Shown: positions 1 through 64,000 of the stretch, in pieces
Layout of the letters: each line of letters begins with the position of its first letter
How positions within the stretch are numbered: position 1 is the stretch's first letter
Source: Hufsiella ginkgonis
Lineage (GTDB): Bacteria; Bacteroidota; Bacteroidia; Sphingobacteriales; Sphingobacteriaceae
DNA length: 64,000 nt
Assembly (NCBI RefSeq): GCF_009834915.1
Contig: NZ_WVHS01000002.1
Span: 496,001 to 560,000, forward strand
Reading direction: 5' to 3'
Program-made: the position numbers and the translations under genes
Notes under the pieces: model-generated
The model's input: the letters and a program-made list of their open reading frames with translations, nothing else
Databases searched by the model: none
What the model was told of the DNA's origin: nothing

Positions 1-1610
1 CCGAGAATATCCGGCTTGGTGTGGTGGAGCTTCGCAAGGGCAGTTACGACAAAGCGATCGGTTACTTTCTACAGGCGCTAAAGATCAGCGAACAGGCAAA
101 AAACACGCCTGGTATGATGGAAGCCTACATCACCCTCGGCGAGGCTTATCTTGGTCAGCAAAAATACGATACCGCCATTAACTACCTTAAAACCGCCGAA
201 GGGCTGAACGATATACTGCCCTTTTCGAGCCTGACCCTGAACCTTTACAACGATTTTGGCGCCGTTTACCGGCAGACGGGCAACTTCCCCCTGGCAGAGG
301 CCTATTTACGCAAAGGCATCGGCCTGAGCAATAAGCCGGAACTGCAGGGACTGTTTATTACGCTTACCAACAACCTTGCGGCTCTTTATAACAGGAAAGG
401 ATTAAAAAAGGAATCGATCGCCCTGCAGCTAACAGCGTTGCAAAGGGCGCGCGAGATAAAAAACTATATCCGCGAGCTGCAGGTTCTTACCAGCCTGGCA
501 GATACTTACGGCCAGGACAATGCCGCCAGATCATTGAGCTATTTGGAGGAAGCACTCGCCCTTGCGCGCGACAAAAACGCCCATAAACAGGAAATCGACC
601 TGCTCGACCGGTTAAGCAAGCTATACCGTTTCCTGGGCAGGCAGGCCGAAGCCCTCAAAATGAAAGAAATGCAGTACGAACTGGCCGATAGTTTCTTCTA
701 CCGGAACATGACCGAAGAGATCGCCAACCTGCAGGCAGCGTACGAGCTTGATAAGTCAAAGGCGCACATTAAGGAGCTTAAATACGTAAACAACAGGCAG
801 CAGCTGGAGGGCAACGTGAGTTTGGGGATTACCGCCGGTATGATCGTATTGCTGGCCGTGGTGGCTACCTTCTACTACCGCACCCGTAAGTTGAATAACC
901 TGCTAAACAAGCTGAATACACAGCTCGTCGAATCAAACTCGGTAAAAGATAAACTGTTTTCGATCCTCGGGCACGATCTTCGTGCGCCGATTTCCTCCAT
1001 CATCAGCTTGCTCTACCTGGTTAACGAAGACGATCTTTCCGCCGACGAGCGCAAGGACGTGATCAACCGGCTTGCCGTTAGCAGCAATGCCTCGCTCGAA
1101 ACGCTGAACAAGCTGCTGAAATGGGGAGAAACGCAGATCAAGGGCATCCTGCTCAACCCCATGGAATTTCGTCCGAAAGAAGTCATTGCACGCACCATCG
1201 CACTGTTATCTGTGGACGCGGAAAAGAAGTCGATCACGATCGAGGACCTTTCGGGCGAAAACGAAACGATCTTTGCCGACCCCGATCACTTTGAGTTCGT
1301 AATGCGGAACCTGATCTCGAACGCCATCAAGTTCACTCCCGAGCAGGGAAGTGTGACCGTCAGCACCTCGCACGAATTAAAAAATTGCCTCACCTTTCAT
1401 GTAAAAGACACGGGCGTAGGGATCGATCCCGCACGCATCCCTAACATCTTCACCCTGGCAAATACCAGCACCAAGGGAACCAACAACGAAAAAGGCACCA
1501 GCCTGGGGCTTGTGATGTGCAAAGAATTTATCGAAGCCAACCACGGAAAGATCTCGGCAACGAGTGAGCCCGGACAAGGAACGGAGTTTATTTTTTCGCT
1601 GAGGACATAG
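1..1610 (+). CDS. TPR-domain sensor histidine kinase, 5' end cut by window
   Basis: The reading frame is open to the left window edge (first full codon at 3), so the true start lies outside and the GTG at 21 is not a start. The N-terminal half is a run of tetratricopeptide repeats, the usual periplasmic or sensory part of this Bacteroidota kinase class. A transmembrane helix follows (GITAGMIVLLAVVATFYY), then a HisKA domain with the phospho-accepting His in LGHDLRAP (codon 972-974). The HATPase domain shows an N box (NLISNAIKF), G1 (DTGVGI) and G2 (GTSLGL). No receiver domain is attached and no response regulator gene is adjacent in the window. The kinase class is certain; the signal sensed is unknown. 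Confidence 0.93.
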   Translation, partial: ENIRLGVVELRKGSYDKAIGYFLQALKISEQAKNTPGMMEAYITLGEAYLGQQKYDTAINYLKTAEGLNDILPFSSLTLNLYNDFGAVYRQTGNFPLAEAYLRKGIGLSNKPELQGLFITLTNNLAALYNRKGLKKESIALQLTALQRAREIKNYIRELQVLTSLADTYGQDNAARSLSYLEEALALARDKNAHKQEIDLLDRLSKLYRFLGRQAEALKMKEMQYELADSFFYRNMTEEIANLQAAYELDKSKAHIKELKYVNNRQQLEGNVSLGITAGMIVLLAVVATFYYRTRKLNNLLNKLNTQLVESNSVKDKLFSILGHDLRAPISSIISLLYLVNEDDLSADERKDVINRLAVSSNASLETLNKLLKWGETQIKGILLNPMEFRPKEVIARTIALLSVDAEKKSITIEDLSGENETIFADPDHFEFVMRNLISNAIKFTPEQGSVTVSTSHELKNCLTFHVKDTGVGIDPARIPNIFTLANTSTKGTNNEKGTSLGLVMCKEFIEANHGKISATSEPGQGTEFIFSLRT

Positions 1611-1748
1611 CGTCCGCCCTTTTCCCGGCGTACGGCTTTTGTCCAAATAGCGATATCCCTTCAGCGCCGGGAGATACCCGCCCAATAGATAAGATCGTTC
1701 CGGAAGCCTGTAGTTACCGGTAGTTGCTGCCGATATCCGGTATAATCG

Positions 1749-2594
1749 CTAAGCGAGCACGTTCTTTAAAAAATCAAGCCCATTGGTGGCGATGCTTTCC
1801 TGCGAGGGCTCGATCTGGCGCCAGATAGCTGCGGCGCGGGCGATCACCTTCACGTCGGGGGTAAAGGATTCGATGTTTACGCTTCCCTTGTAGCCAACTT
1901 GTTTTAATGCGCGTACGATGGCCGTCCAGTGGATATGGTCGTTCCCCGGGGTACCCCGATCACTTCCGCAAGCGTGGAAATGGAACAGGCGTGACCCTGC
2001 TTTCAGGATGGCATCTGCCTGGTCCTTTTCTTCTATGTTCATGTGGAATGTATCGAGGTGCAGACCGAGTGCGGGGCTCCCCACCTCGCGTACCATCTGC
2101 AGGCCCTGGTCTACGGTATTCATAAAATCGGTCTCGAAGCGGTTGAGCGGTTCCATGGCGATCTTAAGGCCGCGCTCTTCCGCATACGCCGACAGCGTTT
2201 TGAGGTGCGCTTTCACCGTTTCCCACTGTTGCCGGTATTCGTCGGGCGAAACGGCATCGGCCCTGCCAACCGATGAGTAAACAGGTCCGCAAAGCACCGA
2301 TGCGTTTAACACGACCATGGCATCCATCAACCCGGTAATATAATGCAGGGCATTCTGCTGTTGATCGGCGGTTCCCCGCAAATCGGTATCAGGGCCGGTA
2401 GCGGCACATACCACATGACATTTTAACCCGTTATGGTCGAGCTCTTTCCTGATGTAGGCGGCATCGATATGCGCGGCATTTTCCAGGGCGATCTCTACGG
2501 AGTCGAACCCCCAGTCCTTAAATCGCTTGAAAAGTCTTACAGAATCGTTGTTAAAAGGTGAAGTAAACAGATAGGTGTTAATACCAATATTCAT
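1749..2594 (-). CDS. Sugar 3-epimerase-like TIM barrel (D-tagatose/D-psicose 3-epimerase family)
   Basis: This 281-residue protein has the xylose-isomerase-like TIM-barrel fold of the AP_endonuc_2 family. Four likely metal ligands are visible with family spacing: E148 in MEPLNRF, D181 in HLDTFHMNIEE, H207 in FHFHACG and E242 in NIESF. R213 in SDRGTPG matches the substrate-binding Arg of ketose 3-epimerases. By family it would interconvert ketoses at C3 in the cytoplasm, but related proteins act on inosose or hydroxypyruvate, so the substrate is inferred only. ATG at 2594 fits; a TACCTTTA element (minus strand, 2614-2621) lies about 20 bases upstream and resembles a Bacteroidota -7 box. No neighbour on the same strand shares an operon with it. 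Confidence 0.82.
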   Translation of the reverse strand: MNIGINTYLFTSPFNNDSVRLFKRFKDWGFDSVEIALENAAHIDAAYIRKELDHNGLKCHVVCAATGPDTDLRGTADQQQNALHYITGLMDAMVVLNASVLCGPVYSSVGRADAVSPDEYRQQWETVKAHLKTLSAYAEERGLKIAMEPLNRFETDFMNTVDQGLQMVREVGSPALGLHLDTFHMNIEEKDQADAILKAGSRLFHFHACGSDRGTPGNDHIHWTAIVRALKQVGYKGSVNIESFTPDVKVIARAAAIWRQIEPSQESIATNGLDFLKNVLA

Positions 2595-2731
2595 ATGTAC
2601 CGGTTAGTCGAAATAAAGGTAAATAAAGATCGTTACAGATCATGCCTGCGGGCTGCAAAAGTGCCGCCACTAAACGTTTTTAAAACTGTTCGGTCAACTA
2701 TGTGTTTTTATTGAAACAATTGAAAAAAAAC

Positions 2732-3043
2732 ATGAAAACATTCATAAAAATCGCAGTATTGGCTGCCGCCATCGGCTGGGGCAACGATAGCTTCGCACAG
2801 AAAAAAGATACGCTGAAGTTAGATCCCGATTCGAAGATTAAAAAAGCTGCAAAGGCAGTTGGTAACAAAACGGCAGAAACCGCCGTGAAAGGGACCTCAA
2901 AAGTGACGGATAAAACCTATAAAGACAAAGTAGGCCCCGGTGGACAGACGATCTACATCGACAAACACGCCAAATATTACTACGTGAACAAAAAAGGCGG
3001 CAAGGTTTACGTAACCGCAGCACAGCTAAAGAATAAACCTTAG
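2732..3043 (+). CDS. Small secreted protein of unknown function
   Basis: I do not recognise this protein. The frame opens upstream at a GTG (2702), but the ATG at 2732 is preferred because it gives a clean signal peptide: MKTFIKIAV, a hydrophobic stretch, then a likely signal peptidase I site after NDSFA before QKKD. The mature part is only about 80 residues, very Lys-rich, with a KAAKAVGNKTAETAVKGTSK region and a Tyr-rich end (YIDKHAKYYYVNKKGGKVYV). That composition suggests an exported basic protein. It is followed after four bases by a tract of 7-bp repeats that reaches nearly to the next gene. Confidence 0.7.
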   Translation: MKTFIKIAVLAAAIGWGNDSFAQKKDTLKLDPDSKIKKAAKAVGNKTAETAVKGTSKVTDKTYKDKVGPGGQTIYIDKHAKYYYVNKKGGKVYVTAAQLKNKP

Positions 3044-3047
3044 TAAT

Positions 3048-3089
3048 CTGATGGCTAATGGCTGATAGCTGATTACTGATAGCTAACTC
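3048..3089. repeat. Heptamer tract (CTGATGG/CTGATAG units)
   Basis: Six consecutive 7-bp units: CTGATGG, CTAATGG, CTGATAG, CTGATTA, CTGATAG, CTAACTC. The tract starts four bases after the stop codon of the small secreted protein. It belongs with the similar tracts near 12.9, 47.4, 54.8, 58.0 and 60.2 kb. Confidence 0.75.
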
Positions 3090-3128
3090 TGATAACCCGA
3101 TCATGCAGTTAATCCGTACTTTAGCTGC

Positions 3129-3917
3129 ATGATCAAATTCGTTTTAATACTGGCGGGCCTGTTAGTTCTTTATTTTATTCTAAGGAGCAGGAAAAAAACC
3201 GCACTTGCGGAAACAGGCCGCCTTACGCCGCAGCAACAGGAGATCCTGCGAACCCGCGTAGATTATTACGACGAGCTAGCCGACGAGGATAAGCGCCTGT
3301 TCGAGCGTCGTATCGCAGATTTTTTGCAATATGTTCGCATTGAATGCGTAGGCGCCTCACTTACCGATACCGATCGCGTGCTGGTAGCTTCCAGTGCGGT
3401 GATCCCGGTTTTCGGTTTTCCCGGGTGGCGATACCAGAACCTTACCAACGTGCTGCTATACCCCGATACCTTCGATGAAGAATTCCAGTTTCAAGGCGGC
3501 AAACGCAACATCACGGGCATGGTAGGTACCGGCTATATGAATGGGCAGATGATCTTGTCGCGTGCGGCATTGCTTAAAGGTTTTTCCAGCGCTTCAGGAA
3601 AGGAGAATACCGCGATCCACGAGTTTGTTCACCTGGTGGATAAATCGGACGGATCTACAGACGGCGTACCCGAAACCGTGATGAAATATGACTACAGCGT
3701 TCCCTGGCTTAAGTTGATGCATGGGGAGATGCGGCGCATCCAGCAGGGAAAATCAGACATTAATCCTTATGCGCTCACCAACGAAGCAGAGTTCCTCGCA
3801 GTAGCGTCCGAATACTTTTTTGAAAAGCCCGGTAAGTTCAAAGAAAAGCACCCGGAAATTTACCGCCAGCTAAGCGAGATCTTCGACCAGGACCCTGCCG
3901 GCACGGATCATAAGTAG
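3129..3917 (+). CDS. MtfA-type zinc peptidase (M90 family), membrane anchored
   Basis: This 262-residue protein begins with one transmembrane helix (KFVLILAGLLVLYFIL) and carries the M90 zinc site HEFVH at residues 164-168. The conserved sequences FPGWRYQ and EFLAVASEYFFEKP follow the family pattern, the latter supplying a third metal ligand. In E. coli, MtfA binds the Mlc repressor and has aminopeptidase activity. Unlike that soluble protein, this one has an N-terminal anchor, which is common in Bacteroidota homologues; which side of the membrane the catalytic part faces is not settled by the sequence. The physiological target here is unknown. The gene stands alone and is convergent with the ThuA-like gene. 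Confidence 0.88.
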   Translation: MIKFVLILAGLLVLYFILRSRKKTALAETGRLTPQQQEILRTRVDYYDELADEDKRLFERRIADFLQYVRIECVGASLTDTDRVLVASSAVIPVFGFPGWRYQNLTNVLLYPDTFDEEFQFQGGKRNITGMVGTGYMNGQMILSRAALLKGFSSASGKENTAIHEFVHLVDKSDGSTDGVPETVMKYDYSVPWLKLMHGEMRRIQQGKSDINPYALTNEAEFLAVASEYFFEKPGKFKEKHPEIYRQLSEIFDQDPAGTDHK

Positions 3918-3986
3918 AAGAACTGTAGTACTCATGATCTTTGATCCGGCATATCCTTTAGCCGCATAACACGGCATCTCCCGCCG

Positions 3987-4760
3987 TTACCGCCTTTCAG
4001 TGGCCCAAAAGATCGCGTTCCTGAACAACCTCGTAAACGATTCGTCTTCCAGCAATTCGGGGAAATGCCCCATCGCGATATACAAATTACGTGCTTTTAC
4101 ATGTCCGTTGGTCCAGATCACTGGGTGATCACCCATCTTCACTGCCTTGTCGGGATCGTAAGTCGCCTCATCGATGCTGGCGATCACGTGTACGTTGGGG
4201 CGGGGACTTTTATCGTAGATGTACCATTCGTCTTTGGTTAAAAAGGAAGCCGGGAGCCCTTTCATAACCGGGTGCGCCGGGTCTTCTACGTTCAGCGTAG
4301 CGGAAGTACCTCCCGGGATGTGGCGCTTGAATTGGATATCTCCCATAAAACGGGAATACCATTGCCACATCGGGTACCCGTCAAAAACACCCAACAGCGT
4401 GGGGTGGTGAAAACCGATCCAGCCACCTTTGCCCTTTTCAATATAGCTTTCGAAGGCTTTTTGCGCAGGCGCTTTCCAGGGATAAGGCGGGTAATCTAAC
4501 TGGATGAACAATTGGTATTTTTTAAGAAACTTTTCGTTGATCTGTTTGGTGTCAGCCAGGTAGTCGATCGTAAAATTGCTGTCGGCAGCCAGCTTATTTA
4601 GCCAGGTCTTTGCCACGGCATCAAACAACGCGTGCCCGCCGCCTGTCTCGGCGACCGCAAGAGCGCGGAACCTGGGTTTAACTTTCGGCTGTGCCGTTAC
4701 TACGGGAAGCATGCAAAAGATAAGAAGAACACTTAGAAGTGTCGGGGTCAGGTATTTCAT
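3987..4760 (-). CDS. Secreted ThuA-like domain protein
   Basis: This 257-residue protein has a signal peptide (cleavage likely after PVVTA) and then a ThuA-like, glutamine-amidotransferase-fold domain. Matching family sequences include GGHALFDAVAKTWL near the start, GGWIGFHHPTLLG in the middle, HPVMKGLP, and HPVIWTNGHVKARNLYIAMGH near the end. ThuA proteins are named from trehalose utilisation in rhizobia and act on glucosides by inference; many Bacteroidota copies sit near glycan loci. It is divergent from the first GH92 gene, and the operator-like dyads at 4956-5000 lie between the two, so it may share control with the glycan locus. The substrate is not predictable. Confidence 0.8.
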   Translation of the reverse strand: MKYLTPTLLSVLLIFCMLPVVTAQPKVKPRFRALAVAETGGGHALFDAVAKTWLNKLAADSNFTIDYLADTKQINEKFLKKYQLFIQLDYPPYPWKAPAQKAFESYIEKGKGGWIGFHHPTLLGVFDGYPMWQWYSRFMGDIQFKRHIPGGTSATLNVEDPAHPVMKGLPASFLTKDEWYIYDKSPRPNVHVIASIDEATYDPDKAVKMGDHPVIWTNGHVKARNLYIAMGHFPELLEDESFTRLFRNAIFWATERR

Positions 4761-4838
4761 ATTAGCGGCATTTGGATCAGCCGGGTAATATTAAGGAAAC
4801 TTTATACCAATTGGCAGACACCGCCGCCGCAGTAGAGG

Positions 4839-4967
4839 TTAAGTAGGGCTGATAACAACTTTATCGGGACCGGAAATAGCCTGGCGGCCGATCACTTTGA
4901 TGTCACTCATATAAGTTTCTTTCTGGTTCTGTGCCGGCAATTTGCCACCAGATAAATGTACATACAT
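4839..4967 (-). pseudogene. 42-codon ORF, possible gene remnant
   Basis: In the gap between the ThuA-like gene and the first GH92 gene, the minus strand has an ATG ORF of 42 codons. It reads like an ordinary protein C-terminus (GRQAISGPDKVVISPT is its last part) with codon use like the neighbours. An in-frame stop at 4977-4979 closes it upstream. Its first codons overlap the dyad at 4956-4967. It may be the tail of a decayed gene, a real small protein, or chance. I cannot assign a family. Confidence 0.3.
4956..4967. promoter_or_regulatory. GntR-type operator candidate, GH92 upstream site 1
   Basis: ATGTACATACAT is an imperfect dyad sharing outer ATGT/ACAT arms with sites before the PMI-like gene, susC and the sulfatase. 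Its centre is about 32 bp from the next site, roughly three helical turns. Confidence 0.55.
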
Positions 4968-4986
4968 AATTAAAATTCACCCTCAA

Positions 4987-5000
4987 TATGTTTGTACATT
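4987..5000 (+). promoter_or_regulatory. Operator candidate overlapping -7 element of the first GH92 gene
   Basis: TATGTTTGTACATT matches the motif found before susC and the sulfatase. Its first eight bases, TATGTTTG (4987-4994), fit the Bacteroidota -7 consensus TAnnTTTG. This would start transcription about 40 bases before the ATG at 5043. No clear -33 TTTG is seen at the expected distance. Confidence 0.6.
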
Positions 5001-5042
5001 TACCCGTATTCCTTATACTTGCATATCCAACTAACCCTCAAC

Positions 5043-8000
5043 ATGCAAACGAAATCACCCGTGAAACTGCTCTTGTTGTTATTCTGCCTCCTCACCGCTT
5101 CCGCCCGGGGACAGAACAAAACCATTTGGGAGATCGGCGCGGCAGATAACCAAAGTACCGGGCTGGCGCTCGCCCCCGCAGATTACAAAAGATTCTTAGA
5201 GCTCGACTTCGGCTGGGAAGACCGGTTTTACCTCGTGGGGTATTCCAAACCGGAGCAGGATTTTCCCTATGTGCTTCCGGGCCCTAAGGATGGCTGGGGC
5301 GGTACGGCATCCACGTCAGGCATCCGTTCTCATTTATTGAACTTGTTGTTTGGCGTAGATAAACTCCCCGCCGGCGGAAATTACGCCCTGGTGATCGACC
5401 TGCTGGGCTATAACTACGAAACCCCTCCCCTGGTAAAGGTTACGGTGAACGGAAAGCCTTCCATCTTCCAGCTTCCCAAAGGGCCGGTGAAACCTTTACC
5501 TACCGGCGCTCCCTCTGCTGGTAAGGAATACCTGCTCAACGTACCCATCGACGCCGCTACGCTCCATACGGGCGGGAACGAGATCCGGGTAACTTCGCTT
5601 GACGGCTCCTGGATGGTATTCGACCAGGTAAAGCTGGTCGGGCCCGAAGGCGTGAAGCTTGAATCCCCGCAAAATATATTTATCCGCGAAATAAAGCCCG
5701 CTTCTTATGAAGTAATGCAGGAAGGAAAACGCTTTCAGCCGCTGCTGGTTGACCTGGAACATTTATCGGGCACACCGCGTCTCAGCGTTCGCATGGACGG
5801 CAAGCTGATCTTTGAAGAAATCATAGAACGTGGCCGTCACCAGTTCGAAGCACCTATGCCGCCCGTAACTACGGCTAAAAGGAGCAGGTACGAGGTGTTG
5901 GCGGATGGCCGGACGATCGAAAGCGGCAGCGTAGACCGCTCGCCCAACAAGCTGACCACCTATGCCGACTATGTAGATACGAAACTCGGCACGGCTCATT
6001 CCCGGTGGATGATCGCACCCGGTCCGTGGATGCCCTTCAGCATGGTAAAAATGAGCCCCGATAACCAGAACGATGGCTGGCAGGCCGGCTACGACCCAAC
6101 GTTCGAAAGTGTCGGCTCCTTTACCCACATCCATGAATGGACCATGGCAGGCCTGGGTATGCTGCCTGTTAACGGACCTTTAAAAACAAAAGTAGGCGAC
6201 CAGCGTGCCGCACCCGGCGAAGGATACCGTTCGCAGATCGATAAACAGTCGGAAGAAGCACCGCTCGGCTACTATAAAGTACAGCTAACTGATTACCAGG
6301 TAAAAGCGGAGATGACGGCCACCACCCGTGCGAGCTTCCAGCGGTATACTTATCCGAAAGGCACCGATTCGCGCATTATGATCGACCTGCAGGTGCCGGC
6401 GGAGAACAAGTACCTGTTAAATGAAGTCACCCTGCGCAAAGTAAGCGACCGCCGCATCGAAGGGTATTGCAAACAACTCGCCCCGCAGGTATGGATCGCG
6501 CAGGCCGGCGCCAGCGAACAGGAATACACGGTGAATTTCGTGATCGAGTTCGATCAGCCCATCCGCAAGTTTGGCACCTGGATAAACGACGACGTGAAGG
6601 ACGGTGATCTTGTAAGCATAAAAGATGCGAAAGACGCCGGCGCATTCGTGGAGTTCGATACCAGGCAAAACCAGGTGGTACAGGTACGCACTGGTATGTC
6701 ATATGTAGACATTGCAGGCGCTTCTAAAAACCTCTGGACCGAGATCACCGGTCCTTTCGGCTGGAGCTTTGACAAGGTGCGCGACTTTAACCGCGAAACA
6801 TGGAACGGCTTACTTGGCAGGGTAAAGATCACTACCAGCGACCGGCGCGAAAAGGTCCGCTTTTACACTAACATGTACCGTGCGCTATGCAGCCGCAACA
6901 CCTTCAGCGATGTAGACGGCAAATGGGTAGACGCCACCGAAAAAGTACAGCAGCTGAAGAACGCAAATGAAGTGGCCCTCGGCTGCGATGCGTTCTGGAA
7001 CACCTTCTGGAACCTCAACCAGTTCTGGAACCTGGTAACGCCCGATTGGTCGTCGCGCTGGGTCAAATCCCAGCTGGCCATGTACGATGCCAACGGCTGG
7101 CTCGCAAAAGGGCCCGCGGGTATGGAATACATCCCGGTGATGGTGGCGGAGCACGAGATCCCGCTGATCACCAGCGCCTACCAGATGGGCATCCGCGATT
7201 ACGATGTCAATAAAGCCTTCGAGGCGGCCCGTAAAACGGTATCGTCCCCACAAACCAGGGTGGGCGGCGCGCTGGCCGGCAATGCCGATTATGAAGCGTA
7301 CATGAAATACCATTACGTTCCATATGATAAAGGACGTTTCTCCAACACGCTCGAGTACGCGTTTGACGACTGGACAGTAGCCCAGTTCGCCAGGTCGCTT
7401 GGCAAGAAATCTGAATACGAGGAGTTTTCTAAAAGATCTTTATGGTGGAAGAATGCCATCGATGAAGAAACCGGCTATGCACGGCTCCGCAAATCTGACG
7501 GCAGCTGGTTCCCGGGCTTCGATCCTTTCCGCTCCGGCGCCAACGAACATTACGTAGAAGGAAATGCCTGGCAGCTCACCTTTTTTGTGCCGCAGGACAT
7601 TCCGGGACTGGCAAAGTCTATAGGCGAAGATAAGTTCAGGGAGCGCCTGCAATGGGGTTTTAACGAGAGTGTTAAATGGCGGTTCAATGCGCCCAACGAT
7701 GCATATTGGGACTACCCGGTGATCCAGGGTAACCAGCAGTCTATGCACTTCGCGTTCCTGTTTAACTGGGTGAAACAGCCCTGGCTTACCCAGCAATGGA
7801 GCCGTTCCATCATCGATCGCTATTATGGCTACGATATAGCCAACGCTTATCTCGGCGATGAAGACCAGGGACAGATGAGCGCCTGGTTCATCATGGCTGC
7901 CCTGGGGCTTTTCCAGACAGATGGCGGCAGCCGCATAGACCCGATCTACGAAATTGCAAGCCCCGTGTTCCCGAAAGTAACCATCGACCTGGGCGGCAGG

Positions 8001-8210
8001 TACGGACGCGGCAAAACGTTCGACATTAACGCGCTGAACGTTTCGCGCGGGAACAAGTATGTGCAAAGCGCCGTGCTCAACGGCAAAAAGCTCGATACCT
8101 TCTGGTTCCCGGCGAGCGAGCTATTGAAAGGCGGAAAACTGGAACTGGTAATGGGCCCGCAGCCGAATAAGAACTGGGGCATCGCGAACCTGCCCGCGGC
8201 AGCAAAATAA
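5043..8210 (+). CDS. GH92 alpha-mannosidase with N-terminal accessory domain
   Basis: The ATG at 5043 is chosen over an upstream TTG at 4992 because it begins a good signal peptide (MQTKSPVKLLLLLFCLLTA...ARG). The 1055-residue product is about 280 residues longer than the other two GH92 enzymes here. The extra N-terminal part (IWEIGAADNQSTG, DLLGYNYETPPLVKVTVNGK) resembles the galactose-binding-like domain III of family 4 polysaccharide lyases and may bind glycan. The catalytic part begins near YVDTKLGTAHSRW. It has the catalytic acid Glu839 in VEGNAWQ and the base pair Asp939/Asp941 in GDEDQGQ. Family enzymes are calcium-dependent exo-alpha-mannosidases releasing mannose with inversion. It is a separate plus-strand unit of the locus, convergent with the esterase gene. 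Confidence 0.93.
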   Translation: MQTKSPVKLLLLLFCLLTASARGQNKTIWEIGAADNQSTGLALAPADYKRFLELDFGWEDRFYLVGYSKPEQDFPYVLPGPKDGWGGTASTSGIRSHLLNLLFGVDKLPAGGNYALVIDLLGYNYETPPLVKVTVNGKPSIFQLPKGPVKPLPTGAPSAGKEYLLNVPIDAATLHTGGNEIRVTSLDGSWMVFDQVKLVGPEGVKLESPQNIFIREIKPASYEVMQEGKRFQPLLVDLEHLSGTPRLSVRMDGKLIFEEIIERGRHQFEAPMPPVTTAKRSRYEVLADGRTIESGSVDRSPNKLTTYADYVDTKLGTAHSRWMIAPGPWMPFSMVKMSPDNQNDGWQAGYDPTFESVGSFTHIHEWTMAGLGMLPVNGPLKTKVGDQRAAPGEGYRSQIDKQSEEAPLGYYKVQLTDYQVKAEMTATTRASFQRYTYPKGTDSRIMIDLQVPAENKYLLNEVTLRKVSDRRIEGYCKQLAPQVWIAQAGASEQEYTVNFVIEFDQPIRKFGTWINDDVKDGDLVSIKDAKDAGAFVEFDTRQNQVVQVRTGMSYVDIAGASKNLWTEITGPFGWSFDKVRDFNRETWNGLLGRVKITTSDRREKVRFYTNMYRALCSRNTFSDVDGKWVDATEKVQQLKNANEVALGCDAFWNTFWNLNQFWNLVTPDWSSRWVKSQLAMYDANGWLAKGPAGMEYIPVMVAEHEIPLITSAYQMGIRDYDVNKAFEAARKTVSSPQTRVGGALAGNADYEAYMKYHYVPYDKGRFSNTLEYAFDDWTVAQFARSLGKKSEYEEFSKRSLWWKNAIDEETGYARLRKSDGSWFPGFDPFRSGANEHYVEGNAWQLTFFVPQDIPGLAKSIGEDKFRERLQWGFNESVKWRFNAPNDAYWDYPVIQGNQQSMHFAFLFNWVKQPWLTQQWSRSIIDRYYGYDIANAYLGDEDQGQMSAWFIMAALGLFQTDGGSRIDPIYEIASPVFPKVTIDLGGRYGRGKTFDINALNVSRGNKYVQSAVLNGKKLDTFWFPASELLKGGKLELVMGPQPNKNWGIANLPAAAK

Positions 8211-8297
8211 ACGGTAGGGATTAACACCTGCGAAACATTTAGATCGCCTGCTTGCGGCGCAGGTTTTAACGGGGTGGGCTATCTTAACCTGCCACGG

Positions 8298-9683
8298 CTA
8301 TTGCTTAAAGTCCGTCCTGAAAGGAGAAGCAGGCAAGTCATCGCTATTATACAGGTTTCCGTCGGGGTTTGTTGCCCACGAGTAGCCGACAGCTACAGGA
8401 TTAGCAACTCCTGATGAAGAGACGATTACTTTCGATCCCTTAATGATCGCGGTAGCTTTGTAAAACTTTTTGTCAGCACCTGCGATCTCGAAGCCCTGCA
8501 CCCCACCGCTGGCTTTTAATCCTTCCGCAAAACGGAACGAAACAGTTATTTCATTTTTACGGGTCTTATGGGCCCGGTAAATGGGCCCGGAATAGCCGGC
8601 GGGGCTCCCGTAAAGCTTAGCCAGCGCGATAAGCGCAAGCCTTCGCCCCACCTCCTGCTTGTTTTTTGGATGTATATCTTTCGCATCGCCGATATCGATC
8701 GTCACCGCCATACCCGTATTCGGCAATGCAAGCGCTTTCAGTTGCGCGTCCCTTATTTCGGCCCAGTTAGATTCCCCGGGTTCCGCCTTGCGGTCTGTAA
8801 ACGCGGCAAGCTGGACGAAGTAGAACGGCAGGCGCGGCGCTTGCCACTGGCGGCGCCAATCGGCGATCAGCGCCGGAAATAATTGGTAATATTGTTGGGC
8901 GCGGTCTACATTGCTTTCGCCCTGGTACCAGGCAACGCCTTTAATCTTCCAGGGTAAAAACGGGTGGATCATGGCGTTAAACAAGGCAGAAAGCTGGTTG
9001 CGGTTATCGGCGGATTGGGGTTTAAACGGCGGGAGCGCTTGCAGGCCGGCGGCGCTTGTCCACGCTTCGGCCGCAGTTGCACCCCAGGTACTGTTGACGA
9101 GTCCAATGGGGACATGGGTTTGGCGGTTGATGGCGCGTGCAAAAAAGTACGCCACGGCAGAAAACTCGGGGATGGTTTGCGGTGAGCATGCCTGCCAGCC
9201 GTTGGCCGTTACCGCAGCTTCCGTGAGCGGAACCTCGCTGGCGGCGTGTTTCACATGCAGCAGCCTGATCTCCGGGTGGTTGGCCTCAGCGATCTCCCGC
9301 TCATAATCGTTTATCCTTCCCCAACCTGCAAGCGGCATCTCCATATTCGACTGGCCCGAACATACCCAAACATCGCCGATAAGGATGTCCGTCAACGTCA
9401 GTTCAACGCCATCGTTGAAGCTGATCGCATATGGTCCGCCGGCTTTCGGTGTGTTTACGGTTACTTTCCAATCGCCGGATACGGAAGACCGAACGCGGTA
9501 CACTTTATCGTCCCACGAAGTGATTACCCGGACCGTCGCGCCAGGCAGCGCCTTCCCCCAAAGCCGCGCAGAAGACCGTTGCTGGAGCACCATGTGACTG
9601 CTGATCATGTCGGGCAATACCACCTTCGCGGAAACCGGGCATGACCAAAGCAGGCCTACGACAAAGAGTAGCCTAGTACGCAT
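8298..9683 (-). CDS. Sialate O-acetylesterase-like SGNH esterase
   Basis: This 461-residue protein has a signal peptide (LLFVVGLLWSCPVSA) and the DUF303/SASA esterase fold. The nucleophile Ser lies in VWVCSGQSNMEMPL, and WYQGESN is the typical block for this family. The end of the catalytic region carries DIGDAKDIHPKNKQEVGRR, giving the Asp/His pair. It likely removes O-acetyl groups from sialic acid or other sugars in the periplasm so that glycosidases can proceed. The ATG at 9683 is preferred over the TTG three bases upstream; it overlaps the end of the preceding GH92 gene by 11 bases, so it is the last gene of a translationally coupled operon. Confidence 0.88.
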   Translation of the reverse strand: MRTRLLFVVGLLWSCPVSAKVVLPDMISSHMVLQQRSSARLWGKALPGATVRVITSWDDKVYRVRSSVSGDWKVTVNTPKAGGPYAISFNDGVELTLTDILIGDVWVCSGQSNMEMPLAGWGRINDYEREIAEANHPEIRLLHVKHAASEVPLTEAAVTANGWQACSPQTIPEFSAVAYFFARAINRQTHVPIGLVNSTWGATAAEAWTSAAGLQALPPFKPQSADNRNQLSALFNAMIHPFLPWKIKGVAWYQGESNVDRAQQYYQLFPALIADWRRQWQAPRLPFYFVQLAAFTDRKAEPGESNWAEIRDAQLKALALPNTGMAVTIDIGDAKDIHPKNKQEVGRRLALIALAKLYGSPAGYSGPIYRAHKTRKNEITVSFRFAEGLKASGGVQGFEIAGADKKFYKATAIIKGSKVIVSSSGVANPVAVGYSWATNPDGNLYNSDDLPASPFRTDFKQ

Positions 9684-12021
9684 CAACGGGGGACTCTCCC
9701 ATTTTAAGTTGCAGTTTGCCGCCGTACTGGATGTCGGTGAGCTTAATGAACGGCTGGTGCACCAGTTGCCCGTTCAACCGGAACGATTGCACATATTGGT
9801 TGACGGCGCTTCCGCCATCTGCGGTAATGGTGAACTTTTTGCCGGTAAAGTATCTGGGATCCAGTTTTATCTCCACGCTGCTGAACAAAGGGCTGCCCAG
9901 GCCCACGGTATTGCTGGCGCTGGTAAATCCTTTCACATCGAACAGGCCGATGGACGACATTACGTACCAGGCGCCAAGTTGTCCCTGGTCTTCGTCCTGG
10001 CCGTATCCATAACCGTGGATGCCATCACTGCCGTAGAACTCGTTGCAGATGGCACGTACCCATTTCTGTGTAAGAGAAGGCCTGCCCGAGTAGTTAAACA
10101 GCCAGGAAATATGCAGGTTGGGCTGGTTGCCATGATTATATAATCCTTCCAGGCCCGAGAAAGCGTCGAGCGTGGTGCCGCCGCCGAAAACGTTCTTCCG
10201 GGAGGTAACGAACACATTATCGAGCCGTGCGTTGAAGTTGTCTCTACCCACTTTCGCGATCAGTTTTTCGGGGTCCTGGGGCACATAATAGGTGTACTGC
10301 CAGGCATTCCCTTCCTGGAAACCGCGCCACACTTCGTTGGGATTAAAGTTGGCGATGAATTCGCCGTTGGCCATTTTAGGGCGGATGAGGCTCATCTGCG
10401 GATCATATAAATTCTCCCAGCCGGCAGATAACTTGCTCATTTTATCGTAATCCTGCTGCTTGCCCAATGCCTGCGCCCAGTTTGCCATCGCGTAGGCGCT
10501 AAAGGCATACTCCATGGTGTGCGAGGCGGAATAACGCCATTTTTCGTCGCCGCCGGTACCTTTATCGAAATGATCTACAAAACCCTTTTCAACGAAACTG
10601 GCAACATCAAGCTTTCCGGCGCCCCGGGGACGGTCCTTACCATCGGTATCATTTTTCATGGAAGCTTCGTAAGCGAGGTTTACATCAAAATCGCGGATAC
10701 CGGAGAGGTAGGCGCTGGCCATCACCAGGCTTACAAAGTTGGTACCTACGCCCGAAACGTACCGGCTGTTGGCAATTCCATCGGCCAACCAGCCCGAATC
10801 CTTATACACCAGCAGCTGGCTTTTCACAAAATCAGAATAATACGACGGGTACGCGATGGCCCACAACTGCGTGAGGTTCCAGAAAGCGCCCCAGACGGCG
10901 TCGGTATTGTAGTGGTTAAACAACGGTTTTCCATGCGCGTTAAGCGGGATCTGGCCAACCGTGCCGTCATTTTTAGGATAGGCGCCGTTAACATCGCTCG
11001 CCAGCCCGCGCCCCAGCAGGGAATGGTACAAGCCGGTATAAAACTTCACCATGTCGGTTTTAACGGCAGATCTTACACGGATCCGGCCCAGTTGCTGTTC
11101 CCACTCCCTGAGCGCGCGTGCCTTTGCCCGATCGAAGTCAAGGGTGGCGGCTTCTTCCTGCAGATTGAGCCGTGCATTTTCTACGGAGGTAAAGGAAAGA
11201 CCCGCCTTTACATTGATCTTTTCGCCCCGCCTGGTAGCGAAGGTGAGGTACACACCGGCCCCTTTGCCCTCGATACTGGTTTGGCCCGGGAACTGTTCCG
11301 CTCCCCTAAACGTGCCCGTTTTTAAAGGTTTTTTATCCGCAACAGCGGAAAAGTACATGGTGACCTCGGCCCCGGGCTGGTATTTCTGTACGTAAACGGG
11401 CAAGGTGGTCACGTACCCTTCTATATGCCCGTCGGCGGTGATGGTTACTTTGGCGGATTTCACTTCCCCGCTTTCGCCTTGCTTGTTGCCGATGTCGAAC
11501 AGGATATGTGACTCGTTGCCTGCCGGGAACGTATAGCGGTGAAAAGCAACGCGTTTGGTGGCCGTTAACTCCGCGGTAATTCCATAATCTTTCAACAGAA
11601 CGGAATAATAGCCGGCGGTCGCTATTTCGTCTTTACGGTCGAAACGGGAACGGTAGCCGTCATCCGGCTTCTCCAGCCTGCCCGGGATGGTTTGCAGCTT
11701 GCCGGTGATCGGGGCAAAAACCACACCCCCCACCTGGAATTCGTGGAAGTTGGCAAAGCCTTCGATCGATTCGTGGCGGTAGTCGTACCCTACTGCATCC
11801 CATCCGTGTGCGTTACCATATGAACCGTTGGTGGATGGCGCCGGCTTGGCCATACCGAAGGGCAGTGCGCCCGGGGTAAAAAAGAACCAGCGGCTGTGCG
11901 CCGTACCGATCTTCGGATCAACATATTGCACGAGCCCGTGGCCTTTCCGGGCAGATGCGGGATCGGTAAGGCCGGTGGCCGTCACAGCGATAGCGAGGCA
12001 TAGTTTCTTTAAGTTTTTCAT
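9673..12021 (-). CDS. GH92 alpha-mannosidase
   Basis: This is a 782-residue exported GH92 enzyme. The ATG at 12021 begins a signal peptide (MKNLKKLCLAIAVTATG...ASA) and forms an ATGA overlap with the ROK kinase stop, so the longer frame with a start at 12045 is rejected. Family landmarks are KIGTAHSRWFFFTPGALPFG, the catalytic acid Glu570 in QEGNAWQ, and Asp676/Asp678 in GQDEDQGQ. It should remove alpha-linked mannose from N-glycan-like or mannan chains in the periplasm. It differs from the other two copies in the substrate-facing region (HGWDAVGYDYRHESIEGF), so a different linkage preference is plausible. It is the fifth gene of the six-gene operon that begins at 18543. Confidence 0.93.
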   Translation of the reverse strand: MKNLKKLCLAIAVTATGLTDPASARKGHGLVQYVDPKIGTAHSRWFFFTPGALPFGMAKPAPSTNGSYGNAHGWDAVGYDYRHESIEGFANFHEFQVGGVVFAPITGKLQTIPGRLEKPDDGYRSRFDRKDEIATAGYYSVLLKDYGITAELTATKRVAFHRYTFPAGNESHILFDIGNKQGESGEVKSAKVTITADGHIEGYVTTLPVYVQKYQPGAEVTMYFSAVADKKPLKTGTFRGAEQFPGQTSIEGKGAGVYLTFATRRGEKINVKAGLSFTSVENARLNLQEEAATLDFDRAKARALREWEQQLGRIRVRSAVKTDMVKFYTGLYHSLLGRGLASDVNGAYPKNDGTVGQIPLNAHGKPLFNHYNTDAVWGAFWNLTQLWAIAYPSYYSDFVKSQLLVYKDSGWLADGIANSRYVSGVGTNFVSLVMASAYLSGIRDFDVNLAYEASMKNDTDGKDRPRGAGKLDVASFVEKGFVDHFDKGTGGDEKWRYSASHTMEYAFSAYAMANWAQALGKQQDYDKMSKLSAGWENLYDPQMSLIRPKMANGEFIANFNPNEVWRGFQEGNAWQYTYYVPQDPEKLIAKVGRDNFNARLDNVFVTSRKNVFGGGTTLDAFSGLEGLYNHGNQPNLHISWLFNYSGRPSLTQKWVRAICNEFYGSDGIHGYGYGQDEDQGQLGAWYVMSSIGLFDVKGFTSASNTVGLGSPLFSSVEIKLDPRYFTGKKFTITADGGSAVNQYVQSFRLNGQLVHQPFIKLTDIQYGGKLQLKMGESPVDAY

Positions 12022-12890
12022 CGTGCTTGTCCTGATGGTTTCCAATGGCTTGCGGCGCCCAGCAAGGCGGCCTCTTCGCCCAGCCCGGCGGTCCTGATGG
12101 AAACGGTGGGGTATATTGATTGTACTTGCCGCAATACGTTCTCTTTAAACAGTGCATACGAGCGGGAAATGTTTCCACCCAGTACCACCACTTCCGGGAG
12201 GGTGCCGGCGATAAAGGCCAGGAGGAACTTACCGAGGTTGGTACCGAATTCGTCGAAGATCTGCTCCAGCAATTTCGCGTTGGGCAACATTTTCAGCTCG
12301 CTTACGCCGGTGACGCTGCCACCGCCAAGCTCCTTACAACGTTTGACGAACCAACGGGTCGACAGGTAATCTTCGACAATATGGCCACCGAAAGGCATAT
12401 TCCACAAGTCGCAGCTGGTGGCCCTCCCGTCCGCGTATAGCGCAGATCCGAGTCCGGTGCCAAGGGTAACGCCGATCGCGCTGCGTGCATCTTTGGCCAC
12501 GCCGCCGAACACTTCGCCCTGCAGGAACGATGCCGCATCGTTGTCCATAAAAATATTTGCGGAAGGGATTCCCAGTTCGTCTGCGAGCAGGTGTTTGATG
12601 TTCATTCCGTATAACTGCTCATATTTCTCTTGTCCCCTGATCAGGCAAATACCTTGCTCATAGTCTACGGGACCCGGCATGGCAAGACTTACCTGGTGGA
12701 TGCTGCGCGATCCTTTCGCCAGCCGGATGGCCCTGCCCCATGTTTCGATAATGGCAGTTGCCGCAGCGCCGGAGTCCACCTTCTCACGGATCAATGTTTC
12801 CGGGAGCATCCGGTGGCGGGCCAGATCAACGAGGGCTGCGGTGATGTGGGTACCGCCGATATCGGCGCCGATGACGTATTGTTGAGACAT
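12018..12890 (-). CDS. ROK-family sugar kinase lacking the zinc loop
   Basis: This 290-residue kinase starts at ATG 12890 (MSQQYVIGADIGGTH); the longer in-frame extension to 13367 is antisense to the porter gene and is rejected. The N-terminal phosphate-binding loop GADIGGTHI and the second nucleotide motif TLGTGLGSALY are clear, and the catalytic Asp is in FMDNDAASFLQGE. The usual ROK zinc motif (CxCGxxGCxE) is missing: the sequence runs from FGGHIVEDYLS straight into the C-terminal lobe. In context it probably phosphorylates mannose imported by the neighbouring porter, feeding the isomerase-like protein. It is cotranscribed between the porter and a GH92 gene. Confidence 0.88.
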   Translation of the reverse strand: MSQQYVIGADIGGTHITAALVDLARHRMLPETLIREKVDSGAAATAIIETWGRAIRLAKGSRSIHQVSLAMPGPVDYEQGICLIRGQEKYEQLYGMNIKHLLADELGIPSANIFMDNDAASFLQGEVFGGVAKDARSAIGVTLGTGLGSALYADGRATSCDLWNMPFGGHIVEDYLSTRWFVKRCKELGGGSVTGVSELKMLPNAKLLEQIFDEFGTNLGKFLLAFIAGTLPEVVVLGGNISRSYALFKENVLRQVQSIYPTVSIRTAGLGEEAALLGAASHWKPSGQAR

Positions 12891-12930
12891 ATATTTTTTT
12901 AGCTGTTGGCTGTAATCATTTATCCCGTTG

Positions 12931-12977
12931 GCATTAAAACCAGCTGATAGCTGATGGCTATCAGCTGGTTTTAATGC
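12931..12977. repeat. 21-bp perfect inverted repeat over the porter stop codon
   Basis: Two perfect 21-base arms (12931-12951 and 12957-12977) flank a 5-base loop TGATG. The core is made of CTGATAG/CTATCAG heptamers like those elsewhere in the window. The right arm contains the stop codon of the MFS gene (12971-12973). The hairpin lies inside the operon, before the kinase gene, so it could act as an mRNA stabiliser, attenuator or processing site. Confidence 0.8.
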
Positions 12978-14320
12978 ATAATAATGGTTTCGTTTCCCGC
13001 AGACGGATCCATTTCGACACCCCGGTCTTTCCAGTATTGCTCGATCTGTTCCAGCGATTTGCCGCGGGTTTCGGGGAGAAGCTTGTATACGCAGACGAAG
13101 GCAACCACGCAAAAGAAGGAGAAGAACCAGAAAGTACCGCCGCTGCCGATGGATTTGAGGAAGATGGGGGTTAGCTGCCCGACAATGGTGTCGGCCACCC
13201 ACATCACCATGATACTGATGGCCAGTGCGCGACCACGAATTGCGTTGGGAAAGATCTCTGAGGCCACCACGAACTTGAGCGGTCCGATGGAGAACGCAAA
13301 ACAGGCCAGGAAAGCCAGCACGCAAACCAGCAGCCATACGCTGGTAGTATAGCCATAATAAAAGCATAAACCGGTTAATAACAAGGTGACGGCAGCACCG
13401 GCGGTGCCGTAAAGGTAAAGGGGACGGCGGCCCCAGCTATCTACCTTCCAGATGGCCACCAGGGTAAACAGCATATTGGCTAGCCCGAAAATCACCTGGC
13501 TTATCAGCGAATTGCTGAGTGAAACGCCCGCATTGCTGAGGATGCTCGGTCCGTAATAAATAATGGCGTTGATGCCGCTAAACTGCGAAAACAGGGGCAG
13601 CAGGATCCCGATCAGCATCGCCCTGCGGATACCGGGCGCAAAAAGGTCGCTGTAGGAAACCCGTTTTAACGCGGTTGCCATACCGGTAGCTGCCTGGCTA
13701 TTTTTTAACTGCAGCCAGCGGGGGCTTTCCGGAACGGTAAACAGGCCAGCAAAAAAGAGGATGGCGGGGATAGCGCCTACGCCGAACATGAGGCGCCAGG
13801 TATCGGTGCCCATGAGGCTGCCACCGCTGCCTGCGGCAGAAACAAGTGCGGCGTTGCTGAGGTAAGCCACCAGGATGCCGAGGGTAAGTGCAAACTGGTA
13901 ATAAGTAACCATACGCCCGCGGGTAGCGGCGGGTGCAATTTCAGAGATATAGAGCGGCACTACGTTCGAGGCGATGCCGATCCCGATGCCGCCAAGTACC
14001 CGGGAAATGATCACTCCTGCAAGCGAAGGCAACATGGAACAACCGATGGCCGACAGCGTAAATAAGATCGCGGAGATCAGGAGCGGCTTCTTCCTGCCGA
14101 GCCGGTCGCTCAGCTCGCCGGAAAGGGCAACGCCGATGATGCAACCTACCAGCGCCGACGATACGAACCAGCCCTCCTGCGCAGCAGTTAAAGAAAATTG
14201 CTTTTCCACAAACGGCAATACGCCGGAGATCACCGCCATATCAAAGCCAAACAGGAAGCCGCCGAGCGAGGCGACAATGGTGATTAGCGTCAGGCTGATC
14301 GTTTTTTGTTCGTTGTTCAT
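12971..14320 (-). CDS. MFS sugar porter (XylE/GLUT-type), inner membrane
   Basis: This 449-residue, 12-helix transporter belongs to the sugar porter family. Signature blocks are GGFLFGFDMAVISG in helix 1, DRLGRKKPL in the loop between helices 2 and 3, PESPRWL before the central loop, and PETRGKSLEQIE at the end. It should take up a monosaccharide, by context mannose, by proton symport. The ATG at 14320 lies 26 bases after the preceding GH92 stop, and the kinase start follows the porter stop by 80 bases, so uptake and phosphorylation are made together. Confidence 0.92.
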   Translation of the reverse strand: MNNEQKTISLTLITIVASLGGFLFGFDMAVISGVLPFVEKQFSLTAAQEGWFVSSALVGCIIGVALSGELSDRLGRKKPLLISAILFTLSAIGCSMLPSLAGVIISRVLGGIGIGIASNVVPLYISEIAPAATRGRMVTYYQFALTLGILVAYLSNAALVSAAGSGGSLMGTDTWRLMFGVGAIPAILFFAGLFTVPESPRWLQLKNSQAATGMATALKRVSYSDLFAPGIRRAMLIGILLPLFSQFSGINAIIYYGPSILSNAGVSLSNSLISQVIFGLANMLFTLVAIWKVDSWGRRPLYLYGTAGAAVTLLLTGLCFYYGYTTSVWLLVCVLAFLACFAFSIGPLKFVVASEIFPNAIRGRALAISIMVMWVADTIVGQLTPIFLKSIGSGGTFWFFSFFCVVAFVCVYKLLPETRGKSLEQIEQYWKDRGVEMDPSAGNETIIMH

Positions 14321-14346
14321 TTTTATCGATTTATTGACCGGTTAAG

Positions 14347-16677
14347 TTAGTTAGTTGCGGGCGACATCGACGGCGGTGCATCTCCCGTCCTGCTACCCCA
14401 GCTTTTGTTTGGCCGCGGACCCATCTGCAGCACCAGGCTGCCGCCATCCACCAGGTCGGCGTGGTAGAACCAGGGGCGGGTAAGCGGTTTTCCGTCGAGC
14501 GAAGCTGACTGGATGTAACGGTTCTTATCGGAAGTGCCCCTGGCCTCGATGGTGAACGTTTTCCCTGGATAATACCTGGGATCGAGCGTGATGATGATTT
14601 TCGGGAACAGCGGACTGCCCACTTCATAGAAAGGTTTAACAGAGGCGCCGCCGTCTGTTTCGAACAATCCCATCGCGGCCATCACGAACCAGGCGCCCAT
14701 CTGGCCCTCATCTTCATCGCCGAGCCAGCCGTGATAAGGAGTCGACCCGTAATAATAGTTCATGATCTCACGTGTCCAATGTTGTGTAAGCCAGGGTTTC
14801 CCGGAGTAGTTAAAAAGCCACGACGCCTGCATGTTCGGCTGGTTGCCATGGTTAATAGGTACGAGATCGTAACGGTCGCCTTCCGCGTTGAAATTAAAAC
14901 GGGCGGATTTTTCGAAGCCTTCATTCAGGCGGCGATTAAATTCTTCTTTCCCCATCAGGTTGATAATGCCCTGCACATCGTGCGGGTTAAAAAAGCTGTA
15001 TTGCCAGGCATTGCCTTCGAGGTAACCGGGGCCGGAGAAATTGGTACAGCAATAGGGGCTCCAGTCTTTCACCCAGCTGCCGTCCCGGTTTTTCATACGG
15101 ATATACTTTGTTACGGGATCCCATACATTCTTGAAATTCCCTGCCCTTTTTATAAACTGCCCGTATTCGGTTTCCTTGCCCAGTGCTTTGGCCATTTGCG
15201 CCACGCACCAGTCGTCGTACGCATATTCGAGCGTATTGGATACCTGGCCTTCTTCGTTGGGCACATATCCCAGCTTCAGGTACGATTCAAAGAAACGGTT
15301 ACCCGCATACCCGTTTTCGGGTGTACGGCGCCCGGGGGTAGTTTGCTGGTGCATCATCGCCTGGAAGGCGGTGGACACCTCGAAATCGCGGATCCCTTTC
15401 TGGTAGGCACTGGTTATCAGCGAGATCTCGTGCGAACCTTCCATGATACCCGAATACTCGATTCCGGCCGGGCCTTTAGGCAACCAGCCGCCCGTTTTAT
15501 AGATCTCCACCAGTGAACGCGACCATTTGCTGGCAATATCGGGGTTTACAAGCGTCCATAACTGGTTTAAGTTCCAAAAGGTATTCCAGAGCGCGTCAGA
15601 GCCGATCACCGGCGAATCCGGGTCAACCTGGCGTACTACCTCGTTCACGTCCACGTACTTGCCGTTCACATCGCTCCAGGTGGTACGCGCCACGTAACTG
15701 CGGTACAGGTTGGAGTAAAATTTCTTCCTGTTAAGCTCAGTACCGCCTTCTACCCTTATTTTGGAGAGCAAGTTATTCCATACGGTGCGTGCATTGCGAT
15801 GAACGCCGTCGAAATTCCATTTAAAGGGACCCATCTCGGTAACGAGGTTAAGCCTCGCCTGGTCTATACTAACCAGCGAAATGGCGGTCTGCATCAGGAT
15901 GGTCTCGCCTTTCTGCGGGTTAAAATCGGCATAGGCGCCCATTTTCCCTTTGCCGGTGAACTCCCTGGCCTCCTTTTTTACGGTGCTCCCGATCCAGCCG
16001 CCGAACGACTTAATGGGTTTGTTAAACCGCACCACGAAATGCACGGTATACTCGTTCCAGCTCCATTTCTGGTGCGACCAGCCTTCGATCTCCGTATCGC
16101 TCACCTGTTTAAAGCCGGCATCAAGTATCTCGGTAGGCGCTTCGTTAGGCACATCGAGGTCGAGCAGGATATGTGCATCCTCTTCGCGGGGAAAAGTGAA
16201 CCTGAAGAACCCGGCGCGGGTGGTGCTGGTGATCTCCGTGCGGATGTTGCCATTCATCAGCGTTACCGCGTAGTAGCCGGGACTGGCCTTTTCGGTAGCT
16301 TTATCGATGCGCGAGCGGTAGCCCGAGGTCCATCCGATGGTCGGCGCATCCGCAGGACCGCGAAAAGTGCTGAGCACCCCTACGGTCGGCATCACTGAAA
16401 GTCCCGCCATCGTCCAGGAGTGAATGTGACTAAAACCGCCAATGTTGTTGATGGAATATTCGTACCCCGACTTCCACACCTCTCCCTGGTTATCAGGACT
16501 GATCTGCACCATCCCGAAAGGCATTGTCGCACCCGGGTTAAGCATCCAGCGCGACTCTGACGTTCCCAGCAGCGGGTCGGCATAATCGATTGGTTGCTTT
16601 ACCTGTCCGAAAACCATCCGCGGAAGCCAGGCAACCAGCAAACAGATGACCAGTATTTTATAAAGCCGAATATTCAT
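14347..16677 (-). CDS. GH92 alpha-mannosidase
   Basis: This 776-residue exported GH92 enzyme has a signal peptide (ILVICLLVAWLPRMVFG). The family start block DPLLGTSESRWMLNPG, the HIHSWTMAGL block, the catalytic acid Glu554 in LEGNAWQ, and Asp654/Asp656 in GDEDEGQ are present. It resembles the catalytic part of the 5043 gene more than the 12021 gene (both have SPDNQ, HIHxWTMAGL, FWNTFWNLNQ), suggesting an older duplication and a shared specificity class. It is the second gene of the operon. The 51-base gap before it is filled by a 7-bp tandem repeat. Confidence 0.93.
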   Translation of the reverse strand: MNIRLYKILVICLLVAWLPRMVFGQVKQPIDYADPLLGTSESRWMLNPGATMPFGMVQISPDNQGEVWKSGYEYSINNIGGFSHIHSWTMAGLSVMPTVGVLSTFRGPADAPTIGWTSGYRSRIDKATEKASPGYYAVTLMNGNIRTEITSTTRAGFFRFTFPREEDAHILLDLDVPNEAPTEILDAGFKQVSDTEIEGWSHQKWSWNEYTVHFVVRFNKPIKSFGGWIGSTVKKEAREFTGKGKMGAYADFNPQKGETILMQTAISLVSIDQARLNLVTEMGPFKWNFDGVHRNARTVWNNLLSKIRVEGGTELNRKKFYSNLYRSYVARTTWSDVNGKYVDVNEVVRQVDPDSPVIGSDALWNTFWNLNQLWTLVNPDIASKWSRSLVEIYKTGGWLPKGPAGIEYSGIMEGSHEISLITSAYQKGIRDFEVSTAFQAMMHQQTTPGRRTPENGYAGNRFFESYLKLGYVPNEEGQVSNTLEYAYDDWCVAQMAKALGKETEYGQFIKRAGNFKNVWDPVTKYIRMKNRDGSWVKDWSPYCCTNFSGPGYLEGNAWQYSFFNPHDVQGIINLMGKEEFNRRLNEGFEKSARFNFNAEGDRYDLVPINHGNQPNMQASWLFNYSGKPWLTQHWTREIMNYYYGSTPYHGWLGDEDEGQMGAWFVMAAMGLFETDGGASVKPFYEVGSPLFPKIIITLDPRYYPGKTFTIEARGTSDKNRYIQSASLDGKPLTRPWFYHADLVDGGSLVLQMGPRPNKSWGSRTGDAPPSMSPATN

Positions 16678-16678
16678 C

Positions 16679-16741
16679 TCTATTATCTATTATCTATTCT
16701 CCATTCTCCATTATCCATTATCCATTCTCTACCCTCCCCTT
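16679..16741. repeat. Tandem 7-bp repeat (TCTATTA/TCCATTA/TCCATTC units)
   Basis: Nine 7-bp units run without interruption: TCTATTA twice, TCTATTC, TCCATTC, TCCATTA twice, TCCATTC, TCTACCC, TCCCCTT. They begin one base upstream of the GH92 start codon and run into the last codons of the PMI-like gene (stop at 16729-16731). The unit differs from the CTGATRR type seen elsewhere. Confidence 0.85.
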
Positions 16742-18543
16742 CCCACCTCCTTTAAAAACGCAATCACCACCTTCACCCGTTCCTTACCTTCATTTACCAG
16801 CGTAAACGTTTCGGCGGCGGCAGGCACTACGAAGGTTTCGGCATAGTGGTAACGGGTTTGGGCGCCATCTGCATTTTTCAATGAAACGGCGGTCCCTTCT
16901 ACCACCATCAATACCTGCGGACCATTGTTTGTTGATGCCGTGAACTCTTTATCGAACTCCGCGCGGTAAACGTCATAGAAATGATCGGCATGCGTGGGCA
17001 GGTGCCATAGCTTCTCTTCCGGCGACTGCCTTAGTAAAACCGGCGCAGCGATCAGCTCCGTTTTTACTTTTTCGCCTTTGCGTTCAAAACGCAGGTTATT
17101 AAAGGCATGATCGATGTTAATGGCGCGAGGTTCGCCGTTAAGGCCAAGCCGCAGCCAGTCGTACATTTTAAAGGTAAAGATATAAGGAGTAGCGCTGATC
17201 TCGAGCACCAGGTTCCCTGCGGCAGCGCTGTGAACGGTGCCATTGGGAATCAGGAACAGGTCGTGCTTATGCGCGGGGTGAAGCTGTACGTACTTTTCGA
17301 TATCGACGGGGATCTTTTTATCGCGGCTTTCTTCCAGCTCGCGCCGGAATGATCCCGGGTCTATATCATCCTGGAAACCAAGGTATACGCCCGCATTATC
17401 TTCGCAATCGAGGATGTAGTAGGTTTCGTCCTGTGTGATCGTTTCGCCGAATTCCTGCTGGATGTAGGACAGCGAGGGATGGCACTGGATAGAAAGGTTG
17501 CCGCCTTTCCAGGTGTCGAGGAAATCGAACCGGATGGGGAACGCGTCGCCGAAACGCTCCGCATGTTTACCCATCACCTGGTTGCGGCAGCAGAACATCA
17601 GGAAATCAAAAGAAATTTCGAGTACCAGGCCACTGCTGGCGAACAGGATACCGTTTTCGGGTACGATCAGCTCAAACGACCAGGCATAATTTACCTCTTC
17701 CTGGCTGAGGCTGCCGATCCGGTCCTTCATCCAATGGCCGCCCCATGCGCCCGGCTCGAACCAGGGCCGCACCCTGAACACGTGTTTGGCCATTTTTCGC
17801 ATGGCGGGATAGAGGTCGGCGGTAAGGCACCAGTTGATGTTTCCGCCCCATTGCCCGTCGGCCATCACGGCGATGCGGTTCATGATGTCCTTTTTATGCG
17901 CGTTGAGCAGCACCCAATCCACGAAATAAAAACGCTTGTACATTTCGCCGTCCGCTTCAGAAACTGTTTCACCCAGGTTAAAGACCGAGCCGGCACGCAT
18001 ACGCAGCTGGAGCTCGTTCTTGGGCAGATCGATGTAAATAAGCGGCGACACGGCGTCGAACAGGGAGGCGCCCGGCCCGATCACCACGGTAAGATCTGCT
18101 CCTGGTTCAGCATCCACAGGCTCAGCCTCATAAAGATCTTTAAGCGAGAGACTGCATTTAGTTCCCCAAACGGTGCCCGGCATCCCCAGGAACGGCTGCA
18201 CCAGTCCGCGAATGGTTTCCAGCGGTTTCATTCGCTCGCCGGTACGCACCCAGTTCACGGTTAACCCATGCTCACGGAACGTTTCGCTAAGCTCCTGTTC
18301 AACGGTATCCCAGAACACGCCTGCATAACCGTCAATCGCCACCTGCCGGTATTTCATGATCCATTTCGCCAGGTTCGCGTAGCCGTTGGTGATCCTGCCA
18401 TCGCCGAGCGTATGTAAAGGGTAGATATCGTATCCGGATGCGTCTTTGGGGAAGGTTGCCTGCATCGGCATCAGCGGCTGAGTGCCGGTACGCCAGGAAG
18501 GCAGTAAGTCGTTCTTCTTAATAATATTGGGGCTTATTTCCAT
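16729..18543 (-). CDS. Class I mannose-6-phosphate isomerase-like protein with N-terminal kinase-like region
   Basis: This 604-residue protein has a C-terminal cupin phosphomannose isomerase region. Motifs include EPGAWGGHWM, the metal-site block IQCHPSLSYIQQEF, DETYYILDC and the loop HDLFLIPNGTVHSA. The first 200 residues resemble a P-loop sugar or nucleoside kinase (VAIDGYAGVFWDTV, IYIDLPKNELQLRM), but the glycine-rich GxxGxGK[ST] loop is not intact, so kinase activity is doubtful. By family it would convert mannose-6-phosphate to fructose-6-phosphate, completing use of mannose made by the GH92 enzymes and phosphorylated by the ROK kinase. It is the first gene of the six-gene minus-strand operon, behind a promoter region with several operator-like dyads. 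Confidence 0.85.
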   Translation of the reverse strand: MEISPNIIKKNDLLPSWRTGTQPLMPMQATFPKDASGYDIYPLHTLGDGRITNGYANLAKWIMKYRQVAIDGYAGVFWDTVEQELSETFREHGLTVNWVRTGERMKPLETIRGLVQPFLGMPGTVWGTKCSLSLKDLYEAEPVDAEPGADLTVVIGPGASLFDAVSPLIYIDLPKNELQLRMRAGSVFNLGETVSEADGEMYKRFYFVDWVLLNAHKKDIMNRIAVMADGQWGGNINWCLTADLYPAMRKMAKHVFRVRPWFEPGAWGGHWMKDRIGSLSQEEVNYAWSFELIVPENGILFASSGLVLEISFDFLMFCCRNQVMGKHAERFGDAFPIRFDFLDTWKGGNLSIQCHPSLSYIQQEFGETITQDETYYILDCEDNAGVYLGFQDDIDPGSFRRELEESRDKKIPVDIEKYVQLHPAHKHDLFLIPNGTVHSAAAGNLVLEISATPYIFTFKMYDWLRLGLNGEPRAINIDHAFNNLRFERKGEKVKTELIAAPVLLRQSPEEKLWHLPTHADHFYDVYRAEFDKEFTASTNNGPQVLMVVEGTAVSLKNADGAQTRYHYAETFVVPAAAETFTLVNEGKERVKVVIAFLKEVGRGG

Positions 18544-18552
18544 GTGCTCTAA

Positions 18553-18562
18553 CTATGTACAG
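18553..18562. promoter_or_regulatory. Operator half-site candidate before the PMI-like operon
   Basis: CTATGTACAG shares the ATGTAC half with the operator motif of this locus and lies 10 bases upstream of the PMI-like start codon. The second half is poor, so this is a weak candidate. Confidence 0.35.
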
Positions 18563-18641
18563 TGGGATACTCGGTTCGAATTTGTAGTTTATACCGTTTA
18601 TTCAGCTATAAGCGACCATACATAGAACAAAAAAATGTAAT

Positions 18642-18657
18642 TATGTACGTACGTATA
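18642..18657. promoter_or_regulatory. Operator candidate before the PMI-like operon
   Basis: TATGTACGTACGTATA contains the palindrome GTACGTAC and fits the shared motif TATGTACRWACRTA. It lies about 100 bases upstream of the first gene of the operon. A further half-site-like sequence, CATACATAG, is at 18617-18625. The core TGTACGTAC resembles the operator of AraR, a repressor that also has a GntR-type DNA-binding domain. Confidence 0.55.
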
Positions 18658-18677
18658 TAGTATTTTAATTTATTAAA

Positions 18678-18708
18678 CCGGTCCTTTCCCATTATGGGAA
18701 AGGACCGG
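18678..18708 (-). terminator. Terminator after the susC-susD-DUF3823 operon
   Basis: A perfect 13-base stem (CCGGTCCTTTCCC with its complement) encloses the loop ATTAT. On the minus strand it is followed by TTTAATAAATT. It begins 27 bases after the DUF3823 stop and separates that operon from the PMI-like operon promoter. Confidence 0.85.
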
Positions 18709-18734
18709 CTGAAGGATTCAGTAATAACGTTTCT

Positions 18735-19484
18735 CTATTTCACGCTCACCATTTTGATGGTGCTGTAATTGAACTGCTTTGTGCCGTAATCGATCCGCGA
18801 TCCGAACCTTAGGAACCAGTCTTTCTTCGGCAGCACGCCCGTGGTGACAAGGGTCACCGTTGTACCGGCGATGGCGTTCCCGGTGGTACCTGAATAAGTG
18901 GTACGCGGCGAATACCGGCTGTCGTAGTTATTGTTGCCTACGTATTCTGAGGGACTTAGGTACAGGCCCAGGTCGGTAATGTTCTGCTGGAAAGATGCGT
19001 TGGAGGTTCCGCGCGTTACTTTAACCTGTGCGGTGATGGTGCCATTGGCGTTCATCACCGGCTCCCCTATCCATTCCAGCCTCAGGAAAGGCTCGACCGT
19101 GAAATCGAGCGTATGAACACCACCTCCTTTAATCTCCAGGTTTACGCTTTTATCGTTACCTGTTTGTACCAGCGGTACGAAGGCGCCTTCTGCGGATATG
19201 TTGTAGGTGGCCGCAAATACTTTCGTATTTCGGTAGGTCCCGTCCTGTTTGGTGGCAAGGAAAAGCGGCGTAGGGGTGCTGCTCCAGCTTGTTTCGAGGA
19301 GCTTGATGCGGGTACCCTGGCCGTTGTCGCCGGAAACCTCGCCCTGCAGCGTTTGCCCGGTAGCGCCGTCGATGATCTTGCCTTGCAGGGTTTCGGTCGG
19401 GCCGTCGTAATTGTCTATTTCCTTGCAGGCTCCGGTTGTAAGTGCAACCAGGCTAAGGATCGTATAAAGAAGTTTCAGTTTCAT
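18735..19484 (-). CDS. DUF3823 surface lipoprotein of a SusCD locus
   Basis: The ATG at 19484 gives a 249-residue lipoprotein with a lipobox (LVALTTGAC, Cys then KEIDNYDGP); the longer frame to 19568 is rejected. The DUF3823 hallmark is the early block LQGKIIDGATGQTLQGEVSG, a carboxypeptidase-regulatory-like beta-sandwich, followed by a second beta domain. Such proteins are commonly encoded after SusD and are thought to help bind glycan at the cell surface. It starts 11 bases after the susD stop, so it is cotranscribed, and it is followed by a strong terminator. Confidence 0.85.
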   Translation of the reverse strand: MKLKLLYTILSLVALTTGACKEIDNYDGPTETLQGKIIDGATGQTLQGEVSGDNGQGTRIKLLETSWSSTPTPLFLATKQDGTYRNTKVFAATYNISAEGAFVPLVQTGNDKSVNLEIKGGGVHTLDFTVEPFLRLEWIGEPVMNANGTITAQVKVTRGTSNASFQQNITDLGLYLSPSEYVGNNNYDSRYSPRTTYSGTTGNAIAGTTVTLVTTGVLPKKDWFLRFGSRIDYGTKQFNYSTIKMVSVK

Positions 19485-19495
19485 TGTCGTAGTAT

Positions 19496-21424
19496 TTAAT
19501 AGCCGGGGTTTTGAACTAAGTTGGGGCTTCTGCCGATCACCGCCGTCGGGATCTGCTGGTAATACCACCTTGGATCGAAAGTGAACACGTTGCCGCGCTC
19601 ATCGAAACGATCGTCGAAGAAGTACTTGCCGTTGTCGGCGACATAAAACGCATTGAGGATCCGGTACCTGCGTCCGTTTTGTTCTTTGTCGCTGATTCTC
19701 CAGCGCTTCATATCCCAGGCGGTTTTGTTTTCGAAGGCAAGCTCTTTGCGGCGCTCTTTGCGAACGACGTCGACGGAGGTCATATCGGCCGCGGTGGCGG
19801 GTGCCGCTCCTGCACGTTCGCGAACGGCGTTGATATCGGCCATGGCCTGTGTGAGGTAGCTTGCTCCCTGCCCGGCGCTGTTAAGCTCGTAAGCCGCTTC
19901 GGCACGGTTAAGCAATACTTCCGCATAGCGGATCTCGAGCCAGCTTTGTTCCGAACGGTTGTTATTCACTTCGGCGGTCGGCTTATTGGGATCGATATAT
20001 TTGCGGATAGTAAAGCCGGAAATGGTACCTGCAACCGTGTTGATGCCGGTGAAGAAGCCGCTGGCGCCGGCGGGGTTCATGAGCGTTCCGTCAGGCAGTT
20101 TATACGGCGTCTGGGTGTTTGTGGCCGACTGTACGATATTGGTCGACGGATAAGCGGCGGTTGACCCGACGGGCAGCAGCCTGCTGATACCGCCCGCAGA
20201 AGGGGCGGTATAAATTCCCCGGCGCAGTTCGATCGCGACACCTTTCAGCAGGTCGCCCGGCGCAACTACGGTACCACGAAGACGGCCTTCGGCGTTCTGG
20301 AAAGGCTGAAGCGTATTATCCCACAGCACATACTTTCCGCCTGCATCGGTGGTACGGAAGGTGCCATCGGCGTTTTTGGGTAAGCCGTCATACATTTCCA
20401 CCAGGTCGAGCGTAGGGCTGGTTTGAGCGGCCCCGCCACCGTTCCAAAGCTGGCGCGGTACCTGGTTATAGTCGTACCAGTGAACGGCATCCGGGTATTT
20501 ATACATGCGGATGAACACGTTCTCGGCACTGCCGCCATCGAGAAACAGCGCTGCGAAGTTATTTGCCTGTGCCGCTTTATCGGTAGCAGACCAGGCCGCC
20601 TTGTATAATACGAAGCTTTTACCGTTCAAAAGATTCGCCGCATCGTATGCTGCTTTAAAGTAGTCGGTAGCTTTTGCAGCCGGGATACCGCATACCTGTA
20701 CACCGTTAGTGGTGAGGTTGATGGTATTGTATTTGGCGATACAAGCCGCAAACAACATCACCCGCGATTTCAACGCAGCGGCGGCATAGCGATGTGCACG
20801 TCCCTTTTTATTGGTTTCGGGCAGGTTGGTGTAGGCGTAGTCGAGGTCGGCCGCAATAAACTCCCAGGTAGCCTGTTCGGACGAGCGGGGGATTTTCAAC
20901 TCTTCGATGTTCGCGGTCACTTCCTCGATGCTCTGCCCGGGCTGGGTGAGCACCTTGTTTACCAACGGAACCCCGCCGTAGCGTTTCGCAAGTGCGTAGT
21001 AAGCAAAAGCGCGGATGAAGCGGGCCTCACCCAGCCAATTGTTCACCTGGGTGGCGCTGTAACCGGAGGCAAAGCCCGGGAGCGTCTCCATAAAATAGTT
21101 GCACTCGCGGATCAGGGTATAGGCATCCGCCCAGTAGTTAAACGTTTCCGTACCGTTTGCCTGGTCGCGACTTATCGCCTCACCGGTGATCACGTACGGC
21201 GAACCGTTAAAGAAGGTTTTAAAACCGCTGGTATTGTCGTACTTAAAATCCTCCATGGGGATCTGGCTGTAAATACGGGCCATGTAAGCTTCGATACCGG
21301 ATGGATTACCGAAAACGTCGGCATCTTTGATTATATTTAATGGCGGCACATCCAGGTCCTGTTTACACGTAGGAGTAGTGAGTGCAATTGTCGCTAGAAG
21401 CAACAGGTATAATTTTCTTTTCAT
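19496..21424 (-). CDS. SusD/RagB family glycan-binding lipoprotein
   Basis: This 642-residue lipoprotein (lipobox ending TPTC at the N-terminus) has the SusD TPR-like fold: an N-terminal region with IPMEDFKYDN and FNYWADAYTLIRECNYFME, FIRAFAYYALAKRYGGVPL, and a C-terminal RagB/SusD region with NNRSEQSWLEIRYAEVLLNR and VRKERRKELAFE. It caps the adjacent SusC channel and delivers oligosaccharides. The stop-to-start gap to susC is 12 bases. The glycan cannot be told from SusD alone; the GH92 neighbours point to mannose-rich chains. Confidence 0.94.
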   Translation of the reverse strand: MKRKLYLLLLATIALTTPTCKQDLDVPPLNIIKDADVFGNPSGIEAYMARIYSQIPMEDFKYDNTSGFKTFFNGSPYVITGEAISRDQANGTETFNYWADAYTLIRECNYFMETLPGFASGYSATQVNNWLGEARFIRAFAYYALAKRYGGVPLVNKVLTQPGQSIEEVTANIEELKIPRSSEQATWEFIAADLDYAYTNLPETNKKGRAHRYAAAALKSRVMLFAACIAKYNTINLTTNGVQVCGIPAAKATDYFKAAYDAANLLNGKSFVLYKAAWSATDKAAQANNFAALFLDGGSAENVFIRMYKYPDAVHWYDYNQVPRQLWNGGGAAQTSPTLDLVEMYDGLPKNADGTFRTTDAGGKYVLWDNTLQPFQNAEGRLRGTVVAPGDLLKGVAIELRRGIYTAPSAGGISRLLPVGSTAAYPSTNIVQSATNTQTPYKLPDGTLMNPAGASGFFTGINTVAGTISGFTIRKYIDPNKPTAEVNNNRSEQSWLEIRYAEVLLNRAEAAYELNSAGQGASYLTQAMADINAVRERAGAAPATAADMTSVDVVRKERRKELAFENKTAWDMKRWRISDKEQNGRRYRILNAFYVADNGKYFFDDRFDERGNVFTFDPRWYYQQIPTAVIGRSPNLVQNPGY

Positions 21425-21436
21425 GCTGTTTCCGGG

Positions 21437-24400
21437 TTAGAATTTTACGTTTAAGCCAAACGAGAAGATTTTGTCGATCGGGTAAGCGTAACCAAATTGA
21501 GAATCGACAACGGAGAGCGACGACGGGTGTTCCGGGTCAAGGAACTTGAGCCCCGTGATCGTAAACAGGTTGTATCCGTTAAAAAACACCCTGGCGTTTT
21601 TGATACCCGCCCTGGCACCCCATTTTTTTGGTATAGAGTAACCGAATTCAAGGCTTTTCAGGCGAACGTACGTGGCGTCTTTTGTATTGGAAAGTGTATT
21701 CTGGAAGGGCAGCGTGCCTGTGTAAGCGTAGTATCCCGACACCCATTGCGTATTCGGGTCGTATGGGTCTGCGGCAGGATCTACCGGGTGATAGCGGTCG
21801 AGGAATTGCTCCAGTGCATTACCGCCCGCCCAAAGGGGCTCGCGCAGCTGCTCGGTGTAGCTGGCATATACCATGGCCGCACCCTGGAACAACAGGTTAA
21901 GGTCGAACCCTTTATAATCCACTCCCAGGTTCAGGCCGTAAGATATCAGCGGTAAGCCGGTGTTAGCGATCGGCCGGCTATCGTCAACACCTACCTGTCC
22001 GTCGCCGTTCCAGTCTTCGTACCGGTAGTCGCCTACAACGGTAGCACGGTTTACATAGATCGGGCTGTTGCGGATGGCGTTATAGTTTTCGAACTGGCCG
22101 TTTTGCCCGTAACCGAAGTAAACAGCCGTATTGCGGCCATTGGTGTTATTACGCCAGTTGAGGTACGAGTTACCTTCTCGTGCCCGCACTACGTCGATGG
22201 TCATCATACGGGTATAAGAAAAGATGCCTTTCACGTTGTAGCCCAGTTTACCGATCACGTGACGGTGATTCAGCTCCATATCAAAACCTTTGTTGCGGTC
22301 GCTGTTCAGGTTTTGCTGGGGAAGCGTCGCACCTACCACATCGGGAAGTGTAAGCGCCTGCGTAGTAAGCGTACCGGTACGATCGCGGCGGAAGAAAGCC
22401 ATATTAAGGCCCAGTTTGCCGTTCCATGCTTCGAGGTTGAATCCAACGTCGAGTGTTTTTGACGTATACCAGGTGATGGCCGGGTTGGTAACGCCCCTGC
22501 TCTGGACGCCGGCGATATACGTCCCGTCAAACACTGATCCGGCAGGCTGCCCGGTAGCCGATCCGCTGCCCGGGTAGTTATATCCCGAAACAAATTGGTA
22601 TGCAGCGGCACCATCGTCGCCGGTTTCGCCATAGGAACCGCGAAGCTTGAACTCATTGATGAACGACAAGGCGTTGATATTTTTAAAGAAATCTTCCTGT
22701 GAAACCCTCCATCCAAGCTCGCCCACAGGGAAGAAACCCCATTGTTTGTTGACCGGGAATTTTGAAGAACCGTCATACCTAAAGGCGAACCGCGCGATGT
22801 ATTTCGAACGGAAATCGTACCCGAAGCTGCCTACATATGCCGCGTTCTTAAAAGTAAACGTATTATTCTGGCTCGAGCTTTGACTGGCGCTCTGGTTGGT
22901 GCTGTTGCCCGCAAATAACTGGTCGACGGGAACGGAAAGCTCACGCTGCGCAAAAAAGTTATCGCCGCTGCGTGTGCTCATTTCGTAGAGCCCGGTAGCA
23001 GAAACGTTGTGGTCGCCGAAGCGGTGATTATAATCCAACTGCAAACGCGCAAGCCGGGTCGGGTATTCGAATACCTCTCTCCTCACGGTGCTGGGTGACT
23101 GCTCGGTACCCGAAATCAAGTAGCTGTCTGTTGCTGCGTTATAGGTATAGCGGTTGTACGACTTGTTAAAGTATTTATTACTGTTCAGCGTCATATCGAA
23201 GCTGTAAAGCCCTTTGATGTCGAGGCCTTCGAGAAAAGGTGCCTCGTAGCTGAGCTGCGCCGACGACTGGAACCATTTATTGTTGAACACACGGTACCCG
23301 CCAAGCGCCACGGTCGATTGCCCTACAGGATGCAGGGGATTGGGCAGCGAATTGAGATACATCGGGTTATTATTCGCATATACCGGGTTGATCGGCGGCT
23401 GGTACCACATACTCCTGAACACCCAGTAAGCGTCCTGTACGGGCTGGTCTTTTGTATCCATCGTACCAGAAAGGTTCAGGTCAAAGGTCAGCGCCTTGCT
23501 GATCCTGGAGCTTAAGTTCGAGCGTAGGTTATATCGCCGGTAAACGAGATCGTCCGAGGCCAGGATACCGTCCTGCCCGGTATAACCAAGGCTTAGAAAG
23601 TAGTTGCTGTTATCGGTACCTCCGGTAGCGCTCAGGTTGTGCTGCGTCTGCCCCGCCTGGTCCTTTATGGTTGCGTCGTGCCAGTCGGTGCTAACTTTAG
23701 TGCCGTTCCGGTACTCGTCGATCGCCGCCTGCGAAAACGGCACAGCGAAGTTTCCGCTCAATGCGCCTGCATGCAGCGTCTTTTCGTTGTTGAGAAGCAT
23801 GTAGTCGACGGCGTCCACAGATCCCGGGAAGCCCGTAGGCCGCTGGATACCATAGGTACCGGTGTAGTTTAACTCTAGCATTCCTTTTTTACCTTTCTTG
23901 GTGGTAATAAGGATAACCCCGTTCGCCGATCGTACCCCGTAAACCGCTGCGGACGCGTCTTTCATGATCGAGATGCTTTCCACGTCGTTCGGGTCTACAC
24001 GGGCGATATCGGGACGCGGGATACCGTCGATCACGATAAGGGGACTGCCCATGCCGCGAATGTCGTAGGAGTTATTGAACGAACCCGGCTCGCTGGTATT
24101 CTGCACGATACGCAGCCCCGGAACCTTTCCCGAAAGGGTATTCAGGATGTTCTCGTTCTTGGTCGTTACGATCTCTTCGGCGGTAACGGTAGACACCGAG
24201 CTGGTTAACGTAGCTTTCTTTTGCGTATTGTAACCCACCACTACCACTTCGCCGAGCGCTTTGCTGTCTGTTACCAGTACCACGTTAAGAGCGGTCCGGC
24301 CGGCGCTTACCCGGATCTTTTGGGTAACGTAGCCGATCGAAGAAAATACCAGGGTACCGTTTTCTGGGACGGTGATGGTGTAATTGCCGTCGCCGTTGGT

Positions 24401-24634
24401 GGATACGCCCGCTTTGGAGCCTTCTACCATAACCGACACACCGGGAAGCGGCCCCTTGTCGTCGGAAACCTGCCCTTTAACGGTAATATCAGCTTTGGTT
24501 AGCGAAGCTCCCGGTGTGGACGCCAGGGCAAGCGGGTACACTCCTCTTGCCGGCGACATGCCCGGAACTAACAAAAGGAGAAACAGGCTTAAAAACAGCC
24601 TCGGTCTCCTGTGATCAGGTATTAATCTATTCAT
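21437..24634 (-). CDS. SusC/RagA TonB-dependent glycan transporter
   Basis: This 1065-residue outer-membrane receptor has a signal peptide, then a carboxypeptidase-D-regulatory-like domain (VKGQVSDDKGPLPGVSVMVE, residues about 50-130). The plug follows (EVVVVGYNTQKK through the SISIMKDASAAVYGVRSANG block), then a large beta-barrel ending in FGLNVKF with a terminal Phe. It imports oligosaccharides with TonB energy, paired with the SusD lid. No N-terminal signalling extension for an anti-sigma partner is present, which agrees with control by a GntR repressor rather than by an ECF sigma system. The promoter is described separately. Confidence 0.95.
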   Translation of the reverse strand: MNRLIPDHRRPRLFLSLFLLLLVPGMSPARGVYPLALASTPGASLTKADITVKGQVSDDKGPLPGVSVMVEGSKAGVSTNGDGNYTITVPENGTLVFSSIGYVTQKIRVSAGRTALNVVLVTDSKALGEVVVVGYNTQKKATLTSSVSTVTAEEIVTTKNENILNTLSGKVPGLRIVQNTSEPGSFNNSYDIRGMGSPLIVIDGIPRPDIARVDPNDVESISIMKDASAAVYGVRSANGVILITTKKGKKGMLELNYTGTYGIQRPTGFPGSVDAVDYMLLNNEKTLHAGALSGNFAVPFSQAAIDEYRNGTKVSTDWHDATIKDQAGQTQHNLSATGGTDNSNYFLSLGYTGQDGILASDDLVYRRYNLRSNLSSRISKALTFDLNLSGTMDTKDQPVQDAYWVFRSMWYQPPINPVYANNNPMYLNSLPNPLHPVGQSTVALGGYRVFNNKWFQSSAQLSYEAPFLEGLDIKGLYSFDMTLNSNKYFNKSYNRYTYNAATDSYLISGTEQSPSTVRREVFEYPTRLARLQLDYNHRFGDHNVSATGLYEMSTRSGDNFFAQRELSVPVDQLFAGNSTNQSASQSSSQNNTFTFKNAAYVGSFGYDFRSKYIARFAFRYDGSSKFPVNKQWGFFPVGELGWRVSQEDFFKNINALSFINEFKLRGSYGETGDDGAAAYQFVSGYNYPGSGSATGQPAGSVFDGTYIAGVQSRGVTNPAITWYTSKTLDVGFNLEAWNGKLGLNMAFFRRDRTGTLTTQALTLPDVVGATLPQQNLNSDRNKGFDMELNHRHVIGKLGYNVKGIFSYTRMMTIDVVRAREGNSYLNWRNNTNGRNTAVYFGYGQNGQFENYNAIRNSPIYVNRATVVGDYRYEDWNGDGQVGVDDSRPIANTGLPLISYGLNLGVDYKGFDLNLLFQGAAMVYASYTEQLREPLWAGGNALEQFLDRYHPVDPAADPYDPNTQWVSGYYAYTGTLPFQNTLSNTKDATYVRLKSLEFGYSIPKKWGARAGIKNARVFFNGYNLFTITGLKFLDPEHPSSLSVVDSQFGYAYPIDKIFSFGLNVKF

Positions 24635-24668
24635 GCTAATTGGGTTTATAAATTGGTTACTAAGTTAG

Positions 24669-24705
24669 TATGTACAAACATAGTTACATATTATTTAATT
24701 GCAAA
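24669..24705 (-). promoter_or_regulatory. susC promoter with overlapping operator dyad
   Basis: On the minus strand, TTTG (24702-24705) is followed after exactly 19 bases by TATGTTTG (24675-24682), a full match to the Bacteroidota TTTG-N19-TAnnTTTG promoter. The -7 element is inside the dyad CTATGTTTGTACATA (24669-24683), the motif repeated before the sulfatase and the first GH92 gene. A repressor bound here would block the -7 region. The predicted leader is about 34 bases. Confidence 0.75.
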
Positions 24706-24720
24706 CTTTTTGTTAAAAAC

Positions 24721-26283
24721 TTACTGCGGTTTGTCGCCATATCTTTTCTGAAGCGCGGCCAGTTTCCCTTTCAGCTGAATGACGGTATGCCGATAAGCCG
24801 GTTCCCCGTACAGGTTATGCATTTCAGTGGGATCTTTTTTGAGGTCATACAGTTCCCAGGAATCCATAAATTCGTAGAAATGAATGAGTTTGTAGCGTGA
24901 TGTGCGGATACCGAAATGCGGGGTAAGCCCGAAGGAACGTTCATAATAATGATAATACACTTCCTTCCGCCAGTTCTTATCGGTCCCGGAACGGAGCAAC
25001 GTTTTCATCGAGGCGCCCTGCATCGCCAATGGCACTTTGATCCCCGCAAGGTCGAGCAGCGTGGGGGCGATATCCAGGTTAAGTACATAATCCCTGAGCC
25101 GTTTTCCTTTTTTTATTCCGTTGGGATAGCGGATCATCATCGGCGTGCGGAAAGATTCGTTGTACATAAACCGTTTGTCGTAGAGACCGTGCTCGCCGAG
25201 GTAAAAGCCCTGGTCTGAAAGGTAAACCACGATCGTATTATCTGCCAGGCCGTTATCGTCCAGGTATTTAAGTAACCGGCCGACGTTATCATCCACAGAA
25301 ACCACACATCGGAGGTAATCCTCCATATATCGCTGGAACTGGAACCTGACCACCCCGTCGTTCGTTTTCAGCTGCCTGAACTTTGCATATTCGATGGCGT
25401 AAGCCGCATCCCAGGCTTTTCGCTGCGCGGGAGTAAGCCCTTTCAGCTCCCTTTCATATTCGGCGGGAGCCCAGTTATTGATGGGATTTACCGGGCAGGA
25501 ATCGCATGGGATCTTACTGTCATACCGGATGTCGAGGTCTTCTTTTACGGTGATGTGCTGGCGCTGAAGGGCTTGTCGTCCTTCGTAGTTATCGTAAAAA
25601 TTGGCAGGTAACGGGTATTTACGTTTATTTAACGTATCGAGGTATTTAATGGGCGGCATAAAATTCCGGTGCGGCGCCTTATGCTGCAGCATGAGACAGA
25701 AAGGTGCATCGCGATTCCTGCTGATCCAATCGATGCCCAGGTCGGTGATAATATCGGTCACATATCCCTGGTAAGTAGTATCCTTGCCCATCCTGATAAA
25801 TGACGGAGCGTAGTAATGGCCCTGGTCCGGCAGCACGTTCCAGTAATCAAACCCCGTAGGCGTGCTCCAAAGGTGCCACTTCCCGATCATGGCGGTGCGG
25901 TAACCGTTCTGTCTCAATATTTTGGGGAAGGTTTCCTGCGCACCGTCAAAAAAGGTCCCGTTATCGCGCAAGCCGTTCACATGCGAATATTTGCCGGTAA
26001 GGATCACCGCCCGGCTCGGGCTGCACACCGAGTTGGTTACGCAGGCCTCCTCAAACAATACACCTTCCCGCGCAATGCGGTCGATGTTTGGCGTACGCAC
26101 CAGCGAGGTATCATAAGCGCTGATCGCCTGGTAGGCATGATCATCAGACATGATGAAAACAATATTGGGCCGCCGCTCGGGGGCAGTCACCGTTTTTTTT
26201 GCATTACAGGAAATCAACTGGCTTAACAGCGCAGAAACAACCACGAACCTTGTCGCGAAAAAGTTGCATTTATGTATATCCAT
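24721..26283 (-). CDS. Sulfatase (formylglycine type, CSPSR), lipoprotein
   Basis: This 520-residue protein has a lipobox-like N-terminus (LLSQLISC) and the sulfatase alkaline-phosphatase fold. The modified cysteine is C87 in CSPSR. Metal residues begin with D47/D48 in IMSDDH and continue with YLSDQGFYLGEHG near residue 360. A C-terminal DUF4976-like strand region (YKLIHFYE, WELYDLKKDPTEMHNL) closes it. It needs an anaerobic sulfatase-maturating enzyme or FGE, not encoded in this window. In this locus it would remove sulfate that blocks the mannosidases. It has its own promoter/operator, so it is a separate unit upstream of susC. Confidence 0.92.
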   Translation of the reverse strand: MDIHKCNFFATRFVVVSALLSQLISCNAKKTVTAPERRPNIVFIMSDDHAYQAISAYDTSLVRTPNIDRIAREGVLFEEACVTNSVCSPSRAVILTGKYSHVNGLRDNGTFFDGAQETFPKILRQNGYRTAMIGKWHLWSTPTGFDYWNVLPDQGHYYAPSFIRMGKDTTYQGYVTDIITDLGIDWISRNRDAPFCLMLQHKAPHRNFMPPIKYLDTLNKRKYPLPANFYDNYEGRQALQRQHITVKEDLDIRYDSKIPCDSCPVNPINNWAPAEYERELKGLTPAQRKAWDAAYAIEYAKFRQLKTNDGVVRFQFQRYMEDYLRCVVSVDDNVGRLLKYLDDNGLADNTIVVYLSDQGFYLGEHGLYDKRFMYNESFRTPMMIRYPNGIKKGKRLRDYVLNLDIAPTLLDLAGIKVPLAMQGASMKTLLRSGTDKNWRKEVYYHYYERSFGLTPHFGIRTSRYKLIHFYEFMDSWELYDLKKDPTEMHNLYGEPAYRHTVIQLKGKLAALQKRYGDKPQ

Positions 26284-26334
26284 TAACGAACAGTTAGTAA
26301 AATGTTACCAGGTAGTTAATACCAGCATATTTTA

Positions 26335-26349
26335 TATGTACAAACATAG
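26335..26349 (-). promoter_or_regulatory. Operator candidate and -7 element before the sulfatase gene
   Basis: On the minus strand, CTATGTTTGTACATA is identical to the 15-base core before susC. It contains TATGTTTG (plus coordinates 26341-26348), giving a leader of about 50 bases for the sulfatase. It also lies about 100 bases upstream of the divergent GntR gene and could serve both. Confidence 0.65.
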
Positions 26350-26421
26350 TGTTTTCATTCCGGTATAGAGCGACAGGGGCGGGATTGCCTGCCTGTTCAT
26401 ACATTCAATCATTATTGTAAC

Positions 26422-26429
26422 TATATTTG
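26422..26429 (+). promoter_or_regulatory. Probable -7 element of the gntR-family gene
   Basis: TATATTTG fits TAnnTTTG and lies 19 bases before the ATG at 26449. No TTTG or TTG is seen at the ideal -33 distance. Confidence 0.45.
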
Positions 26430-26448
26430 GCGCTATACCGACCGATCA

Positions 26449-27180
26449 ATGAAGTACAGTATCAATCATAAGAGCCATATTCCTCTCCATATCCAGGCAG
26501 AAGAGCTTCTAAGGAAGATGATCAGCGACCCGGAATATGCCAGTGGAAAACTGCTGCCAAATGAGGTAGTACTGGCCAAGCAACTGGCGATTTCGCGCAC
26601 CACGCTCCGGCAGGCGCTTAACAAGCTGGTTTTTGAGGGGCTGCTGGTACGTAAAAAAGCGGTAGGCACCAAGGTGGCCAGCAAAACAGTAAGTTCCCGG
26701 TCGAACAACTGGCTTAGCTTTTCGCAGGAGATGGCTGCGCGGGGTATCCCGATCCGCAATTTCGAGCTGCATATTAGTTGGGTTACCCCTGAAGAAAGCG
26801 TGGCTAACTTTTTCGAGATCGGCATGGATAAGAAGATCCTGCGCCTCGAACGCCTCCGCGGCCGCCAGGAAGGGCCGTTCGTTTATTTCGTTTCCTACTT
26901 CCATCCGCGGGTAGGGCTAACCGGCGACGAGGATTTTAAACGCCCGCTTTACGAAGTATTGGAAAAGGACCATTCGGTAGTGGCCACGCTCTCAAAAGAA
27001 GAAGTGAGTGCCAAGGCTGCCGATAAATTCATCTCTAAAAAACTGGAAGTAGACCAGGGAACACCCATCCTGATGCGTAAGCGTTTCGTTTTTGACCAGG
27101 GCGACAGGCCAATCGAATATAATATCGGCTATTACCGTGCCGATAGCTTCGTATACACCACGGAAAGCCGGAGGGAATAG
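26449..27180 (+). CDS. GntR-family regulator with UTRA ligand domain
   Basis: This 243-residue regulator has the GntR winged helix (EELLRKMI, LPNEVVLAKQLAISRTTLRQ, LNKLVFEGLLVRKK) in residues about 8-75. A UTRA effector-binding domain from about residue 95 includes FEIGMDKKILRLERLRG, PLYEVLEKD and the family end block IEYNIGYYRAD. HutC-subgroup members are usually repressors released by sugar phosphates or similar metabolites. It sits at the edge of the mannose locus, divergent from the sulfatase. A shared dyad occurs upstream of each unit of the locus, so it is the obvious local regulator; the ligand may be mannose-6-phosphate or another mannose derivative, by inference. Confidence 0.9.
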   Translation: MKYSINHKSHIPLHIQAEELLRKMISDPEYASGKLLPNEVVLAKQLAISRTTLRQALNKLVFEGLLVRKKAVGTKVASKTVSSRSNNWLSFSQEMAARGIPIRNFELHISWVTPEESVANFFEIGMDKKILRLERLRGRQEGPFVYFVSYFHPRVGLTGDEDFKRPLYEVLEKDHSVVATLSKEEVSAKAADKFISKKLEVDQGTPILMRKRFVFDQGDRPIEYNIGYYRADSFVYTTESRRE

Positions 27181-27233
27181 CCAACTTCCCCGCCGAATGT
27201 TATCTTTACCCTGCTTAACAAATTTAACCGACT

Positions 27234-28136
27234 ATGTTTCTGATTATACTGGGCGTACTTATCATCGTCATCGGCTTTTTTCTCTCCCGCGGCGAAAGCC
27301 CTGCCAAACGTTTCAGCGGAATTATCCGGCTGGCCGGCATTGGCCTAGCCCTCATCGGCGCGGCATTCTCCATGTTTAAGGTGATCGACGCCGGACAGGT
27401 TGGCGTTAAAAAACTATACGGTAAAGTGGACGATGACGTGCTGTACAGCGGCCTCAACATCATAAACCCGCTGGTGGACGTAACTACGTTCGACATTAAA
27501 ACACAAAATTACACGATGTCCGGTCAGCATAACGAGGACGGTAAATCTACCGACGATGCCATCCGCATCCTTACTTCCGACGGATTGGAAGTAACGATCG
27601 ATCTTTCTGTACTGTTCAGCGTTCGTCCCGATGACGCACCCAAGATCCTTAAAGAGATCGGGCCGGACTACCTGGACAAGATCGTGAGGCCGATCGCGCG
27701 TACCGCAATCCGCGACAACGCGGTGTCGTACGAAGCCATCTCCCTGTATTCCATCCGCCGCCAGGAATTCCAGAACAAGATCTTTAACGTAATTAATGAG
27801 AGCTTCGCCAAACGCGGCCTGAAGCTCGAACAGCTCCTGATCAGGAATGTAACCCTCCCGGAATCTGTCCGCAAAACCATCGAATCGAAGATCAACGCAG
27901 AACAGGATGCGCAGAAGATGCAGTTCGTGTTGCAAAAGGAAAAACAAGAAGCGGAACGAAAACGCGTTGAAGCTCAGGGCATTGCCGATTACCAGCGCAT
28001 TTTGTCGACCGGCCTCACCGACAGGCAATTGCAATACGAATCGATCCTGGCTCAAAAAGCCATCGCTTTATCTCCTAACACCAAGATCATTTTAATGGGA
28101 AATGGAAAAAATCCGGTAATACTGGGCGGCAACTGA
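27234..28136 (+). CDS. Prohibitin/SPFH (band 7) family membrane protein
   Basis: This 300-residue protein has two N-terminal hydrophobic segments (LIILGVLIIVIGFFL and a second near residues 29-47). An SPFH/band 7 domain follows (VIDAGQVGVKKLYG, YSGLNIINPLVDVT, VRPIARTAIRDNAV), then a helical coiled-coil end with INAEQDAQKMQFVLQKEKQE. Such proteins form ring or cage scaffolds at the inner membrane and influence membrane protease activity. A TATCTTTA box at 27201-27208 may be the -7 element. It begins 53 bases after the GntR gene but is probably independent of the glycan locus. Confidence 0.9.
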   Translation: MFLIILGVLIIVIGFFLSRGESPAKRFSGIIRLAGIGLALIGAAFSMFKVIDAGQVGVKKLYGKVDDDVLYSGLNIINPLVDVTTFDIKTQNYTMSGQHNEDGKSTDDAIRILTSDGLEVTIDLSVLFSVRPDDAPKILKEIGPDYLDKIVRPIARTAIRDNAVSYEAISLYSIRRQEFQNKIFNVINESFAKRGLKLEQLLIRNVTLPESVRKTIESKINAEQDAQKMQFVLQKEKQEAERKRVEAQGIADYQRILSTGLTDRQLQYESILAQKAIALSPNTKIILMGNGKNPVILGGN

Positions 28137-28157
28137 TCCGCCGCCCGCTGCAATACT

Positions 28158-29627
28158 ATGAAGAGCCCTTTCGCCCGTTATTTCGCCGTTTTCGCTGTAC
28201 TCTGCTGGTTACCGGTTTTAGCCGCGGCGCAAACATGCAGCGGTAGCCTCGGCGACCCGGTAGTAAACTTTACTTTTGGTAAAGGCGCTGCCGAATCTGT
28301 CCCGCTGCCCGGCGCCGCTACCAACTATACGTATCTCCCCTCCTGGGGATGCCTGAACGACGGCTATTACCAGGTTGCCAGCAATATTACCAACTGCCAC
28401 ACAGGTACCTGGTGGCAGCTTACTGAAGATCATACCCCGGGAGACCAGGGAGGTAACATGATGATCGTAAACGCATCAAACAACCCTGGGGTATTTTACC
28501 AGCAAACGGTAACGGGCTTATGCCCCAACACCACGTATGAGTTTGCGGCGTGGATCATCAATATCGATAAATCTGATCCAATACTCCCGAACATTTCCTT
28601 TTCCATTGAAACAACTTCGGGGCAGGTACTGTCGCAACCCTACTCTACCGGTAATATCCAAAACTCTTCTACACCCACCTGGGTTAAATATGGCTTCCTG
28701 TTCAGCACCACCCCGGGCGTGCAGGACGTAGTGCTGGTGATCCGTAACAACGCCCCTGGCGGACAGGGAAACGACCTCGCGCTGGACGACATTACCTTCC
28801 GCGCCTGCGGACCGGTATTGAATACGCAAAATACCTCGCAGGCCAATTCCAGCGAAGTTTGCGAAGGTACCGCCAGCACGGTAAAGCTGCTGGCTACCAC
28901 CTCGGCCGGGTTTAGCGATCCCGTGTACCAATGGCAGGTGAACCAGAACGACGGCACCGGATGGACCGATATTGCGGGAGCCACCGGTCTGACGAGCCAG
29001 TACCCGGTAAATGCCGCCAGCTCAAAAGGATATAGTTTCAGGCTGGCATCGTCAGAACGTGCCAACATAGGTTCGCCAAGGTGCCGTGTATATTCCCTGC
29101 CATTTGACCTGCCGGTGGTCCCGAAGGTTACCGCAGATGCCGGTCCTGATAAAGTAACTTTCGAAAATCAGCCGGTAAAGCTTGAAGGAAAAGCCACAGG
29201 GAAAAAGTACACCGTACTGTGGACCCCGGCCGATTACCTCGACGATCCTACTTCGCTGCAGCCGCTGGCAAGCCCGCCCACAGACATGACGTACCGGCTG
29301 CTGATCACTTCTGACGATGGCTGCACCAGTTCAGCCGCCGGCGAGGTGAAAGTAAAAGTGTATAATAACCTGGTGATCCCCAATACGTTCTCGCCAAATG
29401 GCGATGGGATTAACGATACCTGGCAAATCATCGGGCTAAGTTCGTATGTCCAATCCATCACACGTATTTACGACCGGTACGGCTCGATGGTGCACCAGAG
29501 TAAAAACACCAACCTGGTGTGGGACGGTTCGATAGACGGTAAAAAAGCAGGCCCCGGCACCTATAACTATATTATCAGGCTGAACGATGGAAGCACCTTT
29601 TCGGGCTGGCTGATGCTGGTGAGATAA
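28158..29627 (+). CDS. Secreted protein with gliding-motility/type IX C-terminal domain
   Basis: This 489-residue protein has a signal peptide ending near LAAAQTC. A large N-terminal domain of carbohydrate-binding-like beta-sandwich character follows (GGNMMIVNASNNPGVFYQQT, LCPNTTYEFAAWI, DLALDDITFRACG). Then come Ig-like segments and the C-terminal block beginning PNTFSPNGDGINDTW and ending GWLMLVR. That end block is the gliding-motility-associated (type B) C-terminal domain of type IX secretion cargo, so the protein should be secreted or surface-attached. The specific role is unknown. Its stop is only two bases from the end of the convergent DUF3667 gene. Confidence 0.9.
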   Translation: MKSPFARYFAVFAVLCWLPVLAAAQTCSGSLGDPVVNFTFGKGAAESVPLPGAATNYTYLPSWGCLNDGYYQVASNITNCHTGTWWQLTEDHTPGDQGGNMMIVNASNNPGVFYQQTVTGLCPNTTYEFAAWIINIDKSDPILPNISFSIETTSGQVLSQPYSTGNIQNSSTPTWVKYGFLFSTTPGVQDVVLVIRNNAPGGQGNDLALDDITFRACGPVLNTQNTSQANSSEVCEGTASTVKLLATTSAGFSDPVYQWQVNQNDGTGWTDIAGATGLTSQYPVNAASSKGYSFRLASSERANIGSPRCRVYSLPFDLPVVPKVTADAGPDKVTFENQPVKLEGKATGKKYTVLWTPADYLDDPTSLQPLASPPTDMTYRLLITSDDGCTSSAAGEVKVKVYNNLVIPNTFSPNGDGINDTWQIIGLSSYVQSITRIYDRYGSMVHQSKNTNLVWDGSIDGKKAGPGTYNYIIRLNDGSTFSGWLMLVR

Positions 29628-29629
29628 TC

Positions 29630-30412
29630 CTAAAATGCGAGCATATAAATAAATACGGCGATCGCCATAACGACTATCTGCACCACCATCGACAATAAAT
29701 AGGTAAGCACGCTTTTCGCAGCGGCGGTGTACCATTTCACCTGGAAGAACTGCATAAAGGTGATAGAAAAGCAGGCCATGGTAAGCAAAAAGGTAAGCAT
29801 GATAATTGCCGGCGCCTGCAGGTGCAGCAGCATCGCCACCAGCAGGATCAATATATTGAGCGTATTGATCTGGCACATGGCGAAAACGATCACCATAACG
29901 TTTTCCGCATAATTATAGCCGCGTTTCTTAAACTGCCACCAGCAAAACAACGCAAATGCCGGTACCATAATGAGCGAAATAATATTGGTGTGCTCCTTTG
30001 TGAAATTATCTATCGCCAGTTGTTTCTCCTGGAACTTATTGGATCCCTGCGCGGAAATATCTTTGCGCATGGCATACATCGACTGGTAAAAATCCGTTTT
30101 CGACATCAGCAGCATCACCAGGCCAACGCTCAGGATCATGTACTGCACCGGGTTAAACATCTTCCGTTTACCCTCTACAAACTCCAGCGCTTTAACGCCG
30201 GGCTGGATGGTCACGCTCCAGGCGAAGGGGAAGATCGCTTTATCGGCGTGCAGGAAAATATGGCCAAGGTCGTGCATCAAATGTGCTACCGTTAGCCGGT
30301 GCGATGCGCGCTGCCCGCAGCTATTGCAAAAACTTCCTGTAAAATCGGTACCGCAGTTTTTGCAGCCATGGGCGGAATGAACCGCTTTGATCGTTACATG
30401 CTCTTCTGTCAT
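29630..30412 (-). CDS. DUF3667 membrane protein with zinc-ribbon-like N-terminus
   Basis: The ATG at 30412 gives 260 residues; a TTG further upstream at 30451 is rejected. The N-terminus has a two-CxxC zinc-ribbon-like motif (CKNCGTDFTGSFCNSCGQR), then the DUF3667 block HLMHDLGHIFLHADKAIF and PFAWSVTIQPGVKALEFVEG. Four or five transmembrane helices complete the protein. The function of DUF3667 proteins is not known; they are widespread in Bacteroidota. Confidence 0.85.
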   Translation of the reverse strand: MTEEHVTIKAVHSAHGCKNCGTDFTGSFCNSCGQRASHRLTVAHLMHDLGHIFLHADKAIFPFAWSVTIQPGVKALEFVEGKRKMFNPVQYMILSVGLVMLLMSKTDFYQSMYAMRKDISAQGSNKFQEKQLAIDNFTKEHTNIISLIMVPAFALFCWWQFKKRGYNYAENVMVIVFAMCQINTLNILILLVAMLLHLQAPAIIMLTFLLTMACFSITFMQFFQVKWYTAAAKSVLTYLLSMVVQIVVMAIAVFIYMLAF

Positions 30413-30490
30413 ATCGGGTAGAAAGATAAGCGGCGCGGGAGAAATTATCAACCCCTGCCGTCACTTTATAAAACAATTGCGTACGTGCGG

Positions 30491-30691
30491 TCAGCGCTTT
30501 GATGCGTTGATCGCCCTGATCAGCCTCTCATTGCGCCGGTCTGCCCGGCTGTTGTTTAACGACATTACCGCCCATATCGCCGCAGGCAGCCAGCCGATCA
30601 GGGTGATCTGCAGGATCAGGCAAACAATTCCTGTGAGAATCTTTCCCCTAACAATGAACGAGAGGAACGGAAGAAGAATAGCCAGCAACAT
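30491..30691 (-). CDS. Pmp3/YqaE-like small membrane protein
   Basis: This 66-residue protein has two hydrophobic helices. The pattern LLAILLPFLSFIVRGK, then a second helix with GWLPAAIWAVM, matches the Pmp3/YqaE proteolipid family, whose members affect membrane potential and salt tolerance in yeast and plants. A short charged tail (RADRRNERLIRAI) follows. It is a single gene, with an AT-rich 160-base gap on its upstream side that shows no clear gene. Confidence 0.65.
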   Translation of the reverse strand: MLLAILLPFLSFIVRGKILTGIVCLILQITLIGWLPAAIWAVMSLNNSRADRRNERLIRAINASKR

Positions 30692-30854
30692 GTTATTAAT
30701 GTTAAGATTTTAGTATTTATTACTTCAGATAAAAAAAACAGCGATTTGTTTCGTTATTTCAAACATAATAGATTCCAATATAACGCCTTTCTACAAAGAA
30801 AAAATAATCTTTGTCCAACGAGAAATGTATTTTTATCGCAAATAGATTAATACC

Positions 30855-31319
30855 ATGTCAAACCCACTCACCCAACCTACCACCGTAAAAATCCCGTTAA
30901 AAACCGCCGTAAGGAAAACCACCAACTGGCGCGAGTTTATGGCCTCCAAAACCAGCCCTGCCGAAGCCGGCAAAATACCGAAAGCTGTGTACATCTCGAG
31001 GGCAGATATTCTCGGGCTGGCCGAACAAATGGAAAAAGACGATACCTTAGTCGGTGCACGTGCCTATTTCACGCTCGATAATGAGGCTGCCGAAATACTG
31101 GCAAATAATGTAACCTTCGTTTTGGTGCTCGTCCAGGACACCCAAGACCCCAAATACCCCAATGGAAAGGACGTTCTTACCACCCCCGATTCCCTGAAGA
31201 GCACCATGGGCGATCCGGACCCGGGAGATTCAGATATTTACGATTTTACCATGCCTTGCCCCGATTGCTGCGATACATTAAGCCCGCTATATAACGGAGC
31301 CTTAAAGAAAAAAAAATAG
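30855..31319 (+). CDS. Hypothetical protein with CPDCC motif
   Basis: I do not recognise this 154-residue soluble protein. It has no signal peptide. It begins with a Thr/Lys-rich segment, continues with a mixed alpha/beta region (KAVYISRADILGLAEQME, ARAYFTLDNEAAEILANNVT), and ends in an Asp-rich stretch followed by PCPDCCDTLSP and a poly-Lys end. The Cys cluster could bind metal. It is eight bases upstream of the seven-helix membrane protein and so probably cotranscribed with it and the hybrid kinase. Proteins of this look occur before similar membrane proteins in related genomes, to my recollection, but no function is established. Confidence 0.7.
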   Translation: MSNPLTQPTTVKIPLKTAVRKTTNWREFMASKTSPAEAGKIPKAVYISRADILGLAEQMEKDDTLVGARAYFTLDNEAAEILANNVTFVLVLVQDTQDPKYPNGKDVLTTPDSLKSTMGDPDPGDSDIYDFTMPCPDCCDTLSPLYNGALKKKK

Positions 31320-31327
31320 GCTGATCT

Positions 31328-31975
31328 ATGGCCTCTTTTTTCTACATCTACGTGGGATATGTGGTGCCCGCAAGCACACTTATACCCGTCGTTGCCGGGT
31401 TTATTTTCTACGACCGCATAAATAAGCCGCTGCGTGCACTTTTAATTTATTTGTGCGGCGCTTTTGTGGTTAATGTAGTGGCGACTATTATGGCGCTGAA
31501 TAACCAGAATAACCTGCTGCTGCTTCACTTGTACACTATTTTTGAACTGGTAACGGTACTTTTCTATTACCTGCATGCATTTGCGGATAAAAGGGCCAGC
31601 TACTGGATCACGGTCATTATGATCGCTTTTACGCTGCTGTGCATTTTGAACATGTTCGTGCAAACCGTTTACCGGTTCAATACCTATACCCGGCCGTTAG
31701 AAGCAATAATTATCATCGTATTTAGCGGAATATACTTGTCCAGGCAGAACAACGTGGCACATCGCGACCCTACCACCACCTCGGGAAGATGGGTGGCCAG
31801 CGGTTTCCTGGTATACTTCTGCAGTTCGCTTTTCCAGTTCATTTTTTCCAATGTGGTAAGCGCCACCGTTCCCAAAAACATCAAACTGCTGATCTGGGAG
31901 CTGCATGCTACGTTCGTGCTGATCATGTACCTGTTTTTTTTACGGGCCATAATGAATGAACAACGTCAAAGATAA
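31328..31975 (+). CDS. Seven-helix membrane protein of unknown function
   Basis: This 215-residue protein has about seven predicted transmembrane helices, with short loops and an Arg-rich end. No enzymatic motif is seen. The last 20 bases overlap the start of the hybrid histidine kinase, which has only one helix and no sensor domain of its own. Such overlap implies coupled translation and suggests that this protein supplies the sensory part of the kinase. That role is inferred from arrangement only. Confidence 0.72.
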
Positions 31976-33605
31976 CATCGATGTATTAGTGATAACGGCT
32001 ATGATGTGCTCCTTCACGGTCGTTATCTGCTTTCTTATCGTAATTTATCGGAAACAACTCGACGTTTTTCGCCATAAACGCGCCAACCAGGCCAAAAGCG
32101 CATTTCTTGCCGCCATGAGTCACGAGATCCGCACACCTATGAACGGGGTGCTGGGTATGGCTTCACTCCTGAATGAAACCGAGCTGAACAGCGAACAGCA
32201 GGAATACACACAAGCCATTATCAACAGCGGCGAAGCATTGCTCAGCGTGATCAACGACATCCTCGACTTCTCGAAAATAGAGTCCGGAAAAATGGAGCTT
32301 GATCTGCATAGCTTCGACCTGCGAAACTGCGTAGAAGAGGTATTCGACTTGTTCTCCGGCAAAGCGGCGGAATCCGGCCTCGACCTGATGTGCGAAGTGG
32401 ACCACCAACTGCCGGCGTTGCTGGTTGGCGACGGCATGCGCATCCGCCAGATCCTGGTAAACCTGGTGGGCAACGCCATGAAATTTACGGCCAGGGGCGA
32501 AATATTTCTTGGCGTGTCGCTGATAAAAAACGTAAGCGACCAGGAACTGGAGCTGGGATTCGAAGTGCGCGATACCGGGATCGGCATTCCCGCGGCACAG
32601 GTGAACAACCTCTTTAACGCCTTTTCGCAGGTCGACTCGTCCACCACCCGTAAGTACGGCGGTACGGGCCTGGGCCTTGCCATTTGCGACCGCCTGGTGC
32701 GATTGATGAACGGTACCATCTCCGTGACAAGCGAGCCTGGCCTCGGCAGCACCTTCAGCTTTACCATCCGATGCCACATAAGCCGCGAACTGCAGGCAGC
32801 TGCCGGGCAGGTAAACATGGTGGAGATCGAGGGACGCCGCGTGCTGGTAGTAGACGATAATGACACCAATCGCCGCATCCTCGGCCTTCAGCTGGCAGAA
32901 TGGAACCTCAGGCCGGTAATGATGCCAACCGGCGCCGATGCGCTCGCTTACCTAAACAGTCATCCACTGGTAGACCTGGTGATCACAGATATGCATATGC
33001 CGGGAATAAACGGGGTGCAGCTTGCTGCCGCGATAAAAGACCAATATTCCGCACTACCCATTATCGTGTTAAGCCATGGCGGCGAAGAGACCAAACGAAA
33101 ACACCCTGGGTTGTTTGTAGCCGTGTTACCCCGTCCCGTAAAACAGCAGCAACTTGGCAGGGCGATCTTACTGGCCTTCCAGCAGGCAAAACCTGAACCG
33201 GCACAAAAGCCAAAGAATGTGCTAAGCACCGCATTTGCGGTTGCGCACCCCATGAAGGTACTCGTAGCGGAAGACAACCTGGTTAACCAGAAACTGATCA
33301 TGAAGGTCCTTGAAAGATTGGGATATGCGCCCGACCTGGCGGTGAGTGGTGTGGAGGTGCTCCAAAAGCTGGACGAAAAGTCCTACGACCTGATCTTAAT
33401 GGACATCCAGATGCCTGATATGGATGGCCTTGAAGCTACCCGGCAGATCCGCAGAAACTATACCGAACAGCCCCATATCATCGCCATGACCGCCAACGCC
33501 ATGATCGAAGACCGGGAGGAATGCTTTAAGGCTGGCATGAACAATTACATTTCTAAACCCATCCGGCTGGAAGCGCTGATGGCACTGCTGGAAGAAGCTT
33601 CCTAA
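31956..33605 (+). CDS. Hybrid histidine kinase with two receiver domains
   Basis: This 549-residue protein has one transmembrane helix (about residues 9-31) and then HisKA with the phospho-accepting H56 in [12 protein letters not shown]. HATPase follows ([24 protein letters not shown]). Two receiver domains come next: the first with D345 in ITDMHMPG and Arg393 in place of the conserved Lys (LPRPVK), the second with D483 in [11 protein letters not shown] and K534. There is no extracellular or PAS sensor and no HPt domain. A partner phosphotransfer protein is not in the window. The 3' end overlaps the convergent DeoR gene by three or four bases. Confidence 0.94.
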
Positions 33606-34333
33606 AGAATGCCGGTGCCGCAATCCCGGTAGGCGTTAAGACATGGATCTGCGGCGTCCAGTTCCGTAACCAGGTAGTCGATCTTTTGCCACCCGCAAAC
33701 CTGTACCGGCAAACGCCTTGCTAAGGCCCCGGGCGCAGTTATGCACACCACCTTATCGGCACTTTCAATCATCGCTTTTTTAACCTGCGCCGTTTCCCAG
33801 TCATCTTCCATCAATCCCCGCCCGGGGTCTATGGCGCCTGCTTCTACCAGGCAAATGTCTGCGCGTACCTGCCTGATCCTCGCGATAGCTTCACCGCCGA
33901 TAGCCAGTTTAGAGCTTTTAACGATCTTATCGCCTATCAGGATCACTTCCACCGAAGGATGATCACTGTAGGCAGCGGCCACCTTCATGCTTACGGAAAG
34001 TAACGTCGCCTTGAAATCAGCCGGAAGCATAGCGGCCAGTTCCACGAGCGGCTCACCTCCCCCGGTCAAAATATAGGTGTGTTCAGCCAGTAACGGAAGG
34101 ATCTTGCCCGCGATGACCCGGCTGGGTGAAACGGGCAATTCAACCTTGTCGTAACCCGGCACCAACGCCCCCCCATGTACCGTGATCACCTTACCCTGGT
34201 CTGCCAGCTCCCGGAGATCGCGACGTATGGTATCGTCGGAAACGCGGATCGCCGCCGCCAGGTGCGCCGACACCACCCTGGTATGCAGCGCCAGGTACCT
34301 GAGTATATAAGCGTGACGTTCCTTCTTTAGCAT
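33602..34333 (-). CDS. DeoR/GlpR-family transcriptional regulator
   Basis: This 243-residue regulator has an N-terminal DeoR helix-turn-helix ([36 protein letters not shown]) and a DeoR C-terminal sensor domain of the ribose-5-phosphate-isomerase-like fold ([30 protein letters not shown]). Such proteins usually repress sugar or nucleoside catabolic genes and respond to phosphosugars. No sugar gene is next to it. The ATG at 34333 is preferred over the GTG two codons upstream. A CATCTTTG sequence (minus strand, 34339-34346) lies five bases upstream, so the transcript may have almost no leader. Confidence 0.88.
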
Positions 34334-34362
34334 GGACACAAAGATGTGGAATTTTCTTAACC

Positions 34363-34406
34363 TACGAATATATTCATATCTTTATTTTCGTACGAATATA
34401 TTCATA
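34363..34406. promoter_or_regulatory. Two identical 16-bp dyads before the BlaI-type gene
   Basis: TACGAATATATTCATA occurs at 34363-34378 and again at 34391-34406, within a 22-base direct repeat, spaced 28 bases. Each copy is a dyad with one mismatched pair around the perfect palindrome GAATATATTC. Each is followed by TATCTTTA, close to the -7 consensus. The copies sit between the DeoR gene and the BlaI/M56 pair and are probably the BlaI-type operator pair. Confidence 0.65.
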
Positions 34407-34416
34407 TCTTTACGGG

Positions 34417-34812
34417 ATGAAACCAGGCAGACCAAAAAGCGATATCCAGGAACCTTCGAGATCTGAATTAGAGATCCTCAAGGTACTGTGGGAATCGGGC
34501 ACGGCGACGGTACGTTTTGTGAACGACCGGCTGAACGAACAGAAAGCAGGCGTGCAATATACTTCTACCCTGAAACTGATGCAGATCATGCTGGATAAAG
34601 GCCTGGTAACCCGCGACAACAGCCAGATGACCCATGTTTACCGGGCCGCCACCGCGGAGCACAAAACAAAAAAAGCGTTGCTCGACCGGTTTGTAGATAC
34701 CATTTATGATGGATCGGCAAGCAGCCTGATGATGCACCTGCTGGGCAGTACGAGGCCCTCCAAAGAAGAACTGGAAAAATTTAAAGAATTGGTAAAGAAA
34801 ATGGAATCATAA
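34417..34812 (+). CDS. BlaI/MecI/CopY-family repressor
   Basis: This 131-residue protein has the BlaI winged-helix domain (SELEILKVLWESGTATVRFV, VQYTSTLKLMQIMLDKGLV) and a short C-terminal dimerisation region. The conserved order DNA-binding domain then dimer domain with a protease-sensitive linker fits control by the adjacent M56 peptidase. Its stop is 12 bases before the next gene, so the two form the classic repressor-sensor pair. Possible targets are itself and genes with the TACGAATA dyad. No beta-lactamase gene is nearby. Confidence 0.9.
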   Translation: MKPGRPKSDIQEPSRSELEILKVLWESGTATVRFVNDRLNEQKAGVQYTSTLKLMQIMLDKGLVTRDNSQMTHVYRAATAEHKTKKALLDRFVDTIYDGSASSLMMHLLGSTRPSKEELEKFKELVKKMES

Positions 34813-34824
34813 GTTAGCAGCCTG

Positions 34825-36369
34825 ATGACAACCACTGTTCAATGGAATTTAAATAACCTGGTTAATCCCTTGTTCTGGACCCTGTCACATTCATTATGGC
34901 AGGGCGCATTGCTGGCATCGCTTGCAGGCATGGTGCTGGGGCTCACCAGGCGGTCGTCGGCCGCGTTCAGGTACAATATCCTGGTTACGTTGTTTGCGGC
35001 TTTCGTTACGGCAACGGTTTTTACATTTTGTGCAGAGATCGCCAAAGGAACAGCAGGCGAAAAAGATGCTCTTATGCTGCCTGCGGCCGGGTCTGGCAGC
35101 CAGCCAGGTGTGTTGCTGCCAGATCAAACCTTCATTAATCTTATCGTTAACTACATCAGCACGCACACTTCCTGGCTAATGCTCAGCTGGTTTTCTCTTT
35201 TCCTTTACCACCTCTTCAAAATAGCGATCGGTTTCCGGTATGTCTATTCCGTCAGGTCGGCTGGCACGAACCGCGTCGCCGCCAATTGGGAAACCCGGCT
35301 TCCGCTGCTTAAACAGCGACTCGGGGTTCAAAAAAACGTTACCCTACTGGAATCTATTCGTGTAAGCGTGCCCGTTACCATCGGTTACATAAAGCCGGTC
35401 ATCCTCATCCCGGTGGGATTATTGGCCCAGCTCCCGCCCGGCCAGGCCGAAACGATCCTTCTCCATGAACTGGCACATATCCGCCGGGGCGATTACCTGG
35501 TAAACGTGGTGCAGCGGGTTGTCGAAACGGTGTTTTTCTTTAACCCGGCATTGTTATGGCTGTCGTCGCTCATCCGCCAGGAACGGGAAGCCTGCTGTGA
35601 CGACCTCGTAATTAACCATACGCCGCATAAAAAGCTGTACATCGAAGCGCTGATCGCATTCCAGGAGTATGCGCTTACCCCTAAAGGCTTTGATCTCGCA
35701 CTGTGTGGTCCCGCTTCTCAACTGGTAAACCGGCTGGAGAGAATGCTTACAAAAAAGAACAAAATGCCGTCATTCCGGGAAGCGCTGCTGCTGATCTTTG
35801 CGGTTACGATCATCAGTTTACTTGCTTTCGCATCGGCGGAACAGCCGACAGTAAAACTGTTACAGGCTGGCCGTTATTCAAAGACCGGGCCGGCAAACGC
35901 GCTTGCATCGCCGTTGCCCGCGGAACTTGTCCGCCCAAAGACCACCCGCCGCGGAACCGAAATGACTCGTTCTCCCGAAAAGTGCGAGGCAATTATCTTC
36001 ACGCCCGATACGTTGCGTTTATTTAAAAAAACGACCCTTCCGGCCGCGGCCGATCTTAACAAAAAAGATTCACTGGCAAGGGCACTGCCCGCAGAAAACC
36101 CTGATCTATCTCAACCGGAACATATTAACGAACAGATCCTGGCCAGGCTAAAGGAGCTCGAACTGATGCGGGCCGACCTTCAGTATAAACGCGACGGCCT
36201 TAACCTTAAACGCGAAGAATTAGCGGGAAACAAACAGGATGCTCCAAGGATACTGGAAGAGATCAGGCTGATCAAGGAAGATATGCAAGTGGCAAAGGAT
36301 GAGATCGGCGTAAAAAAAGACGAGATCGGTAATTTAAGGAGCCTGCTCAACCAGGCCGATAGCAGGTAA
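34825..36369 (+). CDS. BlaR1-like M56 membrane metallopeptidase with coiled-coil tail
   Basis: This 514-residue protein has several N-terminal transmembrane helices, then the M56 zinc site in LLHELAHIRRGDYL and a further helix near residues 310-330. In BlaR1 the C-terminal part is a penicillin-binding sensor. Here it is replaced by about 170 residues ending in a highly charged coiled coil (LKELELMRADLQYKRD and similar). It probably cleaves or inactivates the BlaI-type repressor when a signal arrives, but the signal is not beta-lactam recognition by the usual domain. The pair is a common Bacteroidota arrangement. Confidence 0.88.
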   Translation: MTTTVQWNLNNLVNPLFWTLSHSLWQGALLASLAGMVLGLTRRSSAAFRYNILVTLFAAFVTATVFTFCAEIAKGTAGEKDALMLPAAGSGSQPGVLLPDQTFINLIVNYISTHTSWLMLSWFSLFLYHLFKIAIGFRYVYSVRSAGTNRVAANWETRLPLLKQRLGVQKNVTLLESIRVSVPVTIGYIKPVILIPVGLLAQLPPGQAETILLHELAHIRRGDYLVNVVQRVVETVFFFNPALLWLSSLIRQEREACCDDLVINHTPHKKLYIEALIAFQEYALTPKGFDLALCGPASQLVNRLERMLTKKNKMPSFREALLLIFAVTIISLLAFASAEQPTVKLLQAGRYSKTGPANALASPLPAELVRPKTTRRGTEMTRSPEKCEAIIFTPDTLRLFKKTTLPAAADLNKKDSLARALPAENPDLSQPEHINEQILARLKELELMRADLQYKRDGLNLKREELAGNKQDAPRILEEIRLIKEDMQVAKDEIGVKKDEIGNLRSLLNQADSR

Positions 36370-36382
36370 ACGCCGGGGCAAA

Positions 36383-37099
36383 CTAATTTTCTACCACGGG
36401 CTGCAGCTTTTTGCGGCTGTACTCTTCGATTTTCCGGATCACGTATAACGAAAGACATAGCCAGATCGCCCCGGCGCAATAACCGCCGAGTACATCGCTG
36501 GCATAATGTACTTTAAGATAAACGCGGCTCAGCCCGATCATGAACACTACCGCAACGAGGAGCGCCGCGATCGCCACCCGGTAACCTGGTTTGATACGCC
36601 TGTTGCGCCACGTGAAAAAGATGATCAGCCCGTAAAACGTCACACTGCTCATAGCATGCCCGCTGGGAAAGCTCAGCCCGATAGCAGGGTCGAGCAAGGG
36701 CATCGGGGGGCGCGGACGTGCGAACCATTCCTTTAATATCAGCATCATCAGCACACTGCTAAGCGCTACAGACACGATCCGGACCGAGTACCACCGTCGT
36801 TTCCGGATAAACAGGAAGTAAAGGATCAGTAAAAGGTTCGCTGTAACGAGGAAAGCCGCGTTGCCCAGGATGCTGAAAAAAAGCATTAACCGGCTGTTGC
36901 TATCGCTTACGAAACCGGAAAGATAGCTGAAAACCCGGTTGTCGAAGCTACTGCGATGGGCAAGAAAAACATAGCCGGCGATGACAAAGAACAGGATAGA
37001 CGACACCAGGAAGAGCGCCAGGCCGGCCAGCGTTTCTGCCGCAAGCAGCGCAACCTCGGCGATGACTTTGTGAATGACTTTCTTTGTAGAGCGGAGCAT
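36383..37099 (-). CDS. PAP2-family membrane phosphatase
   Basis: This 238-residue protein has about six transmembrane helices and all three PAP2 signature blocks: KEWFARPRPP, the catalytic FPSGHAMSS, and SRVYLKVHYASDVLGG. It probably dephosphorylates undecaprenyl pyrophosphate, phosphatidate or phosphatidylglycerophosphate at the outer face of the inner membrane. A long N-terminal segment with two helices precedes the core. It is downstream of and on the same strand as the FtsX-type permease, 38 bases away, so it may be cotranscribed. Confidence 0.9.
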   Translation of the reverse strand: MLRSTKKVIHKVIAEVALLAAETLAGLALFLVSSILFFVIAGYVFLAHRSSFDNRVFSYLSGFVSDSNSRLMLFFSILGNAAFLVTANLLLILYFLFIRKRRWYSVRIVSVALSSVLMMLILKEWFARPRPPMPLLDPAIGLSFPSGHAMSSVTFYGLIIFFTWRNRRIKPGYRVAIAALLVAVVFMIGLSRVYLKVHYASDVLGGYCAGAIWLCLSLYVIRKIEEYSRKKLQPVVEN

Positions 37100-37137
37100 C
37101 GCTATTAGATACGTTTCAGTATGGAGAAAGGTTTGGT

Positions 37138-39708
37138 TTACGCATTCAGCACTTCCAGCGGCGCCCGGTTTACTACTTCCCGGCTGTTAAACAGGCCGAT
37201 AAGCACCGTTAACGCCGAGATCGACACAAAGATAAAGATCACCGGCAGCGGCTTTATCACCAAAGCCGTTTCGAACAGGTAAGCAGCCAACGCCCAGCTT
37301 CCGGCGAAGGAAAGCAGGATGCCGGTTCCCGCGGCAAAGCTTCCCAGGAAAAAGTACTCCAGGGCGGTAATCGCCAGGATCTGCCGGCGGGTGGCGCCCA
37401 GGGTACGGAGCAGCACGCTTTCGCGGATCCGCTGGTACTTGCTGATCAGCACCGAAGCGATAAGCACGATAAGCCCGGTAACGATGCTGAACCCGGCCAT
37501 AAAACGGATCACGAACCCGATCTTATCTACGATCTCATCCAGTACATTGAGGATAAGACCAAGGTCGATCACCGAAATCGTGGGAAAACGGCTCACCAGG
37601 TCTTTCTGGAACTTCGCCGAAGCCTCGTTGGACGGCACCCTGGTTACCAGTACCCTGAATTGAGGCGCATCCTCGAGCACCCCTTTTGGGAATACCAGGC
37701 GAAAGTTGGTTTGCACCCGGTTCCAGTCCACTTTACGAATGCTGCCCACCACCGTCGGTATCAGCGCACCTTGTACGTTGTACACAAATTTATCGCCTAT
37801 CCTGGCGCGAATGGATCGGGCATACCGCTCGTCGAGCGACACGTAGATTATACCGTCTTTCGCTACCGTTCCGTGCCACTTGCCTTCAATGATCTTTTCG
37901 GTATTGGTTACAGAATCCCGGTAGGTTGCCCGCAACTCCCCGTTAAATGCCCGCAGCGAGATCGCCCCGGGCGGGAGTTGTTCGGGTTTGCCGGGTTGTT
38001 TCTTACGCTTTTCGTTGTCTTTTTTAACAGCCGCCGCCGTCTTACCGTTAATCTCTTCTACCCGCACGGTAACGATCGGGACTTCCTGGAGGATCGGCAG
38101 CCGGTGTTTCCGGGCGAGGTCGGCCACCTGTTTTGCCTGGGTAGTCTGGATATCAAACAGGATCATGTTCGGCTTCTGGCCGCCCGCCGAAAGCGAAACA
38201 CTGTTCACCAGCGTATCCTGTACAAAAAACAGCGTGCTGATAAACCCGGTACCGAGCCCGATAGAGACCATCAGGATCAGCGTCTGGTTATTCGGTCTGA
38301 AAAGATTGGCCAGCCCCTGCCGGTACAAATAGCCGGCCCCCGACGGGAAGAACCGCCTCACCAGCCACATCAGCGCCGACGCTACCGCCGACAGCACAAG
38401 AAATGCCGCTACTACCGCAGCGGTAAATGTAAACGCCCCGCTCCAATCCCGCAGCTGCAGATAGCTGAAGCCAACGATAAAAGCGAGGATCAGCAGGTAT
38501 ACCAGCCACTTAAGCGGATCGCGGCTTCCGCGTGTTTCTGTATCAGAGATCCGCAAAGTATTGAGCGGAGAAATATTCCGGATAGACACCAGCGGCAGCA
38601 TCGCGAAAAGCAGCGAAACAAGCAGCCCGGCTACGATCCCCTGGAGGATCGCTATCCATGAGATCGCCGAAGTGATCGACACCGGCAGCAAGTCTTTTAG
38701 CACAACCGGCAACACCTGTTGTACCACGGTACCCAGGGCGGCGCCCAGCACCGAACCGATCAGGCCGATTCCGGCGATCTGCACCAGGTAGATCAGGAAA
38801 GCCTGCGAAGCGGTGGTGCCCATACATCGAAGGATCGCGATGGTTGACAGCTTCTCGCGGATATAAATATGGATCGAGCTTGCTACGCCGATACAGCCAA
38901 GCAGTAACGCGATAAAGCCAACCAGGGAAAGAAAACGGGTAAGGTCTTCGAACGCCCTTCCGGTATCCCGTTTTTGTGATTGAATGGTCTGTGAATCGAT
39001 CCGCTCGCCTTCAAATTGAGGATCGAGTTTTTTCACCAGCTTTTCAACCTCGTCAGGCTTGTTAAAACGGTAATAATATTTGTAGCTCACCCGGCTTCCG
39101 CGCTGCATCAGGCCGGTTTGTTCGAGGTAACCGAGCGGAATATATACGATGGGTGCAATGGTGGCTGTGAGCCCATTCTGTCCGGGCGCTTGCTCGAGGG
39201 CTCCCGCGATGATGAAAGTAACGTTCCCGATAGTAACCGGGTCGCCAACTTTCGCGTTGAATTGCAGCAGCAGCGTTTTATCGACCAATGCGGTCTTCCC
39301 CTGCCGGAAAGTTTTGCCCGCTGATAAAGGAACGGTTTTCAGCTCACCATAATAAGGAAAGCTGCCATCCAGCGCACGGACCTGGATGAGCCGCGTTCCG
39401 CCGGTGAATGGAAAAAACACCATCGAAGCAAAACTGCGCTCCTCGGAACGCTCATCCCCGAGTGAACCGAGCATCTTTTCCATTTTTGGCGACACCTCTT
39501 TACCGGAGCTCACCACCAGGTCGGCGCCAATCAGCGAGGCCGCCTGCCCGTCGATGTCGCGCTGCAGGTTATCACCAAACGAGTAGATCGCCACCAGCGC
39601 AGCGATACCAAGGACGATCGATGAGATGAACAGGAATAAACGTGAGCGGTTCTTGCGGCTGTCGCGCCACGCCATCGTGACCAGCCACCTCATGTTGCTA
39701 TTTCTCAT
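37138..39708 (-). CDS. FtsX-like ABC transporter permease (YbbP-type)
   Basis: This 856-residue permease has a first helix (FLFISSIVLGIAALVAIY), a periplasmic MacB-like region, three helices, a second large periplasmic region and a final set of four helices with an FtsX domain (SIVTGLIVLIASVLISKYQRI). The order matches the YbbP group, eight to ten helices in two FtsX modules. It overlaps the ATPase gene by four bases (ATGA). YbbA/YbbP proteins are thought to extract or expose lipids or substrates for the TesA lipase encoded divergently; the exact substrate is unsettled. Confidence 0.88.
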   Translation of the reverse strand: MRNSNMRWLVTMAWRDSRKNRSRLFLFISSIVLGIAALVAIYSFGDNLQRDIDGQAASLIGADLVVSSGKEVSPKMEKMLGSLGDERSEERSFASMVFFPFTGGTRLIQVRALDGSFPYYGELKTVPLSAGKTFRQGKTALVDKTLLLQFNAKVGDPVTIGNVTFIIAGALEQAPGQNGLTATIAPIVYIPLGYLEQTGLMQRGSRVSYKYYYRFNKPDEVEKLVKKLDPQFEGERIDSQTIQSQKRDTGRAFEDLTRFLSLVGFIALLLGCIGVASSIHIYIREKLSTIAILRCMGTTASQAFLIYLVQIAGIGLIGSVLGAALGTVVQQVLPVVLKDLLPVSITSAISWIAILQGIVAGLLVSLLFAMLPLVSIRNISPLNTLRISDTETRGSRDPLKWLVYLLILAFIVGFSYLQLRDWSGAFTFTAAVVAAFLVLSAVASALMWLVRRFFPSGAGYLYRQGLANLFRPNNQTLILMVSIGLGTGFISTLFFVQDTLVNSVSLSAGGQKPNMILFDIQTTQAKQVADLARKHRLPILQEVPIVTVRVEEINGKTAAAVKKDNEKRKKQPGKPEQLPPGAISLRAFNGELRATYRDSVTNTEKIIEGKWHGTVAKDGIIYVSLDERYARSIRARIGDKFVYNVQGALIPTVVGSIRKVDWNRVQTNFRLVFPKGVLEDAPQFRVLVTRVPSNEASAKFQKDLVSRFPTISVIDLGLILNVLDEIVDKIGFVIRFMAGFSIVTGLIVLIASVLISKYQRIRESVLLRTLGATRRQILAITALEYFFLGSFAAGTGILLSFAGSWALAAYLFETALVIKPLPVIFIFVSISALTVLIGLFNSREVVNRAPLEVLNA

Positions 39709-40385
39709 ACCTGCGCTCCCCCATCAACCAGCTTTCCGCCTTTGATCCGGATAGTGCGCTGCGTCATCGCCGCAAGCTCCATATCGTGGGTAACCAGTAC
39801 CAGCGTGGTGCCGGCTTCGCGGTTGAGGTCAAAGATCAGCTTCACCACCTTTTCACTGGTTTCGGCATCGAGATTCCCGGTAGGCTCATCCGCAAAAAGG
39901 ATCTTAGGTGAATTGGAAAAGGCCCTTGCCAGCGATACACGCTGCTGCTCGCCACCTGAAAGTTGCGTGGGGTAATGGTGACCGCGATCGGCCAGTCCCA
40001 CCTTGTCGAGCAGCTCCATCGAACGGCTTTTGATGTTCTTTTCGCCGCGCAGCTCAAGGGGAACCATCACGTTCTCCAGCGCCGTGAGCGTAGGAAGCAA
40101 CTGGAAATTCTGGAAAATGAACCCGACGTATTGGTTTCGTAACAAGGCACGTTCATCTTCGCTTAACTTGTTCAGCATGATATCGTTAAGCTTAACTATT
40201 CCCGAACTCGCGCGGTCGAGCCCGGCGCAAAGACCCAGCAGCGTCGTTTTGCCGCTGCCAGAAGGCCCAACAATGGCCGCCGTAGCGCCTTCTTCGATGG
40301 AGAAACTGATATTATCGAGCACGGTGAGGGTGCGACCAGCATTCTGGTAAGTTTTGGACAGGTTTTCTGCGGAGAGTATTTGCAC
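39705..40385 (-). CDS. ABC transporter ATP-binding protein (LolD/YbbA type)
   Basis: This ATPase has Walker A GPSGSGKTT, the signature LSGGEQQRVSLARA, Walker B ILFADEPTG and the H-loop VTHD. Length of about 226 residues is typical of the LolD/MacB class. The start is set at the GTG at 40385 (GTG CAA ATA, giving MQILSAENLSKTYQ), which fits family N-termini. A TTG at 40421 would add twelve unusual residues. It powers the adjacent FtsX-like permease, whose start codon overlaps its stop. Confidence 0.93.
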   Translation of the reverse strand: MQILSAENLSKTYQNAGRTLTVLDNISFSIEEGATAAIVGPSGSGKTTLLGLCAGLDRASSGIVKLNDIMLNKLSEDERALLRNQYVGFIFQNFQLLPTLTALENVMVPLELRGEKNIKSRSMELLDKVGLADRGHHYPTQLSGGEQQRVSLARAFSNSPKILFADEPTGNLDAETSEKVVKLIFDLNREAGTTLVLVTHDMELAAMTQRTIRIKGGKLVDGGAQV

Positions 40386-40542
40386 GGCTAAATGATAAGG
40401 ACACAATATCGTGAATTTCAACAGGAAATATCGCGCGACCGTGTAGATGAGTAACTATAAATGACTTAATTTGAGACCAAACATTGCAAAGAATGTTACA
40501 GTTGCAGAAACCCTCGCACCCACAACACGTTAGATAAGTAAT

Positions 40543-41232
40543 ATGAAAGTTTTTCACCTTGCTCCGCTGATCCTCATTTTAATTTACAGTTGCAATAACA
40601 AGCCCGTTAATAATTCAGAAAAGATGCCCGATACCACTAAAGCAACCGACGCCATAGGAAAAACTGCTAAGACCATCCTATTCTTTGGCAACAGCCTCAC
40701 CGCGGGCTATGGGCTCGACGATCCTTCAGAAGCGCTTCCCGCCGTGATCCAGGAAAAGATCGACTCGGCAGGGTTTTCCTATAAAGTGGTTAATGCGGGC
40801 TTGAGCGGGGAAACAACAGCCGGCGGAAAAGCGCGGATCGACTGGCTGCTCAAGCAAAAGATCGATGTTTTTGTATTGGAGCTGGGTGCAAATGATGGCC
40901 TGAGGGGTATTCCTGTTGCCGAGACCTCTGCCAACCTGCAGGCAATTACAGATAAGGTGCGGACGAAATATCCCGATGCCAGGCAATTATTGCTCGGTAT
41001 GGAGGTCCCTCCCAATATGGGAAACCAGTATGTAACGCAATTCAGGGCGATATTCCGCACCATCGCCGACAAAAATCACATGGCTTTTGTGCCTTTTATG
41101 CTGAATCACGTGGCAGGTAACCCGAAATTAAACCAGCAGGACGGCATCCATCCTACCAAAGAAGGGACCAGGATAGTGGCCGCCAATGTCTGGGAGGTGT
41201 TAGAAGTAATGATTAAAGAAAACCACGAATAA
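40543..41232 (+). CDS. TesA-like SGNH arylesterase/lipase lipoprotein
   Basis: This 229-residue protein has a lipobox (LILILIYSC). It shows SGNH blocks with the nucleophile in FFGNSLTAGYG, Gly in GLSGETTAGG, Asn in LGANDGLRG and Asp/His in DGIHPTKEG. It hydrolyses acyl esters or lysophospholipids in the periplasm. The divergent layout with the ATPase/permease pair is the same as tesA with ybbA-ybbP in E. coli, so the three may work together. No clear promoter is visible in the 120-base intergenic space; a short inverted repeat AACATT-N6-AATGTT is there. Confidence 0.9.
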   Translation: MKVFHLAPLILILIYSCNNKPVNNSEKMPDTTKATDAIGKTAKTILFFGNSLTAGYGLDDPSEALPAVIQEKIDSAGFSYKVVNAGLSGETTAGGKARIDWLLKQKIDVFVLELGANDGLRGIPVAETSANLQAITDKVRTKYPDARQLLLGMEVPPNMGNQYVTQFRAIFRTIADKNHMAFVPFMLNHVAGNPKLNQQDGIHPTKEGTRIVAANVWEVLEVMIKENHE

Positions 41233-41337
41233 TTGTCTAAATATTTTCCTAAGTCTTACCTAAATTAATTTTAAGCGTTTATATATTCCAAATTAAGAAA
41301 ATAAATTTCTATTATTGACGGCACAGGATTAATAAAA

Positions 41338-41517
41338 ATGGATTTAATACACGCGGAAATTGAGCCGGCAAACGAAAATGACCTGGCCTTTGTTAGAAAA
41401 GGACATAGAGATAAAGATAAATTGAGACGCCTGAACGTGATGGTCAAACCGCAGGCGCTGATCGTCCACCCCGAAAGTCCTGATCATGCATTAACCGGGC
41501 TTGTAAGTATCTGCTAA
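41338..41517 (+). CDS. Possible 59-residue small protein
   Basis: An ATG ORF of 59 codons fills most of the gap before the exonuclease gene and stops immediately before that gene's ATG (TAA then ATG, no spacer). It encodes MDLIHAEIEPANENDLAF at the start and LIVHPESPDH near the end, with no signal peptide or helix-rich low complexity. The codon use is ordinary. Direct abutment suggests translational coupling. I do not recognise a family; it may be real or chance. Confidence 0.42.
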   Translation: MDLIHAEIEPANENDLAFVRKGHRDKDKLRRLNVMVKPQALIVHPESPDHALTGLVSIC

Positions 41518-42231
41518 ATGTTCGAAACGATCGATCTTCAGCAAGTGCTGGTACTGGATATAGAAACAGTGCCGCAATTTGCATCCTGGCAGGAGGTTCC
41601 GCTGCATTTTGCTGACTTGTGGGAATTAAAAACCCGAAGCCTGCGTAAGGAAAGCGAGACGGCTGAAGAATACTACCAACGCGCCGGCATTTGGGCCGAA
41701 TTCGGAAAGGTCGTTTGCATCTCGGTCGGCATCTTTAACGGAAAACCACCGGAGACCGGCTTGAGGATAAAGTCTTTTTCCGGTGACGATGAACGGCTGA
41801 TCCTCGAAGATTTTATTAGCCTGCTTAACCGTCAACCGGCTTCCCTTTGCCTTTGTGCACATAACGGGAAGGAATTCGATTTCCCTTACCTTTGCAGGCG
41901 TATGCTGATCAACGGGCTGAAACTGCCGAAGCAGTTGAATATGGCCGGTAAAAAACCGTGGGAGGTCGGTCACCTCGACACCATGGAGCTCTGGAAATTC
42001 GGCGACTATAAAAATTACACGTCCTTAAATCTGCTGGCAGCGGTGTTCGGCATTCCTACACCAAAGAACGATATAGGTGGAGCTGACGTCGGCCGCGTTT
42101 ACTGGGTAGAGGGCGACGTACAACGAATAAGCAACTATTGCCAGAAAGACGTGATCACCACCGCACAACTGCTTTTGCGATTTAAGGGCTTACCCTTAGT
42201 GACTGAAAATAACATTACCATTGTAACATGA
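41518..42231 (+). CDS. Predicted 3'-5' exonuclease (PolB-like, DEDDy family)
   Basis: This 237-residue protein has the RNase H-like exonuclease fold. Exo I is LVLDIETVP, exo II is LCAHNGKEFDFPYL, and exo III is YCQKDVITTAQL, in which Tyr and Asp follow the DEDDy pattern. It matches the Bacteroidota group annotated as predicted 3'-5' exonuclease related to DNA polymerase B proofreading domains. It is a stand-alone nuclease with no polymerase part. Its stop overlaps the ABC ATPase start by four bases (ATGA). Confidence 0.88.
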   Translation: MFETIDLQQVLVLDIETVPQFASWQEVPLHFADLWELKTRSLRKESETAEEYYQRAGIWAEFGKVVCISVGIFNGKPPETGLRIKSFSGDDERLILEDFISLLNRQPASLCLCAHNGKEFDFPYLCRRMLINGLKLPKQLNMAGKKPWEVGHLDTMELWKFGDYKNYTSLNLLAAVFGIPTPKNDIGGADVGRVYWVEGDVQRISNYCQKDVITTAQLLLRFKGLPLVTENNITIVT

Positions 42232-43910
42232 TCTCCGCTGAAAATCTTGCGATCAGTTTCCGTACGGAAACCGGTTGGGCCGAAGTGGTCCAGGGCATTT
42301 CGTTTACGCTTCAACCGGGTAACGTGTTGGGTATCGTCGGAGAATCGGGCTCGGGCAAATCTGTCGCCGCCCTATCCATCATGCGTCTCCACGACCCTTC
42401 CGCCACCCGGATCACCGGGAGTATCCGTTTCCACGATACAGACCTTATGGCAATCCCTGAAAAGGAAATGAGGCGCTATCGCGGGAAAGGCATCGCCATG
42501 ATCTTCCAGGAACCCATGACTTCGCTGAATCCCGTGCTGACCTGTGGCTTCCAGGTCGCCGAGGCGATCAGGCTCCACCGGAAAATCTCTGTAGCGGAAG
42601 CGAGGGAAAAAACCATCAGCCTTTTTAACGAGGTGCAGCTTCCGCGCCCGGAGAAAATATTTGACAGTTATCCGCACGAGCTTTCCGGCGGACAAAAACA
42701 ACGGGTGATGATCGCCATGGCGCTGTCCGGCGACCCGGAGGTGTTAATTGCCGACGAGCCTACCACCGCACTGGATGTAACCGTGCAGCATTTCATTCTC
42801 CAGTTACTGCTCAAAATAAAATCAGACCGTAACATGAGTATGATCTTCATTTCTCATGACCTCGGTGTGATCCGGAAAATTGCTGACCATGTATTGGTAA
42901 TGCATAAGGGTAATATTGTTGAAAGCAATACGCTGGATGCGTTGTTCGCACATCCGCAACACCCATACACCAAAGGACTGTTAGCCTCCAGGCCTGTAAT
43001 GGGTCAAAAGCTGAAGGTATTGCCGATGATGAGCGACTTTATCGATATCAACGGGGAGAAACCAGCTTTCGTTCCCGTTAAACTGACCGACCGTGAGCTC
43101 GACAGCCGCCTCGAAACGCTCCATAGGGCTCCCCCGCTCCTCCAGGTGCGCAACCTGAAGACCTGGTACCCGGTAAAAGAAGGCTTTTTCGGAAAACCCA
43201 AAGAGTTTGTAAAAGCCGTGGATGACGTAAGCTTCGATGTATATCCAGGCGAGATTGTTGGCCTTGTAGGAGAATCAGGGTGCGGCAAGACCACCCTTGG
43301 CAGAAGTATCGCCCGGTTGATCGAGCCGACGTCCGGCAGCATCCTGTTTAAAGGAAAAGAACTGCTCGGGTTGCCTGCGACCGAAATGAGGAAGTACCGC
43401 AGGAACATACAGATCATTTTCCAGGACCCGTTTTCCGCCCTCAACCCAGTCACCACGATCGGCGAATCGCTCCTGGAGCCGATGCGCGTTCACCAGCTAT
43501 TTGTGAACGACAACCAGCGCCGCGAGCAGGTGATCAGCCTCCTGGAACGGGTAAACCTCTCCGCCGATCATTTTAACAGGTACCCGCACGAGTTTTCCGG
43601 GGGACAACGACAACGCATCGGCATCGCACGCGCACTGGCACTTCGTCCGGAATTTATTATCTGCGACGAATCAGTCTCCGCGCTCGACGTGTCCGTACAG
43701 GCGCAAGTGCTAAACCTGTTACAGGAGCTTCAAAGGGAATTCAAGCTCACTTATATCTTTATCTCCCATGACCTCTCGGTTATTTACCACCTGGCAGACC
43801 GCATGATCGTAATGAATAAGGGAAAAATAGAAGAAAGCGGAGATCCGCGACAAATCCTGTATCATCCCAAGGAAGCATACACCAAGAAGCTGATCGGGTC
43901 GATCGTTTAA
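42228..43910 (+). CDS. Fused oligopeptide-type ABC ATPase (two nucleotide-binding domains)
   Basis: This 560-residue protein carries two complete ABC ATPase domains of the DppD/OppD and DppF/OppF kinds in tandem. The first has GESGSGKSV, LSGGQKQRVM, VLIADEPTTALD; the second has GESGCGKTT, FSGGQRQRIGIARAL and the Walker B end IICDESVSALD. Oligopeptide-type C-terminal regions (HPQHPYTKGLL and the family ILYHPKEAYTKKL) follow each. In the cell it should power peptide or nickel-type importers, but no permease or binding protein lies nearby. It is translationally coupled to the exonuclease gene. Confidence 0.92.
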   Translation: MISAENLAISFRTETGWAEVVQGISFTLQPGNVLGIVGESGSGKSVAALSIMRLHDPSATRITGSIRFHDTDLMAIPEKEMRRYRGKGIAMIFQEPMTSLNPVLTCGFQVAEAIRLHRKISVAEAREKTISLFNEVQLPRPEKIFDSYPHELSGGQKQRVMIAMALSGDPEVLIADEPTTALDVTVQHFILQLLLKIKSDRNMSMIFISHDLGVIRKIADHVLVMHKGNIVESNTLDALFAHPQHPYTKGLLASRPVMGQKLKVLPMMSDFIDINGEKPAFVPVKLTDRELDSRLETLHRAPPLLQVRNLKTWYPVKEGFFGKPKEFVKAVDDVSFDVYPGEIVGLVGESGCGKTTLGRSIARLIEPTSGSILFKGKELLGLPATEMRKYRRNIQIIFQDPFSALNPVTTIGESLLEPMRVHQLFVNDNQRREQVISLLERVNLSADHFNRYPHEFSGGQRQRIGIARALALRPEFIICDESVSALDVSVQAQVLNLLQELQREFKLTYIFISHDLSVIYHLADRMIVMNKGKIEESGDPRQILYHPKEAYTKKLIGSIV

Positions 43911-43934
43911 TAATAATTCACTAAACTTGCAGCT

Positions 43935-45074
43935 ATGAAAGCATTCTACGGAGACCTCCGTACAGGAATCCTTGGTGGTGGACAACTTGGACGCATGCTC
44001 ATCCAGGAAGCCATCAACTTTAACGTGAGCGTCGACATTCTCGATCCCGATCCTAACGCCCCCTGTAAAGACCTTTGTAACCGGTTCGTACAGGGATCGT
44101 TAACAGATTTCAGCACCGTATACAACTTCGGCAAAAACCTCGACCTCATCACCATAGAGATTGAAAAGGTAAACGTTGACGCCTTACAAAAGCTGGAGGA
44201 CGAAGGCGTACTCGTTTATCCCCAACCAAGGGTCATCCGGCTGATCCAGGATAAAGGACTGCAGAAAGAGTTTTTCAAACAAAATGATATTCCCACCTCC
44301 CCGTTCAGGCTATTCTCGTCGAGGCGGCACCTGGAGGCTGCGGGCGTTCCGTTCCCTTACATTCAGAAATTAAGGCGTGATGGTTATGATGGCCGTGGCG
44401 TTTATAAAGTATCCACCGCTGCAGACCTCAAGCAGGCCTTTGACGCCCCTAGCCTGGTGGAAGACTGGATCGAGTTCGATAAAGAAATCGCCGTAATCGT
44501 AGCCCGTAATTCGAAAGACGAGATTAAAACCTTTCCAACGGTTGAGATGGAATTCAACCCGGAGGCGAACCTGGTAGAGTTCCTGATATCGCCTTCTTCC
44601 CTCCCCAGGGAGGTGACCGATCGTGCGGAGGCCCTGGCAGTAAAAATCGCATCAGACCTGAAAATTACCGGTTTGCTGGCCGTAGAGATGTTCCTTACCA
44701 ACGACGGCACTATCCTGGTAAACGAACTGGCGCCCCGGCCGCATAACAGCGGGCACCACAGTATCGAGGGCAACAGGACATCGCAATTTGCGCAGCATCT
44801 TCGTGCGATATTCGGCCTGCCATTGGGCGACACCGCTTGCATTGGCAATGCCATCATGGTAAACCTGCTGGGAGAGCAGGGCTTTGAGGGGCTCGCAGAA
44901 TACGAAGGGCTGGATAAGATCCTAAAACTGGATGGAATTTATGTGCACCTGTACGGAAAGAAGTTTACCAAGCCGTTCCGGAAAATGGGACATGTAACCG
45001 TTATAGATGACGATCGTGATAACGCGATCAGCAAGGCACGATTGATACAGGACACCGTTAAAGTAAAAATCTAA
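43935..45074 (+). CDS. purK: 5-(carboxyamino)imidazole ribonucleotide synthase
   Basis: This 379-residue ATP-grasp enzyme converts aminoimidazole ribonucleotide, bicarbonate and ATP to N5-CAIR in purine synthesis. It starts with the typical GILGGGQLGRMLIQEA; the ATP-binding loop is YIQKLRRDGYDGRGV and the metal-binding end is LVNELAPRPHNSGH. Its length fits the family. It is 18 bases upstream of purE, the next enzyme of the pathway. Confidence 0.96.
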   Translation: MKAFYGDLRTGILGGGQLGRMLIQEAINFNVSVDILDPDPNAPCKDLCNRFVQGSLTDFSTVYNFGKNLDLITIEIEKVNVDALQKLEDEGVLVYPQPRVIRLIQDKGLQKEFFKQNDIPTSPFRLFSSRRHLEAAGVPFPYIQKLRRDGYDGRGVYKVSTAADLKQAFDAPSLVEDWIEFDKEIAVIVARNSKDEIKTFPTVEMEFNPEANLVEFLISPSSLPREVTDRAEALAVKIASDLKITGLLAVEMFLTNDGTILVNELAPRPHNSGHHSIEGNRTSQFAQHLRAIFGLPLGDTACIGNAIMVNLLGEQGFEGLAEYEGLDKILKLDGIYVHLYGKKFTKPFRKMGHVTVIDDDRDNAISKARLIQDTVKVKI

Positions 45075-45092
45075 CACCACTAACACAAAAAA

Positions 45093-45560
45093 ATGGTAGG
45101 CATCATCATGGGCAGTAAATCTGACCTCCACATTATGCAGGACGCGGCAGATATCTTGAAAGAATTACAGGTTCCTTACGAGTTGAACGTGGTATCAGCC
45201 CACCGCACCCCTGAAAAAATGTTTACCTATGCGCGGTCTGCCGCGGAGCGGGGCTTAAAAGTGATCATCGCCGGCGCGGGCGGAGCAGCTCATCTCCCGG
45301 GTATGGTAGCTTCGTTAACCACGCTACCGGTAATTGGCGTACCGGTAAAATCTTCGAACTCTATTGATGGCTGGGATTCTATCCTATCGATACTGCAAAT
45401 GCCCAATGGGGTTCCGGTGGCTACGGTCGCGCTGAATGCAGCAAAAAACGCCGGCATCCTGGCTGCTCAAATGCTGTCCATTGCCGACGATCAACTGGTT
45501 AACCGGTTAGCCGCCTTTAAAGACGAGCTAAGAAAGAAGGTGGAAGAGAACCCGATCTGA
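45093..45560 (+). CDS. purE: N5-carboxyaminoimidazole ribonucleotide mutase
   Basis: This 155-residue class I PurE converts N5-CAIR to CAIR. Family blocks are [15 protein letters not shown], the active-site SAHRTPEKM, and [12 protein letters not shown], followed by LPVIGVPV. It pairs with purK upstream in the two-step bicarbonate-using route. It is convergent with the YqgE gene, with two bases between stops. Confidence 0.96.
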
Positions 45561-45562
45561 GA

Positions 45563-46126
45563 TTAATTCCACATAGGATTCTCGGGAAACTTGGCGATAT
45601 GCGCATAACGTGGACCAAGCCCTATCACCACTTCCTTCCACAAGTTTTCTTCATCATCGAGAAAAACGATGTCGTTATTGTAGTGGTTGGTAACCAGCCA
45701 CGAATTCTGCCCGATCTCCTGGTCTAGCTGTGCAACGCCCCAGCCGGAATATCCCATAAAAAACTTGATCTCGTGGGGTTCTACCTGCCCGCTGTTTACC
45801 AGCAGCTTGAGGGTTTCAAAATTTCCGCCCCAATAAATACCGTTACCAATCTCTTCGCCACTATTCATCCTGTCATAACACCGGTGGATAAAATGCAACG
45901 AATCACCTCCTACCGGCCCGCCAACAAACACCGCATGATCTGCTTCGGGGCATTCTTCGAGAATATCCCTTAGCAACAGGTTGCTGCGCTGGTTGAGCAC
46001 ATAGCCTACCGTTCCGTTTTCATCATGCTCGGTCAGTAGTACCACAGAACGCTTAAAATTGGGATCAAGCATGAACGGTTCGGACACCAATAAACCCGAT
46101 GTCCTGGGAGTGGTTGGATTTAACAT
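45563..46126 (-). CDS. YqgE/AlgH family protein
   Basis: This 187-residue protein has the family pattern: GLLVSEPFMLDPNFKRSVVL near the start, NGTVGYVLNQ, VFVGGPVGGDSLHF in the middle, and KFFMGYSGWGVAQLDQEI. Its molecular role is not settled; AlgH affects alginate synthesis indirectly in Pseudomonas. The ATG at 46126 is chosen over an upstream ATG at 46195 because the added 23 residues match nothing in the family. It is divergent from pdxH. Confidence 0.9.
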   Translation of the reverse strand: MLNPTTPRTSGLLVSEPFMLDPNFKRSVVLLTEHDENGTVGYVLNQRSNLLLRDILEECPEADHAVFVGGPVGGDSLHFIHRCYDRMNSGEEIGNGIYWGGNFETLKLLVNSGQVEPHEIKFFMGYSGWGVAQLDQEIGQNSWLVTNHYNNDIVFLDDEENLWKEVVIGLGPRYAHIAKFPENPMWN

Positions 46127-46264
46127 ATGGTTAAGTTGTTTACGCGGTAATAACAATAAATGATCACTATACCAAGTACGTAAAAATCGGGGCAAAAGTT
46201 TGTTTATGACGAAGCATCAACGCACCATTCGTCATATTTGTTAAGTTTGCATAAACTCTTCATA

Positions 46265-46918
46265 ATGGCACTTGACAATAAAATAATTGAAAATCTCCGC
46301 CGCGACTACCAGTCAGCTACACTTTCTGAAAAGGAAGTATCGCCCGATCCTTTTAACCAGTTTTCCCACTGGTTTTCGCAGGCGATGGAAAGCGGCCTGC
46401 ATGAGCCAAATGCCATGACGCTTGCAACCGCCACACATGATGGAAAACCCTCTGCCAGGATAGTGCTATTAAAAGGATTTAACCGCGATGGTCTCTTCTT
46501 CTACACTAACTACCTGAGCCGCAAAGGAAAGGAACTTTCTAAAAACCCGGTAGTAGCCCTCGTGTTTCATTGGGGAGAACTGGAGCGGCAGGTCCGCATT
46601 GAAGGTACGGTCGAGAAATTAAGTAAAGAAGAATCCGAAATATATTTCCATTCGCGGCCAAAAGGCAGCCAGGCCGGCGCCGTGGTTTCGCCGCAAAGCC
46701 AGGAAATTACCGACAGAGCGGCACTCGAAAATCAATGGGAAGCGCTAGAAGCAAAATATGCGGATAGCGAGATCCCTAAACCTGCCTATTGGGGAGGTTA
46801 TGTGGTTCGTCCCCAGGTGTTTGAATTCTGGCAAGGACGAAGCAACCGCCTTCACGACCGGATCGTTTACCGCAAAGCCGATAAAAAGAACTGGAAAATC
46901 ATACGCTTAGCACCATAA
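46265..46918 (+). CDS. pdxH: Pyridoxamine 5'-phosphate oxidase
   Basis: This 217-residue FMN enzyme oxidises pyridoxamine or pyridoxine 5'-phosphate to pyridoxal 5'-phosphate. Family blocks are PNAMTLATATHDGKPSARIV, LLKGFNRDGLFFYTNY, RKGKELSKNP, RQVRIEG, SRPKGSQAGAVVSPQS and the FMN-side end FEFWQGRSNRLHDR, ending in RLAP. The ATG at 46265 fits the family; an upstream TTG at 46238 is less likely. It is one base from nuoC. Confidence 0.95.
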   Translation: MALDNKIIENLRRDYQSATLSEKEVSPDPFNQFSHWFSQAMESGLHEPNAMTLATATHDGKPSARIVLLKGFNRDGLFFYTNYLSRKGKELSKNPVVALVFHWGELERQVRIEGTVEKLSKEESEIYFHSRPKGSQAGAVVSPQSQEITDRAALENQWEALEAKYADSEIPKPAYWGGYVVRPQVFEFWQGRSNRLHDRIVYRKADKKNWKIIRLAP

Positions 46919-46919
46919 G

Positions 46920-47420
46920 ATGAATTTCAATGACGTAAAAGTATTGATTGAAGAGAGGTTCGGTCCCGATGCTATCCTGGGAACAGAAGAAACCGGGTTA
47001 CAGCCTGCCCTCCTGGTCCAACCCGACCGAATCGCCGGTATCTGCACCGAACTAAGAGATAATCCCGCTACGTATTTCGACTTCCTGGCTTGCCTCACGG
47101 GAGTTGACCATGGTGCTGACGAACGGGCTTTTAGCGTGGTATACCACCTTTCTTCGATACCTTACAACACGCAGCTGGTCCTGAAAGTAAAAAAACAGGT
47201 TAACGAAACTTCCGGAGAAATGCCCTTTTTTGATACCGTATCCCCGGTTTGGAAAACCGCCGAATGGCATGAACGTGAGGCCTTCGACCTGCTTGGCATT
47301 TACTTCACCGGTCACCCGGACTTACGGCGGATCCTGCTTCCCGACGACTGGGAAGGCCACCCGTTACGAAAGGACTATGAAACGGCAGAATATTACAACG
47401 GAATTAAAATCGATTTCTGA
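46920..47420 (+). CDS. nuoC: NADH-quinone oxidoreductase subunit C
   Basis: This 166-residue 30-kDa complex I subunit belongs to the peripheral arm. The end carries the signature ERGAFDLLGI-like block (EREAFDLLGIYFTGHPDLRR), then ILLPDDWEGHPLRKDY. The N-terminal YFDFLACLTGVDHG is typical. It is one base after pdxH and 52 bases before nuoD. No nuoA, nuoB or nuoE-N genes are present on either side. Confidence 0.95.
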   Translation: MNFNDVKVLIEERFGPDAILGTEETGLQPALLVQPDRIAGICTELRDNPATYFDFLACLTGVDHGADERAFSVVYHLSSIPYNTQLVLKVKKQVNETSGEMPFFDTVSPVWKTAEWHEREAFDLLGIYFTGHPDLRRILLPDDWEGHPLRKDYETAEYYNGIKIDF

Positions 47421-47423
47421 GGG

Positions 47424-47472
47424 CTATCTGCGATTGGCTGATGGCCTTCAGCTGCTAGCTGACAGCTAAAAT
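47424..47472. repeat. Heptamer tract between nuoC and nuoD
   Basis: Seven 7-bp units (CTATCTG, CGATTGG, CTGATGG, CCTTCAG, CTGCTAG, CTGACAG, CTAAAAT) fill the whole gap from three bases after the nuoC stop to the nuoD ATG. The position leaves no Shine-Dalgarno-like sequence in front of nuoD. Confidence 0.65.
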
Positions 47473-48642
47473 ATGACACGTTACGAAGCCCTCCTATCCA
47501 ATATCGAGCCCCAGGAAATGATCCTGAACATGGGTCCCCAGCACCCCTCCACGCATGGCGTATTGCGTTTGGAGCTGATCACCGACGGCGAGATCGTAAA
47601 GGAGGTAATCCCGCATATAGGTTACCTGCACCGCTGTTTCGAAAAACATGCCGAGAACCTTACTTTCCAGCAAACTATTCCGTTTACCGATCGCATGGAC
47701 TACCTGGCGTCGATGAATAACAGCCACGCCTGGGCGATGGGCGTTGAACGTATGCTCGGTATCGACAAAGAGATTCCCAGGCGGGTGGAATATATCCGGG
47801 TGCTGGTTTGTGAACTGAACAGAATCGCGTCTCACCTGATAGCGGTGGGCACTTATGGCATCGACATCGGTGCTTTTACCCCGTTTCTCTGGTGCTTTCG
47901 CGACCGCGAACATATTATGGGCATGCTCGAATGGGCATCGGGTGCAAGAATGTTGTACAATTACATTTGGGTAGGCGGTTTATTTTATGATCTCCCGGTA
48001 GGGTTTGAAGAAAGATGCCGCGAATTCGTCGACTATTTTAAACCCAAAATGGTTGAGTTGAACCAGTTGTTAACGGATAACCAGATCTTTATTTCCAGGA
48101 CGGCGAATGTGGGCGTACTACCTGCCGATGTCGCCATCAATTACGGCTGCTCGGGACCTATGCTAAGAGGTTCGGGTATAAAATGGGATCTTCGCAGGGC
48201 GGATGAGTACTCGGCTTACCCCGAGCTGGAATTCGACATCCCGGTAGGCAAAGGCCTGATGGGCACCGTGGGCGACTGCTGGGACCGCTACAAAGTACGC
48301 ATCGACGAAATCGAACAATCGGTATTTGTCATCGAACAGTGCCTTGAACGGCTTCAAAAAGAACTGAAACGTACACCGGATTTCGATCCGCGCGGAAAAC
48401 TTCCCCGTAAGATCGTACCCAAAGCCCAGGATTTTTACGTTCGGGCAGAAAATCCCAAAGGAGAATTGGGCTTCTATTTCGTTTGCGATGGCAGAACAGA
48501 GATCCCTAAACGAGTTAAAGCCCGTGGACCGAGCTTTAACAATTTATCTGTGATCTCAGAAATTTCGAGGGGAGTGTTGATCGCCGACCTGGTAGCGATC
48601 ATCGGATCCATTGATATTGTACTGGGCGAAGTGGACCGCTAA
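47473..48642 (+). CDS. nuoD: NADH-quinone oxidoreductase subunit D
   Basis: This 389-residue 49-kDa subunit of complex I helps form the quinone site. It has [13 protein letters not shown] near the start, [15 protein letters not shown], and the end block [20 protein letters not shown] followed by SFNNL and DIVLGEVDR. The length is typical of the family. The gene ends the short nuoCD cluster and its stop overlaps the convergent protease gene by four bases. Confidence 0.96.
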
Positions 48643-49736
48643 TGCTTGGCCGAATATGCCTTCACCATAAATACATACTTCTTCAGTTTATTGTACTGCT
48701 CATTGCGGCTCAGACCGGAAAGACTGTTTTTCTTACTGAGTACTAATTTATCGGTTAACGAGTCAGAAGGAATCGCCTCAATGGCCTTTAAAAGAAAGCT
48801 TGATTTGGTGGCAAATGCCGCACCTTCCATACTCGCCTGTTTAGCCTGGATCAAACCGATCACGTTACCCCGGTTGTCAATCAATGGTCCGCCGCTGTTT
48901 CCCGGGTTCACATCGATGGAAACCTGGTACTGCGTCGTATCACCCCGGTAGCCCGTCGACGCACTCAAGTAACCTTTTCCGTATACCTGGCTGTCACGGG
49001 GATAACCGACGGTAAACACATCTTCGGCCGGGCCGGATTCAGACTTCTTAATGAAATAAGGCAACGTCGTAAATGCCTTAAAATGCGGATCCGTGATCTG
49101 GAGAATGGCCACATCATAGGTAGCATCCGTATAAACTACCCTGCCTTTATATGATTCGCCGTCGCTGTTCTGAATATATACCGAATCAGCACCCTTTACG
49201 ATATGCAGGCCCGTGGCAATATAATTACCGGATAACGCAAAGCCCGTACCGCCGTAAGTACCTGGATTTACCGGGCCATGATTCAAGCGACTTTTAACAG
49301 AGCGTATTTCCCTGTCGGTCATCCTAAGCTTATCTTTAAAATCCTGGCTCAGCTGCACTAAATCGCTCTTGGTGGGGCTGAAAGTACCCGTATACAGCAA
49401 GGTAGAAAGCAGGGTGAACAACGCAACCGAAGCCGCAATCGCAAGATTAAAGCGATGTTTTGCCCATAATTTCTTTATGATCACCTCGTTGGGCGTAACC
49501 GAGCGCCTGATGGACGCAATATCCTGTTCGCTGTGGATATCCTCAAGGTCGGCAAGCAGCTGGTGCCGTTTGCCATAATCAGACAGCTGTTTCATAAAGT
49601 TGAAATGATTCACTACCAGTTGGTCGACGGCAGGGTCATTTTCGCGCAGCTGTTCAAAACGTTCACGATCTTCCGCAGACAGCTCGTCCCTGAAGTACGC
49701 CTCTGCCTTGTTGATCAAATCTGTTTCACTTTTCAT
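48639..49736 (-). CDS. Membrane protein joining an anti-sigma-like domain to a trypsin-like protease
   Basis: This 365-residue protein has an N-terminal cytoplasmic region that resembles an anti-sigma domain ([20 protein letters not shown]), one transmembrane helix at about 97-117, and a periplasmic S1C-type protease domain. The likely catalytic triad is H178 (ATGLHIV), D208 (ATYDVAIL) and S281 (NPGNSGGPL). No PDZ domain follows. It is 12 bases after the sigma factor gene, so a regulatory pair is expected: the protease part may sense envelope stress and the cytoplasmic part may hold the sigma factor. The joining of both functions is unusual; the anti-sigma role is inferred. Confidence 0.8.
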
Positions 49737-49748
49737 TCTTACGTGGTA

Positions 49749-50318
49749 TTAAACCTGGAAAAATAGCTTTTTCAGGCGCTGCAGGCATTTGTACTTCTGA
49801 TTTTTGGCGTTATCCGCGTTGGTGTAACCAAACTTCTCACAAATATCCTGCATGGAATTGTTGTGTATATAAAAATCTTCGATGATGGTTTTGCAGGGCT
49901 CCCCCAGCTTTCCAAGCGCAAGCCCCATCATCCTGAACTGTTCATCCTTTTCCTCGTGCTGCTCCAGGTCCTGTTCTACCGGGAGAATATCTTCGAAATC
50001 CCGGATAGATCCCGATTTCCGGGCCAGTAACGTTAGTTTCTTAAGCCATAATCGCCTTGCGACCGAATAAATGAACGTCTTTAGTTTACTGCTCAGTTCA
50101 AAATTACCCTGCTGAACTTTATTGTAAAGTACGATCACCGTCTCCTGGAAAATATCCTTCGCATCATCCTCATCACCATTGTTGGTAATCACTAACTGCA
50201 TCACCATCGGAAAATATGCCTTGTACAACTCATTTAATGTTTCCTTCGATCCATTTAAGAGACCGAAGACAAAATCACTATCTGTTGGCCCAGGCTTTTT
50301 AATCTCGTTTTTCACCAT
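49749..50318 (-). CDS. RNA polymerase sigma factor, ECF type
   Basis: This 189-residue sigma factor has region 2 (DIFQETVIVLYNKV, SKLKTFIYSVARRLWLKKL) and region 4 (PCKTIIEDFYIHNNSMQDIC, FGYTNADNAKNQKYKCLQRL). Regions 1.1 and 3 are absent, as in ECF sigmas. It forms an operon with the membrane protease that has an anti-sigma-like N-terminus. Its target promoters may be those of the mini-lipoproteins just upstream, where a shared GGTTAC...GTATY pattern is seen. Confidence 0.9.
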   Translation of the reverse strand: MVKNEIKKPGPTDSDFVFGLLNGSKETLNELYKAYFPMVMQLVITNNGDEDDAKDIFQETVIVLYNKVQQGNFELSSKLKTFIYSVARRLWLKKLTLLARKSGSIRDFEDILPVEQDLEQHEEKDEQFRMMGLALGKLGEPCKTIIEDFYIHNNSMQDICEKFGYTNADNAKNQKYKCLQRLKKLFFQV

Positions 50319-50445
50319 TAATACGCTACACTGCTCAATTGTAACCCAATGATAAAGAAAATATTTAAGGGCAAAACAGCAGGTTACCTTTTTTACAAAC
50401 GGCGTATCAATTCAAAAATCCGAACGACTTTAAAACTTAACGAAC

Positions 50446-50637
50446 ATGAAAAACACACTTAAACTTGCCTTCCTCGCAATGACAATCGCTTTAGGCGCAA
50501 TGGCCTGCGACCCACCCAACAACACCGGCACCCACCCCGGCGACTCTACTTCGGTAGATACTTCGGTGGTCGATTCCCTTAACCCCGATACAGCCCAGGT
50601 AGATACCGTGGGGATTGTAAAAAAAGACAGTATTTAA
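50446..50637 (+). CDS. Mini-lipoprotein 1, Asp/Ser/Thr-rich
   Basis: This 63-residue protein has a signal peptide with a lipobox (TIALGAMAC), then a tail rich in Asp, Ser, Thr and Val with repeated STSVDTSV-like and DSLNPDTAQVD segments. No fold is predicted. It is the first of three similar genes in a row. Its codon use is like the surrounding genes, unlike the next two copies. The function is unknown. Confidence 0.6.
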   Translation: MKNTLKLAFLAMTIALGAMACDPPNNTGTHPGDSTSVDTSVVDSLNPDTAQVDTVGIVKKDSI

Positions 50638-50780
50638 CTTTCAAAGCCAGCCGTCGGACCGGAAAGGGGCTTGAAAAAATCGAATTAAAAAAATAAAAAA
50701 AAATACATTTCACCGGGTTACCTTTTCGGTCCCGCGGTATTAAGCATTGAAACTTAGTTAAAATTACAAAGAAAAAACAC

Positions 50781-50987
50781 ATGAAAAATTCATTCAAATT
50801 CGGCTTCTTAGCTTTAGCGATCGCATTATCTGTAGCTGCTTGTAACTCTTCTAAAACTTCAGAAGGTAGTGCTGATTCTGACTCAATCGCCGCTGCTTCT
50901 GTTGATTCTATCGATTCTACTGCTTCCGCTACTGTTGATTCGGTTGATTCGACTGCAGACGCTGCAAAAGATTCAGTAAAACACTAA
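50781..50987 (+). CDS. Mini-lipoprotein 2, Asp/Ser-rich
   Basis: This 68-residue protein has a near-copy of the third gene's leader (MKNSFKFGFLALAIALSVAAC). After the lipid Cys comes a tail of DSxDSxA-type repeats (SADSDSIAAASVDSIDSTAS) ending in KDSVKH. The codons favour T-ending forms (TCT, GCT, GAT, ACT), unlike most genes of the window, suggesting high expression. A strong terminator follows it at 51004. The function is unknown. Confidence 0.65.
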   Translation: MKNSFKFGFLALAIALSVAACNSSKTSEGSADSDSIAAASVDSIDSTASATVDSVDSTADAAKDSVKH

Positions 50988-51003
50988 TCTTTCGAAAGAA
51001 ATT

Positions 51004-51033
51004 AAAAGCCGCTAAAACTTAGCGGCTTTTTTT
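51004..51033 (+). terminator. Terminator after mini-lipoprotein 2
   Basis: A 12-base perfect stem (AAAAGCCGCTAA paired to TTAGCGGCTTTT) with loop AAC is followed by TTT. It is 17 bases after the stop codon. Confidence 0.9.
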
Positions 51034-51114
51034 GTTAATATTTTATAATATATTGCAAATTTTACTATTTTCGCATAACTCACAATCAAACTCAACAAAC
51101 TCAAACAAAACAAC

Positions 51115-51309
51115 ATGAAAAATTTATTTAAATTCGGCTTTTTAGCTCTTGCTCTTTCTTTATCAGTTGCCGCTTGCAGCTCAAGCAAAACAGAAGCTGG
51201 CGCTGCTGATTCTGATTCAGTAACCGTTGATTCTTCAGCTACTATGACTGACTCGACCATGACTGATTCTACCACTATGGACTCTACTAAAACTGATTCT
51301 GTAAAATAA
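51115..51309 (+). CDS. Mini-lipoprotein 3, Asp/Ser/Thr-rich
   Basis: This 64-residue protein has the leader MKNLFKFGFLALALSLSVAAC, only a few residues from copy 2. Its tail is made of DSxxTDST-type repeats (TMTDSTMTDSTTMDSTKTD) ending in DSVK. Codon use is AT-rich and T-ending like copy 2. It has its own upstream region after the preceding terminator and its own terminator, so it is a separate unit. It is a paralogue of the two genes before it; the function is unknown. Confidence 0.65.
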   Translation: MKNLFKFGFLALALSLSVAACSSSKTEAGAADSDSVTVDSSATMTDSTMTDSTTMDSTKTDSVK

Positions 51310-51350
51310 TCAGGAACAGTTCTACTTACAACAGGTAGCCTGTAAACGCG

Positions 51351-51386
51351 AAAAACCGGTAAGCCCTATGCTTACCGGTTTTTTTT
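51351..51386. terminator. Bidirectional terminator between mini-lipoprotein 3 and the RND operon
   Basis: A 14-base perfect stem (AAAAACCGGTAAGC paired to GCTTACCGGTTTTT) with loop CCTAT is flanked by A and T runs on either side. It can stop the plus-strand mini-lipoprotein gene and the minus-strand RND gene, which ends at 51419. Confidence 0.9.
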
Positions 51387-51418
51387 ATTGGGAGTAACCG
51401 GGGTTGCCGGTTACTTTC

Positions 51419-54400
51419 TTAATTATGTTCAGCAACTACCGCTGTCTTCTTTTTAGCCGGCGAGAACTGGTTCTTTACCTTGATGCGCAGGAGGTACATA
51501 CACGGCACCAGGATCAGCGTGATGAAAGTACCGAAGGCCAAACCAAAGATCATCGTCCACGACAGTGGTCCCCAGAATGCCACGTTATCTCCTCCAAAGT
51601 AGATCTTCGGGTTAAATTCGGTGAACATGGTGGTAAAATCGATGTTCAGGCCAACGGCCAGCGGGATTAGCCCGAGGATCGCCGCGATGGCGGTCAGGAT
51701 TACCGGCGTCATACGCGTGCGCCCTGCTTCGAGCGTAGCTTCATAAGGGCTCATACCCTGCTCGATCATGTAATCAGAAAACTCCACGAGCAGGATACCG
51801 TTGCGGACCACCACCCCGGCGAGCGCAATGATGCCGATCATGGTCATTACTACGCTAAAGTTCATGTTAAAGATAGAAAGCCCGAGCAGTACCCCGATAA
51901 TACTGAACAAGATCTCGCTCAGGATAATAAGCATCTTACCAACCGAGTTAAAGAGCAGGATCAGGATAATGATGATCATGCCGACCGCAGATAATAACGC
52001 GCCTGCCAGGAACGCACCCGCCTCGGCTTGCTCTTCCTGCCCGCCGCCCATTTTAATAGTTACCCCGGCAGGAGCTTTAAAATTATTGATTTCCTGCTGA
52101 ACCGCGCCAACCACTTCGTTAGGATTGAACTCGCTCAATACGTTCGACGAAAGAATGATGATCCGCTTTTCCTGCCTTCTCTTAATACCGCCATACGAAT
52201 TCTGGTAGCTAATGTCGGCAAACGAAGAAATCGGCACCTGCCTGATCTGTCCGCCCATACCCATATCACGATAAGTTACCTTCATGTTCTTTAAGGCATC
52301 CAGGTTATTGCGCTGGTCTTCTTTAGCCCTTACGTTAATCTCGTAATCCTCTTTCTGGTCGTGGAACTTAGAAAGCTCGGCACCGTAAATGGCTGTTCCC
52401 AGGTTTTGTGCGATCTGGCCGGTAGATACGCTCTGCCTGTTGGCCCGCTCCCGGTCGATGTTAAATATCACCTCCGGTTTGTTGTTCTGGAAGTCGGACT
52501 TCAGCTCTTCCACACCGGGAATATTTTTCTTTACCAGGTAGTTACGAAGCCGCTCAGAAGCGCTCACCAGCGAATCGAGGTTATCGCCCGTAATATCGAT
52601 AGCGATCGGTTTCTGTTGCGGCGGCCCGCCCTGCTCCTGCGTTACGCTGATCTGGGCGCCCGGGATCCCTTTTACCGATTCCCTGATCTTGTTTAACAGC
52701 ACCTTGGTGTCTCCACCGTCGCGCTCACCGAACTCCACGAAAGCGACGGTCACTTTTCCCCTGTTGGGATAGTTACCCTGGTCCTCGTCCTGGGGATCGG
52801 TAACCCCCACCGTAACGTTCGAGATGATGGAAGATACCAGCGGGTTATTTTTACCGACGGTCGCCATTACTTTATCCTCTACCTTATGGGTCACCATGTT
52901 GGTGTACGCCTGGTCGGTACCTACCGGTAGTTGAATATATACGTACGCGAAGTTCGGATCTGCGGAAGGGAAGAATTCTACCTTAGGTTTGCGGATCACC
53001 GTAAATACGATCGATAATATGAACAGCACAAAGGTTCCCCCCAGGGTTGTCCACGGCCGGTGAAGGAACCAGTCGAGTCGTTTGGTATACCAACCCTGGA
53101 AAGCAGGCCACGCACGTTCCTGGAACCCACGGATAAGGCCGCCGAGCACAAAATGGTTCAACAAGTATAATAAAGCCACAAATAACACAAAGCGCCCTAA
53201 ACCCACGTTCACCAGGAAGCCCAGTAAAGCAACGAAGACGAATACGCCCAGGGTGATCATCACCCTTCGATCAAATTTGGGCTTGCCGTGCTCGTGCTCT
53301 ACGTGTGGTTTCATAAAGTCGACCGCGAAAACCGGGTTAATAATATAGGCCACCACGAGCGATGCCAGGAGTGTTACGATCAGTGTTAACGGCAGGAAGA
53401 ACATAAACTCCCCGATAATACTGTTCCAGAACAGCAGCGGAACGAATGGCGCCAGCGTGGTCAGCGTACCCGAAAGCACCGGCATAAATACCTCACCTGC
53501 GGCCATTTTTGCGGCTTTCTTAATCGGGACTTTCCCGTTTTCGAATATACGGTGGGTATTTTCGATCACCACGATCGCGTCGTCTACCACGATACCGAGT
53601 GCGAGCAGGAACGAGAACAGCACGATCATATTCATCGTAAAGTTGAAGTCCATCACCCCGCCCAATGCCGGCATCGCCAGGAATGCGATAAAGCAGGAAA
53701 GCGGCACCGAAAGCGCTACGAAGATCGCGTTAGTAACCCCCATGAAAAACATTAATACTACGGTAACCAGTATAAACCCGATAATAATGGTATTGATCAG
53801 GTCGTGAAGCGTAACACGGGTTTTATTGGAGGTGTCGCCCGTAATTTTAACTTCTAATCCCCTGGGGAGCTCGCTTTCTTTCATCTCTTTGATGAGCGCC
53901 TGGATCTTGTCCGAGGCTTCGATCAGGTTCTGCCCCGCTCTTTTGATGATATTCAGCGTAATTACGTTCTTACCATACAGGCGTGCGTAACTTTCCTGGG
54001 TTTTGAAAGAGTCTTTTACCTCCGCGATATCGCTTAGCTTAATAGGCCTGCCCTGCGGGTTCACGATCGTTATTTCGGCGATCTCTTCCGCAGATTTAAA
54101 ATCCATCTTGATGTTAATGCTCCGGCGAACTCCGTCGACGGGCACTGTACCTGCCGAGGAAGTCACGTTTTCTGCACCTACCGCATTGCGGATGTCCTGG
54201 AAGCTTACAAATGCAGCCGACATCTTGTTAAGGTCGACGTTGATCTGGATCTCGCGATCCAGCGCACCTACGATATCCACTTTCGAGATCTCCGGAAAAC
54301 CTTCGATGCGCTCCTGGATATCGTCTGCGTACTCCTTAAGCTTCTTAAGGTCGTAATCGCCTGAAATGTTCACGTACATCACCGGGAGATCAGATAGGTT

Positions 54401-54823
54401 AATGTCGAGGATCTGCGGCTCCTTTAACCTGGTGTCGCCCTGCGGGAGATCGGTCTTGGCCCTGTCGACGCCATCCTTGATGCGTTGTTTGGCATCCTTG
54501 ATGTCGACATTCACCGCAAACTCCGCAGTGATGATCGATACATCCTGGTAAGAGTTCGAGGTAAGCTTTTTAAGCCCCTGAACAGACTTAAGCTGTTTTT
54601 CTATTTGTTTGGTGATCAGTTTCTCCATATTCTCAGGCGACGTACCGGGGTACAGCGTCTGGATAAAGATCTTGGGCACCTGGATTTCCGGGAAGTTCTC
54701 TTTCGGAAGGTTATTGTAGGCGATCAGCCCCATCACCGAAATGATCAGCGTCAGTACATAGATCGCCGTCCGGTTATCGATCGCCCAGCTGGAGGGCTTA
54801 AATTCTTTTTCTAGGTCCTTCAT
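51419..54823 (-). CDS. RND efflux transporter, AcrB/HAE1 type
   Basis: This 1134-residue inner-membrane pump has the AcrB layout: first helix (RTAIYVLTLIISVMGLIAY), a large periplasmic part, a helix block with the proton-relay motif LALGIVVDDAIVVIEN, a second periplasmic part and a final block with MTMIGIIALAGVVVRNGILL. It is about 90 residues longer than AcrB; the extra lies in the central cytoplasmic loop near residues 510-560 and contains one or two more helices. It should expel drugs or other toxic compounds with the TolC and MFP partners encoded just upstream in the same operon. Confidence 0.94.
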   Translation of the reverse strand: MKDLEKEFKPSSWAIDNRTAIYVLTLIISVMGLIAYNNLPKENFPEIQVPKIFIQTLYPGTSPENMEKLITKQIEKQLKSVQGLKKLTSNSYQDVSIITAEFAVNVDIKDAKQRIKDGVDRAKTDLPQGDTRLKEPQILDINLSDLPVMYVNISGDYDLKKLKEYADDIQERIEGFPEISKVDIVGALDREIQINVDLNKMSAAFVSFQDIRNAVGAENVTSSAGTVPVDGVRRSINIKMDFKSAEEIAEITIVNPQGRPIKLSDIAEVKDSFKTQESYARLYGKNVITLNIIKRAGQNLIEASDKIQALIKEMKESELPRGLEVKITGDTSNKTRVTLHDLINTIIIGFILVTVVLMFFMGVTNAIFVALSVPLSCFIAFLAMPALGGVMDFNFTMNMIVLFSFLLALGIVVDDAIVVIENTHRIFENGKVPIKKAAKMAAGEVFMPVLSGTLTTLAPFVPLLFWNSIIGEFMFFLPLTLIVTLLASLVVAYIINPVFAVDFMKPHVEHEHGKPKFDRRVMITLGVFVFVALLGFLVNVGLGRFVLFVALLYLLNHFVLGGLIRGFQERAWPAFQGWYTKRLDWFLHRPWTTLGGTFVLFILSIVFTVIRKPKVEFFPSADPNFAYVYIQLPVGTDQAYTNMVTHKVEDKVMATVGKNNPLVSSIISNVTVGVTDPQDEDQGNYPNRGKVTVAFVEFGERDGGDTKVLLNKIRESVKGIPGAQISVTQEQGGPPQQKPIAIDITGDNLDSLVSASERLRNYLVKKNIPGVEELKSDFQNNKPEVIFNIDRERANRQSVSTGQIAQNLGTAIYGAELSKFHDQKEDYEINVRAKEDQRNNLDALKNMKVTYRDMGMGGQIRQVPISSFADISYQNSYGGIKRRQEKRIIILSSNVLSEFNPNEVVGAVQQEINNFKAPAGVTIKMGGGQEEQAEAGAFLAGALLSAVGMIIIILILLFNSVGKMLIILSEILFSIIGVLLGLSIFNMNFSVVMTMIGIIALAGVVVRNGILLVEFSDYMIEQGMSPYEATLEAGRTRMTPVILTAIAAILGLIPLAVGLNIDFTTMFTEFNPKIYFGGDNVAFWGPLSWTMIFGLAFGTFITLILVPCMYLLRIKVKNQFSPAKKKTAVVAEHN

Positions 54824-54836
54824 TTCGAAGTATTTT

Positions 54837-54857
54837 CAGCTTTCAGCTTTCAGCGTC
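54837..54857. repeat. Short heptamer tract (CAGCTTT/CAGCGTC)
   Basis: CAGCTTT occurs twice in a row, then CAGCGTC, in the 84-base gap between the RND pump and adaptor genes. It matches the 7-bp periodicity of other tracts in the window. Confidence 0.45.
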
Positions 54858-54907
54858 GGCCTGGGTTAACTAAATTATCGTGGGAGTAATCAGCTGTCGG
54901 CCGACCA

Positions 54908-56008
54908 CTAAATTCCGCCTGTCTTTAAAATATCTCCTTCTTCGACATCCTGGTTACCATCGGTGATCACCTTATCGCCGGCCTTTAAGCCGGAAACGAT
55001 CTCCACCTGGCCGCGGTAGTTATTACCTACGCTTACGTTTACACGTTTCGCCTTACCGTTTTCAGAAATAAACACATATTCACCTTTTTCTGAACGCAGG
55101 ATGGCTTTAACGGGCACCACAAGTGCATTTTTCTTCGCATAGTCAACGATGTTAAGCACCGCGGTCATATTGGGTTTAAGGTTGTTCCTGGCGGGCAGCT
55201 TTACTTCTACGATAAAGCTCCGCGACGCAGGATCGATCACTTTCGAAATAAAGCTAACCGTTGTTTTCACGGAATCGGAGGCATCGGGAATCGCAACGAG
55301 CACGTTATCGCCCTTGCTAACTTTTCCGGCGTAAGTTTCCGCTACGGATGCTTTCACCTTAAGTTTGCTAAGGTTGACGATCTGCGCGCCCGGTGTTCCC
55401 GGCTGAACAGCCATCCCTACTTTAAGGTCCATTTTATCCAGCGTTCCGCTGATAGGTGCAACAATGCGGTACATAGACGCTTGTGCGTTTAAAGCATCCA
55501 GGGATTTCTGCGCAATATCCCGGGAGGTTTTTGCCTGCAGGAACTGCACCTCGGTACCGATCTTCTGGTCCCAAAGGTTCTTCTGGCGCTGGTACAAGGT
55601 ATTTGACAGCTCGAGCGAGCTCCGTGCCTGCAGGATCTGCTGTTCCAGCGCGCGGTTATCGAGCCTGGCGATGAGCTGTCCTTTTTTCACCTGCTGACCG
55701 GCAACGGCATATACCGCCGTGATGATTCCCGGAGCTTCAGGGTTAGCCGAAACGTTCTCATCGGCGTCAATGGCGCCCTGCACCTCGATGTAACTGGTGA
55801 AAGAGGTTGGCTGAACAGCGACCGCCGATACGTCTACGGTCCGTGCCGAATCCTTTTTACCCACCTGTGTTTCCAGCTCGGCGATTTTCTTATTGATCTC
55901 TAACTGTTGCTTTTTTAAGTCGGCAAGCTCCGCGCTTTTATCTTTAGGCTTATCGGTTCCGCAGGATGCGAGAAAAATAAGTATCGAAGCGTAAATGAAT
56001 TGTTTCAT
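54908..56008 (-). CDS. RND efflux periplasmic adaptor lipoprotein
   Basis: This 366-residue membrane fusion protein has a lipobox (LIFLASC), an N-terminal coiled coil (ELADLKKQQLEINKKIAELE), the biotinyl-like part (GIITAVYAVAGQQVKKGQLI), a helical hairpin and a beta-barrel region (VVPVKAILRSEKGEYVFI, GLKAGDKVITDGNQDVEEGD). The ATG at 56008 is chosen because it begins the lipoprotein signal; a longer frame to 56104 would bury it. It bridges the RND pump to the TolC-type channel. It is 25 bases after the TolC-type gene. Confidence 0.93.
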   Translation of the reverse strand: MKQFIYASILIFLASCGTDKPKDKSAELADLKKQQLEINKKIAELETQVGKKDSARTVDVSAVAVQPTSFTSYIEVQGAIDADENVSANPEAPGIITAVYAVAGQQVKKGQLIARLDNRALEQQILQARSSLELSNTLYQRQKNLWDQKIGTEVQFLQAKTSRDIAQKSLDALNAQASMYRIVAPISGTLDKMDLKVGMAVQPGTPGAQIVNLSKLKVKASVAETYAGKVSKGDNVLVAIPDASDSVKTTVSFISKVIDPASRSFIVEVKLPARNNLKPNMTAVLNIVDYAKKNALVVPVKAILRSEKGEYVFISENGKAKRVNVSVGNNYRGQVEIVSGLKAGDKVITDGNQDVEEGDILKTGGI

Positions 56009-56033
56009 GATATTATTATTGTATAGGTTGTTT

Positions 56034-57353
56034 TTATTTGATATTTCCGTAAGCCGCATCCATGTCGACCTTACTTGCCAATGCATTATAAAGTGCTGAT
56101 ACATAATTACCTTCGGCTTCCTGGATAGCGGTTTGCGCTTGGGTCACCTCGATACTTGAGCCAACGCCCTGCTCGTATTTGATCTTCGAAACACGTAGCA
56201 CTTCTCTGGCCAGTTCCATGTTTTTACGCTGGTTGTCAAGCGATTTTAAGTTGGTAGCGTACATGGTCCGGGCGTTGTCTATCTCGAGGTTGATCGAATT
56301 TTTCAACATATCCATGGTATTCCGCGTTTTAAGCACGATCACTTCTTTCTGCTTGATCCGGCTGGCTTTCATAAAGCCGCTGAAGATCGGCACGGAAAGC
56401 TGGAGACCGACATAGGTACTTGGAAGGCTGTTCCCGTAGAGATTGCCGAAGCTGGTGTTCATGAACTGCACGGCGCTGCTGCCAACGGCCGAAAGTTTGG
56501 GAAGGTATTCAGATTTAGCCAGCGTTACATCGAGCTCGTTTAGCCGCTGGTTCGACTGTAAAATGCCATACTCTACCCTGTTCCTGTAAGCGGTTGTGTC
56601 TAACGCAGCCGCTGGAACTTCCGCAAACTTAATATCCTGGATCCTCTCCTTTATCCTCAGATCGTCGGTAACCGGCATGCCCATCTGGAACTTAAGGACC
56701 TGGATCCCAAGCTTAAGTAGCTCGGCCGTATTATCGTGCTCGGTTATCAGGTTGTTATATAAAACCGACAGCCTGTCTACATCGATTTTTTCCACAAAAC
56801 CCTGCTTATTCAGCTGGATGGTCTCATCGAGCTGCTGCTTTAGCTGCGCGATGTTCGCGTCGAGCAGCCGGAAGCGTTCCTCGTTGGTAAGCAGCTGGTA
56901 ATAAGCCTTTGTAACAGCCACGTTGGTAGCGATCCGCGTGCGGGTATAGCTGCGCTGGTACAGTTCGCGATAAGCTTTCGAGCCCTTCAGGCCGGTAATG
57001 TACCCGCCATCGAACAGCAACTGCGACACGCTGATACCGGCACTCGACTGGTACTTGGTACCGAACTGGATGGTTTGCCCGTTAATAGATACGGAGGGTA
57101 TCTTAAGGTAATCCTGCAGGCTGGCGGTACCGCTGATCTGCGGGAAACCGAGTGCATTCTGCTCTTTAATTACATATTCAGCGTTCTGGATATCCAGCTT
57201 CGCATTTTTTTGGTCCTGCTGGTGCTCATTGGCATAGTCCAGGCATTCCTGCAAATTAAACAGGTGGGTTTCCTGCTGTGCATTTTGCGCTTTCACTCCC
57301 GGTGGAACCAAGAAGCACAACATGGCGGTTAACGTTAAAAATGAAGATTTCAT
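56034..57353 (-). CDS. TolC-family outer-membrane efflux channel
   Basis: This 439-residue exported protein has a signal peptide (FLTLTAMLCFLVPPGVKA) and two outer membrane efflux domains. The start block LFNLQECLDYANEHQQDQKN and the long helical parts (RIKQKEVIVLKTRNTMDMLK) fit TolC. It completes the tripartite pump. It starts 21 bases after the TetR stop codon. Confidence 0.92.
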   Translation of the reverse strand: MKSSFLTLTAMLCFLVPPGVKAQNAQQETHLFNLQECLDYANEHQQDQKNAKLDIQNAEYVIKEQNALGFPQISGTASLQDYLKIPSVSINGQTIQFGTKYQSSAGISVSQLLFDGGYITGLKGSKAYRELYQRSYTRTRIATNVAVTKAYYQLLTNEERFRLLDANIAQLKQQLDETIQLNKQGFVEKIDVDRLSVLYNNLITEHDNTAELLKLGIQVLKFQMGMPVTDDLRIKERIQDIKFAEVPAAALDTTAYRNRVEYGILQSNQRLNELDVTLAKSEYLPKLSAVGSSAVQFMNTSFGNLYGNSLPSTYVGLQLSVPIFSGFMKASRIKQKEVIVLKTRNTMDMLKNSINLEIDNARTMYATNLKSLDNQRKNMELAREVLRVSKIKYEQGVGSSIEVTQAQTAIQEAEGNYVSALYNALASKVDMDAAYGNIK

Positions 57354-57374
57354 TATGATATATATGTTGAGGTT

Positions 57375-57986
57375 TTATTGTTCATTGATATTTTTATAGC
57401 TGTTGATGAGACGATGACCTCTGAGGTTACACACGCCGTAAACAAAATGCTCGGTATGAACGGCCATCACCTGCAGCATACTGTACTTGCCGGCGGCGAA
57501 GGTAAGGGGGCTTAGTACCATATCGATCTGCTCCACCCGCATCGCGGCGATAAGCTCCCTGTTCACCGTTTCCCTGTAATAGCCTTCCCGTATGCCCCGG
57601 TCGATGTTGTTGAGGATAGTTTGATACAGGTTCTTTTCCCTGAAGCTCCTGAATACCTGCCAGGCCTCCGGGTGATATTTCTGCAGGTCGTAAAAAAGCA
57701 TCGGGTTCATGTTAGAGAGCATCACCTCCATCTGTGTTACAGCCAGAAAAACTTCATGCACCGCATTTTCGGCGTTGGCGGCGGTATCATCCATCGAGCA
57801 GGTCTGCTGCTCCATTTTGTTCTTAATAAGTATGTATACCAGTTCGTCCTTATCCTGGAAATGCTGGTAAATGGTTTTTTTCGACATGCCAAGGTGTTTG
57901 GCGATATCATCCATCGTTACGCTTTTAATGCCGTAACGGCAAAAAAGCTGGTCGGACTCTTTGAGTATATGTTGTTTTATATCCAC
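57375..57986 (-). CDS. TetR/AcrR-family repressor of the efflux operon
   Basis: This 203-residue repressor has the TetR helix-turn-helix (ILKESDQLFCRYGIKSVTMD, DIAKHLGMSKKTIYQHFQDK) and a TetR C-terminal ligand domain. It is the first gene of the minus-strand TetR-TolC-MFP-RND operon. A perfect 10-bp inverted repeat lies exactly between the -33 and -7 boxes of its own promoter, so autorepression with derepression by pump substrates is the likely control. Confidence 0.92.
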   Translation of the reverse strand: MDIKQHILKESDQLFCRYGIKSVTMDDIAKHLGMSKKTIYQHFQDKDELVYILIKNKMEQQTCSMDDTAANAENAVHEVFLAVTQMEVMLSNMNPMLFYDLQKYHPEAWQVFRSFREKNLYQTILNNIDRGIREGYYRETVNRELIAAMRVEQIDMVLSPLTFAAGKYSMLQVMAVHTEHFVYGVCNLRGHRLINSYKNINEQ

Positions 57987-57998
57987 GCTTATCGTACT

Positions 57999-58025
57999 TC
58001 AGTTGTCAGTGATCAGTTCCGGTAT
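57999..58025. repeat. Dispersed heptamer-type repeat, copy facing the TetR leader
   Basis: The minus-strand sequence here (ATACCGGAACTGATCACTGA and on) is close to 60266-60291 and to 58173-58193. Three CAGTTRT-type units are visible on the plus strand (CAGTTGT, CAGTGAT, CAGTTCC). It lies inside the TetR 5' leader. Confidence 0.6.
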
Positions 58026-58052
58026 ACTCATTATTCATAACCGATGACAGGA

Positions 58053-58083
58053 CAAAACTATGGAAACTTTTTTTAACTCCAAA
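58053..58083 (-). promoter_or_regulatory. TetR-TolC-MFP-RND operon promoter
   Basis: On the minus strand, TTTG (58080-58083) is followed after exactly 19 bases by TAGTTTTG (58053-58060), a full match to TTTG-N19-TAnnTTTG. The leader before the TetR start is about 60 bases. Confidence 0.78.
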
Positions 58084-58090
58084 GTTTCCA
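58061..58090. promoter_or_regulatory. TetR operator candidate (TGGAAACTTT-N10-AAAGTTTCCA)
   Basis: Perfect 10-bp inverted repeat with a 10-bp spacer. It fills the 19-base space between the -33 and -7 boxes of the TetR promoter and covers the -33 box. Binding here would block RNA polymerase. Confidence 0.75.
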
Positions 58091-58091
58091 A

Positions 58092-58120
58092 TTGCTTTTT
58101 TTCCGAAAACCGTACCTTTG
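58092..58120 (+). promoter_or_regulatory. purB promoter
   Basis: TTG (58092-58094) with an 18-base spacer to TACCTTTG (58113-58120) gives a good Bacteroidota promoter on the plus strand. The leader to the ATG at 58213 would be about 85 bases and includes the repeat copy at 58173-58193. Confidence 0.6.
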
Positions 58121-58172
58121 CGTTTAATGATCAGGTTAGTTACTAGTAACGAATACTGTCGGGGTTTCTGCA

Positions 58173-58193
58173 GGAACTGATCACCGACCACTG
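58173..58193. repeat. Dispersed heptamer-type repeat, copy before purB
   Basis: GGAACTGATCACCGACCACT, followed by G, matches the inverse of 58000-58020 with two mismatches. The two copies form an inverted pair around the promoter/operator block. Confidence 0.55.
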
Positions 58194-58212
58194 AAACGAC
58201 AATTAAAAGCAC

Positions 58213-59556
58213 ATGGCATTTTCCTCTTTATATGCGATCTCTCCGGTAGACGGCAGGTATCGCCACACCACCCACGAGCTTGCCGCCTACTTCTCAGAGG
58301 CGGCGCTCATCGAGTTCCGGGTGATGGTTGAAATCGAATACTTCATCGCTTTATGCGAGTTGCCGCTGCCGCAGTTGTCGGGTTTCGACAAGGCTCGGTT
58401 TACCGATTTGCGGAGACTCTACGAACGTTTTCATGAGGACGACGCCGAGCGGATTAAGGAGATCGAACAGGTAACCAACCACGATGTAAAGGCGGTAGAA
58501 TATTTTATCCGCGACAAGTTCGACGAAATGGGGCTTAGTAGCTTTAAGGAATTCATCCACTTCGGCCTTACTTCGCAGGATATCAATAATACGGCGATAC
58601 CGCACTCGTTCAAGCTCTCGATCGAAAAAACCTACCTGCCAGCCTTGAACAGCCTGCTCGAGCAGCTAAAAAAGCTTGCCGCAGAATGGAAAAATGTAGC
58701 CATGCTCGCGCATACACACGGACAACCGGCATCGCCCACCCGCCTGGGTAAGGAGGTAACGGTGTTCATCGACCGCATCGAGGCCCAGCTCAAGCTGCTC
58801 CAGCACATTCCGCACTCCGCCAAGTTCGGCGGAGCAACCGGTAATTTCAACGCACACTATTGTGCTTACCCCGAAATAGACTGGCGCATCTTTGCCAACG
58901 ATTTTGTGAATAACAGGTTAAAGCTCAACCGTTCACAGTACACCACCCAGGTTGAGCATTACGACAATTTCGCCGCCCATTGCGATGCGCTAAAACGGAT
59001 CAATACCATTTTGATCGACCTGGACCGCGATTTCTGGACCTATATTTCCATGGGCTATTTTAAACAGAAGATCAAAGCCGGCGAAGTAGGATCATCGGCC
59101 ATGCCTCACAAGGTGAACCCGATCGACTTCGAAAATTCCGAAGGCAACCTGGGCATCGCGAACGCACTTTTTGAGCATTTCGCTGCCAAACTCCCCGTTT
59201 CGAGACTCCAGCGCGACCTTACCGATTCTACCGTGCTGCGCAACATCGGTGTACCTGTAGCGCATACCCTGATCGCCATTAAATCTACCGCGAAGGGTTT
59301 GCGGAAACTGCTGCTTCACGAAGCCGCCATCCGCCACGACCTGGAGAATAACTGGGCAGTGGCCGCCGAAGCTATTCAAACCATCCTGCGAAGGGAAAGT
59401 TACCCCAACCCGTATGATGCGCTGAAAGAGCTCACCCGTACCAATTCGCAGGTGGATGCCAATACCATCGCGGATTTCGTAGAAACACTGGCTATCAGCG
59501 AGGCGGTAAAAACAGAGATCAAACAGATCACACCGTGGAACTACACTGGAATATAG
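58213..59556 (+). CDS. purB: Adenylosuccinate lyase
   Basis: This 447-residue enzyme catalyses two steps of purine synthesis: SAICAR to AICAR and adenylosuccinate to AMP, each with loss of fumarate. It begins with YAISPVDGRY, contains HFGLTSQDINNTAIP and AHTHGQPASPTRLG, and has the signature loop SSAMPHKVNPIDFENSEGN. The length and order fit the E. coli-type PurB. It is a separate unit divergent from the efflux operon. Confidence 0.96.
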   Translation: MAFSSLYAISPVDGRYRHTTHELAAYFSEAALIEFRVMVEIEYFIALCELPLPQLSGFDKARFTDLRRLYERFHEDDAERIKEIEQVTNHDVKAVEYFIRDKFDEMGLSSFKEFIHFGLTSQDINNTAIPHSFKLSIEKTYLPALNSLLEQLKKLAAEWKNVAMLAHTHGQPASPTRLGKEVTVFIDRIEAQLKLLQHIPHSAKFGGATGNFNAHYCAYPEIDWRIFANDFVNNRLKLNRSQYTTQVEHYDNFAAHCDALKRINTILIDLDRDFWTYISMGYFKQKIKAGEVGSSAMPHKVNPIDFENSEGNLGIANALFEHFAAKLPVSRLQRDLTDSTVLRNIGVPVAHTLIAIKSTAKGLRKLLLHEAAIRHDLENNWAVAAEAIQTILRRESYPNPYDALKELTRTNSQVDANTIADFVETLAISEAVKTEIKQITPWNYTGI

Positions 59557-59652
59557 CCGCTAGCTATCCGGTCATCTCCCTGTCAAAACTTGTCCCGTGC
59601 CATACAACCCTCAAATTATACTTATTTTTGTATCCGATAAAAAAATCAGATC

Positions 59653-60216
59653 ATGAGCACAGCAACTTCCAACATCAATGTATATACCGAAACCACCCCG
59701 AACCCTGCCACGATGAAATTCCTGGTAAACAAGCTGCTGGCGAACGGCAGTCTTGATTTTGCTAACAGGGAGAGCGCGGAAAAGTCGCCTTTTGCCAAAG
59801 AACTGTTTAAGTTCAGCTTCGTGAACGGCGTATTTTTCGCCAGCAATTTTGTTACGATTACCAAAACCGAAGGTACGGACTGGGCGGACGTAGAGCCTAT
59901 CTTAAAAGAATTTGTAAAAGGCGCGGTCGAGTCAGAACTGAAAGTGCAGGACGTTGAAACCGGGACCGAAGCTTTTGAAGGCACCGAAACCGAGATCAAG
60001 ATCCAGCAGATCCTGCACGATTATGTTCGTCCGGCGGTAGAACAGGACGGCGGCGCCATCAGCTACCGCTCGTTTAATGAAGGTGTGGTTACGGTAGAAT
60101 TACGCGGATCATGCAGCGGCTGCCCTTCCTCTACCTATACACTGAAAGCCGGGATCGAAAACCTGCTGAAAAGAATGGTGCCCGAAGTAACGGAAGTAGT
60201 ATCTGAAGCTATGTAG
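59653..60216 (+). CDS. NifU-family Fe-S scaffold/carrier protein
   Basis: This 187-residue protein has an N-terminal Nfu domain (YTETTPNPATMKFLVNKLL, FFASNFVTITK) and a C-terminal NifU-like domain with the cluster-binding CxxC (GSCSGCPSSTYTLKAGI). It carries iron-sulfur clusters to target proteins. A TATTTTTG sequence at 59623-59630, 22 bases before the start, fits the -7 consensus. It is followed by a large inverted repeat. Confidence 0.92.
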   Translation: MSTATSNINVYTETTPNPATMKFLVNKLLANGSLDFANRESAEKSPFAKELFKFSFVNGVFFASNFVTITKTEGTDWADVEPILKEFVKGAVESELKVQDVETGTEAFEGTETEIKIQQILHDYVRPAVEQDGGAISYRSFNEGVVTVELRGSCSGCPSSTYTLKAGIENLLKRMVPEVTEVVSEAM

Positions 60217-60224
60217 TTTGAGTT

Positions 60225-60300
60225 GTCAGTTGTCAGTTATCAGTTGTCAGTTTCTTTAAAGCGCCTTACCGGAACTGACCACTGATAACTGATAACTGAC
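60225..60300. repeat. Hairpin of heptamer repeats between NifU-like and inositol monophosphatase genes
   Basis: Two 27-base arms (60225-60251 and 60274-60300) are inverted complements with two mismatches around a 22-base loop. The left arm is made of AGTTGTC/AGTTATC units and the right arm of ACTGATA/ACTGACC units. It lies between two convergent genes, so it could end transcription from both sides, though no T run follows. Confidence 0.8.
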
Positions 60301-60317
60301 TACTAATACCTGACCAC

Positions 60318-61106
60318 TCAAAAGTACCTCTGTATCACCTCCAGCAATTTAGGTGCGATTTCTGCGTTTGTGGCGACTATTTCTCTCGATTTAAAGAATT
60401 CCTTCTCCCCCTTAAAGTTAACGGTCTTACCGCCCGCCTCGTTAACGAGGACAATGCCGGCCGCCATGTCGTAAGAGTTCAGGTTGTATTCAAAAAAGCC
60501 TTCATAACGACCGCAAGCCACATACGCCAGGTCAACGGCGGCGGAACCTACCCGGCGCAGCCCATGGGTAACTTGTGTTAGCTCACGAAAAACCTGCAGG
60601 TATTTCTCCAGCTTTTCGAAATCATAATACGGAAACCCGGTAGCCAGCAGCGACTGCGAAAGCTTCTCGTTGGCGGAAACAGCGATTCGCTTGCCGTTTA
60701 GCCAGGCGCCGCCCTCTTTCCAGGCGTAAAAACATTCATCGCGGTTAATCTCGTATACTACGCCAAGCACCAGCTCTTCGCGGTGCTGCAACGCGATGCT
60801 TACGGAATAGGTAGGCAAACCATGGATGAAGTTGGTAGTTCCATCCAGCGGGTCTACGATCCAGTTGTATTCATCGCCCGCCACATTGATGGTCTCTTCT
60901 TCCGTGATGAACCCGGCCTGCGGAAGCAACTCCGCCAATGCGGTCACGATCATCTCTTCCGCCGATTTGTCGACGTACGAAACCAGGTTGTTCAGTCCCT
61001 TATATTCGATATGCTGCGTACTGAATTTCTCCGATTCACCGCGTATAAAAGCACCGGCCTGTTTGGCGAGCTCCGCCACCTGGCCTATTAAATTTTGAAG
61101 GTCCAT
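60318..61106 (-). CDS. Inositol monophosphatase-family phosphatase
   Basis: This 262-residue enzyme has the family metal-site blocks EEETINV, WIVDPLDGTTNFIHGLP and the end block SYDMAAGIVLVNEAGG. It hydrolyses inositol-1-phosphate or related sugar phosphates with magnesium. Bacteroidota copies may also act on other substrates such as PAP. Its start codon shares one base with the lgt stop, so the two genes are cotranscribed. Confidence 0.93.
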   Translation of the reverse strand: MDLQNLIGQVAELAKQAGAFIRGESEKFSTQHIEYKGLNNLVSYVDKSAEEMIVTALAELLPQAGFITEEETINVAGDEYNWIVDPLDGTTNFIHGLPTYSVSIALQHREELVLGVVYEINRDECFYAWKEGGAWLNGKRIAVSANEKLSQSLLATGFPYYDFEKLEKYLQVFRELTQVTHGLRRVGSAAVDLAYVACGRYEGFFEYNLNSYDMAAGIVLVNEAGGKTVNFKGEKEFFKSREIVATNAEIAPKLLEVIQRYF

Positions 61107-62269
61107 CAGGAAGTTAACACTTGTTTTTTGTGATTTTTTAGCGACCAGGTAACGCCGGCGATGCCAAGCAGCACCAGGATGAGCGAGATCATTTCCGCCT
61201 GGGTAAAAGTTAAACCGAAAGCGTGGTAAGTAGAGTTTACACGGATCAGCTCGATCAGGAAGCGCTCAACACCGGCCATGATGAGGTAAACGGAGAACAC
61301 CAGGCCCGCAGGCTTCAGCTTCTTTCTCAGCGACCAAAGAATAAGGAACAGGATCCCGGCCATGATCACCTCGTAAAACGGCGTGGGATAAACGCCATTC
61401 GGCAGCTGCCGGCAATAATTACCCACACAATCAGCAATCGGTTCGCCCTGGTTTATTACATTATGGGGAAATTTAAACGACCACATCCAGTCGGGCGCCC
61501 AACTGAGCCATCCCGGTTTGGGCGACAGGTTATCGATACCCCAGTCGCCATCGCCGGACATCTGGCAGCCTATCCGTCCTACTGCGTAGGAAAGCATCAT
61601 ACCAGGGCCACCCACATCAAGCATATGTACCGGCTTGATGCCGTTTTTGCTTGCGATGTAAAGCACGGCGGCTCCACCACAGATCAGTCCGCCATAAAAT
61701 GTAAGCCCGCTAAAGGACATGAGGTCGGCTATGGGGTCCTTAATGAAGTTATCCCAGTATTCGAGGCTGTTAAAGATCTTCGCACCGAGAAAACCCGCTA
61801 CGGCAGCCCAAACCACGATCACCCCCATAAGCTGGTAGGGATGTACGGTTTCTTCGACCTGTTTTGGGACCGGCAGGACGGTTTTCTTTTTATCAGACCA
61901 ATACCAGTATACAAATATGGCGCCGAGGATCAGCCCGCCAAAAATATTCCCGCGCGAAGAGAGAATAAATCCCTGTGTATCTGCCACCAGGTCCTGGTAG
62001 TGAAGCGCAGCTTCCAGCACTTTGAAGCCGATCACAAATCCAAAAATACCGTTAAACACCAGTTCGGCAATGGTTGCCGGCTCCCCTACCGTTACCGTTC
62101 TTTTAAAAGGGTGAAGAATACCTTCCGCTTCTTTACGCTTAAGTTCCTGCGAAAATGCCCAGTAAGCAGCCATGAAAGCCAGCGCGACAAAGAAGCCGAA
62201 AGTTTGAAAAGGAAGCGGCAGCCGAAAACCGGTTAGATACTCTATCAGGTATGAGATGGTTGGAAACAT
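61106..62269 (-). CDS. lgt: Prolipoprotein diacylglyceryl transferase
   Basis: This 387-residue membrane enzyme moves a diacylglyceryl group to the lipobox Cys of prolipoproteins, the first step of lipoprotein maturation. It has about seven or eight helices and the family blocks [12 protein letters not shown] and [16 protein letters not shown] with the conserved Arg. Length is above the E. coli enzyme, as usual in this phylum, because of extra helices at the N-terminus. It would serve the many lipoproteins in this window. A TATCTTTA box (minus strand, 62274-62281) sits only four bases before the ATG, so the mRNA may be nearly leaderless. Confidence 0.93.
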
Positions 62270-62303
62270 GGGCTAAAGATAGCGGTTGAAAGTCTATTTT
62301 ATG

Positions 62304-63623
62304 TTAATGCACAAATATCTCTGCGGCTTCTTCAACCTCTACGTTACCGTCGGCGGCAATAGCCGTAAGCGTTACGTGGCGTACTTCATTAACGGCCAGC
62401 GGATCATACCTGGCCCTCACTTTCACATAGTTTTGTGTAAAACCATGCATTATGCCGTCCTTATGTTCCATTTCGAAGATCACGTCATATTTTTTACCGA
62501 GGTTTTTCTCATAAAAAGCACGCCGTTTTTTATCTGAAAGAATATGCAGCATCTTGCTGCGGTCGGAGCGGTGCGATCCCGGTACGGAGCCCTCCATCTG
62601 CGCAGCGATGGTATTTTCGCGCTCGGAGTAAGTAAACACGTGGAGGTAAGAAATATCTAGCCCGTTCAAAAAGTCGTAGGTTTCAAGAAAGTCCTCCCTG
62701 GTTTCGCCGGGGAAGCCGGTGATCACATCCACCCCGATACAACAATCGGGCATCAGCGTTTTAATGGCTGCCACACGACCTTCAAACAGGTCCTTGCGAT
62801 AGCGGCGGCGCATCAGTCCCAGGATTTTGTCGGAGCCAGACTGCAGCGGAATGTGAAAATGCGGTACAAACCGATTCGATTGTGCCACGAATTCTATGAT
62901 CTCGTTGCTCAGCAGGTTGGGCTCGATCGAAGAGATCCGGATCCGGTCGATCCCTTCCACTTCGTCGAGCGCTTTTACAAGGTCGAAGAAACGTTCTTCG
63001 CGCTTACCGTTTCGAATGCCAAAGTCGCCGATATTTACGCCGGTGAGCACGATCTCCTTAACTCCTTCTGCCGCGATTGACCGGGCCCGGGTGATGATAT
63101 TTTCGATGCTATCGCTCCGGCTCGATCCCCTTGCCAGTGGGATGGTACAAAAAGTACAGGAATAATCGCAACCGTCCTGCACCTTAAGAAAGGTACGTGT
63201 GCGGTCATTCATTGAGTAGGAAGCGTTAAAGTGAATGGCCTCGTGAATCGGCCCGTTAAGCACCAGCGCTTTGGGACGCTTCACCAATTCAGTAAGGTGC
63301 TCGGTGATGCGAAACTTTTCGGCGGCGCCCAGTACCATGTCCACGCCGGGGATCTCCGAGATCTCCGCCGGCTTTAACTGGGCATAACAGCCCACGATCA
63401 CCACATACGCATCCGGCGAATGCTTCAGCGCTTCTTTTACCAGTTTGCGGCATTTTCGGTCCGCGTGGTCGGTAACAGAACAGGTATTGATCACATACAC
63501 GTCCGGCTGCGCCGTAAACTCCACGGTATCAAACCCTGCCTGGTTAAACAACCGGCCGATGGTAGAGGTTTCCGAATAATTGAGCTTACAACCTAATGTG
63601 TAAAAGGCTACTTTTTTACGCAT
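62304..63623 (-). CDS. mtaB: tRNA t6A37 methylthiotransferase
   Basis: This 439-residue radical SAM enzyme converts t6A37 to ms2t6A37 in tRNA. It has the N-terminal MiaB-like domain (FYTLGCKLNYSET, INTCSVTDHADRK), the radical-SAM CxxxCxxC in DGCDYSCTFCTIPLARG, and a C-terminal TRAM domain. The MtaB group is suggested by KLNYSET and ARGSSRS. The ATG at 63623 is used rather than the TTG at 63632. A TATCTTTG -7 box (minus strand, 63630-63637) is seven bases before it, so the transcript is nearly leaderless. Confidence 0.9.
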   Translation of the reverse strand: MRKKVAFYTLGCKLNYSETSTIGRLFNQAGFDTVEFTAQPDVYVINTCSVTDHADRKCRKLVKEALKHSPDAYVVIVGCYAQLKPAEISEIPGVDMVLGAAEKFRITEHLTELVKRPKALVLNGPIHEAIHFNASYSMNDRTRTFLKVQDGCDYSCTFCTIPLARGSSRSDSIENIITRARSIAAEGVKEIVLTGVNIGDFGIRNGKREERFFDLVKALDEVEGIDRIRISSIEPNLLSNEIIEFVAQSNRFVPHFHIPLQSGSDKILGLMRRRYRKDLFEGRVAAIKTLMPDCCIGVDVITGFPGETREDFLETYDFLNGLDISYLHVFTYSERENTIAAQMEGSVPGSHRSDRSKMLHILSDKKRRAFYEKNLGKKYDVIFEMEHKDGIMHGFTQNYVKVRARYDPLAVNEVRHVTLTAIAADGNVEVEEAAEIFVH

Positions 63624-63629
63624 AAGGTG

Positions 63630-63637
63630 CAAAGATA
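63630..63637 (-). promoter_or_regulatory. mtaB -7 element
   Basis: Minus-strand TATCTTTG is an exact TAnnTTTG match, ending seven bases before the mtaB ATG. Transcription would begin at or just before the start codon. Confidence 0.5.
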
Positions 63638-63644
63638 AGGAATA

Positions 63645-64000
63645 TTACGATTCTCCCCAGCGATAGGAGGGTAAATCAAGTCCTGCGAGGTCGAGCACAC
63701 GGTCGACCACCGTGGCGGCAACGTCTTCCAGGGTTACCGGTTTACTGTAAAACGAAGGGTTTGCGGGGCAGATAATTCCTCCCGCCTCGGTTACCGTTTT
63801 CATATTATTGAGGTGAATAAGGCTAAAAGGCGTATCCCTGACCACCAGGATCAGCTTTCGCCTCTCCTTAAGGATTACGTCGGCGGCGCGGCACACCAGG
63901 TCGTCGGAAGTACCGGCGGCGATCCGCCCGAGCGTTCCCATCGAACAAGGACAAATGATCATGGTATCGTACTTCGCCGAACCTGAGGCGAAGGGGGCCA
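63645..64000 (-). CDS. ubiX: UbiX-family flavin prenyltransferase, 5' end cut by window
   Basis: The frame is open to the right window edge, so the N-terminal part is missing. The visible 118 residues match the UbiX/Pad1 flavin prenyltransferase group: APFASGSAKYDTMIICPCSM, GTLGRIAAGTSDDLVCRAAD, ILKERRKLILVVRDTPFSL and ending CPANPSFYSKPVTLEDVAAT. The enzyme makes prenylated FMN for the UbiD decarboxylase, which acts in quinone synthesis. It is just upstream of mtaB on the same strand but mtaB has its own -7 box. The family is firm; the symbol is given on family grounds. Confidence 0.88.
   Translation of the reverse strand, partial: APFASGSAKYDTMIICPCSMGTLGRIAAGTSDDLVCRAADVILKERRKLILVVRDTPFSLIHLNNMKTVTEAGGIICPANPSFYSKPVTLEDVAATVVDRVLDLAGLDLPSYRWGES

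Follow-up and report, generated by a model that had tools for sequence, protein, structure and literature searches.

The window analysed here is a stretch of 64,000 nucleotides of the Hufsiella ginkgonis genome. Three small lipoprotein genes lie in tandem on its forward strand, at 50446..50637 (copy 1, 63 residues), 50781..50987 (copy 2, 68 residues) and 51115..51309 (copy 3, 64 residues). They share the leader MKNxxKxxFLAxxxxLxxxAC and have tails rich in Asp, Ser and Thr, as the first-pass annotation had claimed when it described three tandem paralogues. The lipobox is MAC, AAC and AAC with the Cys at residue 21, and the leaders, with their basic N-terminus and hydrophobic stretch, have the features of signal peptidase II substrates. 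Ala20 and Cys21 are invariant across 20 aligned copies. Copy 2 is followed by an intrinsic terminator (51004..51036, forward strand; the opposite strand also has a terminator-like hairpin). Reading by eye we find a terminator-like hairpin after copy 3, ACCGGTAAGC-CCTAT-GCTTACCGGT with a T-run (51355..51387, forward strand), and the terminator scan gave the neighbouring hairpin at 51390-51418. Rfam has no match in the region 50100-51500.

On the sequence evidence these reading frames are real genes under purifying selection. Of 151 Sphingobacteriaceae genomes sampled, 136 have a homologue of copy 3, and the closest named related loci are in Pedobacter and Daejeonella. Related loci hold from one to five tandem copies (in 53, 25, 20, 16 and 1 loci respectively). 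Loss of the frames in near relatives had been named as one outcome that would speak against them. They are kept, with a median dN/dS of about 0.17 among related copies and 0.20 for the tail alone, from pairs that overlap phylogenetically and are not independent. A genome-wide search for paralogues, which the first-pass annotation had proposed, gave only these three as close relatives; other small lipoproteins of this composition (C21:145523 and C1:75735) give E-values of just 0.03 and 0.24. In one related locus (L050, G013:C3:289995 and 290618) a third tandem copy sits between two identical lipoprotein copies, which suggests gene conversion or recent duplication.

Codon usage separates the copies. 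By codon adaptation index copy 2 stands at the 100th percentile of 593 genes of this genome, copy 3 reaches the 99.2th and copy 1 the 46th, and amino-acid-matched null draws give P of about 0, 0.002 and 0.66. T3 in copies 2 and 3 is 0.49 versus 0.21. The reference set was the ribosomal proteins, the 593 genes were taken from the window plus further regions of the same genome, and 40 regions served as genome background. This bears out the earlier observation that copies 2 and 3, and not copy 1, have codons of the highly expressed type. It is indirect evidence that both may be highly expressed.

The sigma factor and its predicted anti-sigma/protease

An ECF sigma factor of 189 residues is encoded divergently at 49749..50318 on the reverse strand. 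It scores 71.7 bits against TIGR02937 (cut-off 42.9, residues 27-184) and has a Sigma70_r2 match. On the same strand at 48639..49736 is a protein of 365 residues in which we predict a membrane anti-sigma factor joined to a protease of the trypsin-like, HtrA type. Residues 1-70 are predicted to form a helical bundle, a helix at about 83-116 holds a membrane segment, and the protease spans 163-311. The protease half is clear: Trypsin_2 scores 80.2 bits against a cut-off of 27.6, the triad His178/Asp208/Ser281 is kept in more than 95% of 98 homologues, and by sequence the domain is closest to proteases of the HhoA/DegP/DegS type. No PDZ domain appears in the family matches of the window protein, nor among the 25 most frequent families (37 members). 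The N-terminal half gives fainter signals. It matches the 'anti-sigma factor' family NF052375 at values down to 6.7e-5, below the curated cut-off, and zf-HC2 matches 13 of the 37 members, also below the curated cut-off. A helical model of the first 120 residues (mean pLDDT 87.5) has as its best solved match the anti-sigma factor RslA, a weak match with Z 5.2 over 63 residues and an rmsd of 5.5. We consider an anti-sigma/protease fusion the best reading, because individually weak domain and fold hints combine with the position in a sigma operon. A class I anti-sigma neighbour has been identified for few ECF factors of the phylum (6%, PMC7406223). A full-length AlphaFold model was set aside: its protease half has a mean pLDDT of 58, and its fold matches were not used.

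There are two known systems worth comparing. The sigmaE/RseA-DegS type likewise has an autoregulated sigma factor, a transmembrane anti-sigma factor and a periplasmic trypsin/HtrA-type protease, which are predicted here. It differs in that the prediction here is a single polypeptide that combines anti-sigma factor and protease and has no PDZ, and the conserved target is a mini-lipoprotein rather than folding factors. RsgI9 of C. thermocellum (PMC12203970) carries an S1C peptidase-like domain across the membrane from its anti-sigma domain, as here, and its structure 7sjy is among the fold matches. However, RsgI9 is a Gram-positive SigI-type protein with another N-terminal domain and a role in polysaccharide sensing, whereas the catalytic triad is conserved in the protein described here.

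The first-pass annotation placed the lipoproteins beside a sigma/protease pair, and this adjacency is conserved. In 98 of 115 loci the pair lies next to the lipoprotein genes and divergent from them; the loci are mostly from Pedobacter and the counts are therefore not independent, and some contigs are included twice, leaving 84 distinct sigma upstream regions. Thirteen of the 15 family genomes without a lipoprotein match also have no full-length protease; several of these genomes are small or incomplete. In other families of the class (L250-L262) the orthologous proteases are divergent to small lipoproteins with strongly drifted sequences. Elsewhere in the neighbourhood, nuoC-/nuoD-like Complex I genes (46920-48642) converge on the anti-sigma/protease gene without a continuing nuo operon. 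A prolipoprotein diacylglyceryl transferase gene (Lgt, PF01790; 61106-62269) lies about 10 kb downstream. It stays nearby in about half of the loci, which may reflect no more than synteny inherited along with purB and nifU-like genes.

A putative promoter shared by the sigma and lipoprotein genes

The motif GGGTTAC-N15-GTATT precedes the sigma gene and lipoprotein genes. The putative promoter of the sigma gene (50319..50346, reverse strand, GGTTACAATTGAGCAGTGTAGCGTATTA) ends at the annotated ATG. That of copy 2 (50716..50742, forward strand, GGTTACCTTTTCGGTCCCGCGGTATTA) stands 38 nt before the ATG, and that of copy 1 (50382..50409, forward strand, GGTTACCTTTTTTACAAACGGCGTATCA) has a spacer of 16 and the -10 variant GTATCA. 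De novo gapped-word counts were run apart on the sigma and the lipoprotein upstream regions and the same word emerged: GTTAC-N15-GTATT is found upstream of 76 of 84 sigma genes and 120 of 204 lipoprotein genes. GGTTAC is present in 100% of the sigma and 90% of the lipoprotein upstream regions, against 2-3% of shuffles. The lipoprotein consensus is GGGTTACCTTTT-N10-GTATTAA at about 39 nt before the ATG. If looser spacing is allowed, 98 of 102 loci have the promoter at at least one copy. It is also present at copies that are unlinked to the sigma gene within the stretch examined (L093, L095, L103 and L175), therefore it is not a by-product of adjacency. Most module loci of other families (L247-L262) have the same promoter before the sigma and lipoprotein genes, at the latter 30-49 nt from the ATG. 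We infer that the sigma factor recognises this motif, and that the neighbouring sigma/protease pair is the probable regulator of the lipoproteins.

Exact sites are rare, with 4 in the 5.2 Mb of the genome and 1 for a reversed-pattern control. Two of the four are those of the sigma gene and copy 2. A third (C23:4987) looks intragenic. The fourth (L240, G000:C12:951579, reverse strand) is a perfect GGTTAC-N15-GTATTA 44 nt before the gene of an exported protein, which by eye is followed by a glutathione-peroxidase-like gene. The gene at L240 is a possible further member of the regulon.

Copy 3 has no GGTTAC promoter. It has a possible housekeeping -7 element (51066..51073, forward strand, TATTTTCG) with one mismatch to TAnnTTTG, the housekeeping consensus (PMC9723704), and other copies that lack GGTTAC have boxes resembling it too. 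Promoters of the E. coli sigma-70 type occur at chance level only. It must also be mentioned that the -10 of the sigma gene (GTATTA, within 50315-50346) abuts the annotated ATG both here and in related genomes (GTATTAATGGTG), therefore the transcript may be leaderless, its translation starting at the next GTG or at some later start.

The tails as arrays of O-glycosylation sequons

The tails consist almost wholly of such sequons. In the 192 distinct copies, Ser or Thr comes after 1166 of the 1252 Asp residues in the tails (93%), and in 96% the next residue is T, S, A, V, I, M or L. The measured O-glycosylation site of the Bacteroidota is D-S/T followed by L/I/V/T/A/S in about 90% (PMC12871550), and the residue profile of the tails agrees with it. 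The first-pass annotation had noted that O-glycan sites recur in the tails, and the counts are far above chance. The motif D[ST][AILVMT] occurs 5, 6 and 5 times in the three window copies versus 0.7, 1.2 and 1.6 in shuffled tails, and when Ser is allowed in position 3 (D-[ST]-[AILVMTS]) the numbers are 6, 6 and 6. The latter form totals 1124 in the 192 copies, about four times the 279 expected from shuffling, and 459 versus 121 in a redundancy-reduced set. Lipoproteins linked to the module in other families have 56 sequons versus 11.8 expected (4.7-fold).

Is a dedicated function needed to explain this? One can imagine that the tails are only disordered acidic spacers, or chaperone-like polyelectrolytes, and that D-S/T is a soluble low-complexity repeat that carries no glycan. 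The tails are nearly free of aromatic, Arg and Cys residues (8 of 3848), as a spacer would be, and there are T/A/E-rich module members that have few sequons. Just one curated family gives a noticeable response to the lipoproteins, the PG1828 family of P. gingivalis (NF050142), also a short lipoprotein with a low-complexity acidic tail. Against it the three window copies score 24.1, 30.8 and 42.0 bits, none of which reaches the cut-off of 50, and what is shared is mostly leader and composition. Its Prevotella-like matches have Glu repeats without sequons, such as VEEAAP, which also speaks for a spacer. However, a spacer does not account for what follows D-[ST]. Lys makes up 11% of tail residues and follows Ser or Thr without a preceding Asp in 6.5% of cases, but it follows D-[ST] once in 1166. 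Asp, Glu and Gly are likewise nearly absent from that position, as was also measured for the Bacteroidota sequon (PMC12871550). The number of sequons also varies little. The mode is six per protein, in 45 of 85 non-redundant tails, and the dispersion index of 0.31 is under-dispersed. The repeat unit is 5 residues in most tails, 11 in those like copy 2 and 7 in other families. Each window copy has six sequons although the repeat units differ (DSIDSTASATV/DSVDSTADAAK in copy 2, TDSTM in copy 3). We regard the spacer reading as possible and doubtful.

We argue that the tails are likely O-glycosylated, judging by these sequon statistics and by a relative. An O-glycosylation enzyme has been demonstrated in Pedobacter heparinus, also of the Sphingobacteriaceae, along with a glycosylated heparinase (PMC8698959). 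One genomic observation counts against this: the 19.9 kb examined at metG (G000:C1:412590) hold no wzx/glycosyltransferase cluster of the metG-linked, LFG-like O-glycan locus. This check covered the surroundings of metG, and a site elsewhere in the genome is possible. Sequon enrichment in the other exported proteins of this genome is modest in lipoproteins (1.42, with an N-[ST] control of 1.31) and not seen in secreted proteins (0.91), therefore we do not take it as proof of glycosylation, and this weak genome-wide signal speaks for the spacer reading. Three module lipoproteins of other families (L254, L261 and L262) have only 1-2 sequons, so glycosylation cannot be universal in the module. 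A minority of Pedobacter copies have DSP/DSN triplets, which are poor sequons. One such subclass (L135:7701, L138:7343, L177:7699) is without the promoter and may have lost glycosylation. Known Bacteroidota O-glycoproteins such as heparinase I of P. heparinus and BF2494 of B. fragilis share the sequon D-S/T-A/I/L/V/M/T and export. The difference is density: here sequons fill much of a mature protein of 43-48 residues, at about one per 8 residues.

The conserved protease invites a second scenario, where the tails bind it as substrate, inhibitor or titrant and a mis-made lipoprotein is the signal. DegS is activated by the C-termini of outer-membrane proteins. Lipoprotein and protease are conserved together and co-occur, and both the resemblance of the protease domain to the DegS group and its intact triad fit such feedback. 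But there is no PDZ domain to read a C-terminus, the lipoproteins have no conserved C-terminus (H, K, M, Q, N), and the protease is conserved while the tails differ completely between families. We consider this unlikely. A tether from the outer membrane to peptidoglycan like Braun's lipoprotein is improbable. The proteins are of Lpp-like size and apparently abundant, and some tails have a helical periodicity of 7 or 11 residues (VDSAAAK in other families, the 11-residue unit in copy 2) or end in Lys, but a C-terminal Lys is present in only 27 of 192 copies, in the window only copy 3, and the 5-residue period of most tails is unsuited to a coiled coil. Buffering of calcium or other cations, an idea already raised in the first-pass annotation, has almost nothing in its favour beyond an Asp content of 14%, since profile searches of the lipoproteins matched no calcium-binding (EF-hand or RTX) or other known domain family, Asp mostly occurs once per 5 or 11 residues, the median tail has 6 Lys/Arg versus 9 Asp/Glu, and the avoidance of Lys after D-[ST] is left unexplained.

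A proposed envelope-response module

The first-pass annotation favoured a surface lipoprotein, and this part we would revise. The surface-export signals of Capnocytophaga, Bacteroides and Flavobacterium (K-(D/E)2, SDDDD, SDDFE) contain an acidic pair (PMC5080379). Such a pair at +2 to +6 is found in 0 of 192 copies, an argument that rests on signals defined by experiment in other families. In P. gingivalis the abundant surface lipoproteins escape O-glycosylation, and predicted sites are on abundant periplasmic proteins and non-localised lipoproteins (PMC8729774). Because of the missing acidic pair and the P. gingivalis pattern, the anchor more likely faces the periplasm than the cell surface.

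We propose with moderate confidence that the locus is an autoregulated envelope-response sigma module whose main conserved target is a layer of glycosylated, disordered mini-lipoproteins. The ECF sigma factor would be held inactive by a protein that crosses the membrane once, with its anti-sigma domain in the cytoplasm and its trypsin-like protease in the periplasm. An envelope cue would release the sigma factor. Once free, it would transcribe its own operon together with the divergent mini-lipoprotein genes, using the GGGTTAC-N15-GTATT promoters. Copy 3, which lacks this promoter, would supply a constant basal level from a housekeeping promoter. The lipoproteins would be abundant, with lipid on the Cys and O-glycans on about six D-[ST]-x sequons of the disordered tail. 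The product would be a dense, acidic, sugar-rich brush anchored to an envelope membrane, probably facing the periplasm. A bolder version, which we offer as a long shot, is that the switch senses the glycosylation state of the envelope, or lipoprotein maturation, and floods the envelope with lipid-anchored sequon arrays that serve as a mucin-like glycan buffer. Selection would then conserve the glycan count, about six per molecule, and not the sequence.

ECF/anti-sigma systems, HtrA-type sensors and Bacteroidota O-glycoproteins are each known already. In the open-licence literature we found no earlier description of these mini-lipoproteins or of an ECF module with a sequon-array mini-lipoprotein as its conserved target. 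Little is known of what the O-glycosylation system found throughout the Bacteroidota does (PMC12871550). Mini-lipoproteins of nearly pure sequon, with a predicted sigma factor of their own, offer a minimal and genetically simple test case for it. Deleting a single locus would reveal the role of a dense layer of protein-bound glycan. The ECF/anti-sigma-protease pair, for which we likewise found no earlier description, gains a function-linked target set and a promoter sequence. The module suggests that soil Bacteroidota possess a switch devoted to coating their envelope.
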